A stretch of 64,000 nucleotides of DNA from Neolewinella lacunae. Its GTDB lineage: Bacteria > Bacteroidota > Bacteroidia > Chitinophagales > Saprospiraceae. Of this stretch, positions 1 to 64,000 are shown piece by piece. The stretch lies in NCBI RefSeq assembly GCF_014349155.1, contig NZ_JACSIT010000152.1:62001-126000 (forward strand). The letters are read 5' to 3'. The number at the start of each line of letters is the position of its first letter. Position 1 is the stretch's first letter. The position numbers were made by a program, and so were the translations under genes. A model generated the notes under the pieces. That model was not told the origin of the DNA and ran no database searches. It worked only from the letters and a program-made list of their open reading frames with translations.

Positions 1-297
1 GAAGTTTCCACCGCCTACTTCCAGCGCCGCCCCCGCAAGAGCCAACTCGGGGCCCTGGCCAGCCCCCAGAGCCAGGAAATCCCCGGACGGGAATTCCTGG
101 AAACCCGCCTGGCAGAACTTGATGCCCAGTTTGCCGGCCAGGATGAATTGCCCCGGCCCGCCAATTGGGGCGGCTACCTCGTCCGCCCCCAACTCATCGA
201 ATTCTGGCAAGGTCGCCGCAGCCGCCTGCACGACCGCCTGGTCTACCGCACCGCAGACGGCACCAACACCTGGAGCCGGACCCGCCTGGCTCCCTGA
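1..297 (+). CDS. pdxH: Pyridoxamine 5'-phosphate oxidase, C-terminal part
   Basis: This is the last 98 codons of a gene that begins before the window. The reading frame is open from base 1 to a TGA at 295-297. The protein ends with the PdxH C-terminal signature: WGGYLVRP, then IEFWQGR, then SRLHDRLVY, the region that in PdxH binds FMN and pyridoxal phosphate. PdxH oxidises pyridoxine or pyridoxamine 5'-phosphate to pyridoxal 5'-phosphate in the cytoplasm, the last step of vitamin B6 synthesis and salvage. A second B6 gene, pdxA, lies far away at 36765-37907, so the pathway is not in one operon here. Identification is from motif recognition and is fairly secure although only part of the protein is visible. 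Confidence 0.93.
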   Translation, partial: EVSTAYFQRRPRKSQLGALASPQSQEIPGREFLETRLAELDAQFAGQDELPRPANWGGYLVRPQLIEFWQGRRSRLHDRLVYRTADGTNTWSRTRLAP

Positions 298-388
298 GCG
301 TTACCAAAAAGTCAATTTCAACTACCTTGCGCATGCTTTCGGCGTTAGCGGGCGTTTTTTGTGCTCAGCGTCCGAACTTCCCTGACCA

Positions 389-889
389 ATGAAAAGCATT
401 GCCCTCCTCCTTTTTTCGGTAGCCGTCCTCCTGTTTTCGGGCTGCGGTATGCTCCGCCCCGGCCTGACCGGCGGCAGTTCCCGCCCGAATCCTACTTCCG
501 CCATTCGGACCGACATTACCACCCACGCCCAGGAACTGCTGGGCACGCGCTACAAGTACGCGGGCAATAAGCCGAGCGAAGGATTTGACTGTTCGGGCTT
601 CGTACGCTACCTCTACCAGAATGCCGGGCTCGACCTGGAGCGGGTGTCTCGCGAGCAGGCCAAACAGGGTCGCCTGGTGCGCCTCGAAGAAGCCCGGCCG
701 GGCGATCTTGTCTTCTTCACCCGTTCCAAAGGCCAGGGTGTTTTCCACGTTTCCCTCGTGGTGATGGCCGCCCCCAACGAGCTGTGGGTCATCCACTCCA
801 CCACGAGCCGGGGCGTCATTCGCGAAAACGTCCTCGCTTCCAGCTACTGGCGGCCCAAGATTTACCAGGTGCGGGATGTGCTGAACTGA
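389..889 (+). CDS. NlpC/P60 family lipoprotein, predicted cell-wall endopeptidase
   Basis: The product is 166 residues. It starts with a lipoprotein signal peptide whose lipobox LFSGC places the lipidated cysteine at residue 19, so the mature protein should be membrane-anchored outside the cytoplasm. The rest is one NlpC/P60 domain: the nucleophile Cys68 in GFDCSGFVRYLY, the catalytic His120 in VFHVSLVV, and His136 in VIHSTTS as the likely third residue. Members of this family cut D-glutamyl-diaminopimelate or related bonds in peptidoglycan peptides, as in Spr/MepS. The length fits a single-domain member. The gene is about 90 bp after pdxH on the same strand. Substrate specificity is inferred from family only. 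Confidence 0.9.
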   Translation: MKSIALLLFSVAVLLFSGCGMLRPGLTGGSSRPNPTSAIRTDITTHAQELLGTRYKYAGNKPSEGFDCSGFVRYLYQNAGLDLERVSREQAKQGRLVRLEEARPGDLVFFTRSKGQGVFHVSLVVMAAPNELWVIHSTTSRGVIRENVLASSYWRPKIYQVRDVLN

Positions 890-901
890 GGCCCGGCGTG
901 G

Positions 902-948
902 GCCCTGCCCTTGCTCCTCCAACTTACCGGGCACCTGCGGCCGCGCCC
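902..948 (-). repeat. Dispersed 42-bp repeat, copy 1
   Basis: In the minus orientation this reads the core GGGCGCGGCCGCAGGTGC (931-948), a 13-base spacer, then the tail GGAGCAAGGG (908-917). It lies just after the NlpC/P60 gene and faces copy 2 at 986-1003, so the two cores can pair as an 18-bp stem. Confidence 0.85.
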
Positions 949-985
949 CGGAAACTCAGCGGCCCGTTGTTCCAGCGGGGCAGCC

Positions 986-1003
986 GGGCGCGGCCGCAGG
1001 TGC
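986..1003 (+). repeat. Dispersed repeat, copy 2 (core only)
   Basis: A perfect 18-base core GGGCGCGGCCGCAGGTGC. The usual GGAGCAAGGG tail is not recognisable after it. It is the inverted partner of the core at 931-948, 37 bases away, between the convergent NlpC/P60 gene and the unknown minus-strand gene at 1053. Confidence 0.8.
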
Positions 1004-1052
1004 GCTGCCCGTTGGGAAGCGGGGGAAGTCACCAGCACGCACCAAGCCAGTT

Positions 1053-1652
1053 TCAGGCGGCATCATCCGCCAAAGCCATCATTAAGGCCGCGAAGGAACC
1101 ACTCGGTGCGTAGAGGGCGTCCTGGTAGCTGGTGGCCCGCAGGCGCAGGTTGTGTGGCTGGTCATTTCTCCGTTCCAGCTCAATGGTGATGTTCCCAAAG
1201 CCCTGGTTGAGCAGTTGCCCTTCCACGAAGTTGTTGCGCGGTTTGAGGTAGTGCCGCTCCTGGGTCTCTACCCAGTCCTTGCGGCTGAAGATGCGGCGGT
1301 CGGAGAGGTCGCTGCGGTAATCCAGCGCCAGAATCTGTTCGCGGAGATAGTGGAAAAAATGACCAATCTCCTCCGGCGAGTACTGCACGCGGTGGAAGTG
1401 AATGACGAAGCCCTTGGTGCTTGGGGTATCGAGAAAGCCAATGGCTTGGTCCTGCCGCCCCTTGCTGCGGGCTACGGCGTACTGGTCCGTCAGCCAATCC
1501 ATCAGCCGGTGGCGGGAGAGGGTACGTTTCCATTGCTCGTAGGCGGCCAGCTCCTCTTCGTCGCGGGTAATCAGTTCGTGCACTGCGGGTGCCGATGGGC
1601 TGCTCTGTTCGGCTTGGCGAAACAGGGCAGTAATTTGCTCCCAAATAGACAT
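1053..1652 (-). CDS. Conserved-looking protein of unknown function
   Basis: The product is 199 residues and I do not recognise its family. It is hydrophilic and has no signal peptide or membrane segment, so it is probably cytoplasmic. The middle is rich in aromatic and charged residues (for example FVIHFHRVQYSPEEIGHFF). The start was placed at the ATG at 1652 because the frame upstream of it overlaps the preceding gene and reads as arginine- and proline-rich shadow sequence. It lies 23 bp downstream of the 1676-2194 membrane protein on the same strand, and the two may form the tail of the sugar-cluster transcript or a separate two-gene unit. Confidence 0.7.
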   Translation of the reverse strand: MSIWEQITALFRQAEQSSPSAPAVHELITRDEEELAAYEQWKRTLSRHRLMDWLTDQYAVARSKGRQDQAIGFLDTPSTKGFVIHFHRVQYSPEEIGHFFHYLREQILALDYRSDLSDRRIFSRKDWVETQERHYLKPRNNFVEGQLLNQGFGNITIELERRNDQPHNLRLRATSYQDALYAPSGSFAALMMALADDAA

Positions 1653-1675
1653 AGGCAAGGGTTTTCTTGGATGAC

Positions 1676-2194
1676 TTAAAGCACCTGACGCCCGCGAAAG
1701 TTGGTCAGTTCGCCCCGGTACCGAAGTTCCCGTTCTTCGGTATAGCCAAAATCGGCGTGGGGCAGCACCCGGTTGAGGGTTTTTGTCACCAGTTTCAATT
1801 CTGCGGGACTCATGGCAAAAGTGTTCAGTGTACCGTCTGCTTCTACCAGGTGAAGGGTGCCCACGGCCGTGGTTTTCAGGCCAAAGGGCATCCGCTCGGT
1901 AACCATTCCGTAGACCCAAACTACTGATTCCGGCTCCTCCCGCAGCTGCTGGTGCCAGGCGGCGAGGGGCTGCTCACTGAGGGTGCGGTACAGCCACCAC
2001 AACGCTCCGGTGGCCGTGGTGCTCCCCAGGAGCGGCCACCAGAGACTGCGCGAGACGATGCCCACCACTACCGTAGCCAGGCCCAGAAGAAGGAGCGCCA
2101 TCGCTGCGTATTGTTGCTGCCGGCGCTCTTTTTCCAGGCTCTGCCACAGTGGGGCCAGACCCGGATGCTGGAATATGCGGGGATCGGTTACCAT
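1676..2194 (-). CDS. Small membrane protein of unknown function
   Basis: The product is 172 residues. A soluble N-terminal stretch of about 30 residues is followed by two adjacent hydrophobic segments near residues 31-50 and 52-70, then a soluble C-terminal domain of about 100 residues that contains VYGMVTERMPFGL and ends in RGRQVL. This is a two-helix hairpin anchored in the inner membrane with a cytoplasmic or periplasmic domain. I do not recognise the family. It starts about 50 bp downstream of the hddC-like gene and is followed after 23 bp by the 1053-1652 gene, so co-transcription with either is possible. Confidence 0.7.
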   Translation of the reverse strand: MVTDPRIFQHPGLAPLWQSLEKERRQQQYAAMALLLLGLATVVVGIVSRSLWWPLLGSTTATGALWWLYRTLSEQPLAAWHQQLREEPESVVWVYGMVTERMPFGLKTTAVGTLHLVEADGTLNTFAMSPAELKLVTKTLNRVLPHADFGYTEERELRYRGELTNFRGRQVL

Positions 2195-2242
2195 GCTTAG
2201 GATAATGCAAATTGCCCGCCTTAGGTTTTTTCGGGGAGGAGA

Positions 2243-2950
2243 TTATCCGGGGTCGAAGGCCTTAAAATCCGCCTGCGCCCGGGCGAAGTCTTCGGGGATG
2301 CCGATGTCCAGAAAGTACGCCGCATCGGGCCTTGCGTAAAATGGTAAGGTGGCAACCAGCGCTCCGAAGAAGTCTTTTTCCAGCGAGAAGGCCCCGTTTA
2401 GTTCCGCCAGGGCAAATGCATCCCGGCGGAGGAGGTAGACCCCGCCATTGATGAGGCCTTCCGCCACAGCTTCCTTTTCCCGGAAGGCCAGTACACGGCC
2501 ATCTGCGGCCAGCTCCACCCGTCCGTAACGCGAAAAATCCCGCATGGGGCGCAATGCCAGGGTAGCTACGGCGGCGCTTTCCGTGTGTACTTTCCACTGC
2601 GCCGCCAGATCGGCGAGGAACAGGGAGTCGCCGTTGGTAACCAGCACAGTTTCTTCGCTCGTCAGGGGCAATGCGTTCAGGATGCCTCCACCGGTGCCGA
2701 GTGGTTCCGTCTCCAGGGCATAGCGGATCGGGTAGCCACGGTAGGATGCCCCGAAGTGCTCCTCAATCTGTCGGGCGCGGTAGCCGACGGAAAAGACGAA
2801 GCGCTCCAGGCCACTGCGGATCAGGTAATCCAGCAAGTACTCCAGAAAGGGACGGCCGTTGATGGGGGCCAGCGCCTTGGGCCGGTCTTCCACCACTGCG
2901 CGCAGCCGGGTCCCGAAGCCTCCGGCCAGAATGATCGCCTCGCGTACCAT
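2243..2950 (-). CDS. hddC: Sugar-phosphate nucleotidyltransferase, HddC-like
   Basis: The product is 235 residues with the nucleotidyltransferase signature AIILAGGFGTRLR near the start, the lysine-containing RPKALAPINGRPFLEY and a metal/sugar-binding GDSLFL. The family transfers a nucleoside monophosphate to a sugar 1-phosphate. The neighbours GmhA and HddA point to D-glycero-D-manno-heptose 1-phosphate guanylyltransferase, giving GDP-heptose for a surface polysaccharide. Its start overlaps the stop of gmhA by one base (TGATG), a sign of translational coupling. The exact nucleotide (GTP or another) cannot be read from the sequence. The gene symbol rests on context as well as motif. Confidence 0.82.
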   Translation of the reverse strand: MVREAIILAGGFGTRLRAVVEDRPKALAPINGRPFLEYLLDYLIRSGLERFVFSVGYRARQIEEHFGASYRGYPIRYALETEPLGTGGGILNALPLTSEETVLVTNGDSLFLADLAAQWKVHTESAAVATLALRPMRDFSRYGRVELAADGRVLAFREKEAVAEGLINGGVYLLRRDAFALAELNGAFSLEKDFFGALVATLPFYARPDAAYFLDIGIPEDFARAQADFKAFDPG

Positions 2951-3534
2951 CAGCGGGGGAATAAACGGGCTTCCACAATCTCACAAATGGTGTGCCCCAG
3001 CAACATGTGGCACTCCTGGATCCGGGGCGTATCCGTGGCGGGGATGGCGACGAGGTAATCACAAATGCCCCGCAGCTTGCCGCCCGTTTCCCCCGTGAAC
3101 CCTACCGTCACCATACCATTGGTGTTGCCCTGTTCAACGGCTTTTACCACGTTGGTCGAATTGCCGGAAGTGGAAAGGGCAATGAGAACGTCACCGGCGT
3201 GGCCAATGGCGGTGATCCAGCGCGAGTAAATGTCGTCGTAGGAATAATCATTGGCGACCGCCGTGATGTAGGAGGTGTTGACGTGGAGGGCCTCCGCAAA
3301 AAGGGGCGGCCGGTCGTAGTAATAACGCCCCGAAAGTTCTGCGGCCAGGTGTTGGGCATCGGCCGCCGAACCACCGTTGCCACAGAAAAACACCTTGCCG
3401 CCCTTCTCGTAGCAGGCCACCACTACGTCGGCAATTTCTGCGACCAGGGATATCATCGTTTCGTCCGCCAAAAGCCGCTGCTTGAGCGTGATGGAGCTTT
3501 GGAGGTTGCGTCTTACCGTTGTTAGCTGGTCCAT
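2950..3534 (-). CDS. gmhA: Phosphoheptose isomerase (SIS domain)
   Basis: The product is 194 residues, the usual size for GmhA. It shows the SIS-domain sugar-binding loop FFCGNGGSAADAQHLAAEL, the phosphate-binding ALSTSGNSTNV and the C-terminal helix ECHMLLGHTICEIVE that carries the conserved His and Glu residues. GmhA converts sedoheptulose 7-phosphate to D-glycero-D-manno-heptose 7-phosphate, the first step of heptose synthesis. It overlaps the end of hddA by 13 bp and the start of the hddC-like gene by one base. The overlapping order hddA-gmhA-hddC fits the GDP-heptose route; the phosphatase gmhB is not in this window. Confidence 0.92.
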   Translation of the reverse strand: MDQLTTVRRNLQSSITLKQRLLADETMISLVAEIADVVVACYEKGGKVFFCGNGGSAADAQHLAAELSGRYYYDRPPLFAEALHVNTSYITAVANDYSYDDIYSRWITAIGHAGDVLIALSTSGNSTNVVKAVEQGNTNGMVTVGFTGETGGKLRGICDYLVAIPATDTPRIQECHMLLGHTICEIVEARLFPR

Positions 3535-4550
3535 GTATAAAGTCCTTTATTGACGAAGGTATAAGGTTGAACGTGAACACCAATCTCCCGCAGGGCATCG
3601 ATGACCTGGAAGCGGCAGTTGCCGGGGCAGAAGAAAATCATGTAGCCACCCCCGCCTGCGCCGGAAATCTTGCCCCCTGAGGCTCCGGCGTTGACGGCCG
3701 TTTCGTAAATGCCGTCAATGAAGGGATTCGTGATGCCATTTGCAATCTGCCGTTTCTGCTCCCAGCCAAAGCGCAAGATCTCGCCGATGTTGTTGATCTC
3801 GTTCTTCAGCAAGGCTTCTTTCATTTCGTATGCCTGGGCTTTGAGTTGCCTGGTGGCCTCCAGCGCCGCCTGGTCTTCCCCTTCAATGTTTTTTTGCTGC
3901 CGCTCAATGATGTTGGCAGACTCCCGGGTGGTTTGCGTGTACAGCAAGAGGAGGTGGAAATTAAGGGCTTCGATGATTTCTTCCCGGATGCGCAGGGGGT
4001 TGACTACCACCCGGTTGCCGGCGTAAAACTCCATGAAGTTCACCCCGCCAAAAATGGCCGCGTACTGGTCTTGCTTCCCCCCGGCCATTTTAAGATCAAC
4101 GCGCTCAATGTCGTAGGCCAGTTGGGCCAGGTCGTACTCTCCCAGTGGCAACCTGAGCCAGGCGGAAAAGGCCCCCAGAATGGCCGTCAGCAGGGTAGAG
4201 GACGTACCCAGCCCCGAGCCTGCACTCACGTCAATGGAAGTGATCAATTCAAAGCCGTGGGGACGGTGCAGGTAGTCCTGTACGATGCGGTTGTAAACCC
4301 CTTTTTGCAGTTTTAGGGGCCCTTCGGAGGGGTCCAGGAAGTCAGTGGCGCTGCACTCCAGGCGTTCGCCCCGATCGATGGCGTGGATGACGATCTTGTC
4401 GTCGTCCCGTGGCGTCAGGGAAGCGTAGGCGTACAAACTGATGGTTGCATTGAGGATCGCGCCGCCGTAGAGGTCAGAGAAGGGGCTGACGTCCGTTCCC
4501 CCACCGGCCAGGCCGATGCGGAGGGGAGCTTTGCTGCGGTAGGTGGTCAT
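3522..4550 (-). CDS. hddA: D-glycero-D-manno-heptose 7-phosphate kinase (GHMP kinase)
   Basis: The product is 342 residues and has the GHMP-kinase motifs in order: an N-terminal APLRIGLAGGGTD (residues 9-20), the ATP-binding GSGLGTSST (111-119) and a C-terminal GGKISGAGGGGYM. The N-terminal sequence is typical of HddA rather than of galactokinase or mevalonate kinase. The enzyme phosphorylates heptose 7-phosphate at C1 to give the 1,7-bisphosphate, the substrate of GmhB. It sits 43 bp after the glycosyltransferase gene and overlaps gmhA by 13 bp. Context with gmhA and an hddC-like gene strongly supports the specific assignment. Confidence 0.9.
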   Translation of the reverse strand: MTTYRSKAPLRIGLAGGGTDVSPFSDLYGGAILNATISLYAYASLTPRDDDKIVIHAIDRGERLECSATDFLDPSEGPLKLQKGVYNRIVQDYLHRPHGFELITSIDVSAGSGLGTSSTLLTAILGAFSAWLRLPLGEYDLAQLAYDIERVDLKMAGGKQDQYAAIFGGVNFMEFYAGNRVVVNPLRIREEIIEALNFHLLLLYTQTTRESANIIERQQKNIEGEDQAALEATRQLKAQAYEMKEALLKNEINNIGEILRFGWEQKRQIANGITNPFIDGIYETAVNAGASGGKISGAGGGGYMIFFCPGNCRFQVIDALREIGVHVQPYTFVNKGLYTWTS

Positions 4551-4593
4551 GGGCGGAAAAGGCTGGTGGGGATTACCACGGATGAAAAAAAGG

Positions 4594-5736
4594 TCAGAGG
4601 CTACGCAAGATACGTTCCCGCAGGGCGAGCAATCGCCCGGTCATGATGGCCCAGGAGTATTTCTGCTTTTCCTCGGCCAGGGTCACGGCCAGCGCCTGCC
4701 GGTCGGTTGCCCCGAAGAAGCGAAAGATGGCCTCAGCAATCGCCGCCGCAACGGGAGGCACCACATAGCCCACCCGGCCATCCGGACACATCTCCGCCAG
4801 CCCGCCTACGTCGGTCACAATCATGGGTTTTTCGAAGTGGTAGGCAATCTGCGTCACCCCACTCTGCGTCGCCGTCTTGTAAGGCTGTACCAGCAGGTCG
4901 CAGGCACTGAAGTAAGTCGCCACCTGGGAGTCCTGGATGAAATGATCTACCAGCAACAATTCCTCCGCCAGCCCGTAGCGCTCAATCAAGGCGTCGTAGG
5001 GTGCCCGGTCGGTGTAAAACTCGCCCGCCACGATCAAACGGATGCCCGAGCCCCGGAAGCGCGGATCGGCAAAGGCCTCCAGCAGCAGGTCGAGCCCCTT
5101 GTAATCCCGGATGAGACCGAAGAAAAGCAGGTACTGGTACTGGGGGTCGAGGCCCAACAGTTCCAAGGCGCGCGACCGCTCCAAGGGTGCCCCAAAATTG
5201 TCGAAAATGGGGTGGGGAGAGTAAATGCAGGGCTGCCCCCGGGTAAAGGCCGCCAGGTCTTTCAATACGGCTTGCGACATGGCCACGAAGCCCTGCACGG
5301 GCCCTGCGAAATACCGCGCAAAAAGGCGGTCGCCCGGCCGTGCCTCGTGGGGGATGATGTTGTCAATGATGGAAATGACCGTAGTGCGCGGGTTTTTGCG
5401 GACGCGCCGGAGAATGGTGCCAAAGCACGGCCCCATGAAGGGAAGCCAGAACTTGATGAGCACCAAATCGTAGTTCTCCCGCCGGATGCGTTCGCCCACG
5501 CGCCACCAGTTGAGAGGATTCACGGAATTGACCGCCTCGATGATGCGCAAATCCTCCGGTGCCTCTTCTTCCGAATACTGGGTCTTACCCGGAAAAAGCA
5601 ACGCCGGATACTGCAGGGTGAAAGTGTACAGGTCGGCCGTATGCCCCTCCGCCTGGAACTGCCGGATAAGTCGCTCGTTGTAGGAAGCCAAGCCCCCCCG
5701 GAAAGGGTGAGCCGTACCGATCATCGCAATTTTCAT
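4594..5736 (-). CDS. Glycosyltransferase, GT4-like (GT-B fold)
   Basis: The product is 380 residues with a GT-B layout. The N-terminal part begins MKIAMIGTAHPFRGGLASYN, with the glycine loop that opens the acceptor domain. The C-terminal part has LLFFGLIRDYKGLDLLLEAF, QPYKTATQSGVTQIAYHFEKP and VTDVGGLAEM, the region that binds the nucleotide-sugar donor in family GT4. It has no signal peptide and should act at the cytoplasmic face of the membrane. It lies 30 bp after ugd and 43 bp before hddA, so it probably builds a polysaccharide or glycolipid that contains a uronic acid and/or heptose. Donor and acceptor are unknown. Confidence 0.88.
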   Translation of the reverse strand: MKIAMIGTAHPFRGGLASYNERLIRQFQAEGHTADLYTFTLQYPALLFPGKTQYSEEEAPEDLRIIEAVNSVNPLNWWRVGERIRRENYDLVLIKFWLPFMGPCFGTILRRVRKNPRTTVISIIDNIIPHEARPGDRLFARYFAGPVQGFVAMSQAVLKDLAAFTRGQPCIYSPHPIFDNFGAPLERSRALELLGLDPQYQYLLFFGLIRDYKGLDLLLEAFADPRFRGSGIRLIVAGEFYTDRAPYDALIERYGLAEELLLVDHFIQDSQVATYFSACDLLVQPYKTATQSGVTQIAYHFEKPMIVTDVGGLAEMCPDGRVGYVVPPVAAAIAEAIFRFFGATDRQALAVTLAEEKQKYSWAIMTGRLLALRERILRSL

Positions 5737-5766
5737 GGGCTTAACTTGTGGGGCCGGCGCCTGGCA

Positions 5767-7080
5767 TTAACTGACGGTCTGCCGACCAATACTATCGTAG
5801 TAAAAACCAGCCTCTACCATCCGCCGCAGGTCATACAGGTTGCGGCCATCGAAAACGACTGGGCTTTTGAGGTGCTCCTTCATCCGCTCGAAGGTGGGCG
5901 TGCGGAAAACCGACCACTCCGTCACGATGGCCAAACAATCCGCCCCTTCCAGGGCTTCGTACTGGTCTTCGTGGTAGCTGATGGCATCCCCGTAGATGGC
6001 CCGGACGTTCTCCATCGCCTCGGGGTCGAAGGTGCGCACGTGGGCACCGGCGGCCAGCAGGCGATCAATGGTGTAGAGCGCGGGGGCCTCCCGGATGTCG
6101 TCGGTATTGGGCTTAAAGGCGAGGCCCCAGAGGGCAACGGTCTTGCCCGCCAGGTCGCTGCCGTAGTAAGCCTCGATCTTATCGGCCACCCGGAAGCGTT
6201 GGTCGGTATTGACCCCCATCACCGCCTCCAGAATGCGGAAGTTGTAGCCAAACTGCCCGGCGGTATGGGCCAGTGCCTGCACGTCCTTCGGGAAGCAACT
6301 GCCGCCGTAACCCACGCCCGGGAAGAGAAAGCGCTTGCCGATCCGGGTATCGCTGCCCATGCCCTTGCGGACGGCATCAACGTCTGCCCCCACTTTTTCG
6401 CAGAGGTTGGCGATCTCGTTCATGAAGGAAATGCGGGTGGCCAGGTACGAATTGGCAGCGTACTTGGTCATTTCCGCTGAACGCAGATCCATCGCAATGA
6501 TGGGGTTGCCAGAACGCACGAAGGGCTCGTAAAGGCGCTGCATCACCGCTTCGGCTTTTGGGTCTTCCACGCCAATAACCACCCGGTCGGGCTTCATAAA
6601 GTCATCCACCGCTACTCCTTCGCGGAGGAATTCGGGGTTGGAAACTACTGAAAACAGGCTTTCGTCGAGGTGCTCGGCCAAGGCAGCGTGGACCAGCTCG
6701 GCCGTACCCACCGGAACGGTACTTTTATCCACCACCACGGTATAGCGGGTGATGAGCCGCGAAAGGTCGGCGGCCACTCCCAGGATGTAGCGGAGGTCGG
6801 CCGCACCATCGTCACCCGGCGGGGTAGGCAGGGCCAGGAAGATGATGTCGGCGTGCGCTACGGCTTCCGCCAGTTCGGTGGTAAAGCGCAGACGGCCCTG
6901 GCGGCGGTTGCGTTCAAAGAGCACGTCCAGATCCGGTTCGTAAATCGGAACGATGCCCTGGCGCATCTTCTCCACCTTGGCGGCGTCAATGTCTACGCAA
7001 ATCACTTCGTTTCCCGTCTCGGCAAAGCAAGTACCGGTGACGAGGCCAACGTAGCCCGTACCGACAACGGCAATTTTCAT
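5767..7080 (-). CDS. ugd: UDP-glucose 6-dehydrogenase
   Basis: The product is 437 residues, normal for the UDP-glucose/GDP-mannose dehydrogenase family. It has the NAD-binding loop GTGYVGLVTG at the N-terminus, the conserved FLALPTPPGDDG, and the active-site region GYGGSCFPKDVQAL with the catalytic Cys near residue 262. The C-terminal domain contains WGLAFKPNTDD and FDGRNLYD. The enzyme oxidises UDP-glucose to UDP-glucuronate with two NAD+. It is the first gene of the minus-strand cluster and has a promoter-like TATATTTG 20 bases upstream. A related UDP-sugar dehydrogenase specificity (for example UDP-ManNAc) is less likely from the motif spacing but cannot be excluded. Confidence 0.93.
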   Translation of the reverse strand: MKIAVVGTGYVGLVTGTCFAETGNEVICVDIDAAKVEKMRQGIVPIYEPDLDVLFERNRRQGRLRFTTELAEAVAHADIIFLALPTPPGDDGAADLRYILGVAADLSRLITRYTVVVDKSTVPVGTAELVHAALAEHLDESLFSVVSNPEFLREGVAVDDFMKPDRVVIGVEDPKAEAVMQRLYEPFVRSGNPIIAMDLRSAEMTKYAANSYLATRISFMNEIANLCEKVGADVDAVRKGMGSDTRIGKRFLFPGVGYGGSCFPKDVQALAHTAGQFGYNFRILEAVMGVNTDQRFRVADKIEAYYGSDLAGKTVALWGLAFKPNTDDIREAPALYTIDRLLAAGAHVRTFDPEAMENVRAIYGDAISYHEDQYEALEGADCLAIVTEWSVFRTPTFERMKEHLKSPVVFDGRNLYDLRRMVEAGFYYDSIGRQTVS

Positions 7081-7100
7081 GGTTCCTTGGTTTTGGGCCG

Positions 7101-7108
7101 CAAATATA
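7101..7108 (-). promoter_or_regulatory. Promoter -7 box for the ugd cluster
   Basis: On the minus strand this reads TATATTTG, matching the Bacteroidota TAnnTTTG element, 20 bases before the ugd ATG. No clear TTG -33 element was seen at the normal distance. Confidence 0.5.
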
Positions 7109-7154
7109 CCCCACGCCGGGGGAGTGAGGGCCTAAAAGGGCCGGGGTGTCAGCG

Positions 7155-7195
7155 GGGCGCGGTCGCAGGTGCAAGGGCAGGACAAGGAGCAAGGG
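7155..7195 (+). repeat. Dispersed 42-bp repeat, copy 3
   Basis: Core GGGCGCGGTCGCAGGTGC (7155-7172), 13-base spacer, tail GGAGCAAGGG (7186-7195). It lies between ugd and the end of hemW. It matches the complete element of copies at 908-948, 16014-16054 and 22879-22920. Confidence 0.85.
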
Positions 7196-7217
7196 CATTA
7201 CCAAAAGGACTCCCGGT

Positions 7218-8402
7218 TTACGCCCTCTCCGGATCATCCGCTACCCAAAAGCCATCGGCGGCAATGCCATCCGCGCGCATCAGGCCAGCGCGGGTCAGGC
7301 GATAGGAGGGGCCTGCCTCCGCCTGGAAATAACCCGCCGCTAAGTTCTGGGCCTGGCTACGGACGAAGTGCCCCGCCAGTTCCGGGCCAAACTGCTCCGC
7401 CAAGCGGTCGGTATCCACCCCTTCGCTGCGCCGCAGTCCCGTCATGATGTATTCGTTGTAGCGGTCGGCCAGCGATAGTTGCTCTTCCTCGTACAGGAGG
7501 CCGGTGGCGGCGGTGAAGTCGGCCGGGTCGTTGATCTCCGCCCATACTTTTGCGTAGCGGGCGTTGTTGCTCACGTTCCAGCGGCGGCGGCGCTGCCCAT
7601 CGAAGCTGTGGGCACCGGGACCCACGCCCAGGTAAGCCCGTCCCGACCAATACCCTGAATTGTGGCGGGAAACGTGGCCGGGCCGGCAAAAATTAGACAG
7701 TTCATAGTGCGCGTAGCCTGCCGCCGCAAGATGATCTACCAGCAGATGGAAGTGGCGGGCGAACTTTTCTTCGTCGGTATCCCCCACCTGCCCGGTGGCC
7801 ACCTGGCGGCCGAGCGCCGTTTTGGGCTCAACCGTCAGGGCGTAGGCAGAGAGGTGGTTTACGCCCGAGGCCGTTGCCCGGCGGAGGTTCTCCTCCCACA
7901 TCGCATCACTCGTCGTTTGCCCGCCGTAAATCAGGTCAATGCTGAGGTCCGTAAAACCCGCCGCCGCTACTTTATCCACTACCACCTGGGCTTCGGCGGC
8001 GGAGTGGGCGCGGTTCATGAAGCGCAGGTCGGCTTCGAAGAACGACTGGATCCCGATGCTGAGACGGTTGACCGGGGAGGCGGCCAGGCGGGCAATGGCC
8101 GCGTCCGTCAGGTCGTCCGGGTTAGCTTCCAGGGTGATTTCCGCCGGAGCGCCGGCACTGAGGTACCCCGCTTCGTATAAGACGGTAAAAATGCTGTCCA
8201 ATTCCTCGCCGGTGAGCAGGGATGGCGTCCCCCCGCCGAAGTAAACCGAAGGGACGGGCTCCGCAGGCAGGAAAGCGCGCAACAGCCGCAACTCCCGCCG
8301 GATGCCCTCCAGCACGGCCGGCCGCGTCTTCATGCTGGTGCTGAAGTGGAAATTACAGTAGCTACAGGCCTGCTTACAAAAGGGGATGTGGAGGTAGAGC
8401 AT
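7218..8402 (-). CDS. hemW: Radical SAM protein HemW (HemN-like)
   Basis: The product is 394 residues from the ATG at 8402. That start places the invariant MLYLHIPFC at the N-terminus, as in the family; the open frame upstream is only repeat sequence. The radical-SAM cluster cysteines are Cys9, Cys13 and Cys16 (CKQACSYC). Other family marks are FGGGTPSLL, SIGIQSF and the HemW-typical HNSGYWSGR with GVGPGAHSF. HemW is regarded as a heme chaperone related to coproporphyrinogen III dehydrogenase HemN; it binds heme and a 4Fe-4S cluster in the cytoplasm. Family HemN/HemW members are easily confused, but the short length and the CX3CX2C motif with no fourth Cys at once after it favour HemW. Confidence 0.9.
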   Translation of the reverse strand: MLYLHIPFCKQACSYCNFHFSTSMKTRPAVLEGIRRELRLLRAFLPAEPVPSVYFGGGTPSLLTGEELDSIFTVLYEAGYLSAGAPAEITLEANPDDLTDAAIARLAASPVNRLSIGIQSFFEADLRFMNRAHSAAEAQVVVDKVAAAGFTDLSIDLIYGGQTTSDAMWEENLRRATASGVNHLSAYALTVEPKTALGRQVATGQVGDTDEEKFARHFHLLVDHLAAAGYAHYELSNFCRPGHVSRHNSGYWSGRAYLGVGPGAHSFDGQRRRRWNVSNNARYAKVWAEINDPADFTAATGLLYEEEQLSLADRYNEYIMTGLRRSEGVDTDRLAEQFGPELAGHFVRSQAQNLAAGYFQAEAGPSYRLTRAGLMRADGIAADGFWVADDPERA

Positions 8403-8462
8403 AAAGACCGTTGGCGGAAGGGCAAGGTACGCCGCCGGGAGGGATTCAGCGTGGGGCCAGAC

Positions 8463-8550
8463 TTCCCCCCGCTCCTCCCCCTTTGGGGGTTGGGGGGCCA
8501 ACATTCTCCCCCCTTCGGGGGGTCGGGGGGGAGCACCTGCGCCCGCGCCC
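8463..8550 (-). repeat. Dispersed repeat, copy 4, with nested GC hairpins
   Basis: The core is at 8533-8550 (GCACCTGCGCCCGCGCCC on the plus strand). Between it and the degenerate tail (CCGCTCCTCC near 8468) lie two G/C hairpins, CCCCCTTTGGGGG and CCCCCCTTCGGGGGG. It fills the divergent region between hemW and the peroxiredoxin gene. The same hairpin-core junction occurs at 38839-38881. Confidence 0.75.
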
Positions 8551-8607
8551 GCACAACCCAACGCTCCGTCGGGGTGTTCTCGTGGCATCAACAAAAACAT
8601 TTTTATT

Positions 8608-9243
8608 ATGTCACTTCGACTCGGCGACACCGCCCCCAATTTCGACACCCAAACCACGATGGGCGACATCAATTTTTACGACTGGGCCGGCGACAGCTGG
8701 GTAGTGCTCTACAGCCACCCCAGCGATTATACCCCCGTTTGTACCACCGAGCTGGGCCGCACCGCCGCCCTCAAAGAGGAGTTTGAGCGCCGCAATGCTA
8801 AGGTCATCGCCCTGAGCGTAGACGGGCTGGAAAGCCACCTCGGCTGGGTAAAAGACATCGAGGAAACGCAACACGTGGAGATGAATTTTCCCATCATTGC
8901 CGACCCAGAAAAGAAAGTTGCCGTGGCCTACGACATGATTCACCCGGCGGCCGATGACAAGTTTACCGTGCGTTCGGTGTTCATCATCGACCCGAAGCGA
9001 AAAATTCGCCTCACCCTCACTTACCCGCCCTCTACCGGCCGCAACTTCCAAGAGATCCTCCGCGTACTCGATAGCTTGCAGCTGACGGACAATTACTCCG
9101 TAGCCACGCCCGTAGACTGGAAAGAAGGCGAAGATGTGGTCGTCTCTCCCAGCATCGCCACTGCAGACATCCCCGCGCGCTTCCCGAAAGGCCACAAGGT
9201 CATTAAGCCTTACCTGCGCACCACCCCGCAGCCCAATCTTTAG
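8608..9243 (+). CDS. 1-Cys peroxiredoxin (Prx6-type)
   Basis: The product is 211 residues. The peroxidatic site is HPSDYTPVCTTE with Cys45. No second cysteine is present in the protein, so it belongs to the 1-Cys group. The long C-terminal part (PVDWKEGEDVVVSPSI and FPKGHKVIKPYLR) is characteristic of the Prx6 subfamily, which reduces H2O2 and organic hydroperoxides in the cytoplasm with an external reductant. It is transcribed divergently from hemW. A terminator-like hairpin follows at 9315-9343, so it is probably monocistronic. Confidence 0.93.
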   Translation: MSLRLGDTAPNFDTQTTMGDINFYDWAGDSWVVLYSHPSDYTPVCTTELGRTAALKEEFERRNAKVIALSVDGLESHLGWVKDIEETQHVEMNFPIIADPEKKVAVAYDMIHPAADDKFTVRSVFIIDPKRKIRLTLTYPPSTGRNFQEILRVLDSLQLTDNYSVATPVDWKEGEDVVVSPSIATADIPARFPKGHKVIKPYLRTTPQPNL

Positions 9244-9314
9244 GCATTTGCAATTCCTCTTTCTCGCCTTCGGGCGCGGGTAGAGGTCTTGACGAAATGG
9301 AATAAACCCTTTTC

Positions 9315-9343
9315 AGTAGGCGAGCCCCAGGGTTCGCCTACTG
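9315..9343. terminator. Hairpin between convergent genes
   Basis: CAGTAGGCGA pairs with TCGCCTACTG around a GC loop. There is only a short T-rich stretch, so termination is likely but not certain. It lies after the peroxiredoxin gene and could also serve the minus-strand gene ending at 9412. Confidence 0.55.
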
Positions 9344-9411
9344 CATTTGGGGCAGGTCGCTCAAGGCCTGCCTTCCCGCTTTAGGCTACTCTTCAGCCAG
9401 CAGGCAGGCGT

Positions 9412-10890
9412 TTATTTCACCTCGTAAGTCATTTTGACCAGCCGCAGGCGGTTGCGGTGCTCGCTGGGGAGGATGACCTCGTTGGCGGCCACCTGTATGC
9501 CATCGCGAAAGCGCAGGCGCAGGTTGAGGTCGCGGGTATTGAACAGGCTGTTGCGGTCAAATTCGCCGCGGCCATTGACGATGTACTCGCTCACCGTGTT
9601 TTCGAAGCGGATTTCGTCGTTGAACAGGAAGCGCAGCGCACTGGGGTTCTCCATCAGCAGGTAGCTGGAGTACACCCCGCCGTCGTCTTGGCTGTACTGC
9701 TTTTTGTGGAGGATATTGCTCCAGTGGGGCGCTCCGTCGGGGTGGACGCTGAAGACGATCATTTCGTCGTAGTGATAATCCACCAGCGGGCGTTCGCCGA
9801 AATTATTCACGATCTGGGTGCGGCTGGCGTTGCTGCGCCGTTCCAGCTGGCGGTTCTTTTCGGTGATGATCAGGCCACCGCCGTCCTGGCGCAAGACGAG
9901 GTTGCTCACGGACAGCTCGTCGATGTTGGGCTGTTTTTTGTTGAATTTATTCCCCTCGATGTTTTTGACGAGGTTGACGGGGAAAGGCGTGAAAACGGGC
10001 CGCGCGGTGGCGTTGCCGGCCGGCACGTACCTGATCCAGAAGTAACCATCGGCCCGGGAAAAATCCTTAGTGGTATACAGCCCGGCGGCCACGAGTTGGC
10101 GGTTGAGGTTGTCGTAGCGGAAGATGATGTCGTAAGTCAGGCTGTCGCCCATGTTGAGCTCAAAACTGTTGGCGTCCTCGGCGGCCGTGAGGCGGTGCAC
10201 TTCGTACTTGTGCTCTTTGCGTTTGCTGCGGAAGTTGTCCCGCTGAAAGATGAAATACATCTCCCCTTCGTTGGTCAGTTCCGCCTGGACGAAGTCTTCC
10301 CCGAAGAAAAAGCGGTCGGGCGTCAGCTCCCGGTCGTAGAGCGTTTTCATCGCCGTCAGATCAATGCCAATGCAGCGGACTTTCGTTTGTTGTTCGGTCA
10401 CGAGCAGCAGCAATTTTGTATCGTCTTCGGAGCGGATGATGTCGTCTTCCGGCGTGGTGAGGAAGACGCCGAAATCTACCAGCGTGGTGCTGTCCTGAAG
10501 GTTGCCAGCGGGGTTGAAGCGGTCGAGTTGGAGGAAGTTGCGGCCCCGGTCGCGGAAGAGGTACAGCAGGTAAAAAGCCGTACCATCCTGGCGGGCTACG
10601 GATTCCAGGATGCGGATATTCTTGCCGCGCAGCTCCATTTCTTTTTCCCAGACCTGCCGCATGTTGCGGTCGTAGGCCGTCAGCAGGTGCTTCGTATCGC
10701 GGTCTTGCAGCAGCAGCGCCTGCCCCCCGAGTTGCCCGATCAGGTCATAGCGCGTATCGGTGCGCATAATCAGTTCGTCGCTGACGGTCAGCACCTGGGC
10801 GGGCAGGTTGGCGGGCGTGATGAGGAGGGCGCTGACGCAGGTGCAAAGAAAGATGAGAAGAGCAAGGGAGGTCTGGCTGCGCATGGTCAT
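9412..10890 (-). CDS. Exported protein of unknown function
   Basis: The product is about 492 residues. It starts with a signal peptide that contains LIFLCTCVSALL. Three ATGs (10896, 10890, 10884) are possible starts; the middle one gives MTMRSQTSLALL. The upstream reading frame belongs to an arginine-rich, unlikely extension. The mature part is rich in beta-strand-like segments (for example AFYLLYLFRDRGRNFLQLDRF), which suggests a repeated beta structure such as a propeller, but no family was recognised. There is no obvious T9SS sorting domain at the C-terminus. It lies 144 bp downstream of the SCO gene on the same strand. The signal peptide is encoded by a full copy of the dispersed repeat (10827-10871). 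Confidence 0.75.
   Translation of the reverse strand: MTMRSQTSLALLIFLCTCVSALLITPANLPAQVLTVSDELIMRTDTRYDLIGQLGGQALLLQDRDTKHLLTAYDRNMRQVWEKEMELRGKNIRILESVARQDGTAFYLLYLFRDRGRNFLQLDRFNPAGNLQDSTTLVDFGVFLTTPEDDIIRSEDDTKLLLLVTEQQTKVRCIGIDLTAMKTLYDRELTPDRFFFGEDFVQAELTNEGEMYFIFQRDNFRSKRKEHKYEVHRLTAAEDANSFELNMGDSLTYDIIFRYDNLNRQLVAAGLYTTKDFSRADGYFWIRYVPAGNATARPVFTPFPVNLVKNIEGNKFNKKQPNIDELSVSNLVLRQDGGGLIITEKNRQLERRSNASRTQIVNNFGERPLVDYHYDEMIVFSVHPDGAPHWSNILHKKQYSQDDGGVYSSYLLMENPSALRFLFNDEIRFENTVSEYIVNGRGEFDRNSLFNTRDLNLRLRFRDGIQVAANEVILPSEHRNRLRLVKMTYEVK
10827..10871 (+). repeat. Dispersed repeat copy inside a signal-peptide coding region
   Basis: Plus-strand core GGGCGCTGACGCAGGTGC (16 of 18 bases match the consensus), a 14-base spacer, then AGAGCAAGGGAGG. 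Read on the minus strand it encodes the hydrophobic and cleavage part (LLIFLCTCVSA) of the exported protein at 9412-10890. Confidence 0.75.
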
Positions 10891-11034
10891 TAGCATTGAG
10901 GCGTGTTCCGGAGGACAGGGAGCCACCGGCGGGAAAACGGACGGACCGCTCCTCTTAAGACGATCAAACGCTGCGATAAGTTGTGCCGCCCGGCGGACGC
11001 AAGCGGCGTCTGGCGTCTGGATCAACCCGGAGTC

Positions 11035-11736
11035 CTATCCCTCCTTATCCAGCAACAGCTGGATGTCCTTCATCAGGTAGTCTACCTCCGCGGAATCCAG
11101 CCCACTGGCGTAAGAACGGACGAAGCCCTGGCGATCCACCAATACGATGTACCCACTGTGGTCAAAGCCGCCCGGGGCATTGATGTTTTCTTCGGCGATG
11201 CTGAGGTAGTCTTCGTCAAGGTCGTAGATCTCGAACTTATCGCCGTAGATGAAGCGCCAGCGGCTTTGGTCCCGGATGCCCAGCTTCTCGGCGTAGGTTT
11301 TCATCCGCGTCGGGGTATCCCGTTTCGGGTCAACGGTGAAGGAGACGAGCGCGAAGTCGGGTTCATCGGCAAAAGCTTCTTCGAGGCGCAGCATCTGCCC
11401 CTTGACCTTAGGGCAGATCGTCGGGCAGGAGGTGAAAAAGAATTCCGCCACGTAAACTTTGCCCCGCAGGTCGGCGCTGCCGAAGGGAAGGCTGTCTTGG
11501 TCGACGTAGGTCCAGTCGCGGACGGGCTCCGGGCGAATTTCACCGGTGACGGGGTCCGTCGGCTGGTTGCCCGGGTAGCCGAGGGAATCGACGAGGAAGC
11601 GCCCCGTCTTGGGGTCTTGTGGGTGGCGGCGGTAGAAATCGGGTTGGTCGTCTTGATCGACAGAAACCACGCCACCGTCTCCGCAGGCGAAGCAAAGGAG
11701 ACACAGGAGGGGAAGGAAGAAAAACCGAATTTTCAT
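11035..11736 (-). CDS. SCO1/SenC family copper-binding lipoprotein
   Basis: The product is 233 residues with a lipoprotein signal peptide (lipobox CFAC, lipidated Cys18). The thioredoxin-like SCO domain carries the copper ligands Cys104 and Cys108 in FTSCPTICPK and His193 in GFDHSGYIVLVD, the full CxxxC...H set. SCO proteins deliver copper to, or reduce, the CuA site of cytochrome c oxidase. The FTVDPKRDTP motif is also typical. The protein should be anchored in a membrane facing the periplasm. No oxidase gene is in the window. An unknown exported protein lies downstream on the same strand. Confidence 0.93.
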   Translation of the reverse strand: MKIRFFFLPLLCLLCFACGDGGVVSVDQDDQPDFYRRHPQDPKTGRFLVDSLGYPGNQPTDPVTGEIRPEPVRDWTYVDQDSLPFGSADLRGKVYVAEFFFTSCPTICPKVKGQMLRLEEAFADEPDFALVSFTVDPKRDTPTRMKTYAEKLGIRDQSRWRFIYGDKFEIYDLDEDYLSIAEENINAPGGFDHSGYIVLVDRQGFVRSYASGLDSAEVDYLMKDIQLLLDKEG

Positions 11737-11966
11737 GGAAGCTTGGTTGGAATTGGGGGGCGCAATGGAGTGAGCAAAGATTGGATGCCCGCGCTGAGTA
11801 ACATAAACCCCAGGGCAGACTATGAGTTGTGCCCGCCGCTTGGTTGGTCACGAAAAGCTGACGGAATGGTGTGATTCCACAGTAGTTTTCGCAGGGGGTT
11901 CAAATTGTTAACGGACTATCCTTAGCAGTGTGGGGAAGCAGTCCTTGCGTCGGTTAGCCTATCTGG

Positions 11967-12314
11967 TCAGGGGGTAAGTAATTTCCGTATCTTTTCGTGG
12001 AGGTCAGTCAGGTAAACCTCTTTCGCGTTCCACAGTATAGAAGGTATTACTGCGTAGTAGTTGTGGACCAAAATATGCCGCGTAGTTTCCATTTGCTTCC
12101 ATTCGACTTCGCGGTGCGCCAGCTTAAAGTCCGCAGGGAGTTGGTAGGTAGCCTCTCCAATGATCTCAAACAACTTCTCTACGGCAAGGCGAGTCTTTCG
12201 GTCTTCAACAAAGTCTTCAAAATCCATGTCGCTGGTGAAAGCAAAGATGTCGTCAATTGCGGCTAGGATGTGACTCAGTCTTTCCTGGATCTCGGGCTTT
12301 TGTCTTTTACCCAT
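11967..12314 (-). CDS. hepT: HepT-like toxin (DUF86), predicted RNase of an MNT/HepT system
   Basis: The product is 115 residues from the ATG at 12314. It has the HepT active-site pattern R-x4-H-x-Y as RHILVHNYY (Arg79, His84, Tyr86). HepT toxins cleave RNA and are inactivated when the partner MNT protein adds AMP to the motif tyrosine. The gene overlaps the upstream MNT antitoxin gene by 8 bp. The island is visibly more AT-rich than its surroundings, which suggests horizontal gain. The toxin motif is intact, so the system may be active. Function is inferred from the family and pairing. Confidence 0.87.
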   Translation of the reverse strand: MGKRQKPEIQERLSHILAAIDDIFAFTSDMDFEDFVEDRKTRLAVEKLFEIIGEATYQLPADFKLAHREVEWKQMETTRHILVHNYYAVIPSILWNAKEVYLTDLHEKIRKLLTP

Positions 12315-12903
12315 AGATGCTGACTTTTTCTTGTTCAATCTGCTTGCGTACAAAGGCGTATTCGGAGCCCTTTATTACCAGGTCCGTTGGGCGTCCAGTC
12401 CGCTCGCTGATCTCCAGTTTCATTTTACTGAGATCGAAAAGAGAAATTCGGGCATCCGCAACAAAGTCAACATAGAGGTCAACGTCGCTGTCTTGGCCAA
12501 AACTGTTACGGGCTACGGACCCGAACAGGTACACTTCCTTCACGGGTTTATCTTGGAAGTAGTGCTGTAAGAACTTAATAATTTCTCCCCGGTCATCCAG
12601 CCGCTTGGCTCCCTCAACCGCCTCTTCTGCCCTGGATGAAATGTCGTCTGGTGCAGCCAACTTCTGGAGCAAAACCAAGGGGGAAAACATGTCCCAAAAA
12701 GCCTTGGGGGAAGTTCGTAGTGCTTGCAAATAATTTGGAAGCTCGGCTTCGGAAAGAATTTTCCTAGCGCGCTCAATCCGGGAAACGGTGCTGCGGCTAA
12801 CCCCTAGCGCAGTGGCAGCCGCTAGCTGGGTCATCCCAACTTTAGACCGTAGTCTTTTTAAGACTTTAGCGGCGATGGAAGGATATTGGTAAGTGCTATC
12901 CAT
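12307..12903 (-). CDS. MNT-type antitoxin with N-terminal XRE helix-turn-helix
   Basis: From the ATG at 12903 the product is 198 residues. Residues about 24-46 (MTQLAAATALGVSRSTVSRIER) form an XRE-like helix-turn-helix. Residues about 125-145 carry the minimal nucleotidyltransferase motif, LFGSVARN followed by SDVDLYVDF, with Gly-Ser and the Asp140-x-Asp142 pair. MNT antitoxins AMPylate the HepT toxin. The fused DNA-binding domain suggests that this protein also represses its own operon. Upstream ATGs in frame (to 12975) make the start uncertain. It overlaps hepT by 8 bp (ATGGGTAA). Most described MNT proteins are the catalytic domain alone, so the fusion is notable. Confidence 0.85.
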   Translation of the reverse strand: MDSTYQYPSIAAKVLKRLRSKVGMTQLAAATALGVSRSTVSRIERARKILSEAELPNYLQALRTSPKAFWDMFSPLVLLQKLAAPDDISSRAEEAVEGAKRLDDRGEIIKFLQHYFQDKPVKEVYLFGSVARNSFGQDSDVDLYVDFVADARISLFDLSKMKLEISERTGRPTDLVIKGSEYAFVRKQIEQEKVSIYG

Positions 12904-13065
12904 AAATGCCATTAACATTGCACGCAAGCTAGACGTGGTTGCTGCGGGGCTTACTGTTGGCCCCATTAGCCCCATAGGTGGCTACCATTAAGCTGTTCAG
13001 AATACGCTAGTAAGCAGGCAAAAGTTGCCCGCCAGAGGCTGCAGCCAATGCCCCGGGCCCCGTAA

Positions 13066-13233
13066 TTACATGAAAAACGTCTTCAAATACGCGTAGTGAT
13101 CCCGCCAGTTGCGCAGCAAGAGCAATACAAACAAGATGAGGGCGAAGAGCAGAATGGTCTTGGCCTTCTTGGAGACTTCGGCGTTGCGCTCGCGGCGGCT
13201 TTTGTACTTGTGGCGGGTCGATTGTCTCGGCAT
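13066..13233 (-). CDS. Small single-pass membrane protein, unknown
   Basis: The product is 55 residues: a very basic N-terminus (MPRQSTRHKYKSRRERN), then one hydrophobic helix (ILLFALILFVLLLL) and a short tail. The positive-inside rule predicts a cytoplasmic N-terminus and a single inner-membrane helix. The family is unknown to me. A strong promoter match (TTG, 21 bases, TACCTTTG) ends only 4 bases before the ATG, so the message may be leaderless. It lies 32 bp downstream of parC on the same strand. Confidence 0.6.
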   Translation of the reverse strand: MPRQSTRHKYKSRRERNAEVSKKAKTILLFALILFVLLLLRNWRDHYAYLKTFFM

Positions 13234-13237
13234 GGTG

Positions 13238-13269
13238 CAAAGGTAAGGCGGCGGGCTTACACCTCTCAA
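13238..13269 (-). promoter_or_regulatory. Promoter of the small membrane protein gene
   Basis: On the minus strand TTG (13267-13269) and TACCTTTG (13238-13245) are 21 bases apart, matching the Bacteroidota -33/-7 pattern. The -7 box ends 4 bases before the ATG at 13233. Confidence 0.55.
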
Positions 13270-15899
13270 AAGTCGAGCTCGATGGTATCCCCGGGTTTCA
13301 GCTTGCCACTTTCTACGGTTTTGGGCTGGCCCTTTCCGGGGCTGGCGTCTTTGCCGGCGGGGACGTAGCGCTCGTTGAGTTCCTTGGCCCCCGTCAGTTT
13401 ACCGTCGTAGAACTTGTTGCCGAGGGATTTCCAGCCCTTCACGTCGATGAACTTCGTCAGGTCCAATACCCGGGTATGGGTTTCTTTGCCCACACGGAAG
13501 GCCAGTTCCACCTCGGGTTTGGGGTGAACGGTAGCGAGGTAGCACTTGGTCTGCTTATGGTCGGTAATGAAGCTGAAGCGCTGCCCGGCCGAGCTGGTTT
13601 CGATGGCGAAACGCTTGATCAGAGTAGCGCCACGCTCCCCTTCGAAGTAGACGGCACTGACCACCATTTGGGGATCATACTTGCCGATGAAGAAAATGTT
13701 CTGGGGCTCGTAGCGGCGGGCCAGGTCGAGTTCCTCCCGCTCGTAGCTGCCGTCTTTGTGCAGGACCAGCAGGAGGTCTCCCGTATCGAATCCGCCGAGG
13801 AATACCCCGCGCTCTTCCTGGTTGAGGCGGCCGCTCACTTCGTCCATCCACACCTTGAGGGCACCGAGGGTGGATTTGCCGGCTTCCTTGAGGCTGATTT
13901 TGCGGACGGGGTAGCGGGTGACGATGTTGCCCGTAGAGCTGCGTCCCTTGATGCCCAATTCGGAAAAGTCGAAGTCAAAATCTTTCATCCGTGCCTTGCT
14001 GGCCGGGCTGAGCAGGACGTTGACGATTTCGGCCTCCCCGTTGGGGTTGGCACTGAAGTAGAGGAGTTTGGAGCCCTTTTCCGGGCTGGCCAGCTCGTAT
14101 TCCCGGTCGCGCGTGATGGCCGTGACGTTGAAGCGCTTGCCCATCGAGCGGCCGGTTTTGCCGTCGAGGTAAATCATGTTGTAGGTCGTCCGTTCGTCGC
14201 CCTTTTTCCAGATGCCGACGTGGATGATGTCTTTGCCAACGAAGGTCTTATCGGCAATCCGCGTTACCATCAGCTTTCCGTCTTTGCGGATGACGATGAC
14301 GTCGTCGAGGTCCGAACAATCGGCCACGAATTCTTCTTTTTTGAGGCCCATCCCCACGAAGCCCTCCTTCCGGTCTACGTAGAGTTTGGCGTTGTTGGCG
14401 GCTACTGCGGCCACTTCCACCTTTTCGATGCTGCTGATTTTGGTGCGGCGCTCCCGGCCCTTGCCGTACTTGTCCAGCAGGTGCTGGTACCAGGCGATGG
14501 TGAACTCGGTGAGGTGGTCCAGGTCGTGTTTTACCTGTTTGAGTTCTGCTTCGAGGGCGGCGATGCGCTCGTCGGCAGCAAAGCTGTTGTACTTCGAGAT
14601 GCGTTTGATGCGGATCTCCGTCAGGCGGACGATGTCTTCTTCGGTGATGCTGCGCAGGAGGGGGATGCGCTTATCGCCCTTCGTCGCTTTCTGGTCGGGC
14701 TCGCGGAAATACTTTTCCAGGCCGGCGCGGATGAGGTCGATGACTTCGGGGAAGTCTTCGGCTTCTTCGATGTCGCGGTAGATGCGTTGCTGGATGAAGA
14801 CTTTTTCGAGGCTGGCGAAGTGGAGCTTTTCCTCCAGTTCTTTCTTTTTGATGAGGAGCTCCAGCTTGAGCAGTTCGCGGGTCTGGTGAGTGGTATGCTC
14901 GAGGATGTCGAGCACGGATACGAAGTGGGGTTTATCCCCGTTGATGATGACGCAGGCGTTGGGGGAGACGGACTGTTCGCAGCCCGTGAAGGCGTAGAGC
15001 GCGTCGATGGTCACGTCGGGGCTGATGCCGGGGGCCAGTTCGATGAGGATTTCGACCTCGGCGGCGGTGTTGTCCTGCACCTTTTTGATCTTGATCTTAC
15101 CCTTGTCGTTGGCCTTGAGGATGGTATCGATCAGGCTGGTGGTGGTCATGCCGTAAGGCAATTCGCGGATGGCGATGAACTTACTGTCGATTTTTTCAAT
15201 CGTGGCGCGGATTTTGACCTTGCCGCCGCGTTTGCCCCATTGGTAGTCGCCCACGTCAATGGTGCCGCCGGTGGGGAAGTCGGGGAAGAGCTTCGGTTTT
15301 TTGCCCTCCAGGATCTTGATGCTTTCGCGGCAGATCTCGATGAAGTTGTGGGGCAGGATTTTGGTGCTCAGGCCTACGGCGATGCCCTCGGCGCCCTGGG
15401 CGAGGAGGAGGGGGAATTTGGCGGGCAGGTTGATGGGTTCGCGCTTGCGGCCGTCGTAGCTGACCTGCCAGTTGGTGGTTTGGGGGTTGAAGACGACCTC
15501 GGTGGCGAACTTGGTCAGGCGGGCTTCAATGTAGCGGCTGGCGGCGGCGGAGTCTCCCGTCAGGGTATTGCCCCAGTTGCCCTGGGGGTCGATCAGGAGG
15601 TCTTTTTGTCCCATGTTGACCAGCGCGTCGCCAATGGCCGCATCGCCGTGGGGGTGGTACTGCATGGTCTGGCCAATGACGTTGGCGACCTTGTGGTAGC
15701 GGCCGTCGTGCATCTCATTGAGGGCGTGCAGGATGCGGCGCTGTACGGGTTTGAGGCCGTCTTCGATGGTGGGCACGGCCCGTTCGAGGATGACGTAGGA
15801 GGCGTAATCGAGGAAGTAATCCTCGTACATCCCTTTCAGGGTCGTTACGTTCTCTTCTCCGGCGGCCTGGCCGGGGTTGTTGGCGGTGTCGTTGCTCAT
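13266..15899 (-). CDS. parC: DNA topoisomerase IV subunit A (or gyrase A paralogue)
   Basis: The product is 877 residues. The N-terminal part has the type IIA topoisomerase A signatures DGLKPVQRRILHAL, MQYHPHGD and the active site SRYIEARLT with catalytic Tyr123. A long coiled region follows (residues about 430-480) and a C-terminal beta-pinwheel-like domain without a clear GyrA box. In Bacteroidota, proteins with this start (LKGMYEDYFLDYASYVILERAVP) are usually annotated as topoisomerase IV subunit A, which decatenates daughter chromosomes. The partner parE is not in the window. A promoter (TATCTTCG) lies 44 bases upstream. Confidence 0.92.
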   Translation of the reverse strand: MSNDTANNPGQAAGEENVTTLKGMYEDYFLDYASYVILERAVPTIEDGLKPVQRRILHALNEMHDGRYHKVANVIGQTMQYHPHGDAAIGDALVNMGQKDLLIDPQGNWGNTLTGDSAAASRYIEARLTKFATEVVFNPQTTNWQVSYDGRKREPINLPAKFPLLLAQGAEGIAVGLSTKILPHNFIEICRESIKILEGKKPKLFPDFPTGGTIDVGDYQWGKRGGKVKIRATIEKIDSKFIAIRELPYGMTTTSLIDTILKANDKGKIKIKKVQDNTAAEVEILIELAPGISPDVTIDALYAFTGCEQSVSPNACVIINGDKPHFVSVLDILEHTTHQTRELLKLELLIKKKELEEKLHFASLEKVFIQQRIYRDIEEAEDFPEVIDLIRAGLEKYFREPDQKATKGDKRIPLLRSITEEDIVRLTEIRIKRISKYNSFAADERIAALEAELKQVKHDLDHLTEFTIAWYQHLLDKYGKGRERRTKISSIEKVEVAAVAANNAKLYVDRKEGFVGMGLKKEEFVADCSDLDDVIVIRKDGKLMVTRIADKTFVGKDIIHVGIWKKGDERTTYNMIYLDGKTGRSMGKRFNVTAITRDREYELASPEKGSKLLYFSANPNGEAEIVNVLLSPASKARMKDFDFDFSELGIKGRSSTGNIVTRYPVRKISLKEAGKSTLGALKVWMDEVSGRLNQEERGVFLGGFDTGDLLLVLHKDGSYEREELDLARRYEPQNIFFIGKYDPQMVVSAVYFEGERGATLIKRFAIETSSAGQRFSFITDHKQTKCYLATVHPKPEVELAFRVGKETHTRVLDLTKFIDVKGWKSLGNKFYDGKLTGAKELNERYVPAGKDASPGKGQPKTVESGKLKPGDTIELDF

Positions 15900-15942
15900 C
15901 TGCTGCGGTAAATCCTTTTTTCCCTTGGGTTCGGGCCGGGTG

Positions 15943-15972
15943 CGAAGATAGAAAAGGAATGCCTGATAACAA
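15943..15972 (-). promoter_or_regulatory. Promoter of parC
   Basis: Minus strand: TTG, about 19 bases, then TATCTTCG (15943-15950), one base off TAnnTTTG, 44 bases before the parC start. Confidence 0.5.
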
Positions 15973-16012
15973 AATGTTTTTATTTTATCAAACTAACAAC
16001 ATTTGGTGAACG

Positions 16013-16054
16013 ACCCTTGCTCCTTGTCCTTTCCGGGCACCTGCGGCCGCGCCC
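16013..16054 (-). repeat. Dispersed 42-bp repeat, copy 5
   Basis: Minus-strand reading: core GGGCGCGGCCGCAGGTGC (16037-16054), 13-base spacer, tail GGAGCAAGGG (16014-16023). On the plus strand this copy is the closest match to the signal-peptide coding stretch at 60815-60861. It sits in the divergent region between parC and the DUF819 gene. Confidence 0.88.
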
Positions 16055-16105
16055 GAATTGTACCGCAAAATGGTGTGGGATAGAAAGTTGCCCTATCTTC
16101 CGCCC

Positions 16106-17494
16106 ATGCAACCCGTATTTACCAACGATGCCATTGTGTTCGGCCTGCTGATGGTCGTGCTGGCCCTCATTTTTACGACCTCCCACAGTGAGCGCCCCTT
16201 CTGGAAGCGCTTTTATACCTACGTGCCCGCGTTGCTGCTGTGCTACTTTGTGCCCGCGCTGCTGCACTGGCCGCTGGGGCTGATCGCCTACGACTGGTAC
16301 ACGCCCGGGCTGGATGCTGCGCTGGCGGAAAGTGGCCTGAGCGTCCCGCCCGGATCCTCCTACGGCGAGATCAATAAGTTGCTGGAAACCGGGGGCTACA
16401 ATCCGAAAGATTTTGCCGCCTACAAAGGCCACAGCCAGCTGTACTTCATGGCCAGCCGCTACCTCCTGCCCGCCAGTTTGATCCTGCTTTGCCTCAACAT
16501 CGACCTCAAGGGCATTTTCCAACTGGGTTACCGTGCGGTGGTGATGTTTCTGGCCGCTACGGTCAGCATTGTGCTGGGCGGGCCCATCGCTTTGCTCATC
16601 ATCACCAACCTGTTTCCCAACCTGATTGGCCTGGACCCCGAGCAACTCTGGCGCGGCCTGAGCACGATTGCGGGCTCCTGGATCGGCGGCGGGGCCAACC
16701 AGGCGGCGATGAAGGAGATTTTTGACGTTCCTACGGGGATTTTTGGTCAGATGATCATCGTCGACGTGCTGGTGGCCAACATCTGGATGGGCTTTCTGCT
16801 CTTCGGCGCTGGCCGCAGCGAGCGGATCGACCGCTGGCTCAAGGCGGATAACTCGGCCATCAAAGCCCTCACCGAAAAAGTAGAAAATTACGCCGCCCAG
16901 GTGAAGCGCAGCCCCACTACCGTGTCTACCTTCCAGATGCTGGGCGTAGCCTTCGGTGGCGTGGCCCTGGCGCACTGGGGTGCTGATCAGCTGGCCCCGT
17001 TCTTCGCCCAGTACGCCGAGGCGCTGGAGCGGATGCGACTGACGACGCTGACGAGCGACTTTTTCTGGCTCGTGGTTATTGCCACCACGGTAGGTTTCCT
17101 CTTCAGCTTTACGCCCGCGCGGAGCCTGGAGGGCGTGGGGGCCAGCCGCTGGGGTTCGGTCTGCATCTACATTCTGGTAGCTACCATCGGCATGCAGATG
17201 AACATCGGCGACATCTTCAGCAACCTCGGGCTTTTTGCCATCGGGGTAATCTGGATGATCATCCACGTCGTGATTTTGCTCTTCGTCGCCTGGCTCATCA
17301 AAGCGCCGTTTTTCTACGTGGCCGTTGGCAGCCAGGCCAACGTCGGCGGGGCCGCTTCCGCACCCGTGGTGGCCAGTGCCTTCAGTCCCGCGCTGGCACC
17401 CGTCGGGGCCATCATGGCCGTGATTGGTTATGCGCTGGGAACCTACGGTGCCCTGGTCTGCGCCTACCTCATGGAATTTGCCGTGAGTGGGTAA
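16106..17494 (+). CDS. DUF819 family membrane protein (YjcL-like)
   Basis: The product is 462 residues from the ATG at 16106, with about 11-12 hydrophobic segments spread over the full length. The family-typical stretches include IAGSWIGGGANQAAMKEIF in the middle and a late ANVGGAASAPVVASAF. DUF819 proteins are inner-membrane proteins that resemble secondary transporters; the substrate is unknown. The glycine-rich GGGANQ and GGAASAP motifs look like paired substrate-binding hairpins of an inverted-repeat transporter (inference). A TATCTTCC box lies just before the ATG. A dispersed repeat begins 3 bases after the stop codon. Confidence 0.87.
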   Translation: MQPVFTNDAIVFGLLMVVLALIFTTSHSERPFWKRFYTYVPALLLCYFVPALLHWPLGLIAYDWYTPGLDAALAESGLSVPPGSSYGEINKLLETGGYNPKDFAAYKGHSQLYFMASRYLLPASLILLCLNIDLKGIFQLGYRAVVMFLAATVSIVLGGPIALLIITNLFPNLIGLDPEQLWRGLSTIAGSWIGGGANQAAMKEIFDVPTGIFGQMIIVDVLVANIWMGFLLFGAGRSERIDRWLKADNSAIKALTEKVENYAAQVKRSPTTVSTFQMLGVAFGGVALAHWGADQLAPFFAQYAEALERMRLTTLTSDFFWLVVIATTVGFLFSFTPARSLEGVGASRWGSVCIYILVATIGMQMNIGDIFSNLGLFAIGVIWMIIHVVILLFVAWLIKAPFFYVAVGSQANVGGAASAPVVASAFSPALAPVGAIMAVIGYALGTYGALVCAYLMEFAVSG

Positions 17495-17497
17495 TGA

Positions 17498-17567
17498 GGG
17501 CGCGGCCGCAGGTGCTTCCCCCCCGGCCCCCCGAAGGGGGGAGTAGGGACATGGAGCAATGGGGGGA
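17498..17567 (+). repeat. Dispersed repeat, copy 6, with nested GC hairpin
   Basis: The core GGGCGCGGCCGCAGGTGC (17498-17515) is followed by a G/C hairpin (CCCCCCGG...GAAGGGGGG type) and a diverged tail (GGAGCAATGGGG). It begins 3 bases after the DUF819 stop codon and may double as a transcription terminator. Confidence 0.75.
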
Positions 17568-17646
17568 TCGCAGGCATCGGACAATACGCGTAAAAAAAGC
17601 CCGCGTCGGCCAGCCAATTCCGGCCAGCAACGTCCGGGGAAGTCCA

Positions 17647-17674
17647 TTGAACCAAGTGGCCCGTTGTACCTTTG
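17647..17674 (+). promoter_or_regulatory. Promoter of gnd
   Basis: TTG (17647-17649), 17 bases, TACCTTTG (17667-17674): a full match to the Bacteroidota consensus, 28 bases before the gnd ATG. The leader is A-rich, as is common for translation starts in this phylum. Confidence 0.7.
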
Positions 17675-17702
17675 GCTAATAGAAAAGAAAAACATTCACG
17701 GG

Positions 17703-19115
17703 ATGAACCACCAACTTTATGACTTCGGCATGATCGGCCTTGGCGTCATGGGACGCAATTTTTTGCTGAACGTAGCCGACGATGGCTTTGCCGCTTTGGG
17801 CACCGACATCAACGAAGAATCCGTCAGGGCCCTCAACGCCGAAGGCGAAGGCATGAACGTCAAAGGCGTCCACACCCAAAAAGAGTTCGTGGAATTGCTC
17901 AGCAAGCCGCGCAAGATTATGCTGCTTGTCCCCGCCGGAAAAATCGTCGATACCGTCATCGAAGGCCTGCTGCCGTTGCTGGACAATGGAGACATCATCA
18001 TCGACGGCGGCAACAGCCACTTCGACGATACCAACCGCCGCTACGAATACCTGAAGACGAAAAATATCCGCTTTCTCGGCACGGGCGTTTCGGGCGGAGC
18101 GGAAGGTGCCCGCCGCGGCCCCAGCATCATGCCCGGCGGAGACCGCTCCGCCTGGGAGGTCGTCCAGCCCATCCTGGAAACCGTTGCCGCCAAAGTCAAC
18201 GGGGAACCCTGTGTGACCTACATCGGCGAGTCCAGCTCCGGCCACTACGTCAAGATGGTCCACAACGGCATCGAATACGGCCTGATGCAACTCATCGCCG
18301 AAGCCTACGACATCCTCCGCCGCGTTGGCAAGATGAACAACGATGAAATGAGTGCCCTTTTCAGCCAGTGGAACCAGGGCCGCCTGAACAGCTACCTGAT
18401 TGAGATTACGGCCAGCATCCTCAAGATGCGCGACGATAAAATGGACGGCCACCTGCTCGACGTCATCCTCGACAAAGCCAAGCAAAAAGGCACGGGCAAA
18501 TGGACCAGCCAGACGGCAATGGACCTCGGCGTACCCGTGCCGACCATCGACTCGGCCGTGACGATGCGCGGCATCTCGGCGTTTAAGGAATTCCGCCAGG
18601 ATATGTCTGCGCTCTTCGACGTGGTCCACCCCGAAGCTCCTGCCATCAAAGGCGAAGGCCTGGCGGCGGCGGTGGAAGAAAGCCTCTACTTCTCCTTCGT
18701 CATTTGCTACGCCCAGGGCATGCACCTGCTGGCCGAAGCCAGCGCCGAACTGAAGTACGACCTCGATCTGGAAGGCGTGGCCCGCATCTGGCGCGGCGGC
18801 TGCATCATCCGCGCGGCATTGCTCGAAAAAATCCGTCAGGCCTTCGGTGGGCATCCGGAGCTTAAGAACATGATTTCTGCCGACGAATTCCGGGATGAGT
18901 TATACCGCAGCCGCGACGCCATCACCGAAGTGCTGCACCTGGCCAATGAGCGGGGTATCCCCACCATGTGCATGTCTTCGGCCCTCCAGTACTTCGATGC
19001 CTTCCGCTCGGAGCGCCTGCCCCTGAATATGGTCCAGGCCCAACGGGATTACTTCGGTTCGCATACCTACGAGCGGATCGACCAGAAGGGGGTATTCCAC
19101 ACCCAGTGGGATTAG
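17703..19115 (+). CDS. gnd: 6-phosphogluconate dehydrogenase, decarboxylating
   Basis: The product is 470 residues, the standard length. It begins with the NADP-binding FGMIGLGVMGRNF and contains IIDGGNSHFDDT, the substrate-binding GVSGGAEGARRGPSIMPGG, and HNGIEYGLMQLIAEAYDI with the catalytic Lys-Asn-Glu region. The C-terminal domain has the tail region around FGSHTYERID. It oxidises 6-phosphogluconate to ribulose 5-phosphate and CO2 in the pentose phosphate pathway. The start was chosen at 17703 because it follows a good promoter and fits homologues; the open frame upstream covers the promoter. It appears monocistronic. Confidence 0.97.
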   Translation: MNHQLYDFGMIGLGVMGRNFLLNVADDGFAALGTDINEESVRALNAEGEGMNVKGVHTQKEFVELLSKPRKIMLLVPAGKIVDTVIEGLLPLLDNGDIIIDGGNSHFDDTNRRYEYLKTKNIRFLGTGVSGGAEGARRGPSIMPGGDRSAWEVVQPILETVAAKVNGEPCVTYIGESSSGHYVKMVHNGIEYGLMQLIAEAYDILRRVGKMNNDEMSALFSQWNQGRLNSYLIEITASILKMRDDKMDGHLLDVILDKAKQKGTGKWTSQTAMDLGVPVPTIDSAVTMRGISAFKEFRQDMSALFDVVHPEAPAIKGEGLAAAVEESLYFSFVICYAQGMHLLAEASAELKYDLDLEGVARIWRGGCIIRAALLEKIRQAFGGHPELKNMISADEFRDELYRSRDAITEVLHLANERGIPTMCMSSALQYFDAFRSERLPLNMVQAQRDYFGSHTYERIDQKGVFHTQWD

Positions 19116-19155
19116 CCACAAGCAATATTATTTTTCCCTATTTGGGCGCTGCATC

Positions 19156-19184
19156 TTGACAAAGCTGAAAAAGGCGTATCTTTG
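19156..19184 (+). promoter_or_regulatory. Promoter of the YceI lipoprotein gene
   Basis: TTGAC (19156-19160) and TATCTTTG (19177-19184), with 18 bases between TTG and the -7 box. About 56 bases of leader follow before the ATG at 19241. Confidence 0.7.
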
Positions 19185-19240
19185 CGGCGAAAATCGGAAC
19201 GGCCTCAACCAACATACCCGTTCCCACAACCTAGCAGATT

Positions 19241-19900
19241 ATGAATCGCTTTTTCTTTCTCCTCGTTTTTGCTGCTCTTTTCGCCGCTTGCGGTGGCCCC
19301 GCTGGTGAGGAAATCACCTCCGAAGATGCCGCTGACGCCGCTGCCGGTACCACCGAACTGCTGGCTTCTGCCGTTTACGCAGTAGATACCGCCGCCAGTG
19401 TCATTAACTGGGAAGGTGCTAAAATCGCCTACAACCACGTCGGTACCGCCCCCGTTTCCGATGGCAAACTGATGGTTGCCGATGGCAAACTCGTAGGTGG
19501 TAAATTCACCATCGACCTGCGCCGCATCGCCAACACGGACATCCCCGAAGCCGAAAAGCAGGCCAAACTGGTGGGTCACCTCCAGAGCCCCGATTTCTTC
19601 GACGTCGCCACTTACCCTACGGCTGATTTCGAAATCACCCAGATCCAGCCCGCCACCGGCGAAGACCGCAACCACGAGATCACCGGCAACCTGATGATGA
19701 AAGGCCAGACCCGCAGCATCACCATCCCCGCCATGATTTCTATGGAAGGCGATATGATCAAGGCGACCACGCCCAAGTTCACCATCAACCGCACCGAGTG
19801 GGGCGTGAACTACAACAACAGCGGCATCGCCGGCATCATCAAAGACGACATCATCAACGATGAGATCGGCCTGGAAATCATGCTGACCGCTAAGAAGTAA
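19241..19900 (+). CDS. YceI family lipoprotein
   Basis: The product is 219 residues with a lipoprotein signal peptide (lipobox FAAC, Cys17). A short acidic linker leads to one YceI domain: VINWEGAKIAYNHVGT, GKFTIDLRRI, SPDFFDVATYPTADFEIT, ITGNLMMKGQTRSITIPA and FTINRTEWGVNY. YceI domains form a lipocalin-like barrel that binds isoprenoid lipids such as quinones. The protein should be attached to the outside of the inner membrane or to the outer membrane. It has its own strong promoter and a strong terminator, so it is probably a single-gene unit. The ligand is unknown. Confidence 0.93.
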   Translation: MNRFFFLLVFAALFAACGGPAGEEITSEDAADAAAGTTELLASAVYAVDTAASVINWEGAKIAYNHVGTAPVSDGKLMVADGKLVGGKFTIDLRRIANTDIPEAEKQAKLVGHLQSPDFFDVATYPTADFEITQIQPATGEDRNHEITGNLMMKGQTRSITIPAMISMEGDMIKATTPKFTINRTEWGVNYNNSGIAGIIKDDIINDEIGLEIMLTAKK

Positions 19901-19934
19901 TGCACTTCCCTCCCACGGGAGGAAAACGGATTAA

Positions 19935-19968
19935 AATACGCGCACCGGCCCCGGCTGGTGCGCGTATT
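19935..19968. terminator. Strong intrinsic terminator
   Basis: AATACGCGCACC pairs with GGTGCGCGTATT (12 bp) and is followed by a run of T. A-rich sequence before the stem makes it usable on both strands, between the convergent YceI and mevalonate-kinase-like genes. Confidence 0.88.
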
Positions 19969-19997
19969 CTTTTTTGGTGCGGTTCGTTCGCGGGGCC

Positions 19998-20846
19998 TTA
20001 CAACCACCAAACAGGCCCCAGCGCGGCTTCCACGGCGGGCCGCGACCGCCCCCAGCCCAGCAATACGCCCCCACCACCCGCGCCACAGATTTTGAGGAGG
20101 TAATCGTTGCTGAACCACTTTACGTGGTAGCCCGTGGGGATGAAGTGAGGGAGTTCGCGGAGCTGGAAGGCACTCAACAGACGGAAGTTCTGAAGCAGTG
20201 CCGTGCGATCACCACGCTGTAATGCACGGATGCAGGCGGCGGCGGGGCTACGCCACTCCTGTTCTGCTTTTTGGCGGAAGCCAGCATCCCCGTCGTAGCG
20301 GCGGATAAAATCGTCGATGTAGGCCGCTGCCTTGCGGGGCACCCCGGTATCTACCAGAAAAAAGCCTTCCTGCCAGCCGCTGGGCAATTCCGTAGCCCGG
20401 GGCGGCTGCCCGTCGCCCAGAATCACTGGCCGATCAAGGTAACTGATGAGGGGGTCAACGCCGGAGCTGCTGCCGTGGAAGTGCTGCTCCATACGAACAA
20501 AGTGCTCCCGCAGGTCTTCGCCGCTGGCTGCCTTACCCTGCGGGGTGGCGAAGCGGTCCCAGATGGCAGCGCAGACTGCCCCGCTGCTGCCCAGTCCGTA
20601 GCCCGTAGGAATATCGCCGACGAGCCGCCAGTCGTCCAGCAACGCGTCTTCCAGTGCGCCCGTATCCAGCAAGCTGGGTGGGAAGGCCACCTTGAGGTAG
20701 TCGCAAAAACGGAGGAGGGACTCGTCGGGTTGGCTTTGCGTCCACCGCAGGGATAAGCGTGCGTAAGGCACGGCCAGGCCCGCACCCCCGCGCAAGACGG
20801 TGTGCTCGCCGAAGAGAATAACTTTTGCAGGGTAACTACGGGGCAT
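19998..20846 (-). CDS. GHMP kinase, mevalonate-kinase-like
   Basis: The product is 282 residues from the ATG at 20846. It has the three GHMP motifs: AKVILFGEHTVLRGG at the N-terminus, GYGLGSSGAVCAAI for ATP binding, and CGAGGGGVLLG near the C-terminus. The first motif, with Gly-Glu-His, is that of mevalonate kinase, which phosphorylates mevalonate in isoprenoid synthesis. The protein is shorter than many mevalonate kinases, and no other pathway gene is nearby, so diphosphomevalonate or phosphomevalonate kinase activity remains possible. It ends against the bidirectional terminator shared with the YceI gene. Confidence 0.8.
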   Translation of the reverse strand: MPRSYPAKVILFGEHTVLRGGAGLAVPYARLSLRWTQSQPDESLLRFCDYLKVAFPPSLLDTGALEDALLDDWRLVGDIPTGYGLGSSGAVCAAIWDRFATPQGKAASGEDLREHFVRMEQHFHGSSSGVDPLISYLDRPVILGDGQPPRATELPSGWQEGFFLVDTGVPRKAAAYIDDFIRRYDGDAGFRQKAEQEWRSPAAACIRALQRGDRTALLQNFRLLSAFQLRELPHFIPTGYHVKWFSNDYLLKICGAGGGGVLLGWGRSRPAVEAALGPVWWL

Positions 20847-20933
20847 AAGGGTGTATTTCAACGGAATAAACGAAGAAGACTGGATAAACACCAACGGTCA
20901 TCCGCTGCCTAAAGTTAAGGGCTGGTAAAATAG

Positions 20934-21143
20934 TAAATTAACGTCAGGTTGGGGGTGTGAAACGTAGATATTCAGTGGCTGTCAGATGCTTAGACCGTAA
21001 TGGTTCTTTAGTTCGGTAGTTTTGTAGTCCGTTGATGGACAATACCCCACTACCGAACTACAAAACTACCCTACTGTATTCTAAAGGCTATTGAAGACCA
21101 ATCGGTTATGATTATTGTAGGGGGGCAACCTCACATTAAATTA
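20934..21143 (+). repeat. MITE-like element, copy 1
   Basis: About 210 bp. The ends are imperfect inverted repeats: 20934-20951 and the reverse complement of 21126-21143 agree at 15 of 18 bases. Inside is a 12-bp hairpin, TAGTTCGGTAGT (21009-21020) and ACTACCGAACTA (21049-21060). Blocks such as TTCAGTGGCTGTCAGA and GATTATTGT are shared with the copies at 41986-42165 and 55657-55827. There is no open reading frame of note. It occupies the region between the divergent mevalonate-kinase-like gene and the mce operon; the remaining bases 21144-21300 show nothing clear. Confidence 0.8.
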
Positions 21144-21300
21144 CGGCGGTGGAAAAAGCAAGGGCCTGACCTAACCCGGGGCGGGGCATAAAACCATCGC
21201 CAATCTCGTGGCTTTATGGTACAGAGGCTTCCCCCGATTACGGCGCGGGGAGCTTTTTTTCCGTACTGCTACTTCCCCCCCCCAAAAAAATAACCCACCC

Positions 21301-21714
21301 ATGCGCCTTGATCATATTGGCATTGCCGTTGCCGATCTGGAAGCGGCCGACGAACTGCTGGCGCGCCTGCTCGGCCGCGCTCCCTACAAGCGGGAAACCG
21401 TCAGTGACCAAAACGTAAGCACCAGCTTCTTTACCGCCGAAGCCGAGAATGCCAAAATAGAATTTGTGGCCCCTCTCCAGGCGGCCGGGGCCGTCCATAA
21501 ATTCCTCGAAAAACGTGGTCCTGGCCTCCACCACCTCGCCTTTGAAGTGGACGACATCCGCGCCGAAATGACCCGCCTGGCCGCCGACGGCTTTGAACTG
21601 CTGCAATCCGAACCCAGCCCCGGGGCCGATAACAAACTCGTCTGCTTCCTCCACCCCCGCAGCACCAACGGCGTATTGGTGGAAATCTGCCAAAGCATAG
21701 GTTCCCATGACTAA
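21301..21714 (+). CDS. mce: Methylmalonyl-CoA epimerase (VOC family)
   Basis: The product is 137 residues, the usual size. It is a double VOC fold with metal ligands His5 in LDHIGIAV, a His in GLHHLAFEVDD and Glu128 in VLVEIC, plus the glutamate region of KIEFVAP. The enzyme interconverts (2R)- and (2S)-methylmalonyl-CoA in propionyl-CoA/succinyl-CoA metabolism. The start at 21301 matches homologues; upstream frame is low-complexity. It overlaps the next gene by 8 bp (ATGACTAA), so it heads a three-gene operon with a methyltransferase and an exporter, whose functional link is not obvious. Confidence 0.93.
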   Translation: MRLDHIGIAVADLEAADELLARLLGRAPYKRETVSDQNVSTSFFTAEAENAKIEFVAPLQAAGAVHKFLEKRGPGLHHLAFEVDDIRAEMTRLAADGFELLQSEPSPGADNKLVCFLHPRSTNGVLVEICQSIGSHD

Positions 21715-22309
21715 AAGCGAACAGGAAAAATACTGGACCGAACGCTACGCCAGTGGCAACACCGGCTGGGACATCGGCTATCCCTCGACCCCCATCAAAG
21801 CCTACCTCGATCAGCTGGAGGACAAAAGCCTGCGCATCCTCATCCCCGGCGCGGGCAACGCCTACGAAGCCGAACACGCCTGGCGGGCGGGCTTCACCAA
21901 CGTTTTTGTGCTCGACGTGGCCCGCCCGCCGCTCGATGATTTGCAGCGCAGGGTGCCCGACTTTCCGGCCCGGCAATTGATCCACGACGATTTCTTCGCC
22001 CACCAGGGCCAGTACGACCTCATCCTGGAGCAAACCTTCTTCTGTTCCCTCTTGCCCACGCCCGAAAACCGCCAGGCCTACGCCCGGCAGATGGCCGGGT
22101 TGCTGGTGCCCGGCGGCAAGCTGGTCGGCCTTTGGTTTACCTTCCCCCTGGTGCCCACCGGGCAACGTCCCTTCGGCGGAAGCAAGGCGGAATATCTGGG
22201 CTACCTCGGCAACTATTTTGAGGTCCAGACCTTTACAACCGCGCACAATTCTATTCCTCCACGTACTGGCAACGAGCTGTTCGGGATTTTCCAACGCCCC
22301 CATGAATAA
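21707..22309 (+). CDS. TPMT-like SAM-dependent methyltransferase
   Basis: The product is 200 residues. The start (YWTERYASGNTGWDIGYPS) and the SAM-binding loop ILIPGAGNAYEAEHAW are typical of the thiopurine S-methyltransferase-like family; LILEQTFFCSLLP is the post-I family motif. In bacteria such proteins methylate small sulfur, selenium or tellurium compounds or halides. The substrate is not predictable here. It overlaps mce by 8 bp upstream and the MFS gene by 8 bp downstream. The exporter next door could remove the methylated product, but that is inference. Confidence 0.88.
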   Translation: MTKSEQEKYWTERYASGNTGWDIGYPSTPIKAYLDQLEDKSLRILIPGAGNAYEAEHAWRAGFTNVFVLDVARPPLDDLQRRVPDFPARQLIHDDFFAHQGQYDLILEQTFFCSLLPTPENRQAYARQMAGLLVPGGKLVGLWFTFPLVPTGQRPFGGSKAEYLGYLGNYFEVQTFTTAHNSIPPRTGNELFGIFQRPHE

Positions 22310-23591
22310 CGAAAAAAGACTTCTCTTCATCCTCGCTGCCGTACAGTTCTCCCACATCATCGATTTTATGATTGTTATGCCCCTGGGCAAGACGATCATG
22401 GAGATCTTCAACATTTCGCCGGGGCAGTTCTCGTGGGTGGTTTCGGCCTACGCCGGGGCAGCGCTTACGGGCAACCTGATCAGTACGGCGGTGATTGACC
22501 GTTTTGACCGCCGCTCGGCGCTGCTGGTGATGTTCGTGGGCTTCACGCTCGGCACCCTGGCCTGTGCTTTTGCCCCCTCTTATCCCCTGCTGCTGCTCTT
22601 CCGTTCCTGCACCGGTTTGTTTGGCGGCACGCTGGGCGCTTTGGTGTTGGCCATCGTCAGCGACGTCATCCCGCTCGAACGCCGGGCTTCGGCCATGGGC
22701 TGGGTGATGACGGCCTTCAGTGCGGCCAGCGTCGTTGGGGTGCCTTCGGCCATCTGGATTGCGGCTGTGTACGGCTGGCACGCTCCCTTCCTGGTTACGG
22801 CCTTCATCGCAGCCTGTTTTCTGCTCATGGCCTATTTCTTCGTGCCGCCCCTGCGCGGACATTTGGAGGCGAGCAGCGGGGCGCGGTCGCAGGTGCCAGG
22901 CACAAACCACGGAGCAAGGGAAGGCCTGATTGACGACGCTGCCCTGACCCCCACCGAGCAGGTTTTTGCCGTCCGCCACCCCCTGCGCCGGGCCTTCGAT
23001 CCCTTCGTGCGCATCTTTTCCGACCCCAACCAGCGGGCCGCTTTGCTCTTTACCCTGACCTTGATGCTGGGCCACTTCACGATCATTCCCTTCATCGCGC
23101 CGTACATGCAGCTCAACATCGGCTTTACCGATAAATCGGTGAGCCTCATTTACTTCGTCGGCGGACTTCTCACCGTCGTCCTGATGCCCCTCTTCGGGAA
23201 GCTGGCCGACCGCTACGGGCGGATGGAGGTGTTCTCCATTGCCTCGGTGTTCGCCCTGTTCAGCATTTACTTTCTCACCAACCTGGATACAAACTCCGTC
23301 GTGCTTGGTCTGCTGGCAACGTCCTCTTTTTTCGTCGTAGCCAGCGGGCGCAACATCCCGGCCACGACCATGATCACCTCCGTGGTCCATCCCCAAAACC
23401 GGGGCAGCTTCATGAGCATCCGGCAGTCGGTCAACGAAATGGCCTTGTTCAGCAGCAGCGTTATTGCGGGCTTCATCATCACCGAAGGGCCCGACGGACG
23501 TTTGCAGCACTACGAATGGCTGGGTTACTTCACCATCGCGATGAGCATCATTGCGGTTGGCGCTGCGAGCCGGCTGCGGGCAGTGGCCTAA
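22302..23591 (+). CDS. MFS family exporter
   Basis: The product is 429 residues from the ATG at 22302, which overlaps the methyltransferase stop (ATGAATAA). About 12 membrane helices are visible. The first loop region HIIDFMIVMPLGKTIMEIF and the motif IDRFDRRSALL fit the drug/sugar-efflux branch of the major facilitator superfamily. The central cytoplasmic loop (residues about 188-210) contains an in-frame copy of the dispersed repeat, reading SSGARSQVPGTNHGAREG. This loop can normally tolerate insertions, so the protein is probably still functional. The substrate is unknown. Confidence 0.9.
   Translation: MNNEKRLLFILAAVQFSHIIDFMIVMPLGKTIMEIFNISPGQFSWVVSAYAGAALTGNLISTAVIDRFDRRSALLVMFVGFTLGTLACAFAPSYPLLLLFRSCTGLFGGTLGALVLAIVSDVIPLERRASAMGWVMTAFSAASVVGVPSAIWIAAVYGWHAPFLVTAFIAACFLLMAYFFVPPLRGHLEASSGARSQVPGTNHGAREGLIDDAALTPTEQVFAVRHPLRRAFDPFVRIFSDPNQRAALLFTLTLMLGHFTIIPFIAPYMQLNIGFTDKSVSLIYFVGGLLTVVLMPLFGKLADRYGRMEVFSIASVFALFSIYFLTNLDTNSVVLGLLATSSFFVVASGRNIPATTMITSVVHPQNRGSFMSIRQSVNEMALFSSSVIAGFIITEGPDGRLQHYEWLGYFTIAMSIIAVGAASRLRAVA
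22879..22920 (+). repeat. Dispersed 42-bp repeat, copy 7, inside the MFS gene
   Basis: Core GGGCGCGGTCGCAGGTGC (22879-22896), 14-base spacer, tail GGAGCAAGGG (22911-22920). The 42-base length keeps the reading frame of the exporter. Confidence 0.88.
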
Positions 23592-23807
23592 GCTTCCGGA
23601 TCCAGCCCAAAATGCCCGACCAACTTTAAGTTTTGGTCAATTTTACACTCGGAGCGAGTGATTTACCCACTTTAGGCGCTACATTGTGCTTAGGGCAGGC
23701 TTCTCTTCGCCCGTACTTACTTCTTTTACCCCGAGTACGTCCGTTCCCCGTTGGTGCGGCGCAAGCGCTTTTGGCCAGTGGTGGCGTTCTCCCCAAAAAA
23801 TTATCCT

Positions 23808-24974
23808 ATGCGTTCAATTTTACTCGTGTTGTGTTTTTCCTTGTTTGGCGGTGCGGCGGCCTTTGGGCAGTTGATTAATGAGTTTGAGCCTAATCCTTTT
23901 GGGGTTGACCCCATGTTGGTGTCCGTGGAATTAATCGGTACCCCCGGGACGACCTTTAGCGGAGTCCTGCTTGCATTGGAGAACGATCTGCCAAACATTG
24001 GAACGATTGATCGACTGGCAGCAGTCTCTGGAACATTTTCAGCAAATGGCCTTTTGGTGGTCGAAATTCCAGATCTTGAAAACCCTAGTTTTACATTTAT
24101 CCTTGCTTCAGAGGCTCCAGTCGTTGATACGGATCTTGATGTAGATAATGACGGCGTCATTGATGATCCCTCAGTGTTGGGGACTGTTTATGACGCTATT
24201 GGAATTCCCGATATTTCTTCTGATGTTCCAACTCTCTACGGCACTCAGTTAGGTGGAGTAGACTTCATGTCTTTGGATGTTCAAGAGCCTTACCTCATTT
24301 TTCGAGACCGAAACACCGGTGAACCTTATGCCGTATATGGTCCTGATGGTGGACCCTTTCAAATTATTGCAGTTGATGGAACAGAATATACTCAAGCTGA
24401 ATTTGCTCCAGATCCCGGAGTAACAACTTATGGAGCAGCAAACCCCACCAACGGCACCCTCCCAGTCTCTCTCGAGTCTTTAGTTGCCGAAGACATGGGT
24501 AAGTCCGTAAAAGTGAGCTGGACGACCGCCAATGAATCCGCCAACGAATACTTCGCCGTGGAGCGCAGCCAGGATGGCCGCCACTTCCGCGAAGTGGGTC
24601 GGGTGAGCGGTGCGGGCAACAGCACGAGCAGCATCAGCTACGCCTTCATGGACGAAGCGCCCCTGGCGGGCAGCAACTACTACCGCCTGCGGCAGACCGA
24701 CTTCGGGGGTACGCAGGAAGTCTTCGGCCCCGTAATGGTAAATATGGCCGGCCTCAGTGCCAAGGCTTACCCTAATCCCGTGCAGGATCGTCTGTTCGTC
24801 AGCGGCGCAGCGGCGGAGGCTACGGCTACGATCACGGACTTCAACGGCCGCATCCTCGCCCGCGTGAACAACCTGGGGGGGGGTATTGACGTCAGCACCC
24901 TGGCCACGGGCGCTTACCTGTTGCGGGTGGAAAGCCCGGCGGGTGCGGAAAACTTCCGTTTCGTGCGGCAGTAA
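23808..24974 (+). CDS. Secreted protein with T9SS sorting domain, mosaic composition
   Basis: The product is 388 residues from the ATG at 23808. A signal peptide (MRSILLVLCFSLFGGAAAFG) is followed by a domain of about 200 residues that begins LINEFEPNPFGVDPM and resembles a lamin-tail-like surface domain (weak). Then comes a fibronectin-like stretch (VKVSWTTANESANEYFAVE) and a T9SS type A sorting domain (AYPNPVQDRLFVSG to the C-terminal VRQ). T9SS exports such proteins through the outer membrane. Bases about 23880-24470 are clearly AT-richer and use different codons than the GC-rich 3' part, so the cargo domain may have been joined to a resident export tail. Confidence 0.87.
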   Translation: MRSILLVLCFSLFGGAAAFGQLINEFEPNPFGVDPMLVSVELIGTPGTTFSGVLLALENDLPNIGTIDRLAAVSGTFSANGLLVVEIPDLENPSFTFILASEAPVVDTDLDVDNDGVIDDPSVLGTVYDAIGIPDISSDVPTLYGTQLGGVDFMSLDVQEPYLIFRDRNTGEPYAVYGPDGGPFQIIAVDGTEYTQAEFAPDPGVTTYGAANPTNGTLPVSLESLVAEDMGKSVKVSWTTANESANEYFAVERSQDGRHFREVGRVSGAGNSTSSISYAFMDEAPLAGSNYYRLRQTDFGGTQEVFGPVMVNMAGLSAKAYPNPVQDRLFVSGAAAEATATITDFNGRILARVNNLGGGIDVSTLATGAYLLRVESPAGAENFRFVRQ

Positions 24975-25000
24975 GCTGGCTCCTTTTAGGCGCTTAAGCA

Positions 25001-25039
25001 ACGGCCAGCCATTTCCTCCAACGGGAAGTGGCTGGCCGT
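25001..25039 (+). terminator. Intrinsic terminator
   Basis: ACGGCCAGCCA pairs with TGGCTGGCCGT (11 bp) and is followed by TTTTGTTTT. It ends the T9SS protein transcript. Confidence 0.88.
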
Positions 25040-25049
25040 TTTGTTTTGA

Positions 25050-25095
25050 CCTCCCCTGCTTGCCCGTCCCTGGCCCGGCACCTGCGGCCGCGCCC
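25050..25095 (-). repeat. Dispersed repeat, copy 8
   Basis: Minus-strand core GGGCGCGGCCGCAGGTGC at 25078-25095, with a related tail (CAAGCAGGGGAGG) near 25050-25063. It lies directly after the terminator at 25001-25039. Confidence 0.8.
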
Positions 25096-25223
25096 TCCTC
25101 AAATCAGCAGCCCACCCGCGGGATAAAAAGGGAAGCGGGGAAAGCCCTACCTTGCGGCAACTGCCAAAACAAATTTGCTTGCGAACCGAGCGTCTGCGTC
25201 ACGAAGGGACTTTTGCCACGGAG

Positions 25224-28200
25224 ATGGCCCGCCTGAACGCCGCCCAGCGCGGTGCGGTGGAGCAGTTGGCGGGCCCCGTGCTGGTGCTGGCTGGCCCCGG
25301 AACGGGCAAAACCCACCTGCTGGCCGCGCGGATCGGGAACATCCTGCTGGAGACCGACACGGGGGCGCACAACATCCTTTGCCTCACCTTCACCGAAGCT
25401 GGCGTGAAGGCCATGCGGGAACGCCTCCTGCAATTCATCGGGCCGGAGGCGCACCGCGTGGCGATCTTCACCTTTCACGGTTTTTGCAGCAACGTCATTC
25501 AGCAAAACCTGCAGTACTTCGGTCGGCCCGGCCTGGAGCCGCTGGGGGAGCTGGAGCAGATCCGGATCGTCCGCAAGCTCCTTGATGCCCTGCCGACCAA
25601 CTCGCCGCTCAAGCAGGGCTACACCGCTGAGCACTTTTACGAGCCCCACCTACTGCACCTCTTCGCGGCCATCAAAGCCGAAAACTGGGACCTCGACCAT
25701 CTGGAGCAGGCCATTGACCGCTACCTGGCGGAGCTGCCCACTAAGGAAGGCTTTTACTACAAGCGCAAGTACCAGCAGTTTGCGGCCGGTGCGCCCCGCA
25801 CGGGGGAAATTGCCGAAGAAACCCTGCGCATGGAACGGCTGCGGGCCGGGGCCCAGCTCTTCCCCGCGTACCAGGATGCCCTCCGCCAGCAGCGGCGCTA
25901 CGACTACGGCGACATGATCGGCTGGGTCTTACGCGCCTTCCACGAACATCCCTTTTTGTTGCGTTCCTATCAGGAGCGTTACCAGTACCTCCTCATTGAT
26001 GAGTTTCAGGATACCAACGGTGCGCAAGACGAAATCATTCGCCTGCTGGCCGATTACTGGGAGCAGCCCAACGTCTTCATCGTGGGCGACGACGACCAGG
26101 CGATCTACGAATTCCAGGGCGCACGCCTGCGCTCGATGGTGGACTTTGCCCACCGCTACGCCGGCCTTAAGCTGGTGACGCTGACGGAAAATTACCGCAG
26201 CCGGCAGGGTATCCTGGATGCTGCTTCGGTCCTGATCCAGGCCAACACACGGCGCATCGGACGGGAGTTGCCGGAGCTGACCATTCATAAGCACCTGCGG
26301 GCGGCGGGTCCGGACCGGGAAGCGGAGGCTGCGCCGGTATCCATCCGTCTGTTTACCAACCAACGCCAGGAACTGGCGGGCCTTCTGGCGCAACTGCGGG
26401 GCTGGCGGGCGGCGGGGGTACCCTGGGGAGAGATGGCCGTGATCTACGCCCGCCACGGCCAAGCCAAAGGATTGCAGCACCTCCTCGAACGGGCGGGCAT
26501 CCCTTACCGCAGCAAACGCCGCCCCAATGTACTCGACGGGCAGCCCGTCCGGCAACTCCGCGAGCTGCTCACCTACCTCCAGGCCGAATACGAAAGGCCG
26601 GGCACCGGCGAACACCTGATTTACCGCCTGCTCCACTACCGCTGCTTCGGGACTGAAGCCCACGATCTGGCCAGGCTCAATCTGGCCCGCCTGGCCTGGA
26701 GGGAAGGAGCGGCGGGGGTACCCTCCTGGCGCAATTTTCTGCAAATGCCCAGCGCCTGGCCAGCAGATTTGCGCCATCCCGCGGCCGTGCGCAGGGTGGC
26801 CGATTGGCTCGAAGAAACGCTGGGCCACATCGGCAGCCTCACCCTTTCCGGGTTGGTGGAGATGGTTTTGAATGGCTCCGGACTCCTGGCCGCCGCTCTG
26901 CGTCACCCCAAACGGGCCGAGTGGGTGCAGCACTACGCTACCTTTACCGACTTCGTTTTAGGGGAGCTTACGCGGCGGCCGCGCCTGAGGCTCGACGGTT
27001 TGCTCGATACCCTCCAGCAAATGGACGACAACCGCATTGAACTCCCCATTCTCGCCCATTTGGACCAGGCCGACGCCGTACTACTCGTCACCGCCCACAG
27101 CGCCAAAGGCCTGGAGTTTGATAAAGTGTGGCTACTGGACTGCGCCGAAAACCAGTGGGGCAGCAGCGGGGGCGGCCGCAACCGGCAATTCAAGTTGCCC
27201 GATACCCTTACCTACAGCGGCGAGGAGAGCGAACTGGAAGCCCGCCGCCGGCTCTTCTTCGTAGCCATGACGCGGGCGAAGAGCGAGTTGGTGTTGTCCG
27301 TAGCCGAGCTCGACCAGCGCGATAAAGCACAGCAGCGCGTGGCGTTCATCGACGAATTGCTGGCGGGTACTGACCTTACCCTGGAAGAACAGCATATTGG
27401 TGCGGCGGATTTGGCAGCGCTCGCGGAAACCCAGTTGCAACCCAGCGACCTCACCCGCCTGCCGGGGCTGGAGCAGGCCGCGATTGCGGAGTTGCTCAAG
27501 GACTTCCGCCTCAGCGTCAGTGCCCTCTATACCTACCTGGACTGCCCGACGCGCTTCTACTACGAAAAGCTCCTGCGGGTGCCCGACCGGGAACGGGAAA
27601 AGACCCTGTACGGATCGGCCCTCCACGAAGCACTGGAAACCTACTTCAACCGGATGCGTAAGGATTCGGGCCTGGTTTTCCCCAGTCGCGAGGAATTGCT
27701 CTTTAATTTCGAGGACGCCCTGACGCGGCGGCGCGGTCTTTTTCCCGCCAGGAACTTCCAGCGGCGCCTGGAGCAAGGCCGCAAGGACCTGGGGCAGTAC
27801 TACGATGCTTACCGTGCGAGCTGGACCCACGAGGTGGAAGTGGAACTCACCATCCGCAACGTGGAAGTGGACGGTATTCCGCTGGTGGGGACGATTGACC
27901 GGGTGGACATTCGCTCGGATGCCTTCGTACGCCTGATCGACTACAAGGCCAGCGCTTCGGGAAGTAAGGCGGCCCTGACGAAATTGCGTCCGCCCACCCC
28001 CGCCAACCCCCACGGTGGCAGCTACTGGCGGCAGCTCACTTTCTATAAACTGCTCTACGATGCGCGGCCGGGCAACTACCGCCGGGTTAAAGACGCGGCC
28101 ATCAGTTTCCTGTTGCCCAATGCCCACGGCGAGCAGCCGGAGTTGGACATCGGCATCCAGCGCCAAGACACCGATGCCCTGCGCACCATTCTCCAGAGGG

Positions 28201-28334
28201 CTTGGGAGGGCATCCAGGCCCAGGAGTTTACGGGTTGCGGGAAGGCCGACTGCGCCTGGTGCCGCTTCGTGGAAGACTTCCGGGAACCCGTGCCGCCCGG
28301 CCAGGAGGAAGACGAACTCGATGACCGCAATTGA
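25224..28334 (+). CDS. UvrD-like helicase fused to a PD-(D/E)XK nuclease with Fe-S cysteines
   Basis: The product is 1036 residues from the ATG at 25224 (an ATG at 25152 is possible but precedes a promoter-like TACCTTGC). It is a superfamily 1A helicase: Walker A GPGTGKT (residues 24-30), LLIDEFQDTN (about 256-265), and motif VI FFVAMTRAKSELVLS. The C-terminal third is a nuclease: GSALHEALE, VGTIDRVDI and DYKAS. One Cys before it (YLDCPTRFYYEKLL) and three after it (GCGKADCAWC) form the pattern of the AddB/Cas4-type iron-sulfur cluster. It would process DNA ends in recombination or repair. AddA and AddB functions seem to be merged in one chain. Confidence 0.9.
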   Translation: MARLNAAQRGAVEQLAGPVLVLAGPGTGKTHLLAARIGNILLETDTGAHNILCLTFTEAGVKAMRERLLQFIGPEAHRVAIFTFHGFCSNVIQQNLQYFGRPGLEPLGELEQIRIVRKLLDALPTNSPLKQGYTAEHFYEPHLLHLFAAIKAENWDLDHLEQAIDRYLAELPTKEGFYYKRKYQQFAAGAPRTGEIAEETLRMERLRAGAQLFPAYQDALRQQRRYDYGDMIGWVLRAFHEHPFLLRSYQERYQYLLIDEFQDTNGAQDEIIRLLADYWEQPNVFIVGDDDQAIYEFQGARLRSMVDFAHRYAGLKLVTLTENYRSRQGILDAASVLIQANTRRIGRELPELTIHKHLRAAGPDREAEAAPVSIRLFTNQRQELAGLLAQLRGWRAAGVPWGEMAVIYARHGQAKGLQHLLERAGIPYRSKRRPNVLDGQPVRQLRELLTYLQAEYERPGTGEHLIYRLLHYRCFGTEAHDLARLNLARLAWREGAAGVPSWRNFLQMPSAWPADLRHPAAVRRVADWLEETLGHIGSLTLSGLVEMVLNGSGLLAAALRHPKRAEWVQHYATFTDFVLGELTRRPRLRLDGLLDTLQQMDDNRIELPILAHLDQADAVLLVTAHSAKGLEFDKVWLLDCAENQWGSSGGGRNRQFKLPDTLTYSGEESELEARRRLFFVAMTRAKSELVLSVAELDQRDKAQQRVAFIDELLAGTDLTLEEQHIGAADLAALAETQLQPSDLTRLPGLEQAAIAELLKDFRLSVSALYTYLDCPTRFYYEKLLRVPDREREKTLYGSALHEALETYFNRMRKDSGLVFPSREELLFNFEDALTRRRGLFPARNFQRRLEQGRKDLGQYYDAYRASWTHEVEVELTIRNVEVDGIPLVGTIDRVDIRSDAFVRLIDYKASASGSKAALTKLRPPTPANPHGGSYWRQLTFYKLLYDARPGNYRRVKDAAISFLLPNAHGEQPELDIGIQRQDTDALRTILQRAWEGIQAQEFTGCGKADCAWCRFVEDFREPVPPGQEEDELDDRN

Positions 28335-28395
28335 GTTGGGAGCGCCCAAGGGCACCCGCCCGCCCCCCCCCGAATGCCAGCCAAAAACCAACGCA

Positions 28396-28432
28396 AAAAG
28401 CCCTTTCCCAACGCAAGTGGGGAAAGGGCTTT
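28396..28432. terminator. Intrinsic terminator between convergent genes
   Basis: AAAGCCCTTTCCC pairs with GGGAAAGGGCTTT (13 bp). A-rich sequence before and T after the stem allow use on both strands, for the helicase gene and rpmH. Confidence 0.8.
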
Positions 28433-28480
28433 GCGAACCTAACAACCTTCCGGGAGGGAGCCTGCCCGGGGGAAGGTAGC

Positions 28481-28636
28481 TTACTTCTTGTGCGTGGTGT
28501 CGCTTACCGTCAGCTTGTAACGGCCTTTGGCACGGCGGCGGGCCAGTACTTTGCGGCCGTTCTTGGTGCTCATGCGACTGCGGAAACCGTGCTTGTTAAC
28601 ACGGCGGCGCTTGGAGGGTTGGAACGTTCTTTTCAT
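28481..28636 (-). CDS. rpmH: 50S ribosomal protein L34
   Basis: The product is 51 residues, [17 protein letters not shown] onwards, with the fully conserved L34 sequence [23 protein letters not shown]34 is a basic protein of the large ribosomal subunit. The C-terminal [12 protein letters not shown] is a typical Bacteroidota tail. It is preceded by a consensus promoter (TACCTTTG). In many bacteria rpmH is next to dnaA or rnpA; here it is flanked by a helicase and a secreted protease, so the standard order is not kept. Confidence 0.97.
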
Positions 28637-28691
28637 CGCGTTATTCGTTTGATACGGTGGCGGAGCCAGCCGGAAGATTTGTAAGGGAGCG

Positions 28692-28722
28692 CAAAGGTAA
28701 GGCTTTGTAATGTATCCTACAA
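28692..28722 (-). promoter_or_regulatory. Promoter of rpmH
   Basis: Minus strand TTG (28720-28722), 20 bases, TACCTTTG (28692-28699), about 55 bases before the rpmH start. Confidence 0.7.
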
Positions 28723-28786
28723 AGACTAGAAACAATTATTTACACTACCGGGAAAGCACTTACTTTTATGACCTTGTGAGATATAA

Positions 28787-31700
28787 ATGACTAGTATGAA
28801 TCGCTTTTCCCGCTTTTTTGGACTGTTAATCGCCGTCTTTTGCTCTGCCGTTGCACTGGCGCAGTACGACCTTTCTCCCGGGGCGCTGGAGAAAGTCCCC
28901 ACCCTGGAGATGCCCAGCCAGGACAACGCTGCGCTGCTGGCCGCAGAACAAGCGGCCACCCGACCGGGCCGGCCACTGACCTTCGCCGTAACCCTGCCGC
29001 AAAAAATCCGGCCCGGCACCCACGGCGCCTGGCACCGGGAAGGCCCGCTATCCATCTGGCGGCTCCGCATCGTCAGTCCATCGGCCAAAACGCTCAACCT
29101 CGGCTTCTCGGAGTACCAACTGCCCGCCGGTGCCGAGCTCTACCTGCTCAGTCCAACCGAAAAGCTCGGCCCCTTCACGCCCGCCGATAACGAAGAACAC
29201 AACCAGTTCTGGAGCCCGCTGCTGAAAGGCGATGAACTGATGATTGAACTGCGGGTACCCACGCCGCAAAAGGACCTCGTTCAACTCTACCTGACCAGCG
29301 TAAACCACGACTTTCTGGACGTCACCAAGTCCCTCTCCGGTTCATGTAATCTCGACGTTATCTGTGACCAGGACGACGGCTGGGCCATCGTCAATGGCTA
29401 CCGCGACATCATCCGCAGCGTCGGGGCGTACACCCTCAACGGCGTCAATACCTGTACGGGTTTCCTGGTCAATAACGTCAACCAGGACGGTACGCCCTTT
29501 TTCATGACGGCCAACCACTGCGGCGTACGCACGGGCTCGGCCCCTTCCCTGGTGGCTTACTGGAATTACGAAAACAGCACCTGCCGCCCCGTCGGTAGCG
29601 GGGCCAGTGGTGGACAGGGCAACGGGTCGCGGGCCGTTTTCAACAGCGGTGCCATTCACCTGGCCAGCTACGCGCCCTCCGACGTAACAATCACCCTGCT
29701 CGACGACGCCGTCAACCCCGCTGCCAACGCCTTCTTCGCGGGCTGGTCTGCCGAAGCCCCCGTGCCTTCTGACACGGTCATTGCCATCCACCATCCCGGA
29801 GTGCAGGAGAAAAGAATCTCTTTCAGCTTCAACCAGACTTACCGCACCAACAACGGCGGGGGGACGCCCAACCCGGCGGGGAATTTGCTGGAGGTCCCCG
29901 ACTGGTCCATCGGCACCACCGAGGGTGGTTCTTCCGGCTCTCCTTTATTCGATACCCGCAAGCGCGTCCGTGGCCAACTCTTCGGCGGAAACGCGGCCTG
30001 CGGCAACGATGAATACGACGTTTACGGCTACTTTCACGTCAGCTGGACGGGCGGGGGAACTCCCCAGACGCGCCTGATGGACTGGCTGGATCCCTGCGGT
30101 ACGGGCAGTTTGACCATCGACGGATTTGACTCGGCGAGCCTGCCCACTACCCTGACGGCCGTCAGCAACTGCGTTACGGCCTGCAACAGCCTTGGCATCA
30201 GCATTCCCTTCCAGCTTGGCAGCGGTTTCCCTGCCAACACCCCCTTGACCATCACCAGCGTCAGCCCGGGCATCAACCCCACGCTTTCGGCTACCAGCGC
30301 GGGTGGCGGACAGACCGTCAACCTCCTCCTGGCCGGCAACCCGGCGATTGCCACGGGCACGTACACCGTGGTGGTAAGGGCCGGCTCCGGCAACAACTCC
30401 GATGCCATCACTTTTACACTCAACCTGGTAGCCGGCCAGGCCGCCGCTCCCTCGGCCAACGTCCCCGCCGACGCCGCCACTGAAGTAGCGCCGAACACGG
30501 ACCTGAGCTGGAACGCCGTAACGGAGGCCCTCTCCTATGACGTAGATTTCTCGGAGGGCCCCGGTTTTACCAGCATCGTAACCAGCGGGAGGGGCTTGAC
30601 AGCACTCAACTTCGACCTCAACGAAGTCCTGCAGCCCAACACCACTTACTACTGGCGCGTCCGTTCCATTAGCACCTGCGGCCCCGGCGACTGGGCGGTG
30701 TACAGTTTTACTACCTCCAACCAGGCTTGTGGCGGCCAGGGTGCCTCCCAACTGCCCATCAGTATTTCTGCCAACGGCACGCCCGAAGTTATTGCCACCG
30801 TCAACGTAGGCATCGAATTACCGATTTCGGCCATGGAAGTTGCTTTAGATATTGACCATAGTTTCATCGGAGACCTGGACGCTGACCTGGTTGCGCCCAA
30901 CGGCACGGTCATTCGGCTTTTCAACGCCATTGGTGGTGGGAACTGCGGAGGCAACAACCTTTCCGTCGTCTTTACCGACGCGGCCGTGCTGACCGCCGCT
31001 GATTTTGTGGGCACCTGCACCGCTGACCCGGTGGCCACCGCAGGAACTTTCCAGCCAGCGCAGTCTTTTGCCGCCTTTGCAGATCAAAGCAGCCTCGGGG
31101 AATGGCGATTGGTGTTGCGCGATAACGCGAACTTTGACGGAGGAAACGTCACCCGTTTTGAGATCCTCTTTTGCGGCTCGGGCGGCGAGATCCGGGATTA
31201 CAGTGTAAACTCCAGCACCACGGCCATCGAGGCGTGTACGGAAGAGTCTACCACCCTCCAATTCCAACTGGGCAGCAGTTTCACCTCCGCCGTGACCGTT
31301 GTGGCGGCCACGGAATTACAAACCATTACCCAATTCTCCACGGCCTATGACGAAGCGACCCGGACCCTGAGCCTGATGTTTGCCGACTGGGGTTTTCTTT
31401 CGCCCGGCACCTACACCATTACCTTTACCCTGACCGCGCCCGATGGCACCACCCGGATGGTCAACTTCCCCCTGACCATCGTCCGGTCACTGGAAGCAGT
31501 GGCCTTGACGAGTCCTGAACCGGATGCGGAAGTGCAGTTTGGCGACGTGGTTTTCAACTGGGACCGTACGGCGGGTGCCACCAGCTATACCCTGCAATAC
31601 ACTACGGTGGAAGACTTCTCGACCATTGACTTTGCGCAGGAGACTACCAACCGCCTGCTTACCCTGGGGGATCTGCCTTCGGGTCAGGTGATCTTCTGGC

Positions 31701-32038
31701 GGGTCATTGCCAATGGTCCTTGCGGCAGCCAGATCAGCGAGGTGCGCATGCTGACGATCCGGCCCGTCGGGGTACAGGACTTTGGTGGTGGCCGCAGCGT
31801 ATCGGTCTATCCCAATCCCGTGCGTGGCTTCCTGACGGTGGAGGCCAAAGGAGCGTGGACGGGGGGCATCAATGCCCTCCTGTTTGACGTGGCTGGCCGG
31901 CAGCTCGGCATTTACCGCTTTGCCGGCGGTGGCAGCCAAGACCTGATCGACCTGAGTGGCCTCAGCGCCGGCGTTTACTTCCTGCGCATGGAAGGAGCTG
32001 GCGAGCGCCATACCGAGCGGATCGTCGTGTTGCCGTAG
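28787..32038 (+). CDS. Large secreted trypsin-like serine protease with T9SS sorting domain
   Basis: The product is 1083 residues (alternative start 28796). After a signal peptide ending AVALAQ comes a beta-rich prodomain, then a trypsin-fold domain like lysyl endopeptidases: His in FFMTANHCG, Asp in DVTITLLDD, and Ser in TTEGGSSGSPLF. Then follow a fibronectin-type stretch (TDLSWNAVTEALSYDVDFSE), a proprotein-convertase P-domain (DIDHSFIGDLDADLVAPNG to SLGEWRLVLRDNANFDGG), a second fibronectin-like stretch (VFNWDRTAGATSYTLQY), and a T9SS type A tail (VYPNPVRGFLTVE, GVYFLRM). It is probably released or bound at the cell surface. A composite repeat/terminator follows at 32057. Confidence 0.9.
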   Translation: MTSMNRFSRFFGLLIAVFCSAVALAQYDLSPGALEKVPTLEMPSQDNAALLAAEQAATRPGRPLTFAVTLPQKIRPGTHGAWHREGPLSIWRLRIVSPSAKTLNLGFSEYQLPAGAELYLLSPTEKLGPFTPADNEEHNQFWSPLLKGDELMIELRVPTPQKDLVQLYLTSVNHDFLDVTKSLSGSCNLDVICDQDDGWAIVNGYRDIIRSVGAYTLNGVNTCTGFLVNNVNQDGTPFFMTANHCGVRTGSAPSLVAYWNYENSTCRPVGSGASGGQGNGSRAVFNSGAIHLASYAPSDVTITLLDDAVNPAANAFFAGWSAEAPVPSDTVIAIHHPGVQEKRISFSFNQTYRTNNGGGTPNPAGNLLEVPDWSIGTTEGGSSGSPLFDTRKRVRGQLFGGNAACGNDEYDVYGYFHVSWTGGGTPQTRLMDWLDPCGTGSLTIDGFDSASLPTTLTAVSNCVTACNSLGISIPFQLGSGFPANTPLTITSVSPGINPTLSATSAGGGQTVNLLLAGNPAIATGTYTVVVRAGSGNNSDAITFTLNLVAGQAAAPSANVPADAATEVAPNTDLSWNAVTEALSYDVDFSEGPGFTSIVTSGRGLTALNFDLNEVLQPNTTYYWRVRSISTCGPGDWAVYSFTTSNQACGGQGASQLPISISANGTPEVIATVNVGIELPISAMEVALDIDHSFIGDLDADLVAPNGTVIRLFNAIGGGNCGGNNLSVVFTDAAVLTAADFVGTCTADPVATAGTFQPAQSFAAFADQSSLGEWRLVLRDNANFDGGNVTRFEILFCGSGGEIRDYSVNSSTTAIEACTEESTTLQFQLGSSFTSAVTVVAATELQTITQFSTAYDEATRTLSLMFADWGFLSPGTYTITFTLTAPDGTTRMVNFPLTIVRSLEAVALTSPEPDAEVQFGDVVFNWDRTAGATSYTLQYTTVEDFSTIDFAQETTNRLLTLGDLPSGQVIFWRVIANGPCGSQISEVRMLTIRPVGVQDFGGGRSVSVYPNPVRGFLTVEAKGAWTGGINALLFDVAGRQLGIYRFAGGGSQDLIDLSGLSAGVYFLRMEGAGERHTERIVVLP

Positions 32039-32056
32039 CGAACGCTTTCGGTTTTT

Positions 32057-32161
32057 GGGCGCGGACGCAGGTGCCGGGCCCGCGTGAAGGAGCAGGGGAG
32101 GTCAACACTACAGACCTCCCCTGCTTTATTTTGGCTCCACCTTGCACCTGCGCCCGCGCCC
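32057..32161. repeat. Inverted pair of dispersed repeats (copies 9 and 10) enclosing a terminator
   Basis: Core GGGCGCGGACGCAGGTGC (32057-32074) and, inverted, GCACCTGCGCCCGCGCCC (32144-32161) flank a stem AGCAGGGGAGGT / ACCTCCCCTGCT (32091-32102 and 32114-32125). The tails of both copies form the stem, so the whole 105 bp is one large palindrome. Confidence 0.85.
32091..32132 (+). terminator. Terminator made from the repeat tails
   Basis: A 12-bp stem, AGCAGGGGAGGT with ACCTCCCCTGCT, is followed by TTATTTT. It would end the serine protease transcript. Confidence 0.8.
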
Positions 32162-32197
32162 GTTTTATTTTGTATTTACCACCTCAACTCCATCCCC

Positions 32198-33649
32198 ATG
32201 AACCGTAATTTTCTTTTCCTCTTGCTGTCGCTTTCCCCCCTGTTGCCGGGCTGGAGCCAGACGACGGTCCAGCAGTCCGTGCGGGCTTTTGCCCTCCACG
32301 ATCAACTGGCGGGCGCGGCCATTTCCATTGACGTAATCGACGTGGCCACGGGCCAGCGGGTGGCCTACCACCAGCCGGAACTGGCCTGCATCCCGGCCTC
32401 CACCCTCAAGCTCATCACCACGGCTGCGGCCCTGGAAATACTGGGCGAGGGGCACCGTTTCAAGACCGAACTCGTTGCCCGGGGCACCATTTCCGGCGGT
32501 GTGCTGCGGGGCGATCTTCACCTGGTGGGAGGCGGCGACCCCACGCTGGGCAGTCCTTATCTGGACGGCGTCCCCGGCCTGGAGGCGATGCTGGACCGCT
32601 GGGTGGCGGCCGTAAAAAAAGCAGGCATCACCAAAATCGAAGGCCGTGTGGTGGGCGACGGCAGCTACTACGGCACGGGGGCTGCGGCCGCCGGCTGGCC
32701 CTGGAGCGACCTGGGGAACTACTACGGTGCAGGGGTGTACGGACTGAACCTGCACGAAAATTTTTACTTCCTCGATTTGCTCCAACGCAGCCAGGAAGGC
32801 AGCACGCCGCTGGTCAATGCCATCCGCCCGCCGGTGCCCGGACTGCGGATCACCAACGAACTGCGCAGCGGCCCACGCGGCAGCGGAGACCAGGCTTATC
32901 TCTTCGGCGCACCTTTCGGCTACGACAATTACGTGCGGGGGACGATCCCCGCCGGCACCGGCCGCTTTACCATCAAGGGGGCCCTGCCCGATCCGCCCTT
33001 GTTTGCTGCCCAGACCTTCTGCCAGAAACTGCTGGCGGCCGGCATCACCGTTGCCCTGCCCGCCGAAAGCGACCGCAGCCTGGGCAGCGCCCGCTTCCAG
33101 GGGGGCAAAGTGCTGGATGTTTACACCTCGCCAAGCCTGCTTTCCATTATTGACCGGACCAACCTGCGCAGCCTCAACCTCTACGCCGAAACCCTGCTGC
33201 GGGAAATCAACAAAAGCCGGGGCGGGGAACTGCACGAGCTGGCGTCCACGGAAGTTATTATGGACTGGCTGGAGGCCAGGGGTGTGCCCACCACGGCGGT
33301 GAACATCGAGGACGGTAGCGGCCTCGGTACCCGCAACTTCTTTCCCGCTGCCTTCATGACGGCTTTCCTGCGCGGGGAGGCGGGCAACCGACGCTGGCGG
33401 GAAAGCATTCCCCTGGCCGGTCGCACCGGGTCGATGCAGCGCTACTTAAAAGGTACCCCGGCCGAAGGTAAACTCTACGCAAAAAGCGGCTCCGTAGCCG
33501 CCGCCCGTTGCTACGCAGGCTACGCCCTGCGCCCCGATGGCCGCGAATTGGCCTTCGCCATCATGGTCAATAATTATACGCAGGAGGGCGACCAACTGCG
33601 CAAGAACATGCTGGCCCTGATGCAGGATTTTTGCGCGCGTCCTTTGTAG
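32198..33649 (+). CDS. dacB: D-alanyl-D-alanine carboxypeptidase/endopeptidase, PBP4 (S13 family)
   Basis: The product is 483 residues from the ATG at 32198. A signal peptide ends LLPGWSQ. The penicillin-binding motifs are Ser68-x-x-Lys71 in PASTLKL, SLN in RSLNLYAE, and KSG in LYAKSGSVAAAR, the order and spacing of class C PBPs of the PBP4/DacB type with the large insertion after the first motif (GGGDPTLGSPYL). It trims or cuts peptidoglycan cross-links in the periplasm. A TATTTTG box 21 bases after a TTG in repeat copy 10 may be its promoter. The lipoprotein gene starts 10 bp downstream. Confidence 0.93.
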   Translation: MNRNFLFLLLSLSPLLPGWSQTTVQQSVRAFALHDQLAGAAISIDVIDVATGQRVAYHQPELACIPASTLKLITTAAALEILGEGHRFKTELVARGTISGGVLRGDLHLVGGGDPTLGSPYLDGVPGLEAMLDRWVAAVKKAGITKIEGRVVGDGSYYGTGAAAAGWPWSDLGNYYGAGVYGLNLHENFYFLDLLQRSQEGSTPLVNAIRPPVPGLRITNELRSGPRGSGDQAYLFGAPFGYDNYVRGTIPAGTGRFTIKGALPDPPLFAAQTFCQKLLAAGITVALPAESDRSLGSARFQGGKVLDVYTSPSLLSIIDRTNLRSLNLYAETLLREINKSRGGELHELASTEVIMDWLEARGVPTTAVNIEDGSGLGTRNFFPAAFMTAFLRGEAGNRRWRESIPLAGRTGSMQRYLKGTPAEGKLYAKSGSVAAARCYAGYALRPDGRELAFAIMVNNYTQEGDQLRKNMLALMQDFCARPL

Positions 33650-33659
33650 CCCTATCTTC

Positions 33660-34340
33660 ATGCCTTCTAAATCCCGCCTACCCATGCGCGTGCCCGCTAT
33701 TTTGCTCTTTCTCGCCCTTTACCTTGCCGCCTGCCAAGACGCCCCCCCGCCGCCGGTTGACGAAAGGCTCTACGAAAAAGAACCCAGCGAAAAGCCCATC
33801 GAACGCCTGGTCTGGCAAAAACCAGGGGCCGTACTGGATGCGATGGGAGACATCCGGGAAAAGGTCATTGCCGACATCGGGGCCGGCGAAGGCTTTTTCG
33901 CCACCCGTCTTGCACCGATTGCCGACCGCGTCATTGCCATCGAAATCAACGACAGCATCGTCGAACAGCTCAAAGTAATCCGGGAACTGGAACTGCCCAA
34001 AGAACTGCAAGTCCGCCTCGAACCCCGCCTGGCCCGCGAAGACGACCCCATGCTGGAAAACGGAGAAGTGGACATCATCCTCCTCGTCAACACCTTCATG
34101 TACATCGATAATCAGGTCGCCTACCTCAAAAAACTCTATCCCGCCCTGCGCCCCGACGGTCGCATCGTGATAGTTGACTGGAAAAAGCGCAATACCGCCA
34201 TTGGCCCGGATAAAGAAGACCGGGTAGCCCTTGGCAGCCTGGAAGATATGTTGACCGCAGCGGGCTTTCATCTGGTTTCCAGTGACGACATCACCCTGGA
34301 ATTTCAGTACATCGTAGTGGCCGATAAATTGCTCAAATAG
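33660..34340 (+). CDS. Methyltransferase-fold lipoprotein
   Basis: The product is 226 residues (alternative start 33684). A lipoprotein signal peptide with lipobox LAAC, followed by QDAPPPPV, precedes a class I SAM methyltransferase domain: motif I ADIGAGEGFFATRLA, the acidic IAIEIN, then DIILLVNTFMYID and a late RIVIVDWKK. The lipobox is odd for a SAM-dependent enzyme because SAM is made in the cytoplasm; the protein may have another role or work before export. It follows dacB after 10 bp and may be co-transcribed. The stop is 43 bp from the convergent RND gene. Confidence 0.83.
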   Translation: MPSKSRLPMRVPAILLFLALYLAACQDAPPPPVDERLYEKEPSEKPIERLVWQKPGAVLDAMGDIREKVIADIGAGEGFFATRLAPIADRVIAIEINDSIVEQLKVIRELELPKELQVRLEPRLAREDDPMLENGEVDIILLVNTFMYIDNQVAYLKKLYPALRPDGRIVIVDWKKRNTAIGPDKEDRVALGSLEDMLTAAGFHLVSSDDITLEFQYIVVADKLLK

Positions 34341-34383
34341 GGCAATCCCGCCTCCTGGGCCGGGCTGTAGATGCCTCTCCCGT

Positions 34384-36636
34384 TTAGGCGTTGGGGACTT
34401 CTGCGGGGTAGAGCCACTTCAAAAGTAAGGGAATGAGGAGCAAATCGCTGACCACGGCGCTGGCCAGCGTAACACTGATGAGCAGCCCGATGGTAACGCT
34501 GGGCGGATGGATGCTGAACAGCATGACCAAAAATCCGAAAAACAGCACCACTGACGTGAGGACGATGGCTTTGCCCGCCTCCCGGAAGGTGCGGTGGATG
34601 GCTTCTTCGACGGCTATTCCCCGGCTGCGGACCAGCTTGTACTTCGCCAGGAAATGAATGGTGTCGTCTACCGCAATTCCGAAGATGATGGCGAACACGA
34701 TGCTTACCCCTGCCTCCAGTTCAATGCCCAGGTAGCCGAGCATTGCCCCGGCCAGCAGGAGTGGTAGTAGGTTGGGGACCAGGCTCACCACCAGCATCCG
34801 CCAGCTCCTGAACAACAGGCCCATCAGTCCACAAACGATCAGGATGGCCACCCCCAGCCCCTGCAGCAGATTTTCCCGGATGTACTGAGCGTTTTTATCG
34901 ATGATGACGCCCGTTCCGGTGCTGCGTACACTGATCAGCGAAGTATCAATGTTGCTGGCAATCCAGGCGTCGGTCTGGCTTAAAAACACTTTAATACTGT
35001 CTGCCCCCAAGTCGTTGAGCCGGCTGGTGATCCTTGCTTTGGTGCGGTCTTCGCTCATCAGGACGTTGAGGTTCAGGGCCGGAATCTGGCTGGCCAGCTG
35101 CCGGTAACGCCGGTAGGTGGCCTCATCGGCGGGCAAGGTGTAAGCATCCGGCCGGTTGTTGTTGTACATCTGGTTGATGCTCCGGTAAACGGCCGTAATG
35201 CTGGCCGTACTTTCTACGGCGTCGAAACGCCTGACGTAATCCTCAATCTTGCCGATTTCCTGTAAGACGGCAAAGTCAGTAATCCGATGCGTGTCTTTGG
35301 CCGTCACCGCCATCTCGTAGGGCCGGAAACCCGAGAGCTCCCGCTCGAAAAAGAGAAAGTCTTCGGTAATCTTCCGGTTTTTGGGCAGGGCCGATTCGAT
35401 GCGGTAGTTGGTGGTTACCATGGAAATTCCTACCGCGCAAAGGATGACCACCGTCGCAACCCCGAGTTTGATCTTCCCCGGGCTGAGCTGCGTAAATTGG
35501 TAAGTCCGTTCCAGCAAGCGATCCCAGAAGGCCTGTTGGCGGCCAATCTTAACAATCTGGTCTACGCTCAAATAACTGAGCAAAGCGGTGGTAAAGAAAA
35601 TGACGGTCACGTAAGCCACCATCACGCCTAGCGCAGCGTTGATCCCAAAATCCCGGATGGGGTCAATACGGCTCGTCAGCAGGGTAGCGAAACCGACCGC
35701 CGTAGTCAGTGAAGTCAGCAGCGTGGCCAAGCCAATTTCCTTAATGGTATTGCGAATGGCCGTTTCCTTGTCTCTTCCCGCCCGCAGCTCGTCGATGTAC
35801 TTCGACATGATGTGGATGACGTCGGACGTACCCACAATGATCATCAAGACGGGGTAAAGCGCGGCGATGGCGTTCAGCTCCCGGCCCAGCAGACCGAGCA
35901 GGCCAATGAAGAGCAGCAGCCCCAGGCCGATGCTGACCAAAGACACCAAAATGCCCAGTGGCCGCCGGAACAGCAAAAACATGATCAAGGCCACCAACAA
36001 ACCCGAAATCACTGCCGATACGGATACCTCCCGCACCTGCATGGCCACCATTTCTTTCTGGAAATAGGCGGGGCCCAGGAAATGGTAATCCGGGAAATTG
36101 TACTGACTGAGGAGTGTTTCCAAGTCGTTTATCAACACCTGGCTTTGTTCCAGTTGGATCAGGCTGGGCGTTTTCATGGCCACAACCAGCGCGGTACCCC
36201 GCTCGTTGATGAGGTTGCCCACGAAGCGCTCATCCTGCATGATGCGCAGGCTATCGGCCGCGTAACGGGAAGGGTCATTGCGGTGAATGGCCGGCAGCGT
36301 TGTAACGGCAAAAGGGGTTTTCACCGGGTAGGCAAAGGTCGTCAGTGATTGTACGCCGTCCACCATCTCCAGGTCGCGGGCCGCCAGGGCAAAGTCGTGG
36401 GCTTCGGCCAAAAAAGCGGAGTCGAAAACTCCCGCCGGACGCTCCAGGGCAACGAGCAGGAAGTTGTCGTCGCCCTCAAACTCTTCGATAAATTCCAGGA
36501 AAAAGGCCAGGTCTTCGTCGCCCCGCGGGAAGAACTGGGTAAAGTCGAAGGAAAATTTCAGCCGGGTAAGCCCAAAGAGGGCCGCTACTGCGAAGAGAGC
36601 GAAGATGATCAGAACGGGAAGGCGGTATTGGCGCAT
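34384..36636 (-). CDS. RND superfamily exporter (MMPL/HAE3-like)
   Basis: The product is 750 residues with a first membrane helix (YRLPVLIIFALFAVAALF), a large periplasmic loop, a block of five helices (residues about 205-350), a sixth after about residue 390, a second periplasmic loop, and five more C-terminal helices. Family motifs include MIIVGTSDVIHIMSKY in the first half and IIFGIAVDDTIHFLAKYK in the second, each with the acidic residue used for proton flow. Members move lipids, hopanoids or other hydrophobic molecules across the inner membrane. It lies downstream of pdxA on the same strand with a 128-bp gap. Substrate unknown. Confidence 0.9.
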   Translation of the reverse strand: MRQYRLPVLIIFALFAVAALFGLTRLKFSFDFTQFFPRGDEDLAFFLEFIEEFEGDDNFLLVALERPAGVFDSAFLAEAHDFALAARDLEMVDGVQSLTTFAYPVKTPFAVTTLPAIHRNDPSRYAADSLRIMQDERFVGNLINERGTALVVAMKTPSLIQLEQSQVLINDLETLLSQYNFPDYHFLGPAYFQKEMVAMQVREVSVSAVISGLLVALIMFLLFRRPLGILVSLVSIGLGLLLFIGLLGLLGRELNAIAALYPVLMIIVGTSDVIHIMSKYIDELRAGRDKETAIRNTIKEIGLATLLTSLTTAVGFATLLTSRIDPIRDFGINAALGVMVAYVTVIFFTTALLSYLSVDQIVKIGRQQAFWDRLLERTYQFTQLSPGKIKLGVATVVILCAVGISMVTTNYRIESALPKNRKITEDFLFFERELSGFRPYEMAVTAKDTHRITDFAVLQEIGKIEDYVRRFDAVESTASITAVYRSINQMYNNNRPDAYTLPADEATYRRYRQLASQIPALNLNVLMSEDRTKARITSRLNDLGADSIKVFLSQTDAWIASNIDTSLISVRSTGTGVIIDKNAQYIRENLLQGLGVAILIVCGLMGLLFRSWRMLVVSLVPNLLPLLLAGAMLGYLGIELEAGVSIVFAIIFGIAVDDTIHFLAKYKLVRSRGIAVEEAIHRTFREAGKAIVLTSVVLFFGFLVMLFSIHPPSVTIGLLISVTLASAVVSDLLLIPLLLKWLYPAEVPNA

Positions 36637-36764
36637 TGGGGGAGGGGATTGCCGGCCGCAACTTGGTGCCCCTGGCCCGTAGCTGGTCCAGCGGACGGGG
36701 GGGAAGCACGAATGGCCAAAGCGCTAATAAAGTTTTGGTAAAATGGTTGGCCCGAACGGCTTAA

Positions 36765-37907
36765 TCAATTTTCCTTTTTACCGCGCCCAGACTTTCCGCC
36801 CGGCCGTTTGCCCGAGCGGGCACCGCCGCGGCTTTTTTCGCCGGAGGATTCCTTGGTTTTGCGCTTGTACACCAGGTGCATGCGGCTGGTCAGGGGGTTG
36901 GCAGTGTCGGCTTCGTAGCGGACGCGGTTGAAGTAGGCGTCGCGGGCCAGGAAGAGGGCGGCGATGAAGGAGTCCGGGCTGGCGCTGTCTTGCCCCACCA
37001 GGTCGTAGGCCGTGCCGTGGTCGGGGCTGGTCCGGATGGCGGGCAGCCCGGCCGTGAAGTTGACGCCCTTGCCAAAACTGAGGGCCTTGAAGGGGACCAA
37101 GCCCTGGTCGTGGTACATCGCCAGGACGGCGTCAAATTGATGCTGCTTACCAGCGCCGAAAAAGCCGTCGGCGGGGAAGGGGCCCATGGCCAGGATGCCG
37201 TTTTCCTTGGCTTGTTCTACGGCGGGGCGCACGACCTTGATGTCTTCGTCGCCAATACGCCCATCATCGCCGCCGTGGGGGTTGAGGGAAAGGACGGCGA
37301 TGACTGGCCGGACGATGCCGAAGTCGGCCCGCAGGCTGGCGTCCATGATCTTGAGCTTATCGAGAATCCGCTGGCGGGTGACGGCCCTGGCCACCTCGGA
37401 GACCGGGATGTGGTTGGTCACTACGCCCACGCGCAGGGTATCCGCCACCAGAAACATCAGGCTCTCGGTAGCCCCCAGGCTTTCGGTCAGCATCTCCGTG
37501 TGCCCAGGGTAGGGGAAACTTTCGCGGGGCATCACCGATTTATTGATGGGGGCGGTGACGATGGCATCAAGCCAGCCTTCTTTGAGGTCTTCCACGGCGC
37601 GGGCCAGGGCCAGGGCAGCGGCCTCACCGCCCTCGGCAGTGGGCTGGCCCGGGGCGAGGGGGAGGTCTTCCGGAAAAGCCTCTACCAGGTTGATCTGCCC
37701 GTCTTCGGCATCTTCGGCCGATGCGACGATGGCAAAATCAAACCGCTCAGCGGCCTTGCCCCGGTACTGTTGCAGGGCCGCCGCCGAAGCGTAAATGACG
37801 GGAGTGACCAGATCAAGCAGCCCCGGCCGGACGAGGGCCTTGATGACTACCTCGGGGCCAATCCCGTTGGGGTCGCCGATGGAAATACCGATTTGCAAAG
37901 GAGTCAT
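36765..37907 (-). CDS. pdxA: 4-hydroxythreonine-4-phosphate dehydrogenase with basic C-terminal tail
   Basis: The product is 380 residues from the ATG at 37907. It begins IGISIGDPNGIGPE, the PdxA signature, and has TAPINK, PGHTEML, and LSLNPHGGDDG with the metal-binding histidines, then MYHDQGLVPFKAL. PdxA oxidises 4-phosphohydroxy-L-threonine in vitamin B6 synthesis. The last ~35 residues (from YKRKTKESSGEK to the end) are almost all Lys, Arg, Gly and Ser and are extra compared with the usual length of about 330. The tail is not a known part of PdxA. A promoter-like TACCTTCG lies 48 bases upstream of the start. Confidence 0.93.
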   Translation of the reverse strand: MTPLQIGISIGDPNGIGPEVVIKALVRPGLLDLVTPVIYASAAALQQYRGKAAERFDFAIVASAEDAEDGQINLVEAFPEDLPLAPGQPTAEGGEAAALALARAVEDLKEGWLDAIVTAPINKSVMPRESFPYPGHTEMLTESLGATESLMFLVADTLRVGVVTNHIPVSEVARAVTRQRILDKLKIMDASLRADFGIVRPVIAVLSLNPHGGDDGRIGDEDIKVVRPAVEQAKENGILAMGPFPADGFFGAGKQHQFDAVLAMYHDQGLVPFKALSFGKGVNFTAGLPAIRTSPDHGTAYDLVGQDSASPDSFIAALFLARDAYFNRVRYEADTANPLTSRMHLVYKRKTKESSGEKSRGGARSGKRPGGKSGRGKKEN

Positions 37908-37955
37908 GCCTGCGGGATTTGGTGGTGGAATGCGGTTTAGCGCACCTTGGGAAGG

Positions 37956-37963
37956 CGAAGGTA
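37956..37963 (-). promoter_or_regulatory. Promoter -7 box of pdxA
   Basis: Minus strand TACCTTCG, one base off the TAnnTTTG consensus; a clear TTG at -33 was not seen. Confidence 0.4.
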
Positions 37964-38015
37964 GGCACGCCAGGGGTAGTGGCTTCCATCGGGACCTATC
38001 TTTTTGGCAAATGGG

Positions 38016-38023
38016 TATCTTTG
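38016..38023 (+). promoter_or_regulatory. Promoter -7 box with very short leader
   Basis: TATCTTTG ends 4 bases before the ATG at 38028. A message started about 6 bases downstream would have almost no leader. Confidence 0.45.
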
Positions 38024-38027
38024 CGGC

Positions 38028-38309
38028 ATGCCCAAACTGTTGCCGTTCGGTGTACTGCTGTTCCTTTGCTTCGCCTGCTCGCCCGAGCAGGACGAACTCA
38101 ACGTACGGCTGACGCTGGAAGACCGGGAGGAAATTGACCGCCGCGTCACGGCATACATGGATAGCCTGCGCCCCCTGCTTGATAGCCTCTGTACGGCGAG
38201 TATGACCGACCGCATTGCCATTGCAACCGACAGCATCGTGCAGCGCCGACTGGAAGAGGAAGCCCGCCTCCGGGCCCGCATTCCCCAAAATCTGCGCAAT
38301 GACCGCTAA
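38028..38309 (+). CDS. Small lipoprotein, unknown
   Basis: The product is 93 residues with a lipoprotein signal peptide (LLFLCFACSPEQ, lipidated Cys near residue 17). The mature part is short, charged and helix-prone (LEDREEIDRRVTAYMDSLRP, then RLEEEARLRARI), as in coiled-coil lipoproteins. No known family. It overlaps the next lipoprotein gene by 11 bp, so the two are co-translated and may act together at the cell envelope. Confidence 0.75.
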   Translation: MPKLLPFGVLLFLCFACSPEQDELNVRLTLEDREEIDRRVTAYMDSLRPLLDSLCTASMTDRIAIATDSIVQRRLEEEARLRARIPQNLRNDR

Positions 38310-38712
38310 TCCACGCCCGCTGCTCGCTGCCCTGGCCCTCCTGCTGCTGGCGGGCTGCCTGAGTGATGATTTTGACTCCAGCGCGGTGGTGGAAGCCCGC
38401 TTTCAGGAGCGCGTGCTTGCGCTGCGGGCCAACCTGTTGCGCGAGTGCCAGGACCGGGTGATGGAAAGCGCCCTGTTTCGGGCCGATTCTTTGTTGCTGG
38501 ACCGCGCCCGCCGCATGCGTCGCGTAGAGGGCCGCCCGCCCCGTCCGCCCCGCCCGGGAGAGCCGGAGGTCAAAATGCTCTCTTCCCCCCTGCCCCTGCG
38601 ACCGCTTTTCCCCTTCGAAATCCGCTTCGATACCCTGCTGCGCGATAGCCTGTACCGGGATAGCCTCCGCCTCGACAGCATTCGCCTCGAGCTTTTGCCG
38701 CAGGAAGGGTAA
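38299..38712 (+). CDS. Small lipoprotein, unknown
   Basis: The product is 137 residues from the ATG at 38299. The signal peptide ends in the lipobox LAGC (LLAALALLLLAGCLSDDF). The mature part is charged and probably helical (FQERVLALRANLLRECQDRV), followed by a proline-rich linker (RPPRPPRPGEPE) and a C-terminal stretch in which DSLxxDSL-like words repeat (RDSLYRDSLRLDSIRLELL). It overlaps the upstream lipoprotein by 11 bp. The family is unknown. A dispersed repeat core begins 6 bases after its stop codon. Confidence 0.75.
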   Translation: MTANPRPLLAALALLLLAGCLSDDFDSSAVVEARFQERVLALRANLLRECQDRVMESALFRADSLLLDRARRMRRVEGRPPRPPRPGEPEVKMLSSPLPLRPLFPFEIRFDTLLRDSLYRDSLRLDSIRLELLPQEG

Positions 38713-38718
38713 GTACCG

Positions 38719-38764
38719 GGGCGCGGCCGCAGGTGCCGGGTGCTGTAATTCAAGAGCAAGGAGC
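38719..38764 (+). repeat. Dispersed repeat, copy 11
   Basis: Core GGGCGCGGCCGCAGGTGC (38719-38736) and tail AGAGCAAGGAG near 38752-38762. It faces copy 12 across about 100 bases between the lipoprotein operon and the sigma-factor operon. Confidence 0.82.
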
Positions 38765-38831
38765 GTCGAACCAGGCATTTGCCCTGTGGATTGAGCAAAC
38801 GGAGGGACCCTTTGACTTTCCTCGCTCCTCG

Positions 38832-38881
38832 TCTTAACTCCCCCCTTTCGGGGGGCCGGGGGGGAGCACCTGCGGCCGCGC
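38832..38881 (-). repeat. Dispersed repeat, copy 12, with nested GC hairpin
   Basis: Plus-strand reading: CTCCTC tail words, then the hairpin CCCCCCTTTCGGGGGG, then the core GCACCTGCGGCCGCGC (38866-38881). The same hairpin-core junction occurs at copy 4. Confidence 0.75.
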
Positions 38882-38947
38882 AAAAAAACTTTTCCGCCGC
38901 TGTAACCTTCCGTCCATCGGGCAGTATACCTACCGAAGCCCCCAGCA

Positions 38948-39490
38948 ATGCCCACTGACGAGACACTGATGCAAGCCGTAGCCGGTGGTGACCTGCGGCA
39001 GCTCACTGAGCTGTACCAGCGTTACCGCAACCCGCTGTACGCTTATTTTCTGCGGCGGACGAACGCGCCCGCCCAGGCCGAAGACTTGTTGCAAAATGCC
39101 TTCGAAAGGATCATCCAGTACCGCCACTCCTACCGGGGCCCCGCCTTCCGGGCCTGGTTGTTTGCCATCGCCCGCAACGTCCTGCAAGACGAGCTGTGCA
39201 AAGGGGGCAAATTGCTGCTGGCCGACGGCTTCGACCTGGGAACCCTGGCCCACGCTACGCCAGCCCCCGACTGCGCCTGGGAAGCCCGCGAAACGCTGGG
39301 GCAAAGCCGCCAGGCGCTCGCCGGTCTCTCCACAGGCTACCGCGAAGTAGTGGAACTGGCCTGGCAACGGGGGCTGAAGTACGCCGAAATCGCCGCCGTC
39401 CTCGGTATTTCCGAAGCCAACGTCAAGGTCCGCATCCACCGGGCCATCAAACAACTGCGCGTCAATTACGCCAAACTGAACGAACAATGA
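38948..39490 (+). CDS. RNA polymerase ECF-type sigma factor
   Basis: The product is 180 residues. Region 2 is visible in LTELYQRYRNPLYAYFLRRT to AEDLLQNAFERIIQYRHSYRG and AFRAWLFAIARNVLQDEL; region 4 in LSTGYREVVELAWQRGLKYAEIAAVLGISEANVKVRIHRAIKQLR, a helix-turn-helix that reads the -35 element. Extracytoplasmic-function sigma factors direct RNA polymerase to envelope-related promoters. Its stop overlaps the start of the anti-sigma gene by 4 bp (ATGA), so the two are translationally coupled. The pair heads a module with two secreted DUF4097-like proteins. Confidence 0.93.
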   Translation: MPTDETLMQAVAGGDLRQLTELYQRYRNPLYAYFLRRTNAPAQAEDLLQNAFERIIQYRHSYRGPAFRAWLFAIARNVLQDELCKGGKLLLADGFDLGTLAHATPAPDCAWEARETLGQSRQALAGLSTGYREVVELAWQRGLKYAEIAAVLGISEANVKVRIHRAIKQLRVNYAKLNEQ

Positions 39491-40257
39491 AAACCATCAC
39501 CGAAGAAGCACTGATCGACTACCTGGCCGACGAGCTGCCCCCCGCCCAACGCCGCGCAGTGGAAGCGGCGCTGGAGAATGATGCTATGCTGCGGGCGGAG
39601 TTGGCCGAACTCCAGGCCCTCCTGAACGAGGTGGCGGGCCAACCCGATCCTGCACCCTCCGCCCGCGCCGACGCCCGCTTTGCCGCTGCCCTGGAGGCTG
39701 CCCTCGCCAACGCAGCACCGGCAGGCGCTAAACCCCTGGCCCGGGTGCGCAGCCTGCCCCGCTTCAGTTACCGGACAGTGGCCGCCGCCGTGGTCATCTT
39801 AGGGGTTTTTGCCAGCGGCTGGTACCTGGGCAACCGCGCGGACCGGAGCCTGGAACAAGAGCTGGCCGCCACCCGGGCGTTGATGTTGGAGCTGATGCAC
39901 AACGCCAGCCCCAGCACCCGCATCCAGGCCGCCACCGTGACCCTGGAACTGACCATTGCCGACCCGGTAAGCATCGGTCAACTTGGTTACCTGCTGCGCA
40001 ACGACGAAAGCGCCAACGTCCGCCTGGCTGCCTTAGACGCCCTGCGCCGCTTCACCGGCAGCGAACTGGCCCGGGCCGAACTCCTGGCGGCCATGGGGGA
40101 AGGCCCGCCCGATGTGGTGCGCTTTGAACTGATTGAAACCCTCGTACGCTGCCAGGAAGCCCGTGTCTTGCCCTATCTGGAAGACATCATCCAAACCGAT
40201 AGCCTCCCCCAGCCCGTTCGCGATGCCGCCCAGCTCGCCAGCTTCAAACTCATCTGA
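39487..40257 (+). CDS. Anti-sigma factor with periplasmic HEAT-repeat domain
   Basis: The product is 256 residues. The N-terminal part (ITEEALIDYLADELPPAQRRAVEAAL) is a cytoplasmic zinc-finger-like anti-sigma segment without the usual HxxxCxxC cysteines. A membrane helix follows at about residues 98-116 (VAAAVVILGVFASGWYLG). The periplasmic part contains HEAT-like helices (IQAATVTLELTIADPVSIGQLG, ANVRLAALDALRRFTG, DVVRFELIETLVRCQEARVL). It should bind the sigma factor and release it on an envelope signal. It overlaps the sigma gene by 4 bp. The HEAT domain suggests that a protein partner supplies the signal. Confidence 0.83.
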   Translation: MKTITEEALIDYLADELPPAQRRAVEAALENDAMLRAELAELQALLNEVAGQPDPAPSARADARFAAALEAALANAAPAGAKPLARVRSLPRFSYRTVAAAVVILGVFASGWYLGNRADRSLEQELAATRALMLELMHNASPSTRIQAATVTLELTIADPVSIGQLGYLLRNDESANVRLAALDALRRFTGSELARAELLAAMGEGPPDVVRFELIETLVRCQEARVLPYLEDIIQTDSLPQPVRDAAQLASFKLI

Positions 40258-40313
40258 TCCCTCCCGGGCCATTCAACTATACCTCCCAACCACCCCCAAT
40301 AAATTCAACTGCT

Positions 40314-41126
40314 ATGAAAAATGTCTTTTTGCTGATCGCTTTTCTCTCCTCCTTCTTCCTTGCCGCCCAGACCGAGCACCGCATTCCCCTGAGCGGTAAG
40401 GCGGTCGAGTTCAGGGAGATTGACCATCTGAAAATTGTTGGTTACGACGGGACGGAACTCAAGATCAACCGTGGCAACAGCTCGTCAAGGACCAACGATG
40501 AACGGGCGGCCGGACTCAAAAAGATCAGCGCTACCGGTAAACAAGACAATACGGGCTTAGGTCTCTCCGTCCAAACGATCGATGGCAAGGTGGTCGTCGA
40601 GCAAATCGGCCGCGGCGAAGGCACCATCACCGTGAGCGTACCCAACTCGGCCCTGGTGAAGGTGGTGCAGTCCACTTACCACGGCGGCGATCTGGTGGTG
40701 AATGACTTCAAAGGCGAACTGGACGTGACGATGAACTACCACCAGGTAATCTTGAACAACGCCTACGGCCCGCTCTCCATCAACACCATTTACGGGGGCA
40801 TCGAAACCAAATTTGCGGCCGGGCCCCCCAACCAGGACATCCGCCTCCATTCTACCTACGCCAACGTCGATCTCACCCTGCCTGCTGCTACCAAAGCCAA
40901 TTTGCGCCTGAATACGAGCTACGGAAGTATGTACACTGATTTCGACATTGACATCAAGGCGGGCTCCGTAGTTTCCAGCAAAGGCCAGCCCAGCGCCGTA
41001 GACTGGGATTCGGACGAAGCCCGCAGCCCCAAGGAACAGGACGGCCTGACGGGGACGATCAACGGCGGCGGAAAGCTCGTTTCCCTCACGGCCACCTACA
41101 AGAACGTTTACTTGCGCAAGCAGTAA
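40314..41126 (+). CDS. Exported DUF4097-like beta-repeat protein
   Basis: The product is 270 residues with a signal peptide (MKNVFLLIAFLSSFFLAAQ). The mature part has repeated short beta-strands with words such as VKVVQSTYHGGDLVVNDFKG, DVTMNYHQVILNNAYGPLS and IRLHSTYANVDLTLP, typical of DUF4097/putative adhesin right-handed beta-helix proteins. It follows the anti-sigma gene after 56 bp and resembles the next gene (41233-41988), so it is probably a product of gene duplication. It may be an envelope stress or surface protein under the upstream sigma factor. No T9SS tail. Confidence 0.82.
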   Translation: MKNVFLLIAFLSSFFLAAQTEHRIPLSGKAVEFREIDHLKIVGYDGTELKINRGNSSSRTNDERAAGLKKISATGKQDNTGLGLSVQTIDGKVVVEQIGRGEGTITVSVPNSALVKVVQSTYHGGDLVVNDFKGELDVTMNYHQVILNNAYGPLSINTIYGGIETKFAAGPPNQDIRLHSTYANVDLTLPAATKANLRLNTSYGSMYTDFDIDIKAGSVVSSKGQPSAVDWDSDEARSPKEQDGLTGTINGGGKLVSLTATYKNVYLRKQ

Positions 41127-41172
41127 AATTCTGCGGTCGCACTGTAACCTTTCTCCGCTTGCCAACGGCTTA

Positions 41173-41212
41173 TGGGTAGTGGCGCTACGGGTTCTGCCGA
41201 GGCCACTACCCA
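41173..41212 (+). terminator. Hairpin between two DUF4097-like genes
   Basis: TGGGTAGTGGC pairs with GCCACTACCCA (11 bp) with an 18-base loop and no T tract. It could attenuate or stabilise the transcript. It contains the GGTAGT/ACTACC words also used by the MITE-like hairpins. Confidence 0.5.
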
Positions 41213-41232
41213 AGCTGTAAAACCCCCATTCC

Positions 41233-41988
41233 ATGCGCTTTCTCTTTCTCCTCCTCGCGGTGGCTGCTCCGTTTTTTGTCCAGGCCCAGGGCGACCGCCA
41301 AGACATTGCCCTCCAAGGGGCCCGCGTCGTGCAGATCTTCGCCGCCTTCAGCTCCGTTTCCGTTACCACTGGCGGCACCGATGCCGTCTCCGTTCACCAC
41401 GTGCTCACCGCCGACGGCGAAGACCGTCCTGAACTGCGCAAACTCGAAATTGACCGCGAAAATGGTATCCTCCGCATCCGGGAGGTGCTGCCCACTGCCG
41501 AGTTGCTGGAGCGGGAGTTTGGGGGCAAGGGCGTCGAAACTTATCAGTCGGACGAAGGAGGTAAGAACAGGTACTGGGGCGTCAAAATCGACGCTACCCT
41601 GAAAATCGTAGTTCCCGCCGGCATCCTCATTTCGGTGGAAACCGTCTACGGCGGTATTGCCGTCACCAACGTAGGCGGCCTCCAACAAGCAAAGGCCAAA
41701 TACGGCGCATTAGACATTGTCTTCGGACCCGGCACCCGCGTAGGCGATCTTGATCTGTACAGCAACTACGGTGCTGTAGACCTCACCCTGCCCCCCGGCC
41801 AGGCGGCTAACCTGGACATCACCACCGAGTACGGCGAACTGCTTAGCGACCTGGACCTGAAGCTGGATACCGCCGCCAGCGAGGAAAAAGACTATTACCA
41901 GCGCGTGATCGCCCGCATCAACGGCGGGGGCACGAGGGTGCAATGCCGCGCACCCTACGGAAACGTATACCTGCGCAAGGCGAAGTAA
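41233..41988 (+). CDS. Exported DUF4097-like beta-repeat protein (paralogue)
   Basis: The product is 251 residues. The signal peptide is MRFLFLLLAVAAPFFVQA. The mature domain has repeated beta-strand words (IVVPAGILISVETVYGGIAVTN, DLYSNYGAVDLTLPPGQAANLD, GNVYLRKAK) and matches the 40314-41126 protein in layout and in the final NVYLRK. It is the last gene of the sigma-factor module. Its stop codon TAA forms the first bases of the MITE-like element at 41986, so the element either inserted exactly there or provides the stop. Confidence 0.82.
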   Translation: MRFLFLLLAVAAPFFVQAQGDRQDIALQGARVVQIFAAFSSVSVTTGGTDAVSVHHVLTADGEDRPELRKLEIDRENGILRIREVLPTAELLEREFGGKGVETYQSDEGGKNRYWGVKIDATLKIVVPAGILISVETVYGGIAVTNVGGLQQAKAKYGALDIVFGPGTRVGDLDLYSNYGAVDLTLPPGQAANLDITTEYGELLSDLDLKLDTAASEEKDYYQRVIARINGGGTRVQCRAPYGNVYLRKAK

Positions 41989-42165
41989 GTAACGTCAGGT
42001 TAGGGGTTTGCAACGTAGCTATTCACTGACTTTCAGAGGGTTAGATCGCAATGATTTTGTAGTTCGGTAGTTGGGTATTGTCTACTACCGAACTACAGTA
42101 CTGCCGTCTAAGGCCGTTGAGGACCAATTAGTTGTGATTATTGTCAGGGCCCAACCTCACCTTAA
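41986..42165 (+). repeat. MITE-like element, copy 2
   Basis: About 180 bp. It starts with TAAGTAACGTCAGGTT, which includes the stop codon of the previous gene, and ends CAACCTCACCTTAA, an imperfect inverted repeat of the start. The inner hairpin is GTAGTTCGGTAGT (42059-42071) and ACTACCGAACTAC (42084-42096). It aligns with the copies at 20934 and 55657 over its whole length. The remaining bases to 42205 show nothing else. Confidence 0.82.
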
Positions 42166-42205
42166 GTACTCAGCCTCATCTTTACTGCGCTCCCGCGTCC
42201 GGCCC

Positions 42206-42694
42206 TCAGCCCGCCATAACCGTGCGCAGGGTGGCCAACAGTTCTTCCTGCTTAGCCGCACCGTCTACGAGGTAAATAGGAAGTACCAAAGTGCTACCGT
42301 CGGTGCGGGTGAGTTGCAATTCCCGCACGTTGAGCTGCTCGGCCTTAACGAGGTCTTTGAGCGCCATCCGCTGCACGCCATCCGGCTGGTAAAGCTGCCA
42401 GGTGATGCTTGTGTCGTCAATGCGGACGTAACGCTCGAAGTCATTCCGGCGGGCCTTAAACAACAGGTATCCCCACCAGGCCAGAACGGCACCGAGCAGG
42501 AGGTAAACGATGCCCAGAAGCAGAAACCAGTAGCTGTGCTCCTGATCCGAAGCGTGCCAGTCGGTGAAGAACAGGAAGAACTGTTGCCCCGCGGCCACCA
42601 ACAAAAGGAAGGCCCCGCTGAACAGAAGGAAATGGACCCAACGTGCCCGGGGCCTGGCAGCGGGCTCGGAATGGTAGCTGTAACGAAGCTTCAT
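42206..42694 (-). CDS. Membrane protein with two helices, unknown
   Basis: The product is 162 residues from the ATG at 42694. Two hydrophobic segments at about residues 20-42 (VHFLLFSGAFLLLVAAGQQFFLFF, split) and 55-78 (WFLLLGIVYLLLGAVLAWWGYL) are followed by a soluble domain of about 85 residues (RIDDTSITWQLYQPDG, LQLTRTDGSTLVLPIYL) that looks like a PH-like beta domain. Function unknown. It lies 31 bp downstream of porZ on the same strand. Confidence 0.7.
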   Translation of the reverse strand: MKLRYSYHSEPAARPRARWVHFLLFSGAFLLLVAAGQQFFLFFTDWHASDQEHSYWFLLLGIVYLLLGAVLAWWGYLLFKARRNDFERYVRIDDTSITWQLYQPDGVQRMALKDLVKAEQLNVRELQLTRTDGSTLVLPIYLVDGAAKQEELLATLRTVMAG

Positions 42695-42725
42695 GCCCGC
42701 CAAGATAAGGCAAAGCCCCCGTAAG

Positions 42726-45104
42726 CTAGCGGATGAACACGATCTTGCCCACGGCGCTGCCAGGATCAGTGATGCTAAACTGGGGCTTGCTGCTGGCAAA
42801 TACGAGGTACACCCCGCTGGTCACCCGCCGCCCGTTGTAGTCCGTCCCTGACCACAGGAACTGTCCGCCAGCGGCGTTGCCCTCGGCGACGAGCTTCCCC
42901 GAAAGGTCCGTCACCTTCACGAGGGCGTCGCGGGCCAGTCCATTGATGGCGATAGGACCCTGGTAGCCCGGCTCAACGGGGTTGGGGAAGATGACCAGTT
43001 CCGGGCGGAAAGCCTGGGTGGCCGCCGTAGCGTCGCTCCGGTAGCTGGCAATGCCCAACTCGGTACCGAAATAGACGATGCCCGTGCCAGGGTCAATCGC
43101 AATGTCCCGCACGAGGTTATCGGGTAAGGGGCTATTGTCTTTGTCGAAAAAGAGCAGTTGCTCTTCGCCCGAGGGAGAGAGCAGGTAGGCTCCGCCACCC
43201 GTGCCAATCCATTTACGGTTGGCTCCATCGACGGTGATGGAGCGGATTTCCTCCGTTTCCAAAAGGAATCCCCCGAATTCGTCGGCTTCGGCAATGGGTA
43301 AGTCTCCCACGCAGGTCTCGGGATCAAAGACATTAGGACCGCAGGAAAAGACCACAATGCCCTGGGCGGTACCCACCCAAACGTTTCCTTCCAGATCCAC
43401 CGCCACGCTGCGCACGCTATTGGTGGGCAGGGCGCTGTTGCTGCTCGTGATCGTGCGGCAGCGGTCGTCGCTGGGGTCCATCGGCGTTCCCATTGGGTCC
43501 AGCACAGTCAGGCTGCCGCCTACGCTGGTGGCGTGGACGACCCACACTAAGCCATTAGGGTCAATGGCGATGTCCAGGGCCAGGTTGTCGTTACAGCGGG
43601 TGCCCAGCGCGGCCCATTCGCCGTCGGGACTGCGCACACTCACGATCGCATCCTGGGCGGCGCGGTTGTTGGCCAGGTAGGTAAAGCCCTGGGGGTCGCT
43701 TACGGCCCCGGCTACCCGGACGCGCCCGGGGCCTGCCCCCGCACTGAGTTGCAGCGAACTGTTCAGTTCATCAAAAATCTCCCCGCTCTCGGTAGCATCG
43801 TCCCAGGCAATGGCCCCCTCGAAGAAGGAGCTGAACCAGTGGCGTTGGCCGACTGGGTCGTAGTGAACGTCCACAATGGTACCCACGTCATCATCCCCCT
43901 GCTCCTGCCCGTCGCGGCCCCGGAACACGTCTGTATTCCGGCGGTTGAACCCGGTCCACGTTCCGTCGCGGAGGCGGTAGACGCCGCCGGCGGTGAAGCT
44001 GGGGCTGAAGTTCTCGTCCAGCACGCCGGGGGCCACCCACAGGGCCGTTCCGTCGTGGAGCAGGCGGAAGTTGTCATCGGTCGGCGGCCCCCCGTATTCA
44101 AGGGTGATGCACTCGCGGCTGGTGGCGGAGGTCAGGTAGCGGATGCCGGGGATGCGGCCACTTTCGGAAATCCAGATGCGGCCACGGTCGTCTTCCAGCG
44201 AATTCGTTACGTCAAAAAAGCATTCATTGCGCAGGACCTGCCGCAGGCCATTGGCATCGTACATACGGATTTGGCGGTCGCGACAGCTGTTATCGGTACA
44301 GCGGTAGCCGACCATCAGCAAGCTGGGGCCGGTGCTGAGGTACTCAAGTTCCCAGGCCGGCGCTTCCTCGGCATCGTAGAAGAGCGTCGCCGTGTCGCCC
44401 TCAAGGCGATAAACGTCATGGCCGATGCCGAAGTAGAGTTGCTCATTGAATACCTCGATCACCGGGCTGGCGTAGTCGCCCGGAAAGCCGTTGGCTTCGC
44501 CCAGCAGCGCCCAGGTGCCAAAGTCGCTCAGGTTGACGCCCACCTGGGGCGCGCGGTAGATGCCTTCGTCGGTCGCCGCGTAGATGAAGCCGTTGTGCAG
44601 GGCCACGCCCGCCACGATCGCCCCCGTGAAGGTGGTGAACAGGAAGGTTGCGTTGTCGAGGTCCAAAACGGAGACGCCGTAGCCAGCCGCCAGGTAGACC
44701 TGGTTGTTGGGCCCAAAGAAAAGGGCGTTGACTTTCTTATCGCCGCTGAAATTGAAATTGTCGATCTGCCGGAGGGTGAAGAAGCGGCCGTCGCGGTAGA
44801 GGTCAATCACGCTGCTTTCGTAGACGATGATGAGGGTCTCGGTGGGGCCGTGGTACCGGATGAGGCGGATGCGGGCCTCGGCCAGCCCGTCTTCCCGCGC
44901 CAGCCGCGTGATGCTGAGGTCTTCCTTGTCCAGAAAGAAAATGGCTTTGCCGGTGGTGTAGATGATGGAGTTGGGGCTCTCGGTCACGTCCGTGCCCGTG
45001 CGGTAGGCCTGCAGCGTCCGCCACTCTCCGAGGCTATCGGCCTGGCTGCAGAGCATGGTGCTGGTAAGAAAGCAAACCCAGAAGAGAAGCATGGTATGGC
45101 GCAT
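42726..45104 (-). CDS. porZ: Type IX secretion system protein PorZ (beta-propeller)
   Basis: The product is 792 residues with a signal peptide (MLLFWVCFLTSTMLCSQA). It begins SLGEWRTLQAYRTGTDV and runs through propeller blades such as DGLAEARIRLIRYH, LIIVYESSVIDLYRDG and VLDLDNATF, which match the opening of PorZ of Porphyromonas gingivalis as I know it. Two seven-bladed propellers are followed by a C-terminal sorting-type domain (VIFPNPVEPGYQG, GVYLVFASS). PorZ is part of the outer-membrane attachment complex that delivers A-LPS to T9SS cargo. Several T9SS cargo proteins occur in this window. Some annotators would call it a two-component regulator propeller protein. Confidence 0.85.
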   Translation of the reverse strand: MRHTMLLFWVCFLTSTMLCSQADSLGEWRTLQAYRTGTDVTESPNSIIYTTGKAIFFLDKEDLSITRLAREDGLAEARIRLIRYHGPTETLIIVYESSVIDLYRDGRFFTLRQIDNFNFSGDKKVNALFFGPNNQVYLAAGYGVSVLDLDNATFLFTTFTGAIVAGVALHNGFIYAATDEGIYRAPQVGVNLSDFGTWALLGEANGFPGDYASPVIEVFNEQLYFGIGHDVYRLEGDTATLFYDAEEAPAWELEYLSTGPSLLMVGYRCTDNSCRDRQIRMYDANGLRQVLRNECFFDVTNSLEDDRGRIWISESGRIPGIRYLTSATSRECITLEYGGPPTDDNFRLLHDGTALWVAPGVLDENFSPSFTAGGVYRLRDGTWTGFNRRNTDVFRGRDGQEQGDDDVGTIVDVHYDPVGQRHWFSSFFEGAIAWDDATESGEIFDELNSSLQLSAGAGPGRVRVAGAVSDPQGFTYLANNRAAQDAIVSVRSPDGEWAALGTRCNDNLALDIAIDPNGLVWVVHATSVGGSLTVLDPMGTPMDPSDDRCRTITSSNSALPTNSVRSVAVDLEGNVWVGTAQGIVVFSCGPNVFDPETCVGDLPIAEADEFGGFLLETEEIRSITVDGANRKWIGTGGGAYLLSPSGEEQLLFFDKDNSPLPDNLVRDIAIDPGTGIVYFGTELGIASYRSDATAATQAFRPELVIFPNPVEPGYQGPIAINGLARDALVKVTDLSGKLVAEGNAAGGQFLWSGTDYNGRRVTSGVYLVFASSKPQFSITDPGSAVGKIVFIR

Positions 45105-45262
45105 GGGGTAAATTTAGCGCGGGCCCGGCAGTTGGGGCGGTGGCAAGGGCAGATTTGGTAAGGCACCGTACGAATTGGCGGCGGCGCACCCATTAGATAC
45201 GCGCAAAGTGGCTGGCGTAGTCTTGGACTCCCAATAAAGATGGTAGCGGCTGGTCTTTCAGC

Positions 45263-45306
45263 GGGCGCGGCCGCAGGTGCCATGGACGAATTTAAGAGCA
45301 GGGAAG
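45263..45306 (+). repeat. Dispersed repeat, copy 13
   Basis: Core GGGCGCGGCCGCAGGTGC (45263-45280) with a diverged tail (AGAGCAGGGAAGG near 45294). It lies upstream of porZ on the opposite strand side of the intergenic region. Confidence 0.82.
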
Positions 45307-45361
45307 GGGAGGATAGGCTGTCCCGGAAAGCTTGCCCCTGGGAAATACCTGGGGAACGGAC

Positions 45362-45558
45362 AAAAAAAGAGCCGGACGTTGCACCGTCCGGCCCATGTTG
45401 TAGCTTTCAAAACTACCAAGTAATAACTGGAATCTAGGGCGCTGGGCGCCAAAAAAAACCTTTCAGAAGGCGAGCCGAAAACCAACAATCGGGTACGCCT
45501 GAGATAAACACGCTTTTTGGAAAAAACCCTGAGCGGAGTGTTGCACCACTTCCTGCTC
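45362..45558 (-). ncRNA. Candidate small RNA
   Basis: On the minus strand a TACCTTTG box (45565-45572) is followed about 180 bases later by an intrinsic terminator, stem GCCGGACG/CGTCCGGC (45371-45392), and seven U. No start codon with a plausible reading frame lies between. The stretch contains further short stems (GGCGCCCAGCGCC; TTGGTAG...CTACAA). The size fits a 6S-type or other regulatory RNA, but I could not match it to a family and no -33 TTG is seen. Alternatively it is a premature terminator in the porZ leader. Confidence 0.38.
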
Positions 45559-45701
45559 GTGAAGCAAAGGTACGGCCAGGGGGGGAGGGGGCACCACCCC
45601 ACGGGCATGGGGTGACAGGAGGGACGGGGGGCTTTTAGGTAAATTTTAACACTTTTTTGGGCGGAAACCGGTCCTGGTACCCGGGCCGCTTTCCTTTTTT
45701 C

Positions 45702-45750
45702 TTTCCCTGCTCTTCCCCGGGGTACGGCGCTTGCACCTGCGGCCGCGCCC
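45702..45750 (-). repeat. Dispersed repeat, copy 14
   Basis: Plus-strand reading: tail CCCTGCTCTTCC (45706-45717) and core GCACCTGCGGCCGCGCCC (45733-45750). It lies about 80 bases before the photolyase gene. The rest of 45105-45831 apart from the features listed shows nothing clear. Confidence 0.82.
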
Positions 45751-45831
45751 GACTAGTGGCCCACTGGTCCCACGCTCCACCGAAAAGCGCTGGCCCTAAA
45801 CCAAGGAGGGGAATTTTGCCTTGTAGGGAGT

Positions 45832-47187
45832 ATGAAAGCACGGCCCACGATTTTTTGGCATCGCCGCGATTTGCGCTTCCCGGATAATGCCGGCCTCTAC
45901 CGGGCCCTGAAGGCGGGCGGACCGGTACTGCCCATTTTCATCTTTGATCAGGAGATTCTCCGTAAGTTGGAAGACCCCCGAGATGCACGGGTGACGTTCA
46001 TCCACCGCAGCGTAACGGAACTGGCCGAGGCCTACCGCAGCATGGGGTCTGACCTGCGCGTGTACTACGGTAAGCCCCTGGAGGTATGGGCGGGCATCGT
46101 GAAAGACCTGCAACCCCGGGCCGTATATACCAACCGCGACTACGAACCCTACGCCCGCGAGCGCGACGGGGCGGTGGAGGCCCTTCTGGAAAAAGCCGGG
46201 GCCACCTTCCATCACTACAAAGACCACCTCATTTTTGAAGGAAAGGAAGTCCAGAAAAATGACGGTGGCCCCTACACCGTCTACACCCCGTTCTGGAACA
46301 AGTGGCGGGAACGGCTGAAGAGCCGGATGAGCACTTTTGAGGGCAAGGAAATATCCTACTACCTCAAACCCTACCCCAACGAAAAGTACGCCAAAAACCT
46401 GCTGCCAGTAGCTAAGCCCGGGAAGATCATCAGCCTGCAGGAGATGGGTTTTGAACCCGCCAGGACGGACTTTCCGCCCACGGAAGTGAGCCGCAAACTG
46501 ATCCAGCACTACGATGAAACGCGGGACTTCCCCGGAACAGAGGGAACCAGTCGCCTGGGCGTCCACTTCCGCCACGGCACCATCTCCATCCGGGAAAAGG
46601 CGCGGCGGGCGCAGGGACTTAACGAAACCTACCTGAAGGAACTGGTGTGGCGAGACTTTTACTCCAACATCCTCCAACATTTTCCTTACGTGGTGGAGGG
46701 GCCGTTTCGCGAAGAATACGCCGCCATCCCGTGGGAAAACAACGAGGACCACTTTGCGGCCTGGTGTGCCGGCCGGACGGGCGTTCCGCTGGTCGACGCC
46801 GGAATGCGGCAGCTCAATGCGACCGGCTACATGCACAATCGGGTGCGCATGATCGTGGCCAGTTACCTGACCAAACACTTGCTCATCAATTGGCAGTGGG
46901 GCGAACATTACTTTGCGAAAAAGCTGCTGGATTTTGAACTGGCCAGCAATAACGGCGGCTGGCAGTGGGCGGCCAGTTGCGGGACGGATGCGCAGCCCTA
47001 CTTCCGGATTTTCAACTACGAGAGCCAGCAAAAGAAATTCGATCCCGACTTTACCTACGTCAAAGCCTGGGTGCCCGAATTCGGTACGCCCGAGTACCCC
47101 AGCGAACCGCTGGTGGAACATAAGTTTGGCCGGGAACGCGCCCTCGAGGTCTATAAAAAGGCCCTGGCCGAAGCAAAAAGAGGCTAA
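45832..47187 (+). CDS. phrB: Deoxyribodipyrimidine photolyase (cryptochrome/photolyase family)
   Basis: The product is 451 residues. It starts PTIFWHRRDLRFPDN, the N-terminal photolyase domain that binds the antenna cofactor. The FAD-binding C-terminal half has TSRLGVHFRHGTIS, LVWRDFYSNILQHFP, GVPLVDAGMRQLNATGYMHNRVRMI and the electron-transfer WQWAASCGTDAQPYFRIFN. It repairs UV-induced cyclobutane pyrimidine dimers in light. The family also contains cryptochromes, but the conserved sequence and length are those of a class I CPD photolyase. It stands alone, with a promoter of the next gene directly downstream. Confidence 0.95.
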   Translation: MKARPTIFWHRRDLRFPDNAGLYRALKAGGPVLPIFIFDQEILRKLEDPRDARVTFIHRSVTELAEAYRSMGSDLRVYYGKPLEVWAGIVKDLQPRAVYTNRDYEPYARERDGAVEALLEKAGATFHHYKDHLIFEGKEVQKNDGGPYTVYTPFWNKWRERLKSRMSTFEGKEISYYLKPYPNEKYAKNLLPVAKPGKIISLQEMGFEPARTDFPPTEVSRKLIQHYDETRDFPGTEGTSRLGVHFRHGTISIREKARRAQGLNETYLKELVWRDFYSNILQHFPYVVEGPFREEYAAIPWENNEDHFAAWCAGRTGVPLVDAGMRQLNATGYMHNRVRMIVASYLTKHLLINWQWGEHYFAKKLLDFELASNNGGWQWAASCGTDAQPYFRIFNYESQQKKFDPDFTYVKAWVPEFGTPEYPSEPLVEHKFGRERALEVYKKALAEAKRG

Positions 47188-47216
47188 AAAGCCCGAATCA
47201 TGGGGTGGTGTGGGGG

Positions 47217-47248
47217 TTGACTTGCTGTGTAAGCTAAGCCTAGCTTTG
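47217..47248 (+). promoter_or_regulatory. Promoter of the outer-membrane protein gene
   Basis: TTG (47217-47219; also 47222-47224) and TAGCTTTG (47241-47248), 21 bases apart (16 from the second TTG), 22 bases before the ATG at 47270. Confidence 0.6.
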
Positions 47249-47269
47249 CAGTAAACCGTTGCTGACCAG

Positions 47270-48514
47270 ATGAGAACGACATTTTTGGCTTTATTTCTTA
47301 CGCTTGGCCTGGTACTTTCGGGCAAGGGGATTCCGGACCGCCTTATGCTTTTTGTAGATTGTGAGTGCAATAAAACCCTGCTCAAGCAGCGCCTGGACTA
47401 CGTCAACCACACGGTAGACCCCACTTCGGCGCAGGTCAATCTCTTCATTGTTACCAACTACCTGAGCAATGGGGGCAGGGTGTACGATCTGAGCTTCAAA
47501 GGGCAGAAAGAGCTGGCGGGGAACCAACTCACCTTCAAGGTGGCGACTACTGCGGTGATGACGGAACTGGAGCGGGATGAACTCCTTACCCACCGCATCA
47601 AACTGGGTTTGGCGGGCTTCCTGGCGGGGACGCCCTACGGAGCACTGGCCGATATAAACATTGCGCAGCCTGCCGTAGCCGACACGGTCGCTGCGATAGA
47701 AGAAAAGCAAGAGGATAAAAAAGACAACTGGAACAACTGGATTTTTGAGGTGTGGGCCAACTTCAAGGTGCAAACGGAGAGCCAACGGGGCAGTTCGGAA
47801 CTGCGTCTGGGCTTCGAGGCGGACCGGACGACCCCGGAACTGCGGGTGAGGTTCAGCCCTAACCTGTTTTACCGGAACCAGACGGTAACCCAGTCCGACG
47901 GAACCTCCCTGACGGCCGTGCGGCGGGATTTATGGATGGACGCTTCGGTGGTGAAAAGTGTGGGCGACCACTGGTCGGTCGGGCTTTTTAACAGCATGTC
48001 TTCCAGCACTTTCCGGAACATCAACTACAGCGTGTGGTTGGCACCGGCGATTGAGTACAATATCTTCGATTACGCCGATGTGCCGCTGCGGGAGTTTACG
48101 GTTGCCTACCGCCTGGGCTGGGCGCACAACCAATACACCGAAGAAACGATTTTCCTGAAAGACCAGGAAAGTCTGGTGCGCCATGCGGTGGACGTAGACC
48201 TGCGGGTGCGGCAGCGGTGGGGACAAATCTTCGTGGGGGTCTCCGGGGGGAACTTCCTGACCGACTTTTCTAAGAACCGACTCTCTCTGAACGGCCGCGC
48301 CAACGTGAGGGTCATCAAGGGGCTTTCCTTCAACATCGGCGGAGGCTACGAGATCATCAATGACCAGATCAGCCTGCCCCGGGGTACGGCTTCGGTGGAG
48401 GACATCCTGCTCGGGCAGTCGCAACTGGCTACGAACTTTGAAGCGGACCTTAGTTTTGGCCTGAGTTACACCTTCGGCTCGCTGTACAACAACGTGATCA
48501 ACACCCGACTCTGA
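47270..48514 (+). CDS. Predicted outer-membrane beta-barrel protein
   Basis: The product is 414 residues with a signal peptide (MRTTFLALFLTLGLVLS). The N-terminal ~120 residues form a periplasmic-like domain that starts with VDCECNKTLLKQRLDYVN. After a charged linker (VAAIEEKQEDKKDN) the C-terminal ~260 residues show alternating hydrophobic strands with aromatic ends (LRVRFSPNLFY, VWLAPAIEYNIF, TVAYRLGWAHNQY, FEADLSFGLSYTFG), as in an outer-membrane barrel. I do not recognise a specific family. It has its own promoter and terminator. Confidence 0.78.
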   Translation: MRTTFLALFLTLGLVLSGKGIPDRLMLFVDCECNKTLLKQRLDYVNHTVDPTSAQVNLFIVTNYLSNGGRVYDLSFKGQKELAGNQLTFKVATTAVMTELERDELLTHRIKLGLAGFLAGTPYGALADINIAQPAVADTVAAIEEKQEDKKDNWNNWIFEVWANFKVQTESQRGSSELRLGFEADRTTPELRVRFSPNLFYRNQTVTQSDGTSLTAVRRDLWMDASVVKSVGDHWSVGLFNSMSSSTFRNINYSVWLAPAIEYNIFDYADVPLREFTVAYRLGWAHNQYTEETIFLKDQESLVRHAVDVDLRVRQRWGQIFVGVSGGNFLTDFSKNRLSLNGRANVRVIKGLSFNIGGGYEIINDQISLPRGTASVEDILLGQSQLATNFEADLSFGLSYTFGSLYNNVINTRL

Positions 48515-48540
48515 GAGGCTCTGCGCGCTAGCGTCCAATG

Positions 48541-48576
48541 CAAAGGCCCGTAATCCAGCTGGACTACGGGCCTTTG
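48541..48576 (+). terminator. Intrinsic terminator
   Basis: CAAAGGCCCGTA pairs with TACGGGCCTTTG (12 bp). It ends the outer-membrane protein transcript; the T run is short. Confidence 0.78.
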
Positions 48577-48734
48577 CGTTGGTTGGATGGACCTACAGCA
48601 AACTTGCCGGGCGACTGGCGAAGCAGCGCGGTGAAATGGGGCGGTGAGGCCACAAGTCCGGTCAGGCTTTAGAGCGCTACTTGACGGTGGGGAAGGGAGC
48701 CCGAGCGGGCGGATACCCTTCCGGGGGGAGGCTT

Positions 48735-48986
48735 TTAGAGTCCGCCGCCGCCGCCCTGAGCGCTAACGGCGAGGGCCGTAAGGACGCAAAGGATGAACAG
48801 TGCTGCGGCGAGGCCCCAGGTGATTTTCTCAATGACGTCGGTAGAGCGGGAAGCGCCGAGCATCTGATTGGCCTGGGAACCGCCGAAAGTAGAGTCGATA
48901 CCACCGCCTTTGGGGTTCTGTACGAGGACAACGATCATGAGTAGTACGCAGATCGCACCGGTCAGGATGGTAAGAAAATTGACCAT
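48735..48986 (-). CDS. secG: Preprotein translocase subunit SecG
   Basis: The product is 83 residues with two membrane helices: FLTILTGAICVLLMIVVLVQNPKGGG, the SecG signature of helix one and the conserved loop, then GGSQANQMLGASRSTDVIEK and a second helix ITWGLAAALFILCVLTAL. It ends in a glycine run. SecG assists SecYE and SecA in protein export. It lies 4 bp downstream of the TPR-like gene and is probably co-transcribed with it. Confidence 0.93.
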   Translation of the reverse strand: MVNFLTILTGAICVLLMIVVLVQNPKGGGIDSTFGGSQANQMLGASRSTDVIEKITWGLAAALFILCVLTALAVSAQGGGGGL

Positions 48987-48990
48987 GGGA

Positions 48991-49869
48991 CTATAGTTTT
49001 TCCTTCAAATCTTGGATAAGGCCCGCAAAGATCGGCTTTTTATCTGGATTGAGCAAGATTAGCCGCTGGTACATTTTGATGGCGTTCTGGTACTGGCCCT
49101 GGCGGACGAGCAGACTGGCGAGGGTTTCGCTGGCAACGTCTTCCTGGGCCATCAGGCTGCGGCGGGCAATGCTGTCTACCGCAGCCCCCCCGGAGCGAGG
49201 GCGAATATCCTGCATCTCCCGGATCCGGTGGAGCCGTTGGCGGAGGGACGGAGGGGAGGGCGGAGTGGTTTGGCGGGCAAACTTTTGGGAGGGCTCTGGC
49301 TGCAATTCCCCTTCCGCTGCTGGGGCCAGGGAGGGCGCTGGAGCGGGGAGAAGGGTGGTAAAAGTGGCCGCAGCGGCTACCCACGCGGCGACGTCGAAGC
49401 CGGGAAGCGGAGGAGGCACCACCGGGGTGGGGTTTTTCGGAACTTTGGGGGCGGGAAAGTCCAACTCCTCCGGCGGCCAAACTGCCGCAGCTGCGGGGGG
49501 TGGGGGTGGCGGAGTAGCGGAGGCGGGACGGTTTTCGTTGGGGCTGGGAGCCAGGAGGGCATCGAGGCTGAGCTCTTCGAGGTTCTTCAGTTCGAGGGTC
49601 TCGCCTTCACCTAAGGGGGCTTGGTGGGCGTCTTCGGTGAGCTCGCGCAGCAGGTCGTAAAGGAAGCTACGATCAAAAGTAGCCGCAGCGCAGCGTTCCC
49701 GGTAGGTCGCCTCGTCGGGGTGCCCCTCCAGGTGCGCCTTTACCCAAAGCAGTAAGCGCAGGTTAGCCGAATAGGGGTAACGAAGCGCAAGTTGTTGCAA
49801 TTCCGTCAGGGGCAGCCCGAACAAAAGGCGGGGCTTTTCCAGATAATTTTGGAAATCTTTTGCGTTCAT
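48991..49869 (-). CDS. TPR-like protein with proline-rich linker, unknown
   Basis: The product is 292 residues from the ATG at 49869. The N-terminal ~100 residues are helical (KDFQNYLEKPRLLFGLPLTE, LRYPYSANLRLLLWVKAHLEG). A proline/alanine-rich low-complexity linker follows (for example ATPPPPPPAAAAV and LLPAPAPSLAPA). The C-terminal ~50 residues form a tetratricopeptide repeat (VASETLASLLVRQGQYQNAIKMYQRLILLNPDK). This layout is common in Bacteroidota genes next to secG. Function unknown; a protein-protein adaptor is likely. Confidence 0.8.
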   Translation of the reverse strand: MNAKDFQNYLEKPRLLFGLPLTELQQLALRYPYSANLRLLLWVKAHLEGHPDEATYRERCAAATFDRSFLYDLLRELTEDAHQAPLGEGETLELKNLEELSLDALLAPSPNENRPASATPPPPPPAAAAVWPPEELDFPAPKVPKNPTPVVPPPLPGFDVAAWVAAAATFTTLLPAPAPSLAPAAEGELQPEPSQKFARQTTPPSPPSLRQRLHRIREMQDIRPRSGGAAVDSIARRSLMAQEDVASETLASLLVRQGQYQNAIKMYQRLILLNPDKKPIFAGLIQDLKEKL

Positions 49870-50001
49870 TCTCCGTGGTCTGAGGTCAAAGATCGATAAT
49901 TGCGCTGGGATTGCCAATTGCTTTCTTCTGATCCGGGGCCAGGCCTTATGAAAAATTTGCTGAATGCCGAACTTTTTACCGGTATTTATTTTTACATTTA
50001 G

Positions 50002-50055
50002 ATGCTGGTGGCTGGCCCAAGGGTCCGCTGCCAGTTGAATTTGTGTTGTTCATAG
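50002..50055 (+). CDS. Possible 17-residue leader peptide
   Basis: ATG to TAG encodes MLVAGPRVRCQLNLCCS. It lies inside a stem-forming stretch (CTGGTGGC with GCTGCCAG) and ends 12 bases before a terminator. Three cysteines in 17 residues suggest a possible leader peptide for attenuation, but there is no strong ribosome-binding site and it may be chance. Confidence 0.2.
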   Translation: MLVAGPRVRCQLNLCCS

Positions 50056-50067
50056 TGTTTATTTTAC

Positions 50068-50097
50068 GGCCTTCGACCCTTTTGTCGGAGGCCTTTT
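50068..50097 (+). terminator. Intrinsic terminator ahead of the ArsR gene
   Basis: GGCCTTCGAC pairs with GTCGGAGGCC with one G-U pair, followed by TTTT. The only transcript that could reach it is a short one starting near 49990. Confidence 0.72.
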
Positions 50098-50153
50098 CTG
50101 TTCCAGGCCCGTCAGCAGGGCGAAATTATGCGGGTATATTATCCAGGGATAAT

Positions 50154-50161
50154 GTATTTTT
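50154..50161 (+). promoter_or_regulatory. Promoter -7 box of the ArsR-type gene
   Basis: TATTTTTG, an exact TAnnTTTG match, 52 bases before the ATG at 50214. Confidence 0.45.
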
Positions 50162-50213
50162 GCCTAATATTCAGTAGGTTTACAGACCGCAACTTTTATA
50201 ATATTTACTAGCA

Positions 50214-50552
50214 ATGGCTAAAGCGAAGAAAGAGCGCATGACCCTCCGCCAGGGCGATGAAGAGATAAACATCAACTACGAAAACCTCCGCAACGCCGTG
50301 CTGGTTTTGAGGGCCATCAACCACGAATTGCGTCGTAGCATCATTGCTTTGCTGGAAAAAGAGGAGCGCCTGACGGTGACGGAGCTGTACATTTTGCTAC
50401 GGATTGAGCAGTCGGTGGCATCCCAACACCTGGCCATTTTGCGCAAGGCGGGGGTGGTGGAACCCTTCCGGGAAGGCAAGTTCATCTACTACAGCCTGCA
50501 AAAAGACCGGCTTTCGTTGATCGCGCAGTTGGTCAGTGATCTGTCTGACTAA
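50214..50552 (+). CDS. ArsR-type winged-helix regulator
   Basis: The product is 112 residues. A basic N-terminus is followed by a winged helix-turn-helix: VLRAINHELRRSIIALLEKEE, LTVTELYILLRIEQSVASQHLAILRKAGVVEPFREGKFIYYSLQ. The usual metal-binding ELCVCDL is replaced by ELYILL and there are no cysteines at all, so this is not a metal sensor of the classic kind. It resembles the second regulator at 50799-51113. The two may be duplicates with related operators; the ligand and targets are unknown. Confidence 0.88.
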   Translation: MAKAKKERMTLRQGDEEININYENLRNAVLVLRAINHELRRSIIALLEKEERLTVTELYILLRIEQSVASQHLAILRKAGVVEPFREGKFIYYSLQKDRLSLIAQLVSDLSD

Positions 50553-50798
50553 CCGATTTCTTGCCGGAGTGTACCGTTTTCCAGTGATTTGCTACCGTTT
50601 TCTTTGAAAAATTTTGGTTGCTAGAATTTTTTAACCGACCTTTACCCATCGGTAAGCCTTTCCCGGAGAGGGGCTTATCCCACATCCCTTACCTAGTCTA
50701 CCAAACTGGGCCCCGGTTCGGCCATTGCATCCCCACTTTTCCGAACACACACTACTACGTTTGACCGGAGGCCGCTGCATTTTGCTTAAGTTATCCCA

Positions 50799-51113
50799 AT
50801 GGCAACTTCCAACAGCCTACAAATCCAAGAACAGGAATTAGAGCATTCTGCGGAAGTCCTCCGTGCGCTTGCCCACCCGCTGCGGATGAAAATCCTCGAG
50901 TTTATTGATCGTAACGACGGCATCAACGTCAACCGCATTTACAGCGCTTTGGACCTCGAGCAGTCCATCACCTCCCAGCACCTGCGCATTTTGCGGCAGG
51001 CGGAGCTGGTGGAGACCGAACGGCAGGGGAAGTTCATTTACTACCGCCTGCGCTACGGCAAACTGTTCAGTACGGTGCGGGCCATCCGCTCTTTTGAGGA
51101 GGCCAGCGAGTAG
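50799..51113 (+). CDS. ArsR-type winged-helix regulator (paralogue)
   Basis: The product is 104 residues with the winged helix VLRALAHPLRMKILEFIDRN, VNRIYSALDLEQSITSQHLRILRQAELVETERQGKFIYYRLR. Cysteines are absent. The motif EQS(V/I)(A/T)SQHL-ILR-A in the recognition helix is shared with the upstream paralogue, so both may bind similar sites. The gap of 246 bases between them has no other gene. Targets unknown. Confidence 0.88.
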   Translation: MATSNSLQIQEQELEHSAEVLRALAHPLRMKILEFIDRNDGINVNRIYSALDLEQSITSQHLRILRQAELVETERQGKFIYYRLRYGKLFSTVRAIRSFEEASE

Positions 51114-51116
51114 CCC

Positions 51117-51785
51117 TTACTCCTCCTCCGCTTCCTGGTCTGCGGAATCCCCGGGAGCCGCCGCAGCGGGTCTGTTGCGGAGCACGCTGCCGAAGTAGTA
51201 CCACAACAACAGCACTACGCCGAGTGAGATGGCTACGTCGGCCACATTGAAGACCGGGCGGAAGAAGACGAATGCTTTGCCTCCCAGCCAAGGCAGCCAA
51301 TCCGGGTAATTGCCATAAAAGAGGGGGAAATAAAACATGTCTACCACCCTTCCGTACAGCAAGGGCGCGTAGCCCCCTTCCGGAGGGAACAAGGTTGCCA
51401 CGTCACCGTGAAAAGACGATTCGGAAAAGATGCGTCCGTAGAATACGCTATCGATGATGTTGCCGATGGCCCCGGCCAAAACAAGGGAAAAGCCAAAGAG
51501 CAGCTGGCGGTCTTCGCCGGATTGCACCGCCCGGCGCAGGTACATCCCCAGGAAAACCACGGCCACGATCCGGAAAAGCGTAAGCAGGAGTTTGCCGTAG
51601 TCGCCGCCCAGGCTGATGCCAAAGGCCATGCCATTGTTTTCCACGAAATGGATGAGGAGGTGGCTGCTCCCAAAAATTCTGATCTCCTCGCCGTAAGCCA
51701 AGTGGGTTTTTACCCAGATTTTGCTGGCTTGGTCCGCGAGCAAAACCAGCAGAAGGGTCAGGAAAACAATCCGTTCACGTTTCAT
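51117..51785 (-). CDS. lspA: Lipoprotein signal peptidase (signal peptidase II)
   Basis: The product is 222 residues. Four membrane helices are visible. The motifs FVENNGMAFGI, GNIIDSVFYG, GRVVDMF (catalytic Asp149) and FNVADVAIS (catalytic Asp183) match LspA. About 28 residues separate GNIID from GRVVD, an insertion typical of this phylum. The enzyme removes the signal peptides of lipoproteins after lipidation; several lipoproteins in this window would be its substrates. A hydrophilic C-terminal tail (PGDSADQEAEEE) is additional. It lies downstream of the DksA-like gene. Confidence 0.95.
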   Translation of the reverse strand: MKRERIVFLTLLLVLLADQASKIWVKTHLAYGEEIRIFGSSHLLIHFVENNGMAFGISLGGDYGKLLLTLFRIVAVVFLGMYLRRAVQSGEDRQLLFGFSLVLAGAIGNIIDSVFYGRIFSESSFHGDVATLFPPEGGYAPLLYGRVVDMFYFPLFYGNYPDWLPWLGGKAFVFFRPVFNVADVAISLGVVLLLWYYFGSVLRNRPAAAAPGDSADQEAEEE

Positions 51786-51982
51786 GCGGGGCGGGGAATA
51801 TGGCGGTTGGCGTTGGGGCGAATGAACAGTCTGTTAGCTAAGGCCAGCCAGCACAAAGGTAGGGTGGCGTAAGGGGATGTGCATTCCGCAGGCCAGGCAG
51901 AGGCCGAAACGAATGCGGCCTTCCCGCTGGGTAGGGGGAAGGCCGGCAAAAGCATAATCGACTTATTGGCGTTCTGATCGCG

Positions 51983-52351
51983 CTACTGTTGTTGCTTAGC
52001 GTCGATACTCATTGTAGTGTGGGGGACGATCCGAAGGCGCTCCTTGGGGATCAAGGTGCCGGTAACCCGGCAAATACCGTAAACTTTATTTTCGATCCGC
52101 AGCAGCGCGTGTTCCAGGTGTTGGACCAGTTTGCGCTGGCGGTTGGCCAGGTTGTGAATGTCTTCATTCACCATGGTGGAGGTGCCATCATCCAGACCAC
52201 GCACTTTACCGTCTTCGCTGTTCGTCTGTTCGGCGAGTTGCTGGAGGTAAAAGTCGAGCTGTTTGCGGGCTTCATTCAGTTTGACATCGATGATGCCGCG
52301 GAATTCTGCCAAATCGGCATCGCTGTAACGCGTTTGTTCTTGAATCTGCAT
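51983..52351 (-). CDS. DksA/TraR-like protein with degenerate zinc finger
   Basis: The product is 122 residues from the ATG at 52351. A coiled-coil N-terminal half (DVKLNEARKQLDFYLQQLAEQ, NLANRQRKLVQHLEHALLRIEN) leads to YGICRVTGTLIPKERLRIVPH, where only one of the four zinc-binding cysteines of DksA remains. Proteins of this kind are common in Bacteroidota beside lspA. DksA-family proteins bind in the secondary channel of RNA polymerase; whether this form does is unknown. A TATCTTCT box 22 bases before the start may be its promoter. Confidence 0.87.
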   Translation of the reverse strand: MQIQEQTRYSDADLAEFRGIIDVKLNEARKQLDFYLQQLAEQTNSEDGKVRGLDDGTSTMVNEDIHNLANRQRKLVQHLEHALLRIENKVYGICRVTGTLIPKERLRIVPHTTMSIDAKQQQ

Positions 52352-52596
52352 GAATGTAATCTTTGGTACAGAAGATAGCAAGGAGGCCCGGGAAGGGCAA
52401 CAATGTAGACTGGCCAGAGCGGCAGAACGGAGGAAAATGACAGCCCCCACTGCTGGCCCACCTGCGCGGAAACAGGGGCAAAGATATGCTTTGGCAACGT
52501 GCTACGTACCTTTTATTCTTGTTTTTTTGCCACCGGGGAAAGAAAAGACTGGGGGAATCCCGTTGACGGCGAATTTTCGTCGGAAGGAGGGGCGAT

Positions 52597-53490
52597 TTAC
52601 TCCCGGATCAGGGGCAAAATGGCCCACATTCTGCTCCGGCGCAACCAGTTGCCCCGCCGGCACTTTTCCCGGATGGTGAAAGTCCGCTCCAGGTAGTAAT
52701 TGTCTTCTTTTTTGATGACCTCGTCTTCGTACTCCACCTCAAAGCGGTCGGTGGAAGCGCGTAGTTCCTGCTGGTCATAAGTCGTAAGGGGATCACCGTC
52801 CTGATCAAATACTGGCCATACGCCCGGGCCGCTTTTGGGGAAGTAAACGCGCTGGATGCGGCCTTCCAGGATAGGGGTGTAGCGGAAAGCCGGGGCAGAC
52901 TCACCGGGCCGCACGATCACCCCGGTAAAGTTGGTATGAAAGCGGAGTTGACTCCACCGGTAAGCGGTGCTTCCTGCGGGGATATTGAGCGAGAAGACGT
53001 CCCCCGCTTGCAAAAAGGGACTGTAATAAGCCCCATCGGCCCGCAACTGGTGGGTGGCTGCCTCGCCGTTTACGCTTACGGTAATCTCTCCGGAAATGGT
53101 TGGCGAAGTAGCCCGCAGGTGAAAAGCGAGGTAGCCAGCGGCGGGGATTTCGATGGACCACGTTTCTCGCTCGGGGCGGATCGTTTCGAAAAGGATGGAG
53201 GCGATGTTTTCCGTTTGCTGCACCCTTTCGGAGAGCAGGAGGCGCTCCCCTTCGTCTTGATGGCCTTCGTAAACTTTCTGCCAGCGGTCGGGGGCAAAAT
53301 AGCCTTCCCACTCGTCTACGTTGCAGCCCAGGTCAAAGTACAAATAGTCCTGTGGCGCACGTCCGGTCATTGGAACACCTCCCTTGGGGGCCAGCTCCGT
53401 TGCCTGCGCACAAAGCACCGCCATCGTTCCGAAGAACAGCAGATGCCCGGAAAAAATCCGGACGGCAAGCCTCGCAAAGCTGTTGTTCAT
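52597..53490 (-). CDS. Exported protein, unknown, possibly shortened
   Basis: The product is 297 residues with a signal peptide (IFSGHLLFFGTMAVLCAQ) from the ATG at 53490. It has beta-rich segments (WSIEIPAAGYLAFHLRAT, GEITVSVNGEAATHQLRADG). The C-terminal part reads DNYYLERTFTIREKC, which resembles the start of the repeated ig-like modules of large Saprospirales surface proteins, and then ends in a basic RRGNWLRRSRMWAIL tail without a T9SS domain. It may be a natural short protein or a truncated relic of a larger one. A TATATTTG box lies at 53551-53558 upstream. Confidence 0.68.
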   Translation of the reverse strand: MNNSFARLAVRIFSGHLLFFGTMAVLCAQATELAPKGGVPMTGRAPQDYLYFDLGCNVDEWEGYFAPDRWQKVYEGHQDEGERLLLSERVQQTENIASILFETIRPERETWSIEIPAAGYLAFHLRATSPTISGEITVSVNGEAATHQLRADGAYYSPFLQAGDVFSLNIPAGSTAYRWSQLRFHTNFTGVIVRPGESAPAFRYTPILEGRIQRVYFPKSGPGVWPVFDQDGDPLTTYDQQELRASTDRFEVEYEDEVIKKEDNYYLERTFTIREKCRRGNWLRRSRMWAILPLIRE

Positions 53491-53550
53491 AGCAGCGACC
53501 GCCGTGGTGGCTGGCGTTTTTTGGGTTGGGTGGAAAGAAAAGGATGGGCA

Positions 53551-53558
53551 CAAATATA
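53551..53558 (-). promoter_or_regulatory. Promoter -7 box of the exported protein gene
   Basis: Minus strand TATATTTG, an exact consensus match, 60 bases before the ATG at 53490. Confidence 0.45.
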
Positions 53559-53703
53559 AGCATTGTGCGCTAATGAATGTAAATGGCGGTTTTTTTACTG
53601 GGAGCGGCGGCTTATATTTAGGTTTCGGGGTTCCGGGCGGGAATGCGGTTGAACACTTTAGTGCTGACCTGACTTATACTACCCTGCCAGCCCCTTTTCA
53701 GCC

Positions 53704-54192
53704 ATGCGACCTCGCCGTTTAACTTTTACCACTATCGTCCCGCGCGACTTACCGGAGACCTGGGCTTTTTTTAGCCGGCCGGAAAACCTGGAAAAACTGA
53801 CGCCCGAAGACGTCCACTTCAACATCCTTTCTCCCGTGGCTGGAGTCGAAATGTACGAAGGAATGATCGTGCAGTACCGAGTGCGGCCTTTCCCGGGGTT
53901 TACGACCGATTGGGTGACGGAAATTACCCACGTCAGCCAGCATCACCACTTTATTGATGACCAGCGGGTGGGGCCCTTTGCGCTGTGGCACCACCAGCAT
54001 TTTTTCCGGGCACTGGGGCCGGGCCGTACGGAGATGACCGACATCCTCCATTACCAGGTTCCTCTCGGCCCGCTCGGCACTTTGGCGGATTGGCTCTTCG
54101 TGCACCGGCAAGTGCTCGGCATTTTCCAGGCCCGGGAATCCGCCATCCGCCGCCTTTTCCCGGAGGAACAGGGTGGAAGCGGCCAACAATGA
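53704..54192 (+). CDS. SRPBCC (START-like) ligand-binding protein
   Basis: The product is 162 residues. It begins FTTIVPRDLPETWAFFSRPENLEKLTPEDVHF, the START/polyketide-cyclase fold opening, and continues with PGFTTDWVTEITHV, QHHHFIDDQRVGPFALWHHQHFF, and TEMTDILHYQVPLGPLG. The family forms a hydrophobic pocket that binds lipids or aromatic molecules. The cytoplasmic ligand is unknown. It is a single gene between two minus-strand genes, ending 32 bp from the convergent 54225 gene. Confidence 0.88.
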   Translation: MRPRRLTFTTIVPRDLPETWAFFSRPENLEKLTPEDVHFNILSPVAGVEMYEGMIVQYRVRPFPGFTTDWVTEITHVSQHHHFIDDQRVGPFALWHHQHFFRALGPGRTEMTDILHYQVPLGPLGTLADWLFVHRQVLGIFQARESAIRRLFPEEQGGSGQQ

Positions 54193-54224
54193 CCCCGCAA
54201 TGCAGGCGCGGTTGCCGGCTGGCG

Positions 54225-54545
54225 TTAGCTCAGCCAGGCGTTCAGATCGGGGAAGAACACGGCAATGCCTAAATAGGCCAGCGCGAGGAGGCAGACCAAT
54301 ACAATGATCAGCGTGCTGTTGGATTGTTTTACGCGGGCGCTGCGGTAAGCCCCGCTGGCTTCACCACCCTGGCCCCGGCGGAAGCCTCCGGAAATGCGGG
54401 TTTTCATGGAATCTACTCCGCCCTTAGCGAGTTGCTCCACCCGCTGGCGCCGTTCTTCGGCTTCTTCCTTTTTGGGGTCCCAGTAACGGGGTTTGTAGCT
54501 GAACTTTTGGTGGCTGGGGGGCTTGAAGAGTTTGAGGAAACCCAT
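54225..54545 (-). CDS. Small C-terminally anchored membrane protein
   Basis: The product is 106 residues from the ATG at 54545. It starts MGFLKLFKPPSHQKFSYKPRYWDPKKEE, a conserved-looking opening in Bacteroidota proteins of unknown role, continues with a basic, glycine-rich region (RISGGFRRGQGG) and ends with one hydrophobic helix (LIIVLVCLLALAYLGIAVFF) and a short tail. The helix at the C-terminus suggests a tail-anchored inner-membrane protein with its basic domain in the cytoplasm. Function unknown. Confidence 0.78.
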   Translation of the reverse strand: MGFLKLFKPPSHQKFSYKPRYWDPKKEEAEERRQRVEQLAKGGVDSMKTRISGGFRRGQGGEASGAYRSARVKQSNSTLIIVLVCLLALAYLGIAVFFPDLNAWLS

Positions 54546-54770
54546 GGCGATTGTGTTTTTGGGGTAAACGATGGTTGCAGCGGGTGGGTTGTCCGGGGAG
54601 GAAACAGCAGCCCTTTTCTTCCGCTTTCCGCCAGCATGATGGCCAGCCTCCGGGTAAGATGCCGGAAAGGCCGGATTTGGTGGCTGGCCAAGACCTTCCA
54701 CACTTTTGACTTGGCTGCTGCGGTTTTTTCGCTCCCTGGTTTATCTTGCCGGGGAAAATACCCTCCGATT

Positions 54771-55649
54771 ATGCGTCACTTGTTCTTCCTTCCCCTGCTC
54801 CTCGTGGGCTTTCTTTGCACCTGCGTCAGCGCCCAGACGGCCAACACTACGGGTATCGTTTACGAGGCGCTGAGCCTGCCCAGCACCATTTTGGGAATGG
54901 ACCGGCAGTACGCCATCTACCTGCCACCGGGCTACGAACAGAGCCAGCGCAGCTACCCCGTGCTTTACCTGCTACACGGCTACGGGGACGACCAGACGGG
55001 CTGGATCCAGTTCGGCGAGGTGCTGCGGATTACCGACGAGGCCATCCACAGCGGCAAGGCGACGCCCATGATCATCGTCATGCCCGATGCCAATACCCAA
55101 CGCGTCGGTTATTTCAACAGCCCCGACGGAAAATGGCGCTACGAAGATTTCTTTTTTGAAGAACTGATGCCCCACGTGGAGGGCAAATACCGCATCAAGG
55201 GCCAAAAACGCTTCCGGGCCATCGCCGGCCTCTCAATGGGCGGGGGCGGCACCTTCACCTACGCGCTCCACCATCCGGAGCTCTTCAGTTCGGCCTGTCC
55301 ACTGAGCGCCTGGGCCGGTGGAATGACGGTGGAGGACGTCAAAGAACGCTTTGCCCGCGCCGGAGAAACGAGTTATACCGACACCCAACTGAGCACTTAC
55401 CACGCCCAGCACAACTTCGTGGAACTGGCCAAATCACTCGACAAAGAGAAAATCGCCTCCGTCCGCTGGTTTATTGACTGCGGGGACGACGACTTCCTCT
55501 ACCGCGAAAACAGCCTGGTGCACATTGCCCTGCGGGAGCGGGAGATTAAGCACGAGTTCCGCATCCGCGAGGGTGGGCATACCTGGACCTACTGGCGCGA
55601 GAGCCTGCCCGAAGTGCTCGCTTTCATCACGCAGGCCTTCCACCAGTAG
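54771..55649 (+). CDS. Exported esterase (putative esterase family, alpha/beta hydrolase)
   Basis: The product is 292 residues from the ATG at 54771. The signal peptide ends GFLCTCVSAQ and is encoded by a copy of the dispersed repeat. The hydrolase part shows YPVLYLLHGYGDDQTGWIQ (oxyanion), nucleophile Ser in GLSMGGGGTF, an Asp in FIDCGDDDF and a His in IREGGHTWTYWR. This is the esterase D / feruloyl-esterase-like family that acts on carbohydrate esters or related compounds. It probably works in the periplasm. A MITE-like element begins 8 bases after its stop codon. Confidence 0.92.
   Translation: MRHLFFLPLLLVGFLCTCVSAQTANTTGIVYEALSLPSTILGMDRQYAIYLPPGYEQSQRSYPVLYLLHGYGDDQTGWIQFGEVLRITDEAIHSGKATPMIIVMPDANTQRVGYFNSPDGKWRYEDFFFEELMPHVEGKYRIKGQKRFRAIAGLSMGGGGTFTYALHHPELFSSACPLSAWAGGMTVEDVKERFARAGETSYTDTQLSTYHAQHNFVELAKSLDKEKIASVRWFIDCGDDDFLYRENSLVHIALREREIKHEFRIREGGHTWTYWRESLPEVLAFITQAFHQ
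54793..54834 (-). repeat. Dispersed repeat copy inside the esterase signal peptide
   Basis: Plus-strand: CCCTGCTCCTCGTGG, then the core GCACCTGCGTCAGCGCCC (54817-54834; 16 of 18 match). It encodes LLLVGFLCTCVSA in the plus-strand esterase gene. Confidence 0.72.
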
Positions 55650-55656
55650 TGAAAAG

Positions 55657-55827
55657 CGTAAGGTTGAGCTCTTGCAATAATCACAACTAACTGGCCTTCA
55701 ACGGTCTTTGGAAGGCAGTTCTGTAGTATTGTAGTTCGGTAGTGGGGTGTTGTCTACTACCGAACTACAAAACCAATGCGATCCAACCGTTTGAAAATCA
55801 GCGAATATCCCCCAACCTGGCGTTAGT
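55657..55827 (-). repeat. MITE-like element, copy 3
   Basis: About 170 bp in the opposite orientation to copies 1 and 2. Ends: GTAAGGTTGAG at the left and CAACCTGGCGTTA at the right, imperfect inverted repeats. The inner hairpin is GTAGTTCGGTAGT (55731-55743) and ACTACCGAACTAC (55756-55768). It starts 8 bases after the esterase stop and may end its transcript. Confidence 0.82.
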
Positions 55828-55844
55828 TGGAACAAGCTGCGGAG

Positions 55845-56489
55845 TCAGGATTGGGCCAGGGCGACAATTTCGGCGACCATCATGCTGGTAGCGCCCCAGA
55901 TTTCTTCGCCGCCGACGGCCCAGTGGGGGGTATCGGGGAGGGTCAGGCCAGAACTCAGCCGGCGCTCGGCGACCACGCGGGCGGAAGGATCGAGGAAATG
56001 CGTGAAGGGTAGTTCCAGCGTCCGGGCCACCTCGCTGGGCTGGGGCCGGAGCTGGGGGCGACTGGGGAGGAAACCGACGAAGGGCTCGACCAAAAAATTG
56101 CTGACGGGAACGTAGAGGGAAGTCAGGGGGCCGAGCAGTTCGATGGCCGTGCGGGGAATGCCTACTTCTTCTTCCGTTTCCCGCAGGGCGTTTGCGGCCG
56201 CGTCGGCATCGTCGGCGTCGCGCGAGCCGCCGGGGAAAGAAATCTGGCCGGCGTGGCGGTCGTTAGCCGGGCTCGTCCGTTGGATGAACAGCAAGTGGAG
56301 CTGGTCCTGGATGGGATAAAAAAGGGCCAGCACCGCAGCGAGGCGGGCACCGGGCGGCGGGGTAGGGTAAGTGCCCCGGAAAGGGGGAGACATCGTTTGC
56401 TGGGCCGCAAAACCGGGCAGCGTTCCGGCCTGCAAGTTCCTGCGCAGGCGGGCGAGAAGGTTGACGGCGTTGGCATCCAAAACGGGCAA
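55845..56489 (-). CDS. NUDIX hydrolase, CoA pyrophosphatase type (NudL-like)
   Basis: The product is 214 residues. It has the CoA-diphosphatase opening RHAGQISFPGG followed by the Nudix box (residues 87-110, ending ALRETEEEVGI). In the box the first conserved Glu is replaced by Asp-rich sequence, but the RETxEEVG core is intact. NudL/YeaB proteins split coenzyme A and its oxidised forms to 4'-phosphopantetheine and 3',5'-ADP. The protein is cytoplasmic. It lies 87 bp downstream of hemD on the same strand. Confidence 0.9.
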   Translation of the reverse strand: MPVLDANAVNLLARLRRNLQAGTLPGFAAQQTMSPPFRGTYPTPPPGARLAAVLALFYPIQDQLHLLFIQRTSPANDRHAGQISFPGGSRDADDADAAANALRETEEEVGIPRTAIELLGPLTSLYVPVSNFLVEPFVGFLPSRPQLRPQPSEVARTLELPFTHFLDPSARVVAERRLSSGLTLPDTPHWAVGGEEIWGATSMMVAEIVALAQS

Positions 56490-56575
56490 AATTTCGCTAG
56501 GCGGCTACTACGTGGTGCCGCTTGTAGCCATTTGAAGACCGGTTAAACAAGTCTGATAAGGATTTAGATGTACGC

Positions 56576-57361
56576 TTAGCCCTTATTGGAGATCTTCAGG
56601 TAATTTTCCAGGGCCATTTCCATGCTGGGGACGTTGGGTGGCTCGGGTTTGATGTTGACGTACAGCCCGTGTTCTTCGCAGGCCTGCATCGTTTTGCTGC
56701 CGGCTACGGCCAGGCGGGTTTCGAGTTGCTTGAAGGAAGGGAAGTTCTCGTAGAGCGAATCGATGCCTAGGGGGCTGTAGAAGATGAGCACGTCGTAGAA
56801 GACATCCTCGAGGTCGCTCAGGTCAGAAGGCACGGTCTGGTACATCAGCGCTGGCGTCCAGTTGAACTCATTTTCGGTGAGGTAGCTGGAGACGAACTCG
56901 GCACCGAGGTTGCCCATGGGCAGGAGGAACTTCTCCTTGCTGCGGTGCTTCTTGAGGGTGGGGGCCAGATCCTGGATGGTGCGCTGGCCGAAGAAGACCT
57001 TGCGTTTGCGGTAAACGATGAACTTCTGGAGGTAATTGGCAATGGCCTCCGTCATGCAGTAGTACTTCGTTTCCTGGCTCATCTCAATCCGCAGGGCTTT
57101 GCACAGGCGGAAGAAGTGTTCGATGGCGAGCTTGGAGGTGAAGATGATGGCGGAGTACTCATCCGGGCGGACGCGTTCTTTGCGGAATTCCTTTTCCGTC
57201 AGTCCGCGCACCTCGATGAAGGAGCGCCAGTCTACCTTAATGTTGTACTTCGTCTCCAGGCGGGCGAAGGGGTTGCGTTCTGGTTCTACCTGGGAGACCA
57301 GGACGGTACGGATGGGCTTGTATTTTTCAACGTAGGTCTCTCGTTCAGCAGCCATACTCAT
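56576..57361 (-). CDS. hemD: Uroporphyrinogen-III synthase (Bacteroidota type)
   Basis: The product is 261 residues (alternative start 57355). The sequence shows the two-domain HemD layout, with EYSAIIFTSKLAIEHFFRL, KYYCMTEAIANYLQKFIVYRKRKVFFG, and VLIFYSPLGIDSLYENFP, then RLAVAGSKTMQACEEHGL and a C-terminal ALENYLK. Members of this family are poorly conserved, and Bacteroidota forms are known to sit beside DUF4271, as here. The enzyme closes hydroxymethylbilane to uroporphyrinogen III in tetrapyrrole synthesis. Catalytic residues cannot be pointed to because the family lacks invariant ones. Confidence 0.87.
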   Translation of the reverse strand: MSMAAERETYVEKYKPIRTVLVSQVEPERNPFARLETKYNIKVDWRSFIEVRGLTEKEFRKERVRPDEYSAIIFTSKLAIEHFFRLCKALRIEMSQETKYYCMTEAIANYLQKFIVYRKRKVFFGQRTIQDLAPTLKKHRSKEKFLLPMGNLGAEFVSSYLTENEFNWTPALMYQTVPSDLSDLEDVFYDVLIFYSPLGIDSLYENFPSFKQLETRLAVAGSKTMQACEEHGLYVNIKPEPPNVPSMEMALENYLKISNKG

Positions 57362-57434
57362 AATTACATCGATCTTGGTGGGGCCTTGGGGCGGGCCTAA
57401 GGTGGTCTAAGACGGGCGAACTCCTCCGGGAAAA

Positions 57435-58346
57435 TTATACCAAAGCGTCGCTAAAATACCGGTAAAGGAGGAGCACCGGAGCTATTTCAATCGCGCAAAG
57501 ATACAATAAAATATGCACGGGCCTGGCAAATGCGAGGCGGCTGGCGATGGCGAGCCCCCGCAGGAGGTGGAAGCCGTAAATGACCACGAGCACCAGCAGG
57601 CCGCCGTAGAGAAAGACGTCTCGCCACTCCGGTGGCGCGTAGCTGGCGGCCAGGGAGGTGGGGGTGAGAAAGAGACCGGCAAGGATGGAAAAGACCATGA
57701 GCACGAAGGCGTAGCGGCTCACCTCCTTGCGTACGGGGAACACCCGCGCGTAGGCCCAAAGCACCCAGTGCTTGAGGCCCACGGCCCCGGCCACCGCCAG
57801 GGTGTAAGTGAGCCAGCTGCCCCAGGGCCCCAGGTTGAGGCTCACGTTGTGGCGCAGCGCAAACAGGTAAACGAAGAAGCCGGCCGCAAAGAAAAAGAAG
57901 AGGTAGCAAAGCCACAGGGCCGTCAGCTCGCCACCCGAGCGCCGGGTGTAAATCTGGTTCATCAGGCTGTCGTTGATGGTGCCGCGGAAACACTGCCGCA
58001 GCAAATTCCCAAACAGCACCCAGAGGCTGGCCAGGGTAACGAGCAGCAGCAACTGGATGATGAGGATGCTGCCTTTCCCCTGGTTCGGGTCAGTGGATTG
58101 AATGACCACGGGCCCGAATCCCGCAGGTCGCGCGGTCGCAGGTGCCCGGGAAGTTGTAGGAGCAAGGCCCGACCCTGCTGGCCGAATGTCGAAAGGACCG
58201 TAGGCCGTCGCTGGCCGCACACTGTCGTTGGCCGGCAAATCCGTCTGCGGCAAACGAGCGCGAATCTCAAAAGGGTTGGGGGCAGCCTGCGCAGCGGCAT
58301 CGCCTAGAGAAAGGGCCAGAAATAGAACTGCAACGAGGTAACGCAA
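57435..58346 (-). CDS. DUF4271 family membrane protein
   Basis: The product is 303 residues. A signal peptide or first helix (RYLVAVLFLALSLGDAAAQA) is followed by a Pro/Ala-rich linker and about seven membrane helices (for example ILIIQLLLLVTLASLWVLF, LWLCYLFFFFAAGFFVYLF). Conserved-looking stretches include CFRGTINDSLMNQIYTRRSGG and LKHWVLWAYARVFPVRKEV. The linker (residues about 58-71) is encoded by an in-frame copy of the dispersed repeat. It lies 73 bp upstream of hemD on the same strand, and the pair is widespread in Bacteroidota. Function unknown; a link to tetrapyrroles is only contextual. Confidence 0.85.
   Translation of the reverse strand: MRYLVAVLFLALSLGDAAAQAAPNPFEIRARLPQTDLPANDSVRPATAYGPFDIRPAGSGLAPTTSRAPATARPAGFGPVVIQSTDPNQGKGSILIIQLLLLVTLASLWVLFGNLLRQCFRGTINDSLMNQIYTRRSGGELTALWLCYLFFFFAAGFFVYLFALRHNVSLNLGPWGSWLTYTLAVAGAVGLKHWVLWAYARVFPVRKEVSRYAFVLMVFSILAGLFLTPTSLAASYAPPEWRDVFLYGGLLVLVVIYGFHLLRGLAIASRLAFARPVHILLYLCAIEIAPVLLLYRYFSDALV
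58131..58167 (+). repeat. Dispersed repeat, copy 15, inside the DUF4271 gene
   Basis: Plus-strand core CGCGGTCGCAGGTGC (58131-58145), 13-base spacer, tail GGAGCAAGG (58159-58167). Read on the minus strand it encodes part of the Pro/Ala-rich linker. Confidence 0.8.
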
Positions 58347-58369
58347 AATGTTGAGGGATTCCAGTCCGC

Positions 58370-58377
58370 CAAAGATA
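58370..58377 (-). promoter_or_regulatory. Promoter -7 box of the DUF4271-hemD operon
   Basis: Minus strand TATCTTTG, 23 bases before the ATG at 58346. The -33 region falls inside the palindromic array. Confidence 0.6.
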
Positions 58378-58380
58378 CGG

Positions 58381-58531
58381 CAGTCTGGTAGTTTAGTAGT
58401 TCATAGTCTAGTAGTTCATAGTTCAGTAGTCTGGTAGTTCAGAAGCTCCAAGTTCAACGAGTGAACTACCGAACTACCGAACTATGAACTACCGAACTAT
58501 GAACTATGAACTATGAACTACAAAAACTACC
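58381..58531. repeat. Expanded palindromic array of GTAGTTC/GAACTAC words
   Basis: The left half is built from GTAGTTCATAG-like units, the right half from GAACTACC and GAACTAT units (7-8 bases, at least eight in a row from 58462). The halves are reverse complements and can form one long stem. It fills the divergent region between DUF4271 and the histidine kinase and uses the same words as the MITE-like hairpins. Confidence 0.85.
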
Positions 58532-58627
58532 CCCGCCGGTTAATGCGTTGTTAACGAAGGAGTGAGCACCCTGGGTAAGCCCACGAATGTGCACTTTTAC
58601 CTTCTCCCCCGCATCCCAGCTGCCGCC

Positions 58628-59929
58628 ATGCATCAGCATACCCTCACCCGCGTGATCATTTTGGGCCTCCTTGCCATCCTGGGCATTGTGGGGATGCAGA
58701 CTTACTGGGTAGCGACCACCTGGAACCTCAACGACACGGAATTCAGCCAGAAGGCGAAGCTGGCCCTCTACGGCGTGGCCCGGCAGCTGGCCGCCGAGAA
58801 CAACAGCGACCTGCCGAGCCGCGATATCGTCCGGCAGCGCTCCAGCAATTACTTCATCGTCAACATCGAAAGCGAAATCGATGCCCTCCGCCTGGAAATT
58901 CTGATGCAGCAGGAACTCGTACGGCTGAGTCTTGACCTGCCCTTCGAATACGCCATCTTCGACTGTACCACCGATCAGATGGCCTACGGCGGCTACTGCC
59001 AGGCTTCCACCGAGCCCGAAGACCCCGTCTTGGCCGAGCGGACGAGCTACCTGGCCCCCGACGAAAACCTGCTTTACTACTTCGGCATCAAGTTCCCCAC
59101 CCGCACGGGCTACCTGTGGGAAAAGATGCAGCTCGTGGTTTTCCTCTCCCTCATCCTGATGCTGACGGTAGCCTTCTTCGGCTACTCGGTGGTGGTCATG
59201 CTGCGGCAGCGGCGGCTGGCTACTATGCAGAAAGACTTTATCGACAACATGACCCACGAGTTTAAGACGCCGCTTTCAACGATTCGCATCGCGGCGGGCG
59301 TGTTTCTGCGCGACGAGCGGGTGGCGGCCGACGGGCGGCTTTCGCGCTACGCCCAGCTCATTCACCAGCAGTACGAACGGCTCAACGAACAGGTGGAAAA
59401 AGTCTTGCAAATCGCCCGCATCGAGCAGGGGAACTTCGAGATCAAGAAGGAAAGTACCGATTTGCACCGCATCATGCCCGATCTGCTGGGCAGCGCCCGC
59501 GTCCGCGCTGAAGAACGCTCGGGCACCCTGGAGGTCGACCTGCCCGGTCACCCTCTGCCTTTGTTGGCTGACCCGCTCCACCTTTCCAATATCCTCCACA
59601 ACCTGCTCGATAACGCCATCAAGTACAGCGGCGAAAAGCCCCGCATCCGCGTCAGGGGCGAGTTGCGTGGGCAGGCCCTGCACCTGAGCATTTCCGACAG
59701 TGGCCCCGGCATCGCCCCCGAACACCAGGAGCGGCTTTTCGAGAAGTTCTACCGCATCCCGACGGGCGATGTGCACGACGTGAAGGGCTTTGGCCTGGGG
59801 CTCTTTTACGTCGCCCAGATCTGCCGTGCCCACGGCTGGACCATCCGCGTGGAGAGCAGTCTGGGCCAGGGAGCTACCTTTCGCCTGCAGCTGCCGTTGC
59901 TGCCCATCGTTCAAGTAGTTACCACATGA
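58628..59929 (+). CDS. Sensor histidine kinase
   Basis: The product is 433 residues from the ATG at 58628. A first membrane helix (VIILGLLAILGIVGMQTYWV) and a second near residues 168-190 (LVVFLSLILMLTVAFFGYSVVV) enclose a periplasmic sensor domain of about 135 residues with two cysteines. The H-box is DNMTHEFKTPLST with the phosphorylated His210, and the ATPase part has NLLDNAIKYS, DSGPGIAPEHQERLFEKFYR and GFGLGLFYV. Its stop overlaps the response regulator start by 4 bp. The signal is unknown. The palindromic array lies in its promoter region. Confidence 0.94.
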   Translation: MHQHTLTRVIILGLLAILGIVGMQTYWVATTWNLNDTEFSQKAKLALYGVARQLAAENNSDLPSRDIVRQRSSNYFIVNIESEIDALRLEILMQQELVRLSLDLPFEYAIFDCTTDQMAYGGYCQASTEPEDPVLAERTSYLAPDENLLYYFGIKFPTRTGYLWEKMQLVVFLSLILMLTVAFFGYSVVVMLRQRRLATMQKDFIDNMTHEFKTPLSTIRIAAGVFLRDERVAADGRLSRYAQLIHQQYERLNEQVEKVLQIARIEQGNFEIKKESTDLHRIMPDLLGSARVRAEERSGTLEVDLPGHPLPLLADPLHLSNILHNLLDNAIKYSGEKPRIRVRGELRGQALHLSISDSGPGIAPEHQERLFEKFYRIPTGDVHDVKGFGLGLFYVAQICRAHGWTIRVESSLGQGATFRLQLPLLPIVQVVTT

Positions 59930-60630
59930 GTAAAGCCCACCTTCTGTACGTTGAAGACGACGAAAGCCTCAGCTTCGTGACCCAAGACAACCTCGAGTTC
60001 AATGGCTTTACCGTTACGCACTGCGCCGATGGCACTGCGGCCTTGCGCGAGATTGAAAAGGAGGGCTTTCAGTACGACCTCTGTCTGCTCGACGTGATGC
60101 TGCCCGGCGTTGATGGCTTCCAGCTGGCCGAGCGCATCCGGTCGAGAAACCAGGACATTCCCATCCTGTTCCTCACCGCCAAGAGCCTCAAGGAAGACCG
60201 CTTACAGGGACTGCGCCTGGGGGCCGACGACTACATCACCAAGCCCTTCAGCATCGAAGAACTCATCCTCAAGATCGAGGTATTTCTGCGTCGTAACCGC
60301 GTGCGGCCGTCCAGCCCGGCGCTGGACCCACGGCGCATTGGCGACTACCAGTTTGAGCTCGAGAAACTCCAACTCACTTACCGTGCCGAGCCGCCCCGCC
60401 GCCTCACCCGTCGGGAAGCGGAGTTGTTGCAGTTCCTGAGCGTCCGGCGCGACCAGGTGATTGAACGCGGCGAAATCCTGGAGAAAATCTGGGGGGAGAA
60501 CGATTATTTCATGGGCCGCAGCCTCGACGTGTTCATCAGCCGGCTGCGCAAGTATTTGTCCAAAGACCCCCGCATCCGGGTAGAAAACATTCACGCCGTG
60601 GGTTTTTCCCTCACGGTAGACGGGCAGTGA
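59926..60630 (+). CDS. Response regulator, OmpR family
   Basis: The product is 234 residues. The receiver domain has YVEDDESL, the phosphorylated Asp56 in LLDVMLPGVDG and Lys106 in YITKPFS. The C-terminal winged-helix domain includes LTRREAELLQFLSVRRDQVIERGEIL and SLDVFISRLRKYLSKDPRIRVENIHAVGF. It is translated together with the kinase (ATGA overlap). The next gene, a DUF5686 outer-membrane protein, lies after the dispersed repeat that starts one base after this stop codon. Confidence 0.95.
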   Translation: MSKAHLLYVEDDESLSFVTQDNLEFNGFTVTHCADGTAALREIEKEGFQYDLCLLDVMLPGVDGFQLAERIRSRNQDIPILFLTAKSLKEDRLQGLRLGADDYITKPFSIEELILKIEVFLRRNRVRPSSPALDPRRIGDYQFELEKLQLTYRAEPPRRLTRREAELLQFLSVRRDQVIERGEILEKIWGENDYFMGRSLDVFISRLRKYLSKDPRIRVENIHAVGFSLTVDGQ

Positions 60631-60677
60631 GGGCGCGGCCGCAGGTGCCAGGAACGCCTTGGAAGAGCAAAGCAAGG
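60631..60677 (+). repeat. Dispersed repeat, copy 16
   Basis: Core GGGCGCGGCCGCAGGTGC (60631-60648) starts directly after the TGA of the response regulator; the tail is AGAGCAAAGCAAGGG (60663-60677). Confidence 0.85.
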
Positions 60678-60747
60678 GTTTGGTGGACCGGTGGGACGGA
60701 ATCCGTCGAGCCGCAGCCAAGCTTAGTATAAAGTTCCGTTAAGGTAC

Positions 60748-60777
60748 TTGCCGCTGCCGGGGTGGCGACTATTTTTG
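60748..60777 (+). promoter_or_regulatory. Promoter of the DUF5686 gene
   Basis: TTG (60748-60750), 19 bases, TATTTTTG (60770-60777), 17 bases before the ATG at 60795. Confidence 0.68.
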
Positions 60778-60794
60778 GGACCTCACCCAGCCAA

Positions 60795-63395
60795 ATGAAA
60801 CTATCCATGCGCGTCCTTACCCTGCTTTTTGTCCTTTTCCTTTGCACCTGCGTCCGCGCCCAAACCCTGACCGGGCGCATTACGGATGCGGAAACCGGCG
60901 AGCCGCTGCCCTTCGCCTCCATCTACGTGCAGCAAACCCAGAGTGGCACGGCCAGCAATGCCGACGGCGATTTCCAGGTCCGGCTCGCCGCTGGCTCCAA
61001 CACCGTCATTTTTCAGTACCTCGGCTACCAAACCCAGGTGAAAACCGTGCTGGGGAACACCCGGCTGGACATCAAACTCATCTCCGAAGCGCTGGAGCTG
61101 GACGAAGTGGAGATCCTCAGCGGTGGCGAAGACCGCAGCTATTCGGTCATCCGCCGGGCCATTGCCAAGGCCGATTACCATCGCAACCAGCTCGACGCCT
61201 ACACCGCCCAGGTCTACATCAAAGGCACGGGCAAGGTGAACAAAATCCCCGGCCTGCTGCGCATGATGGCCAGCAAGGAGGACCGCAAAGAGATCGACGA
61301 AGCCCTGAACCGCGCCTACACCAGCGAATCCACCAGCGAGGTGAGCTACACGCGGCCCAATACCTACGCCCAAAAAGTAATCTCGAAGTACGAAATTGGG
61401 GATGCGGAATTCGACGCGGCCCAGTACATCTTCACTTCCTTTTACGACCCGCTGGTGGCCGACGCCATCGTGAGCCCCCTGAACCCCAAAGCCTTTGGCT
61501 ACTACAAGTTTGAGCTGGAGGGCGTCTTCGTAGACCGCGATGAGCTGGTGAACAAGATTCGGGTGATTCCCCGCAGCCGCGGAGAAGACGTTTTCGAGGG
61601 CTACATCAATATTGTGCACGACGACTGGTCGATCCACAGCCTGGAGCTGACGACTTACAAACTGGGCTTCCAGATCGACATCGGGCAGACCTTCGCCGAA
61701 GTGCAAGACCACGTGTGGATGCCCATCACCACCACCCTGGATGCGAACGGGCAAATTTTTGGCATCGCTTTTGAGTACCACTACCTCAGCACCGTGAGCA
61801 ACTACGTCCTGAGCCTGAACACCAAGCTGGGGGGCTACGTGGAAGTGATTGATGAAAAGACCCAGCCGGAGGTGGCCGAGCGGACGCCCAAGGCCCGGGA
61901 GGTGAGCGACCTGGAGCGCACGCTGGCCGAAGGCGGCGAGATCAAAGCCAAAGACCTCCGCAAGCTGATGCGCGAATACGAAAAGGAGGAACGCAAAGCC
62001 TCCGAGGCGCCGGAGGTGGAAAGCAACTATTCCTTTTCCAACGACAGCGTCGTGGTGGTCCGCGATACGGCCGCCTGGGCCCAGTTGCGGCCCGTGCCAC
62101 TGACCGCCGAAGAAGTGATTGGGTACGCCATTGCCGACGGTCTGGAGCGCAACAAGAAGCTGGACTCGCTGGAGGTAACGGTGGGCAAGGATGGTTCCCG
62201 CGATACGGTAACTTTAGACTCCGCCGCCCTGGCCAAGCGCAACCTGGGGCGCTTCCGCCTCGATAATTGGTTCCCCGACCCCATTTTCAACCCCGTGGAA
62301 GGTTACGCCCTGGGTACGCGCCTGGGCTGGATCAACCGGAAGAAGGCCATCGGCTTTGGCGTCCACCCCCGGTACGGCATTGGTTGGAAGCGCCTCATCG
62401 TCGAAGGGGATGTGCAACTGGGCCGGAGCGGGGTGAGTAACACGCCGAAGATCAGGCTCAGCGGCGGGCGCTTTTTGCGGCAGTTCAACGACCAGCCGGC
62501 CATTGACCCCTGGATTTCGGCTTACAATAACCTCGTCTCGGGGGGCAACTTCATCCGCCTCTACGAACGGGTGTACGGGCAACTGGATTACACGAAAAAG
62601 TACAGCGATGCCTTGCGGGCAGACGCCCGCCTGGCTTACGAAGAACGCCGGGCGGTGACCAACTCCAGCAACAACAATTGGTGGGGGCTCTCCGAAGGGG
62701 AAAGCTACGCACCCAATACGCCCCTGAATGCTGCCCGGGGCTTCGTTTCCGAAGTTAACCCGGCCGCCACGGCCCGCTTTGGCCTCGCCTGGCGGCCGGG
62801 CCTGAAGTACGAAATCGAGAACGGGCGCAAGCGGGTCATTGACCTTTCGGCCCCCACGATCAGCTTCCGTCTGGCGCAGGGCCTGCCAGAAATTGGGGCT
62901 TCGACGGCCGACTTTACCCAGCTGGAGGCGGCCTACGAGCACCGCTTCGACGTAGGCCGTAAAGGACGGGTGGACCTGCTGGTGCGCGGCGGTGCTTTTG
63001 TGAACAACCAGTCGGTAGACTTCCCCGATTTCAAGCACTTTGCTACTTCTGAACTCATCCTCACCTCCCTCGACCCCATCGGCAGCTACCGCCTGCTGCC
63101 CTACTACGCCGAAAGCACCAACGAAGAATACCTGGAATTTTACGGGCACTACCAGTTCCGGAAATTCCTCCTCACCCGCATCTGGAAGCTCCACCTGATG
63201 GGCCTCAAGGAAGACCTGTTCGTGAACTACTTACACACCCCCACCTCTGAACACTACACCGAGGTCGGCTACTCCATTGACAACATACTGCGGATCTTCC
63301 GCCTGGAATTTGTAACGGCCTTCCGCGATTTGGAATACGCAGACTTTGGGGTCCGCTTCAGCATTTCGACGACCATTATGCGCGATTTCAATTGA
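60795..63395 (+). CDS. DUF5686 outer-membrane protein with carboxypeptidase-like domain
   Basis: The product is 866 residues from the ATG at 60795. The signal peptide ends LFLCTCVRAQ and is encoded by a copy of the dispersed repeat. Then comes a CarboxypepD_reg-like domain (LTGRITDAETGEPLPFASIYV, VIFQYLGYQTQ), a DUF5686-type central region (AIAKADYHRNQLDAYTAQVYIKG) and a C-terminal part with alternating strands ending LRIFRLEFVTAFRDLEYADFGVRFSIS, as in an outer-membrane barrel. The family resembles TonB-dependent receptors without a clear plug. Role unknown. It has a consensus promoter. Confidence 0.88.
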   Translation: MKLSMRVLTLLFVLFLCTCVRAQTLTGRITDAETGEPLPFASIYVQQTQSGTASNADGDFQVRLAAGSNTVIFQYLGYQTQVKTVLGNTRLDIKLISEALELDEVEILSGGEDRSYSVIRRAIAKADYHRNQLDAYTAQVYIKGTGKVNKIPGLLRMMASKEDRKEIDEALNRAYTSESTSEVSYTRPNTYAQKVISKYEIGDAEFDAAQYIFTSFYDPLVADAIVSPLNPKAFGYYKFELEGVFVDRDELVNKIRVIPRSRGEDVFEGYINIVHDDWSIHSLELTTYKLGFQIDIGQTFAEVQDHVWMPITTTLDANGQIFGIAFEYHYLSTVSNYVLSLNTKLGGYVEVIDEKTQPEVAERTPKAREVSDLERTLAEGGEIKAKDLRKLMREYEKEERKASEAPEVESNYSFSNDSVVVVRDTAAWAQLRPVPLTAEEVIGYAIADGLERNKKLDSLEVTVGKDGSRDTVTLDSAALAKRNLGRFRLDNWFPDPIFNPVEGYALGTRLGWINRKKAIGFGVHPRYGIGWKRLIVEGDVQLGRSGVSNTPKIRLSGGRFLRQFNDQPAIDPWISAYNNLVSGGNFIRLYERVYGQLDYTKKYSDALRADARLAYEERRAVTNSSNNNWWGLSEGESYAPNTPLNAARGFVSEVNPAATARFGLAWRPGLKYEIENGRKRVIDLSAPTISFRLAQGLPEIGASTADFTQLEAAYEHRFDVGRKGRVDLLVRGGAFVNNQSVDFPDFKHFATSELILTSLDPIGSYRLLPYYAESTNEEYLEFYGHYQFRKFLLTRIWKLHLMGLKEDLFVNYLHTPTSEHYTEVGYSIDNILRIFRLEFVTAFRDLEYADFGVRFSISTTIMRDFN
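60817..60861 (-). repeat. Dispersed repeat copy inside the DUF5686 signal peptide
   Basis: Plus-strand: ACCCTGCTTTTTGTCC, TTTTCCTTT, core GCACCTGCGTCCGCGCCC (60844-60861; 17 of 18 match). It aligns over its whole length with the intergenic copy at 16013-16054 and encodes TLLFVLFLCTCVRA. Confidence 0.8.
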
Positions 63396-63400
63396 CCGAA

Positions 63401-63428
63401 GGCGAGTGCCTGCTGGCAGGTACTCGCC
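63401..63428 (+). terminator. Hairpin after the DUF5686 gene
   Basis: GGCGAGTGCCTG pairs with CAGGTACTCGCC with one mismatch (G-T) around CTGG. There is no T run, so it may act only as a transcript-end stabiliser. Confidence 0.55.
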
Positions 63429-63600
63429 CGCACAGGCTGTAGGATGGGTAGATAATAATCTAAAGCGTCCTCCGTGCGTTTTGTAGGGAGCTTGGGGCAG
63501 GTCCGCTGGGGGCCAGGTTGTTCCCAGAATGGCCGGTTGGTCTTATCGCCCCGGCGGCGTGGCCGTTGAGCAAGGTTCCTTACCAGAAGGCACAAGTAGT

Positions 63601-64000
63601 ATGAAGAACATTTTTCCGCAAGAACTGCAAGCGAAAGCACGCGAAATTGCCCTCCAGGTCTGGGACAAGGCGCAGTACGGTGCCCGGCAGACCTGGGCCT
63701 ATCTCCGCCGGCAGCCGCCGCTGAAGCTGGCCTTTTTATTCGTGTTCTTACCCACGATGCTGGTGGGGGTTTTCTTTGCCGTCTTGTTTGCCCAAGCGCT
63801 GGCGGGACGCTACGGCCCGATGCCGGAAAAGGCCGAACTGGCGTTGATTGAGAATGCGGAAGCCTCTTCGGTATTTAGTGAAGACGGCGTGGTGCTGGGC
63901 AAATACTACCGGGAAAACCGCGTCAGTGTGCCTCTGGACGCGATTTCGCCCTACGTAACGGAAGCCTTGATTGCCACCGAAGACAGCCGCTTTTTTGAGC
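63601..64000 (+). CDS. Class A penicillin-binding protein, N-terminal part
   Basis: The first 133 codons of a gene that runs off the window. A cytoplasmic N-terminus of about 40 residues leads to one membrane helix (LAFLFVFLPTMLVGVFFAVLF). Then comes a periplasmic stretch (VFSEDGVVLGKYYRENRVSV) and the beginning of the GT51 glycosyltransferase motif, EALIATEDSRFFE. This is the usual start of PBP1A-type proteins that polymerise and cross-link peptidoglycan. The transpeptidase part is outside the window. Confidence 0.9.
   Translation, partial: MKNIFPQELQAKAREIALQVWDKAQYGARQTWAYLRRQPPLKLAFLFVFLPTMLVGVFFAVLFAQALAGRYGPMPEKAELALIENAEASSVFSEDGVVLGKYYRENRVSVPLDAISPYVTEALIATEDSRFFE

Follow-up and report, generated by a model that had tools for sequence, protein, structure and literature searches.

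The repeat that encodes several signal-peptide ends in Neolewinella lacunae appears to be a genome-wide, orientation-free DNA recognition motif, which most likely works as an uptake sequence of the DUS/USS type; we hold this reading at about even confidence. The observations behind it are the copy number of the motif, its conservation at the DNA level, its presence inside genes without insertion and the differences in its tail between lineages. We propose that it is the DNA sequence as such that is favoured, so that copies would arise and persist through base substitution or recombination. The motif would be bound by a pilus or surface protein, and cells would preferentially import and recombine self DNA that bears it; broken copies would therefore be repaired and new ones spread.

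Sequence, copy number and placement of the motif

The N. lacunae genome contains 1,093 exact copies of the core GCACCTGCGNCNGCGCC, with 537 and 556 on the two strands, and none of the reversed control. Such an excess of a single exact sequence on both strands is known from DUS and USS; here the density is about 1 per 5 kb. In the window, by which we mean the whole 64-kb stretch of DNA that was analysed, GCACCTGCGNCNGCGC occurs 19 times exactly and 22 times when up to two mismatches are allowed; 100 dinucleotide shuffles of the window gave a mean of 1.8 and a maximum of 5 matches at the same tolerance. The motif consists of a 17-nt core, in which 15 positions are fixed, and a left half resembling TTGCTCC that precedes GCACCTGCGNCNGCGCC by about 20 nt. 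Genes were called by codon usage with a script of our own and signal peptides by crude rules, so the class counts carry some error. On these calls a left half at -18 to -23 accompanies 34 of 54 intergenic copies, 9 of 11 start-proximal copies and 8 of 14 others inside genes; the control value is 8%, and P is 4e-6 for the in-gene class.

Decayed copies are scarce. In 501 kb of N. lacunae we counted 104 exact cores, 24 with one mismatch (20 of them at two positions), 18 with two and 96 with three, and the reversed core gave 0, 1, 14 and 101 in the same DNA; there is no decay series. Copies are spaced slightly more evenly than under random placement (CV 0.89 vs 1.11, P 0.016), close pairs are no more frequent than chance would give, and the density is 13-fold higher between genes than inside them. 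The copy C22 36516 probably lies outside any gene.

Most window copies outside the signal peptides are intergenic. On the plus strand these are 908-948, 8508-8550 (with a G-rich hairpin adjoining the core), 16013-16054 (TTGCTCCTTGTCCTTTCCGG followed by the core), 25055-25095, 32120-32161 and 45708-45750, and on the minus strand 986-1003, 7155-7195, 17498-17557 (with a G-rich hairpin and a gene end 3 nt away), 32057-32074, 38719-38736 (gene end 6 nt away), 45263-45280 and 60631-60650, the last immediately 3' of the stop codon of the ORF 59926-60630. Two further copies lie at 38824-38881 (plus strand, with a G-rich hairpin) and 58130-58167 (minus strand, left half conserved), and one at 22879-22918 (minus strand) is antisense within an ORF that by eye resembles a putative MFS transporter. 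The copies at 908-948 and 986-1003 form an inverted pair (RNA fold z -4.9); that at 32057-32074 forms a long inverted repeat with its partner at 32120-32161 (at 32144) around a terminator-like hairpin (RNA fold -73.1 kcal/mol, z -9.1). All seven pairs less than 200 nt apart are inverted. A promoter or terminator element was rejected, since the four intergenic contexts are nearly equal (17/17/17/14 in 421 kb; 21/21/19/16 in 501 kb) and several copies are antisense in genes.

Strict conservation of the DNA in coding and non-coding sequence, together with the fairly even spacing, would also suit the binding site of a protein that organises the chromosome or acts in replication or recombination (compare matS, KOPS, Chi or a nucleoid protein). 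Such a site would be under selection at about 1,000 places, signal peptides again being tolerated ones. A protein of this kind might also explain why the motif is long and why its left half lies some two helical turns off. We consider this unlikely: there is no overall strand bias, and the distribution among relatives described below fits it poorly.

Copies encoding signal-peptide ends

The sequence-only reading had claimed that the repeat encodes the signal-peptide ends of three secreted proteins, and all three copies were found where it placed them. The DUF5686 protein (PF18939), whose N-terminal peptide from 60807 on reads MRVLTLLFVLFLCTCVRAQ, has its copy on the plus strand at 60814-60861 (core about 60844-60860), which encodes ..LLFVLFLCTCVRAQ and is supported by sequence, Pfam and orthologues. 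The copy of the esterase (PF00756; ATG at 54771) lies on the plus strand at 54787-54834 (core about 54817-54833) and encodes ..LLLVGFLCTCVSAQ, as judged by sequence and Pfam. The third exported protein is encoded on the minus strand (gene 9412-10890, peptide ..LALLIFLCTCVSALL); the copy at 10827-10871 (core 10829-10844) encodes its ..LALLIFLCTCVSA, on the basis of sequence and a Pfam search, in which the protein had no match. The common end is encoded by GCACCTGCGTC[CA]GCGCC, which is the intergenic motif. Some details needed correction: the third protein has no Q behind ..VSA, and reading the repeat as a reverse complement applies to the third copy, the other two being already on the plus strand. 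The proposed alignment of 60817-60861 with 16013-16054 matches as described, but the two differ in length in the left half. Signal-peptide and intergenic copies form one family at the DNA level, as had been suggested.

In the congener G116 there are 81 sites coding for CTCV.AQ, of which every second was examined (40); 19 lie in signal-peptide-like reading frames and 21 fail the crude test. One of the failing sites, L330, perhaps belongs to a short secreted protein, and L293 is a doubtful member of the 19. Leu- and Cys-rich signal peptides might seem to have converged on the same codons, separately from any common DNA cause, since TGC, ACC and GCC are the codons that N. lacunae uses most for the residues concerned. 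All 19 sites read TGC-ACC-TGC, however, where codon usage predicts a probability of 0.158 for each, and the same motif occurs in non-coding DNA, antisense and in other frames. Third bases are therefore not random between copies, and codon convergence, already doubted in the sequence-only reading, can practically be dismissed.

The residue after Val, which falls on the free base of the motif, is Ser in 12, Arg in 6 and Cys in 1 of the 19 sites. Read in one frame, the motif gives a run rich in Leu and then LCTCV[RS]A(Q), and signal peptides look like permissive sites for it: they would collect the motif because LL..LCTCV[RS]AQ is tolerated there, with secretion merely putting up with it. As had been anticipated, orthologues carry other signal peptides; in six relatives the DUF5686 protein ends differently (..VMAQAQ in G201, ..AVQAQ in G202, ..LTTAQ in G006, ..LVNGQ in G215, ..PLLSQ in G207 and ..WLNAQ in G205). 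CTCVRAQ signal peptides occur in both groups of the genus, in DUF5686 of N. lacunae and in CocE of G206, G201, G214 and G203.

This last finding, and the good signal peptide, h-region included, that one frame encodes, could suggest that the motif started out as conserved coding DNA of signal peptides, from which recombination or retro-copying later carried it into intergenic regions. We regard such an origin of the intergenic repeats as very improbable, and it is not needed as an explanation. Signal-peptide copies make up only about a tenth of the 501-kb sample (about 10 of 104), the Ser/Arg/Cys pattern tracks the free DNA base and not peptide chemistry, and the internal copies in PheT, TGT and CocE are in a different frame or antisense and show no insertion.

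In-gene copies and intergenic turnover

Orthologue alignments of PheT (19 genomes), TGT (19) and a CocE-like hydrolase (18) revealed no insertion at the motif columns. In these three genes the motif thus seems to have been made by substitutions, as for DUS and USS, and in CocE a one-base near miss, GCACCCGCGGCCGCGCC, stands at the same place in 5 of the 18 genomes. Only one invariant run in PheT of nine relatives is longer than CGCAGGTGC, which is the reverse complement of GCACCTGCG. Of 465 residue-identical columns only 41 also keep their codon, and the residue at the free base varies between Pro, Thr and Ala. Here, as in the G116 signal peptides, it is the DNA and not the protein that is conserved, letter by letter and inside genes too. 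As in DUS and USS, the motif is more conserved than its surroundings and mismatched copies are few, judged by PheT and the 501-kb sample, with exceptions between genes. MurI is an apparent exception among in-gene copies, the hairpin and motif forming what looks like an in-frame extra stretch. The idea that the motif destroyed the zinc cysteines of TGT, which we take to be usual at that position, was rejected, as 18 other aligned congeners also lack them there.

Between genes the picture is mixed. Around DUF5686, gene order was conserved too poorly to allow a broad test, so few intergenic pairs were compared: 35 with N. lacunae over seven genomes and 53 within the trio G200, G210 and G212. Eight syntenic pairs had the 9-mer in N. 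lacunae or the relative, and two of these carried it in both; in the trio an exact 9-mer was likewise shared by 2 of 8 pairs. Intergenic positions thus appear to turn over more. At one colinear site the core differs by substitutions, at one syntenic spot the N. lacunae intergenic DNA with the element is 127 nt longer than in G193, and at one G210/G212 site a 19-nt length difference follows immediately after the core. A G-rich hairpin lies beside the core in 25 of the 104 copies and is nearly confined to N. lacunae (29 in 501 kb vs 2 in stretches of 13 other genomes). Together with the intergenic density this suggests copying of segments, which may have occurred in some intergenic cases.

REP/BIME elements pair with RAYT (Y1) transposases, and the motif resembles them in being interspersed and intergenic, in its inverted pairs and in a copy number that differs strongly between relatives. 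The sequence-only reading had raised a mobile element that spreads export signals, and a REP- or MITE-like element that copies itself into the DNA between genes, and occasionally into the codons of signal peptides, would account for the intergenic enrichment, the seven inverted pairs, the composite copies with the hairpin, the extra stretch in MurI and the two length differences. It does not account for the 18 or 19 orthologues of each gene without insertion, for the near misses in CocE, for the core that differs by substitution only at the colinear site, for the missing decay series or for the small share of signal-peptide copies. Among Y1 transposases, no cognate one flanked by the motif was found either: both Y1_Tnp loci (about 3.3 kb) lack a copy within two mismatches, one of them, L053, lying in an array of another repeat, and a Y1/RAYT partnership was rejected. 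Taken together, a mobile element appears decidedly unlikely, and the claim that it inserts export signals was not supported for the in-gene copies examined. Rickettsia palindromic elements, another repeat family that gives residues to unrelated proteins, are insertions inside proteins, unlike the in-gene copies examined here.

Relatives, tail dialects and known uptake sequences

The nearest PheT neighbours of N. lacunae are sequences from Saprospiraceae. Across 21 congeners the copy number ranges from 0 to 1,093, and among 195 sampled genomes of other genera of the family four have any copy, with a maximum of 3. In the tree, G207 (0 copies) and G215 (13) sit within a motif-bearing group; in G205, too, the motif is close to missing. 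Such a range among congeners, and these two genomes in particular, would be odd for the housekeeping function of a chromosome protein. In the fetched stretches the ratio of GCGCC to CCGCC tails, from small counts and, for G006, with four of five stretches chosen around listed matches, was 115:1 in N. lacunae, 21:0 in G116, 39:18 in G193, 22:5 in G200, 3:9 in G214, 3:5 in G203 and 0:6 in G006. GCGCC is thus the type of N. lacunae, G116 and G204, tails are mixed in G193, G200 and G212, and CCGCC prevails in G214, G203 and G006; most tails in G208 are neither. These are lineage dialects that follow phylogeny, as in DUS and USS; they are gradual and not sharp, because tails are mixed in G193, G214 and G203, and their likeness to uptake-sequence dialects speaks further against a chromosome-protein site. 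G193 carries the motif on both strands of its fetched stretches. ComEC (PF03772) is present in all 21 congeners and does not track the motif, since the motif-less ones also have it.

DUS of Neisseriaceae share with the motif many exact copies on both strands, in coding and intergenic DNA, few one-mismatch copies and lineage dialects. Inverted DUS pairs serve as terminators, and the N. lacunae motif likewise forms strongly folding inverted pairs. USS are built of a core and weaker flanking segments. PMC2397512 describes DUS as conserved and as placed where the core genome is permissive, and PMC3630211 describes dialects in Neisseriaceae and a gain of 21% DUS in Kingella oralis when one mismatch is allowed, against 23% for the motif. 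USS of Pasteurellaceae, according to PMC2346458, are found within coding sequence, where they favour one orientation and tend towards the ends of genes, and on these points we count the motif as alike; it differs from USS in sequence, phylum and its strongly intergenic position. From DUS it differs in sequence, phylum, density (about 1 per 5 kb) and length (10-12 nt vs a 17-nt core plus left half). It also favours signal peptides as coding site, whereas Table 2 of PMC2397512 gives fewer DUS than expected in phase-variation and/or signal-peptide genes of four genomes, significantly in three; and uptake, in our case, is inferred.

A literature search for uptake sequences in Bacteroidota found no paper, and this would perhaps be the first uptake signal outside Neisseriaceae and Pasteurellaceae. 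With 15 fixed positions and a left half it is, to our knowledge, longer than any known DUS or USS. Somewhat short of even confidence, we suggest a longer, bipartite uptake signal in Saprospiraceae (Bacteroidota) that doubles as a signal-peptide end, so that a drive at the DNA level would have rewritten many export signals, about 10 in 501 kb of N. lacunae and about half of the 81 CTCV.AQ sites in G116, estimated from the sample of 40. A DNA-level preference would then dictate protein sequence: one free base would decide whether Arg, Ser or Cys precedes the cleavage Ala. Even if the binder were a chromosome protein, a 17-nt motif kept this strictly at a thousand sites would still call for an explanation, one open to direct test. 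If it is an uptake signal, self-recognising natural transformation would have had an independent origin in a third, distant lineage. A genus whose members range from 0 to 1,093 copies and include a branch of near-total loss would then make the birth, dialect change and decay of the signal traceable.

The motif in the window and across the genus

The motif consists of a 17-nt core, whose last bases form the tail, and a TTGCTCC-like left half about 20 nt before it. The sequence-only reading had placed it in three signal peptides, and these positions were confirmed in the window: a DUF5686 protein (60814-60861, plus strand), an esterase (54787-54834, plus strand) and an exported protein (10827-10871, minus strand). 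Pfam matches supported the DUF5686 and esterase identities; the third protein has none. All three segments hold GCACCTGCGTC[CA]GCGCC, in the frame TGC-ACC-TGC-GTC-[CA]GC-GCC (C-T-C-V-[R/S]-A). GCACCTGCGNCNGCGC occurs in 19 exact copies in the window and in 22 with up to two mismatches; 100 shuffled sequences averaged 1.8 and never exceeded 5. Besides the three signal-peptide copies, a single one, at 22879, runs antisense inside a called gene; the others are intergenic or unclassified. A second repeat family, unrelated to the motif, is based on AGTTCGGTAGTTTTGTAGT with long inverted arms and comprises a local array plus three related copies (20936-21134, 41987-42160, 55658-55809 and 58382-58506).

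Genome-wide (5.8 Mb, 154 contigs), we counted 537 and 556 exact copies of GCACCTGCGNCNGCGCC on the two strands and none of the reversed control pattern. In a family survey of 199 genomes, including four of the genus (N. lacunae among them), only 4 of the 195 non-congeners carried any copy, with a maximum of three. Within the genus (n = 21), exact copies ranged from 0 (genome G207) and 3 (G205) to 692 (G193) and 1,093 (N. lacunae). Leaving the tail free (GCACCTGCGNNNNCGCC) lifted low counts from 19 to 228 (G006), 69 to 516 (G214), 86 to 350 (G208) and 58 to 310 (G203); G205 and G207 still had only 4 and 2. The ratio of GCGCC to CCGCC tails in the fetched stretches was 115:1 in N. lacunae, 21:0 in G116, 6:0 in G204, 39:18 in G193, 22:5 in G200, 19:4 in G212, 3:9 in G214, 3:5 in G203 and 0:6 in G006; of the 26 GCACCTGCG in G208, only 10 had a tail ending in CGCC. 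In a tree of 18 congeners built from PheT, TGT and CocE, N. lacunae groups with G199, G116, G193, G210, G200, G212 and G208. The remaining motif-bearing genomes form a second group with G207 and G215 (13 copies) nested inside, and G205 is a long branch. The nearest named relatives of the N. lacunae PheT are Saprospiraceae MAGs (at most 70%) and a Lewinella MAG. A further dispersed repeat, some 55 nt long (locus L110, 3427-3481, G200:C61), has many matches in G212.

Placement, anatomy and an attached hairpin

A 501 kb sample of the N. lacunae genome, with gene classes from called genes, holds 104 exact copies. Called genes contain 27 of them and the other 77 are intergenic, giving a density 13-fold greater between genes than inside; about 10 of the 104 are in frame in signal peptides. 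Among copies without the hairpin described below, those with a left half like TGCTCCT beginning 18-23 nt ahead of the core make up 34 of 54 between genes, 9 of 11 near gene starts and 8 of 14 elsewhere in genes (random-place control: 8%). The right border is sharp (GCGCCC). Intergenic copies are near-equally frequent in all four gene-orientation contexts, with a median of 27 nt to a right-hand gene ending towards the copy. All seven pairs less than 200 nt apart are inverted, and close pairs show no excess over random placement. The inverted pair 32057/32144 of the window folds at -73 kcal/mol (z -9); two single copies folded no better than shuffles. Spacing is slightly more even than in random placement within the same classes (CV 0.89 vs 1.11 +/- 0.11, P 0.016).

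A 27-nt G-rich hairpin, CTCCCCCCTTCGGGGGGYCGGGGGGGA or a variant of it (e.g. window 8508-8532, 17517-17543 and 38841-38865), immediately precedes the core in 25 of the 104 copies, and 52 of 59 hairpins have a core downstream within 70 nt. The combination is nearly limited to N. lacunae, with 29 cases in the 501 kb under a looser rule compared to 2 in all stretches fetched from 13 congeners. In the glutamate racemase MurI (G000:C16:6179-7069, L031), hairpin and motif apparently form an in-frame extra stretch near the C-terminus; alignments to solved structures stop before it. The hairpin looks like a second element joined to the motif, and an uptake model does not explain it. A Y1 transposase gene (L053, G000:C123 near 378391) lies between long tandem arrays of a different GC-rich repeat (CCCGGCTGAGGGTGTCCCCACCCGAACTTCCCC...), which may represent a genuine RAYT/REP array.

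Copies inside genes and signal peptides

The PheT copy of N. lacunae is antisense, at residues LARPQVQ. Across 19 aligned genomes, GCACCTGCG occupies the same codons in nine and is absent in ten, with a gap in none. Among the invariant nucleotide runs of the gene in these nine, its reverse complement CGCAGGTGC ranks second in length, after one at the start codon, and the codon is kept in only 41 of 465 residue-identical columns; at the free base the residue varies between Pro, Thr and Ala, and the third codon base does not change. The CocE-like hydrolase has the core in N. lacunae, all but its last base in G199 and GCACCCGCGGCCGCGCC, one base off the core, in five genomes. Its motif columns, immediately preceded by a length-variable loop, are free of gaps among 18 genomes. 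The N. lacunae gene (C19, 39506-41389) carries two copies: the first lies in its signal peptide, the second deeper in the gene and antisense. In TGT, the core is present in N. lacunae and G208 and absent in 17, and the alignment has no gap at the site.

Possible CTCV.AQ-encoding sites in any codons, non-coding sites included, number 47 in N. lacunae, 81 in G116, 67 in G200, 54 in G193, 27 in G006 and 0 in both G205 and G207. Of every second G116 site (40 of 81), 19 are signal-peptide-like: an in-frame start lies 9-40 codons before them and a long reading frame follows. The other 21 lack these features and seem mainly to fall between genes or in a different frame. Cys-Thr-Cys is TGC-ACC-TGC in 19 of these 19 (codon-usage expectation 0.158 per site; log10 P -15), and 17 use GTC for Val. 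After Val comes Ser (12), Arg (6) or Cys (1), NGC codons set by the free base. A rough tally for the 501 kb gives 130 predicted signal-peptide genes, 10 of which contain GCACCTGCG. DUF5686 orthologues in the N. lacunae group, G204 and G211 have signal peptides that end in the motif or in altered forms of it, among them CTS, CTG and GTG; elsewhere the ends are unrelated (G213 and G210 lack the N-terminus, the G214 gene is broken and the G212 match is a distant paralogue). The G214 orthologue (G214:C9:163471-166040) is split, with two in-frame TGA stops.

Turnover and a possible role in DNA uptake

In the 501 kb, 20 of the 24 one-mismatch copies differ at core positions 10 and 16 (counted from 0), and two- and three-mismatch copies (18 and 96) are as frequent as in the reversed control (14 and 101). 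As these counts contain no decay series, copies are either intact or gone. Allowing one mismatch adds 23% in N. lacunae, similar to the 21% given for the Kingella oralis DUS (PMC3630211).

In a colinear stretch of G210 and G212, GCGCCTGCGTTCGCGCC in one genome corresponds to GCACCTGCGGCCGCGCC in its counterpart; the core is free of indels, and the two differ in length by 19 nt immediately after it. At another intergenic site, the core is present in G210 and G212, and that of G200 differs in its first base; a third site has two copies in G200, which are matched in G210 by an exact copy and a copy with a single base change. An exact 9-mer was found in both species in only 2 of 8 syntenic intergenic pairs with N. 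lacunae (35 compared) and 2 of 8 in the G200/G210/G212 trio (53 compared), indicating considerable interspecies turnover. Some sites have a longer spacer in the species with the motif (e.g. N. lacunae vs G193 at C16 30162), and thus gains by segment copying or recombination also occur. Likewise, new Neisseria DUS are described opposite gaps or unrelated sequence (PMC2397512).

The main rival reading takes the motif as the binding site of a chromosome-organising protein. ComEC is present in 21 of 21 congeners, with or without the motif. Among openly licensed literature, judged by titles and abstract openings, no article dealing with uptake sequences in Bacteroidota turned up. The motif is kept as DNA whatever its strand, frame or coding status, lies in genes without insertion, differs between lineages and may disappear from an entire branch; in this it is like the uptake sequences known from Neisseriaceae and Pasteurellaceae. 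From this likeness we infer uptake, with a putative receptor and competence. As an uptake sequence, the motif would find permissive sites in signal peptides, where one of its frames happens to meet the required chemistry.
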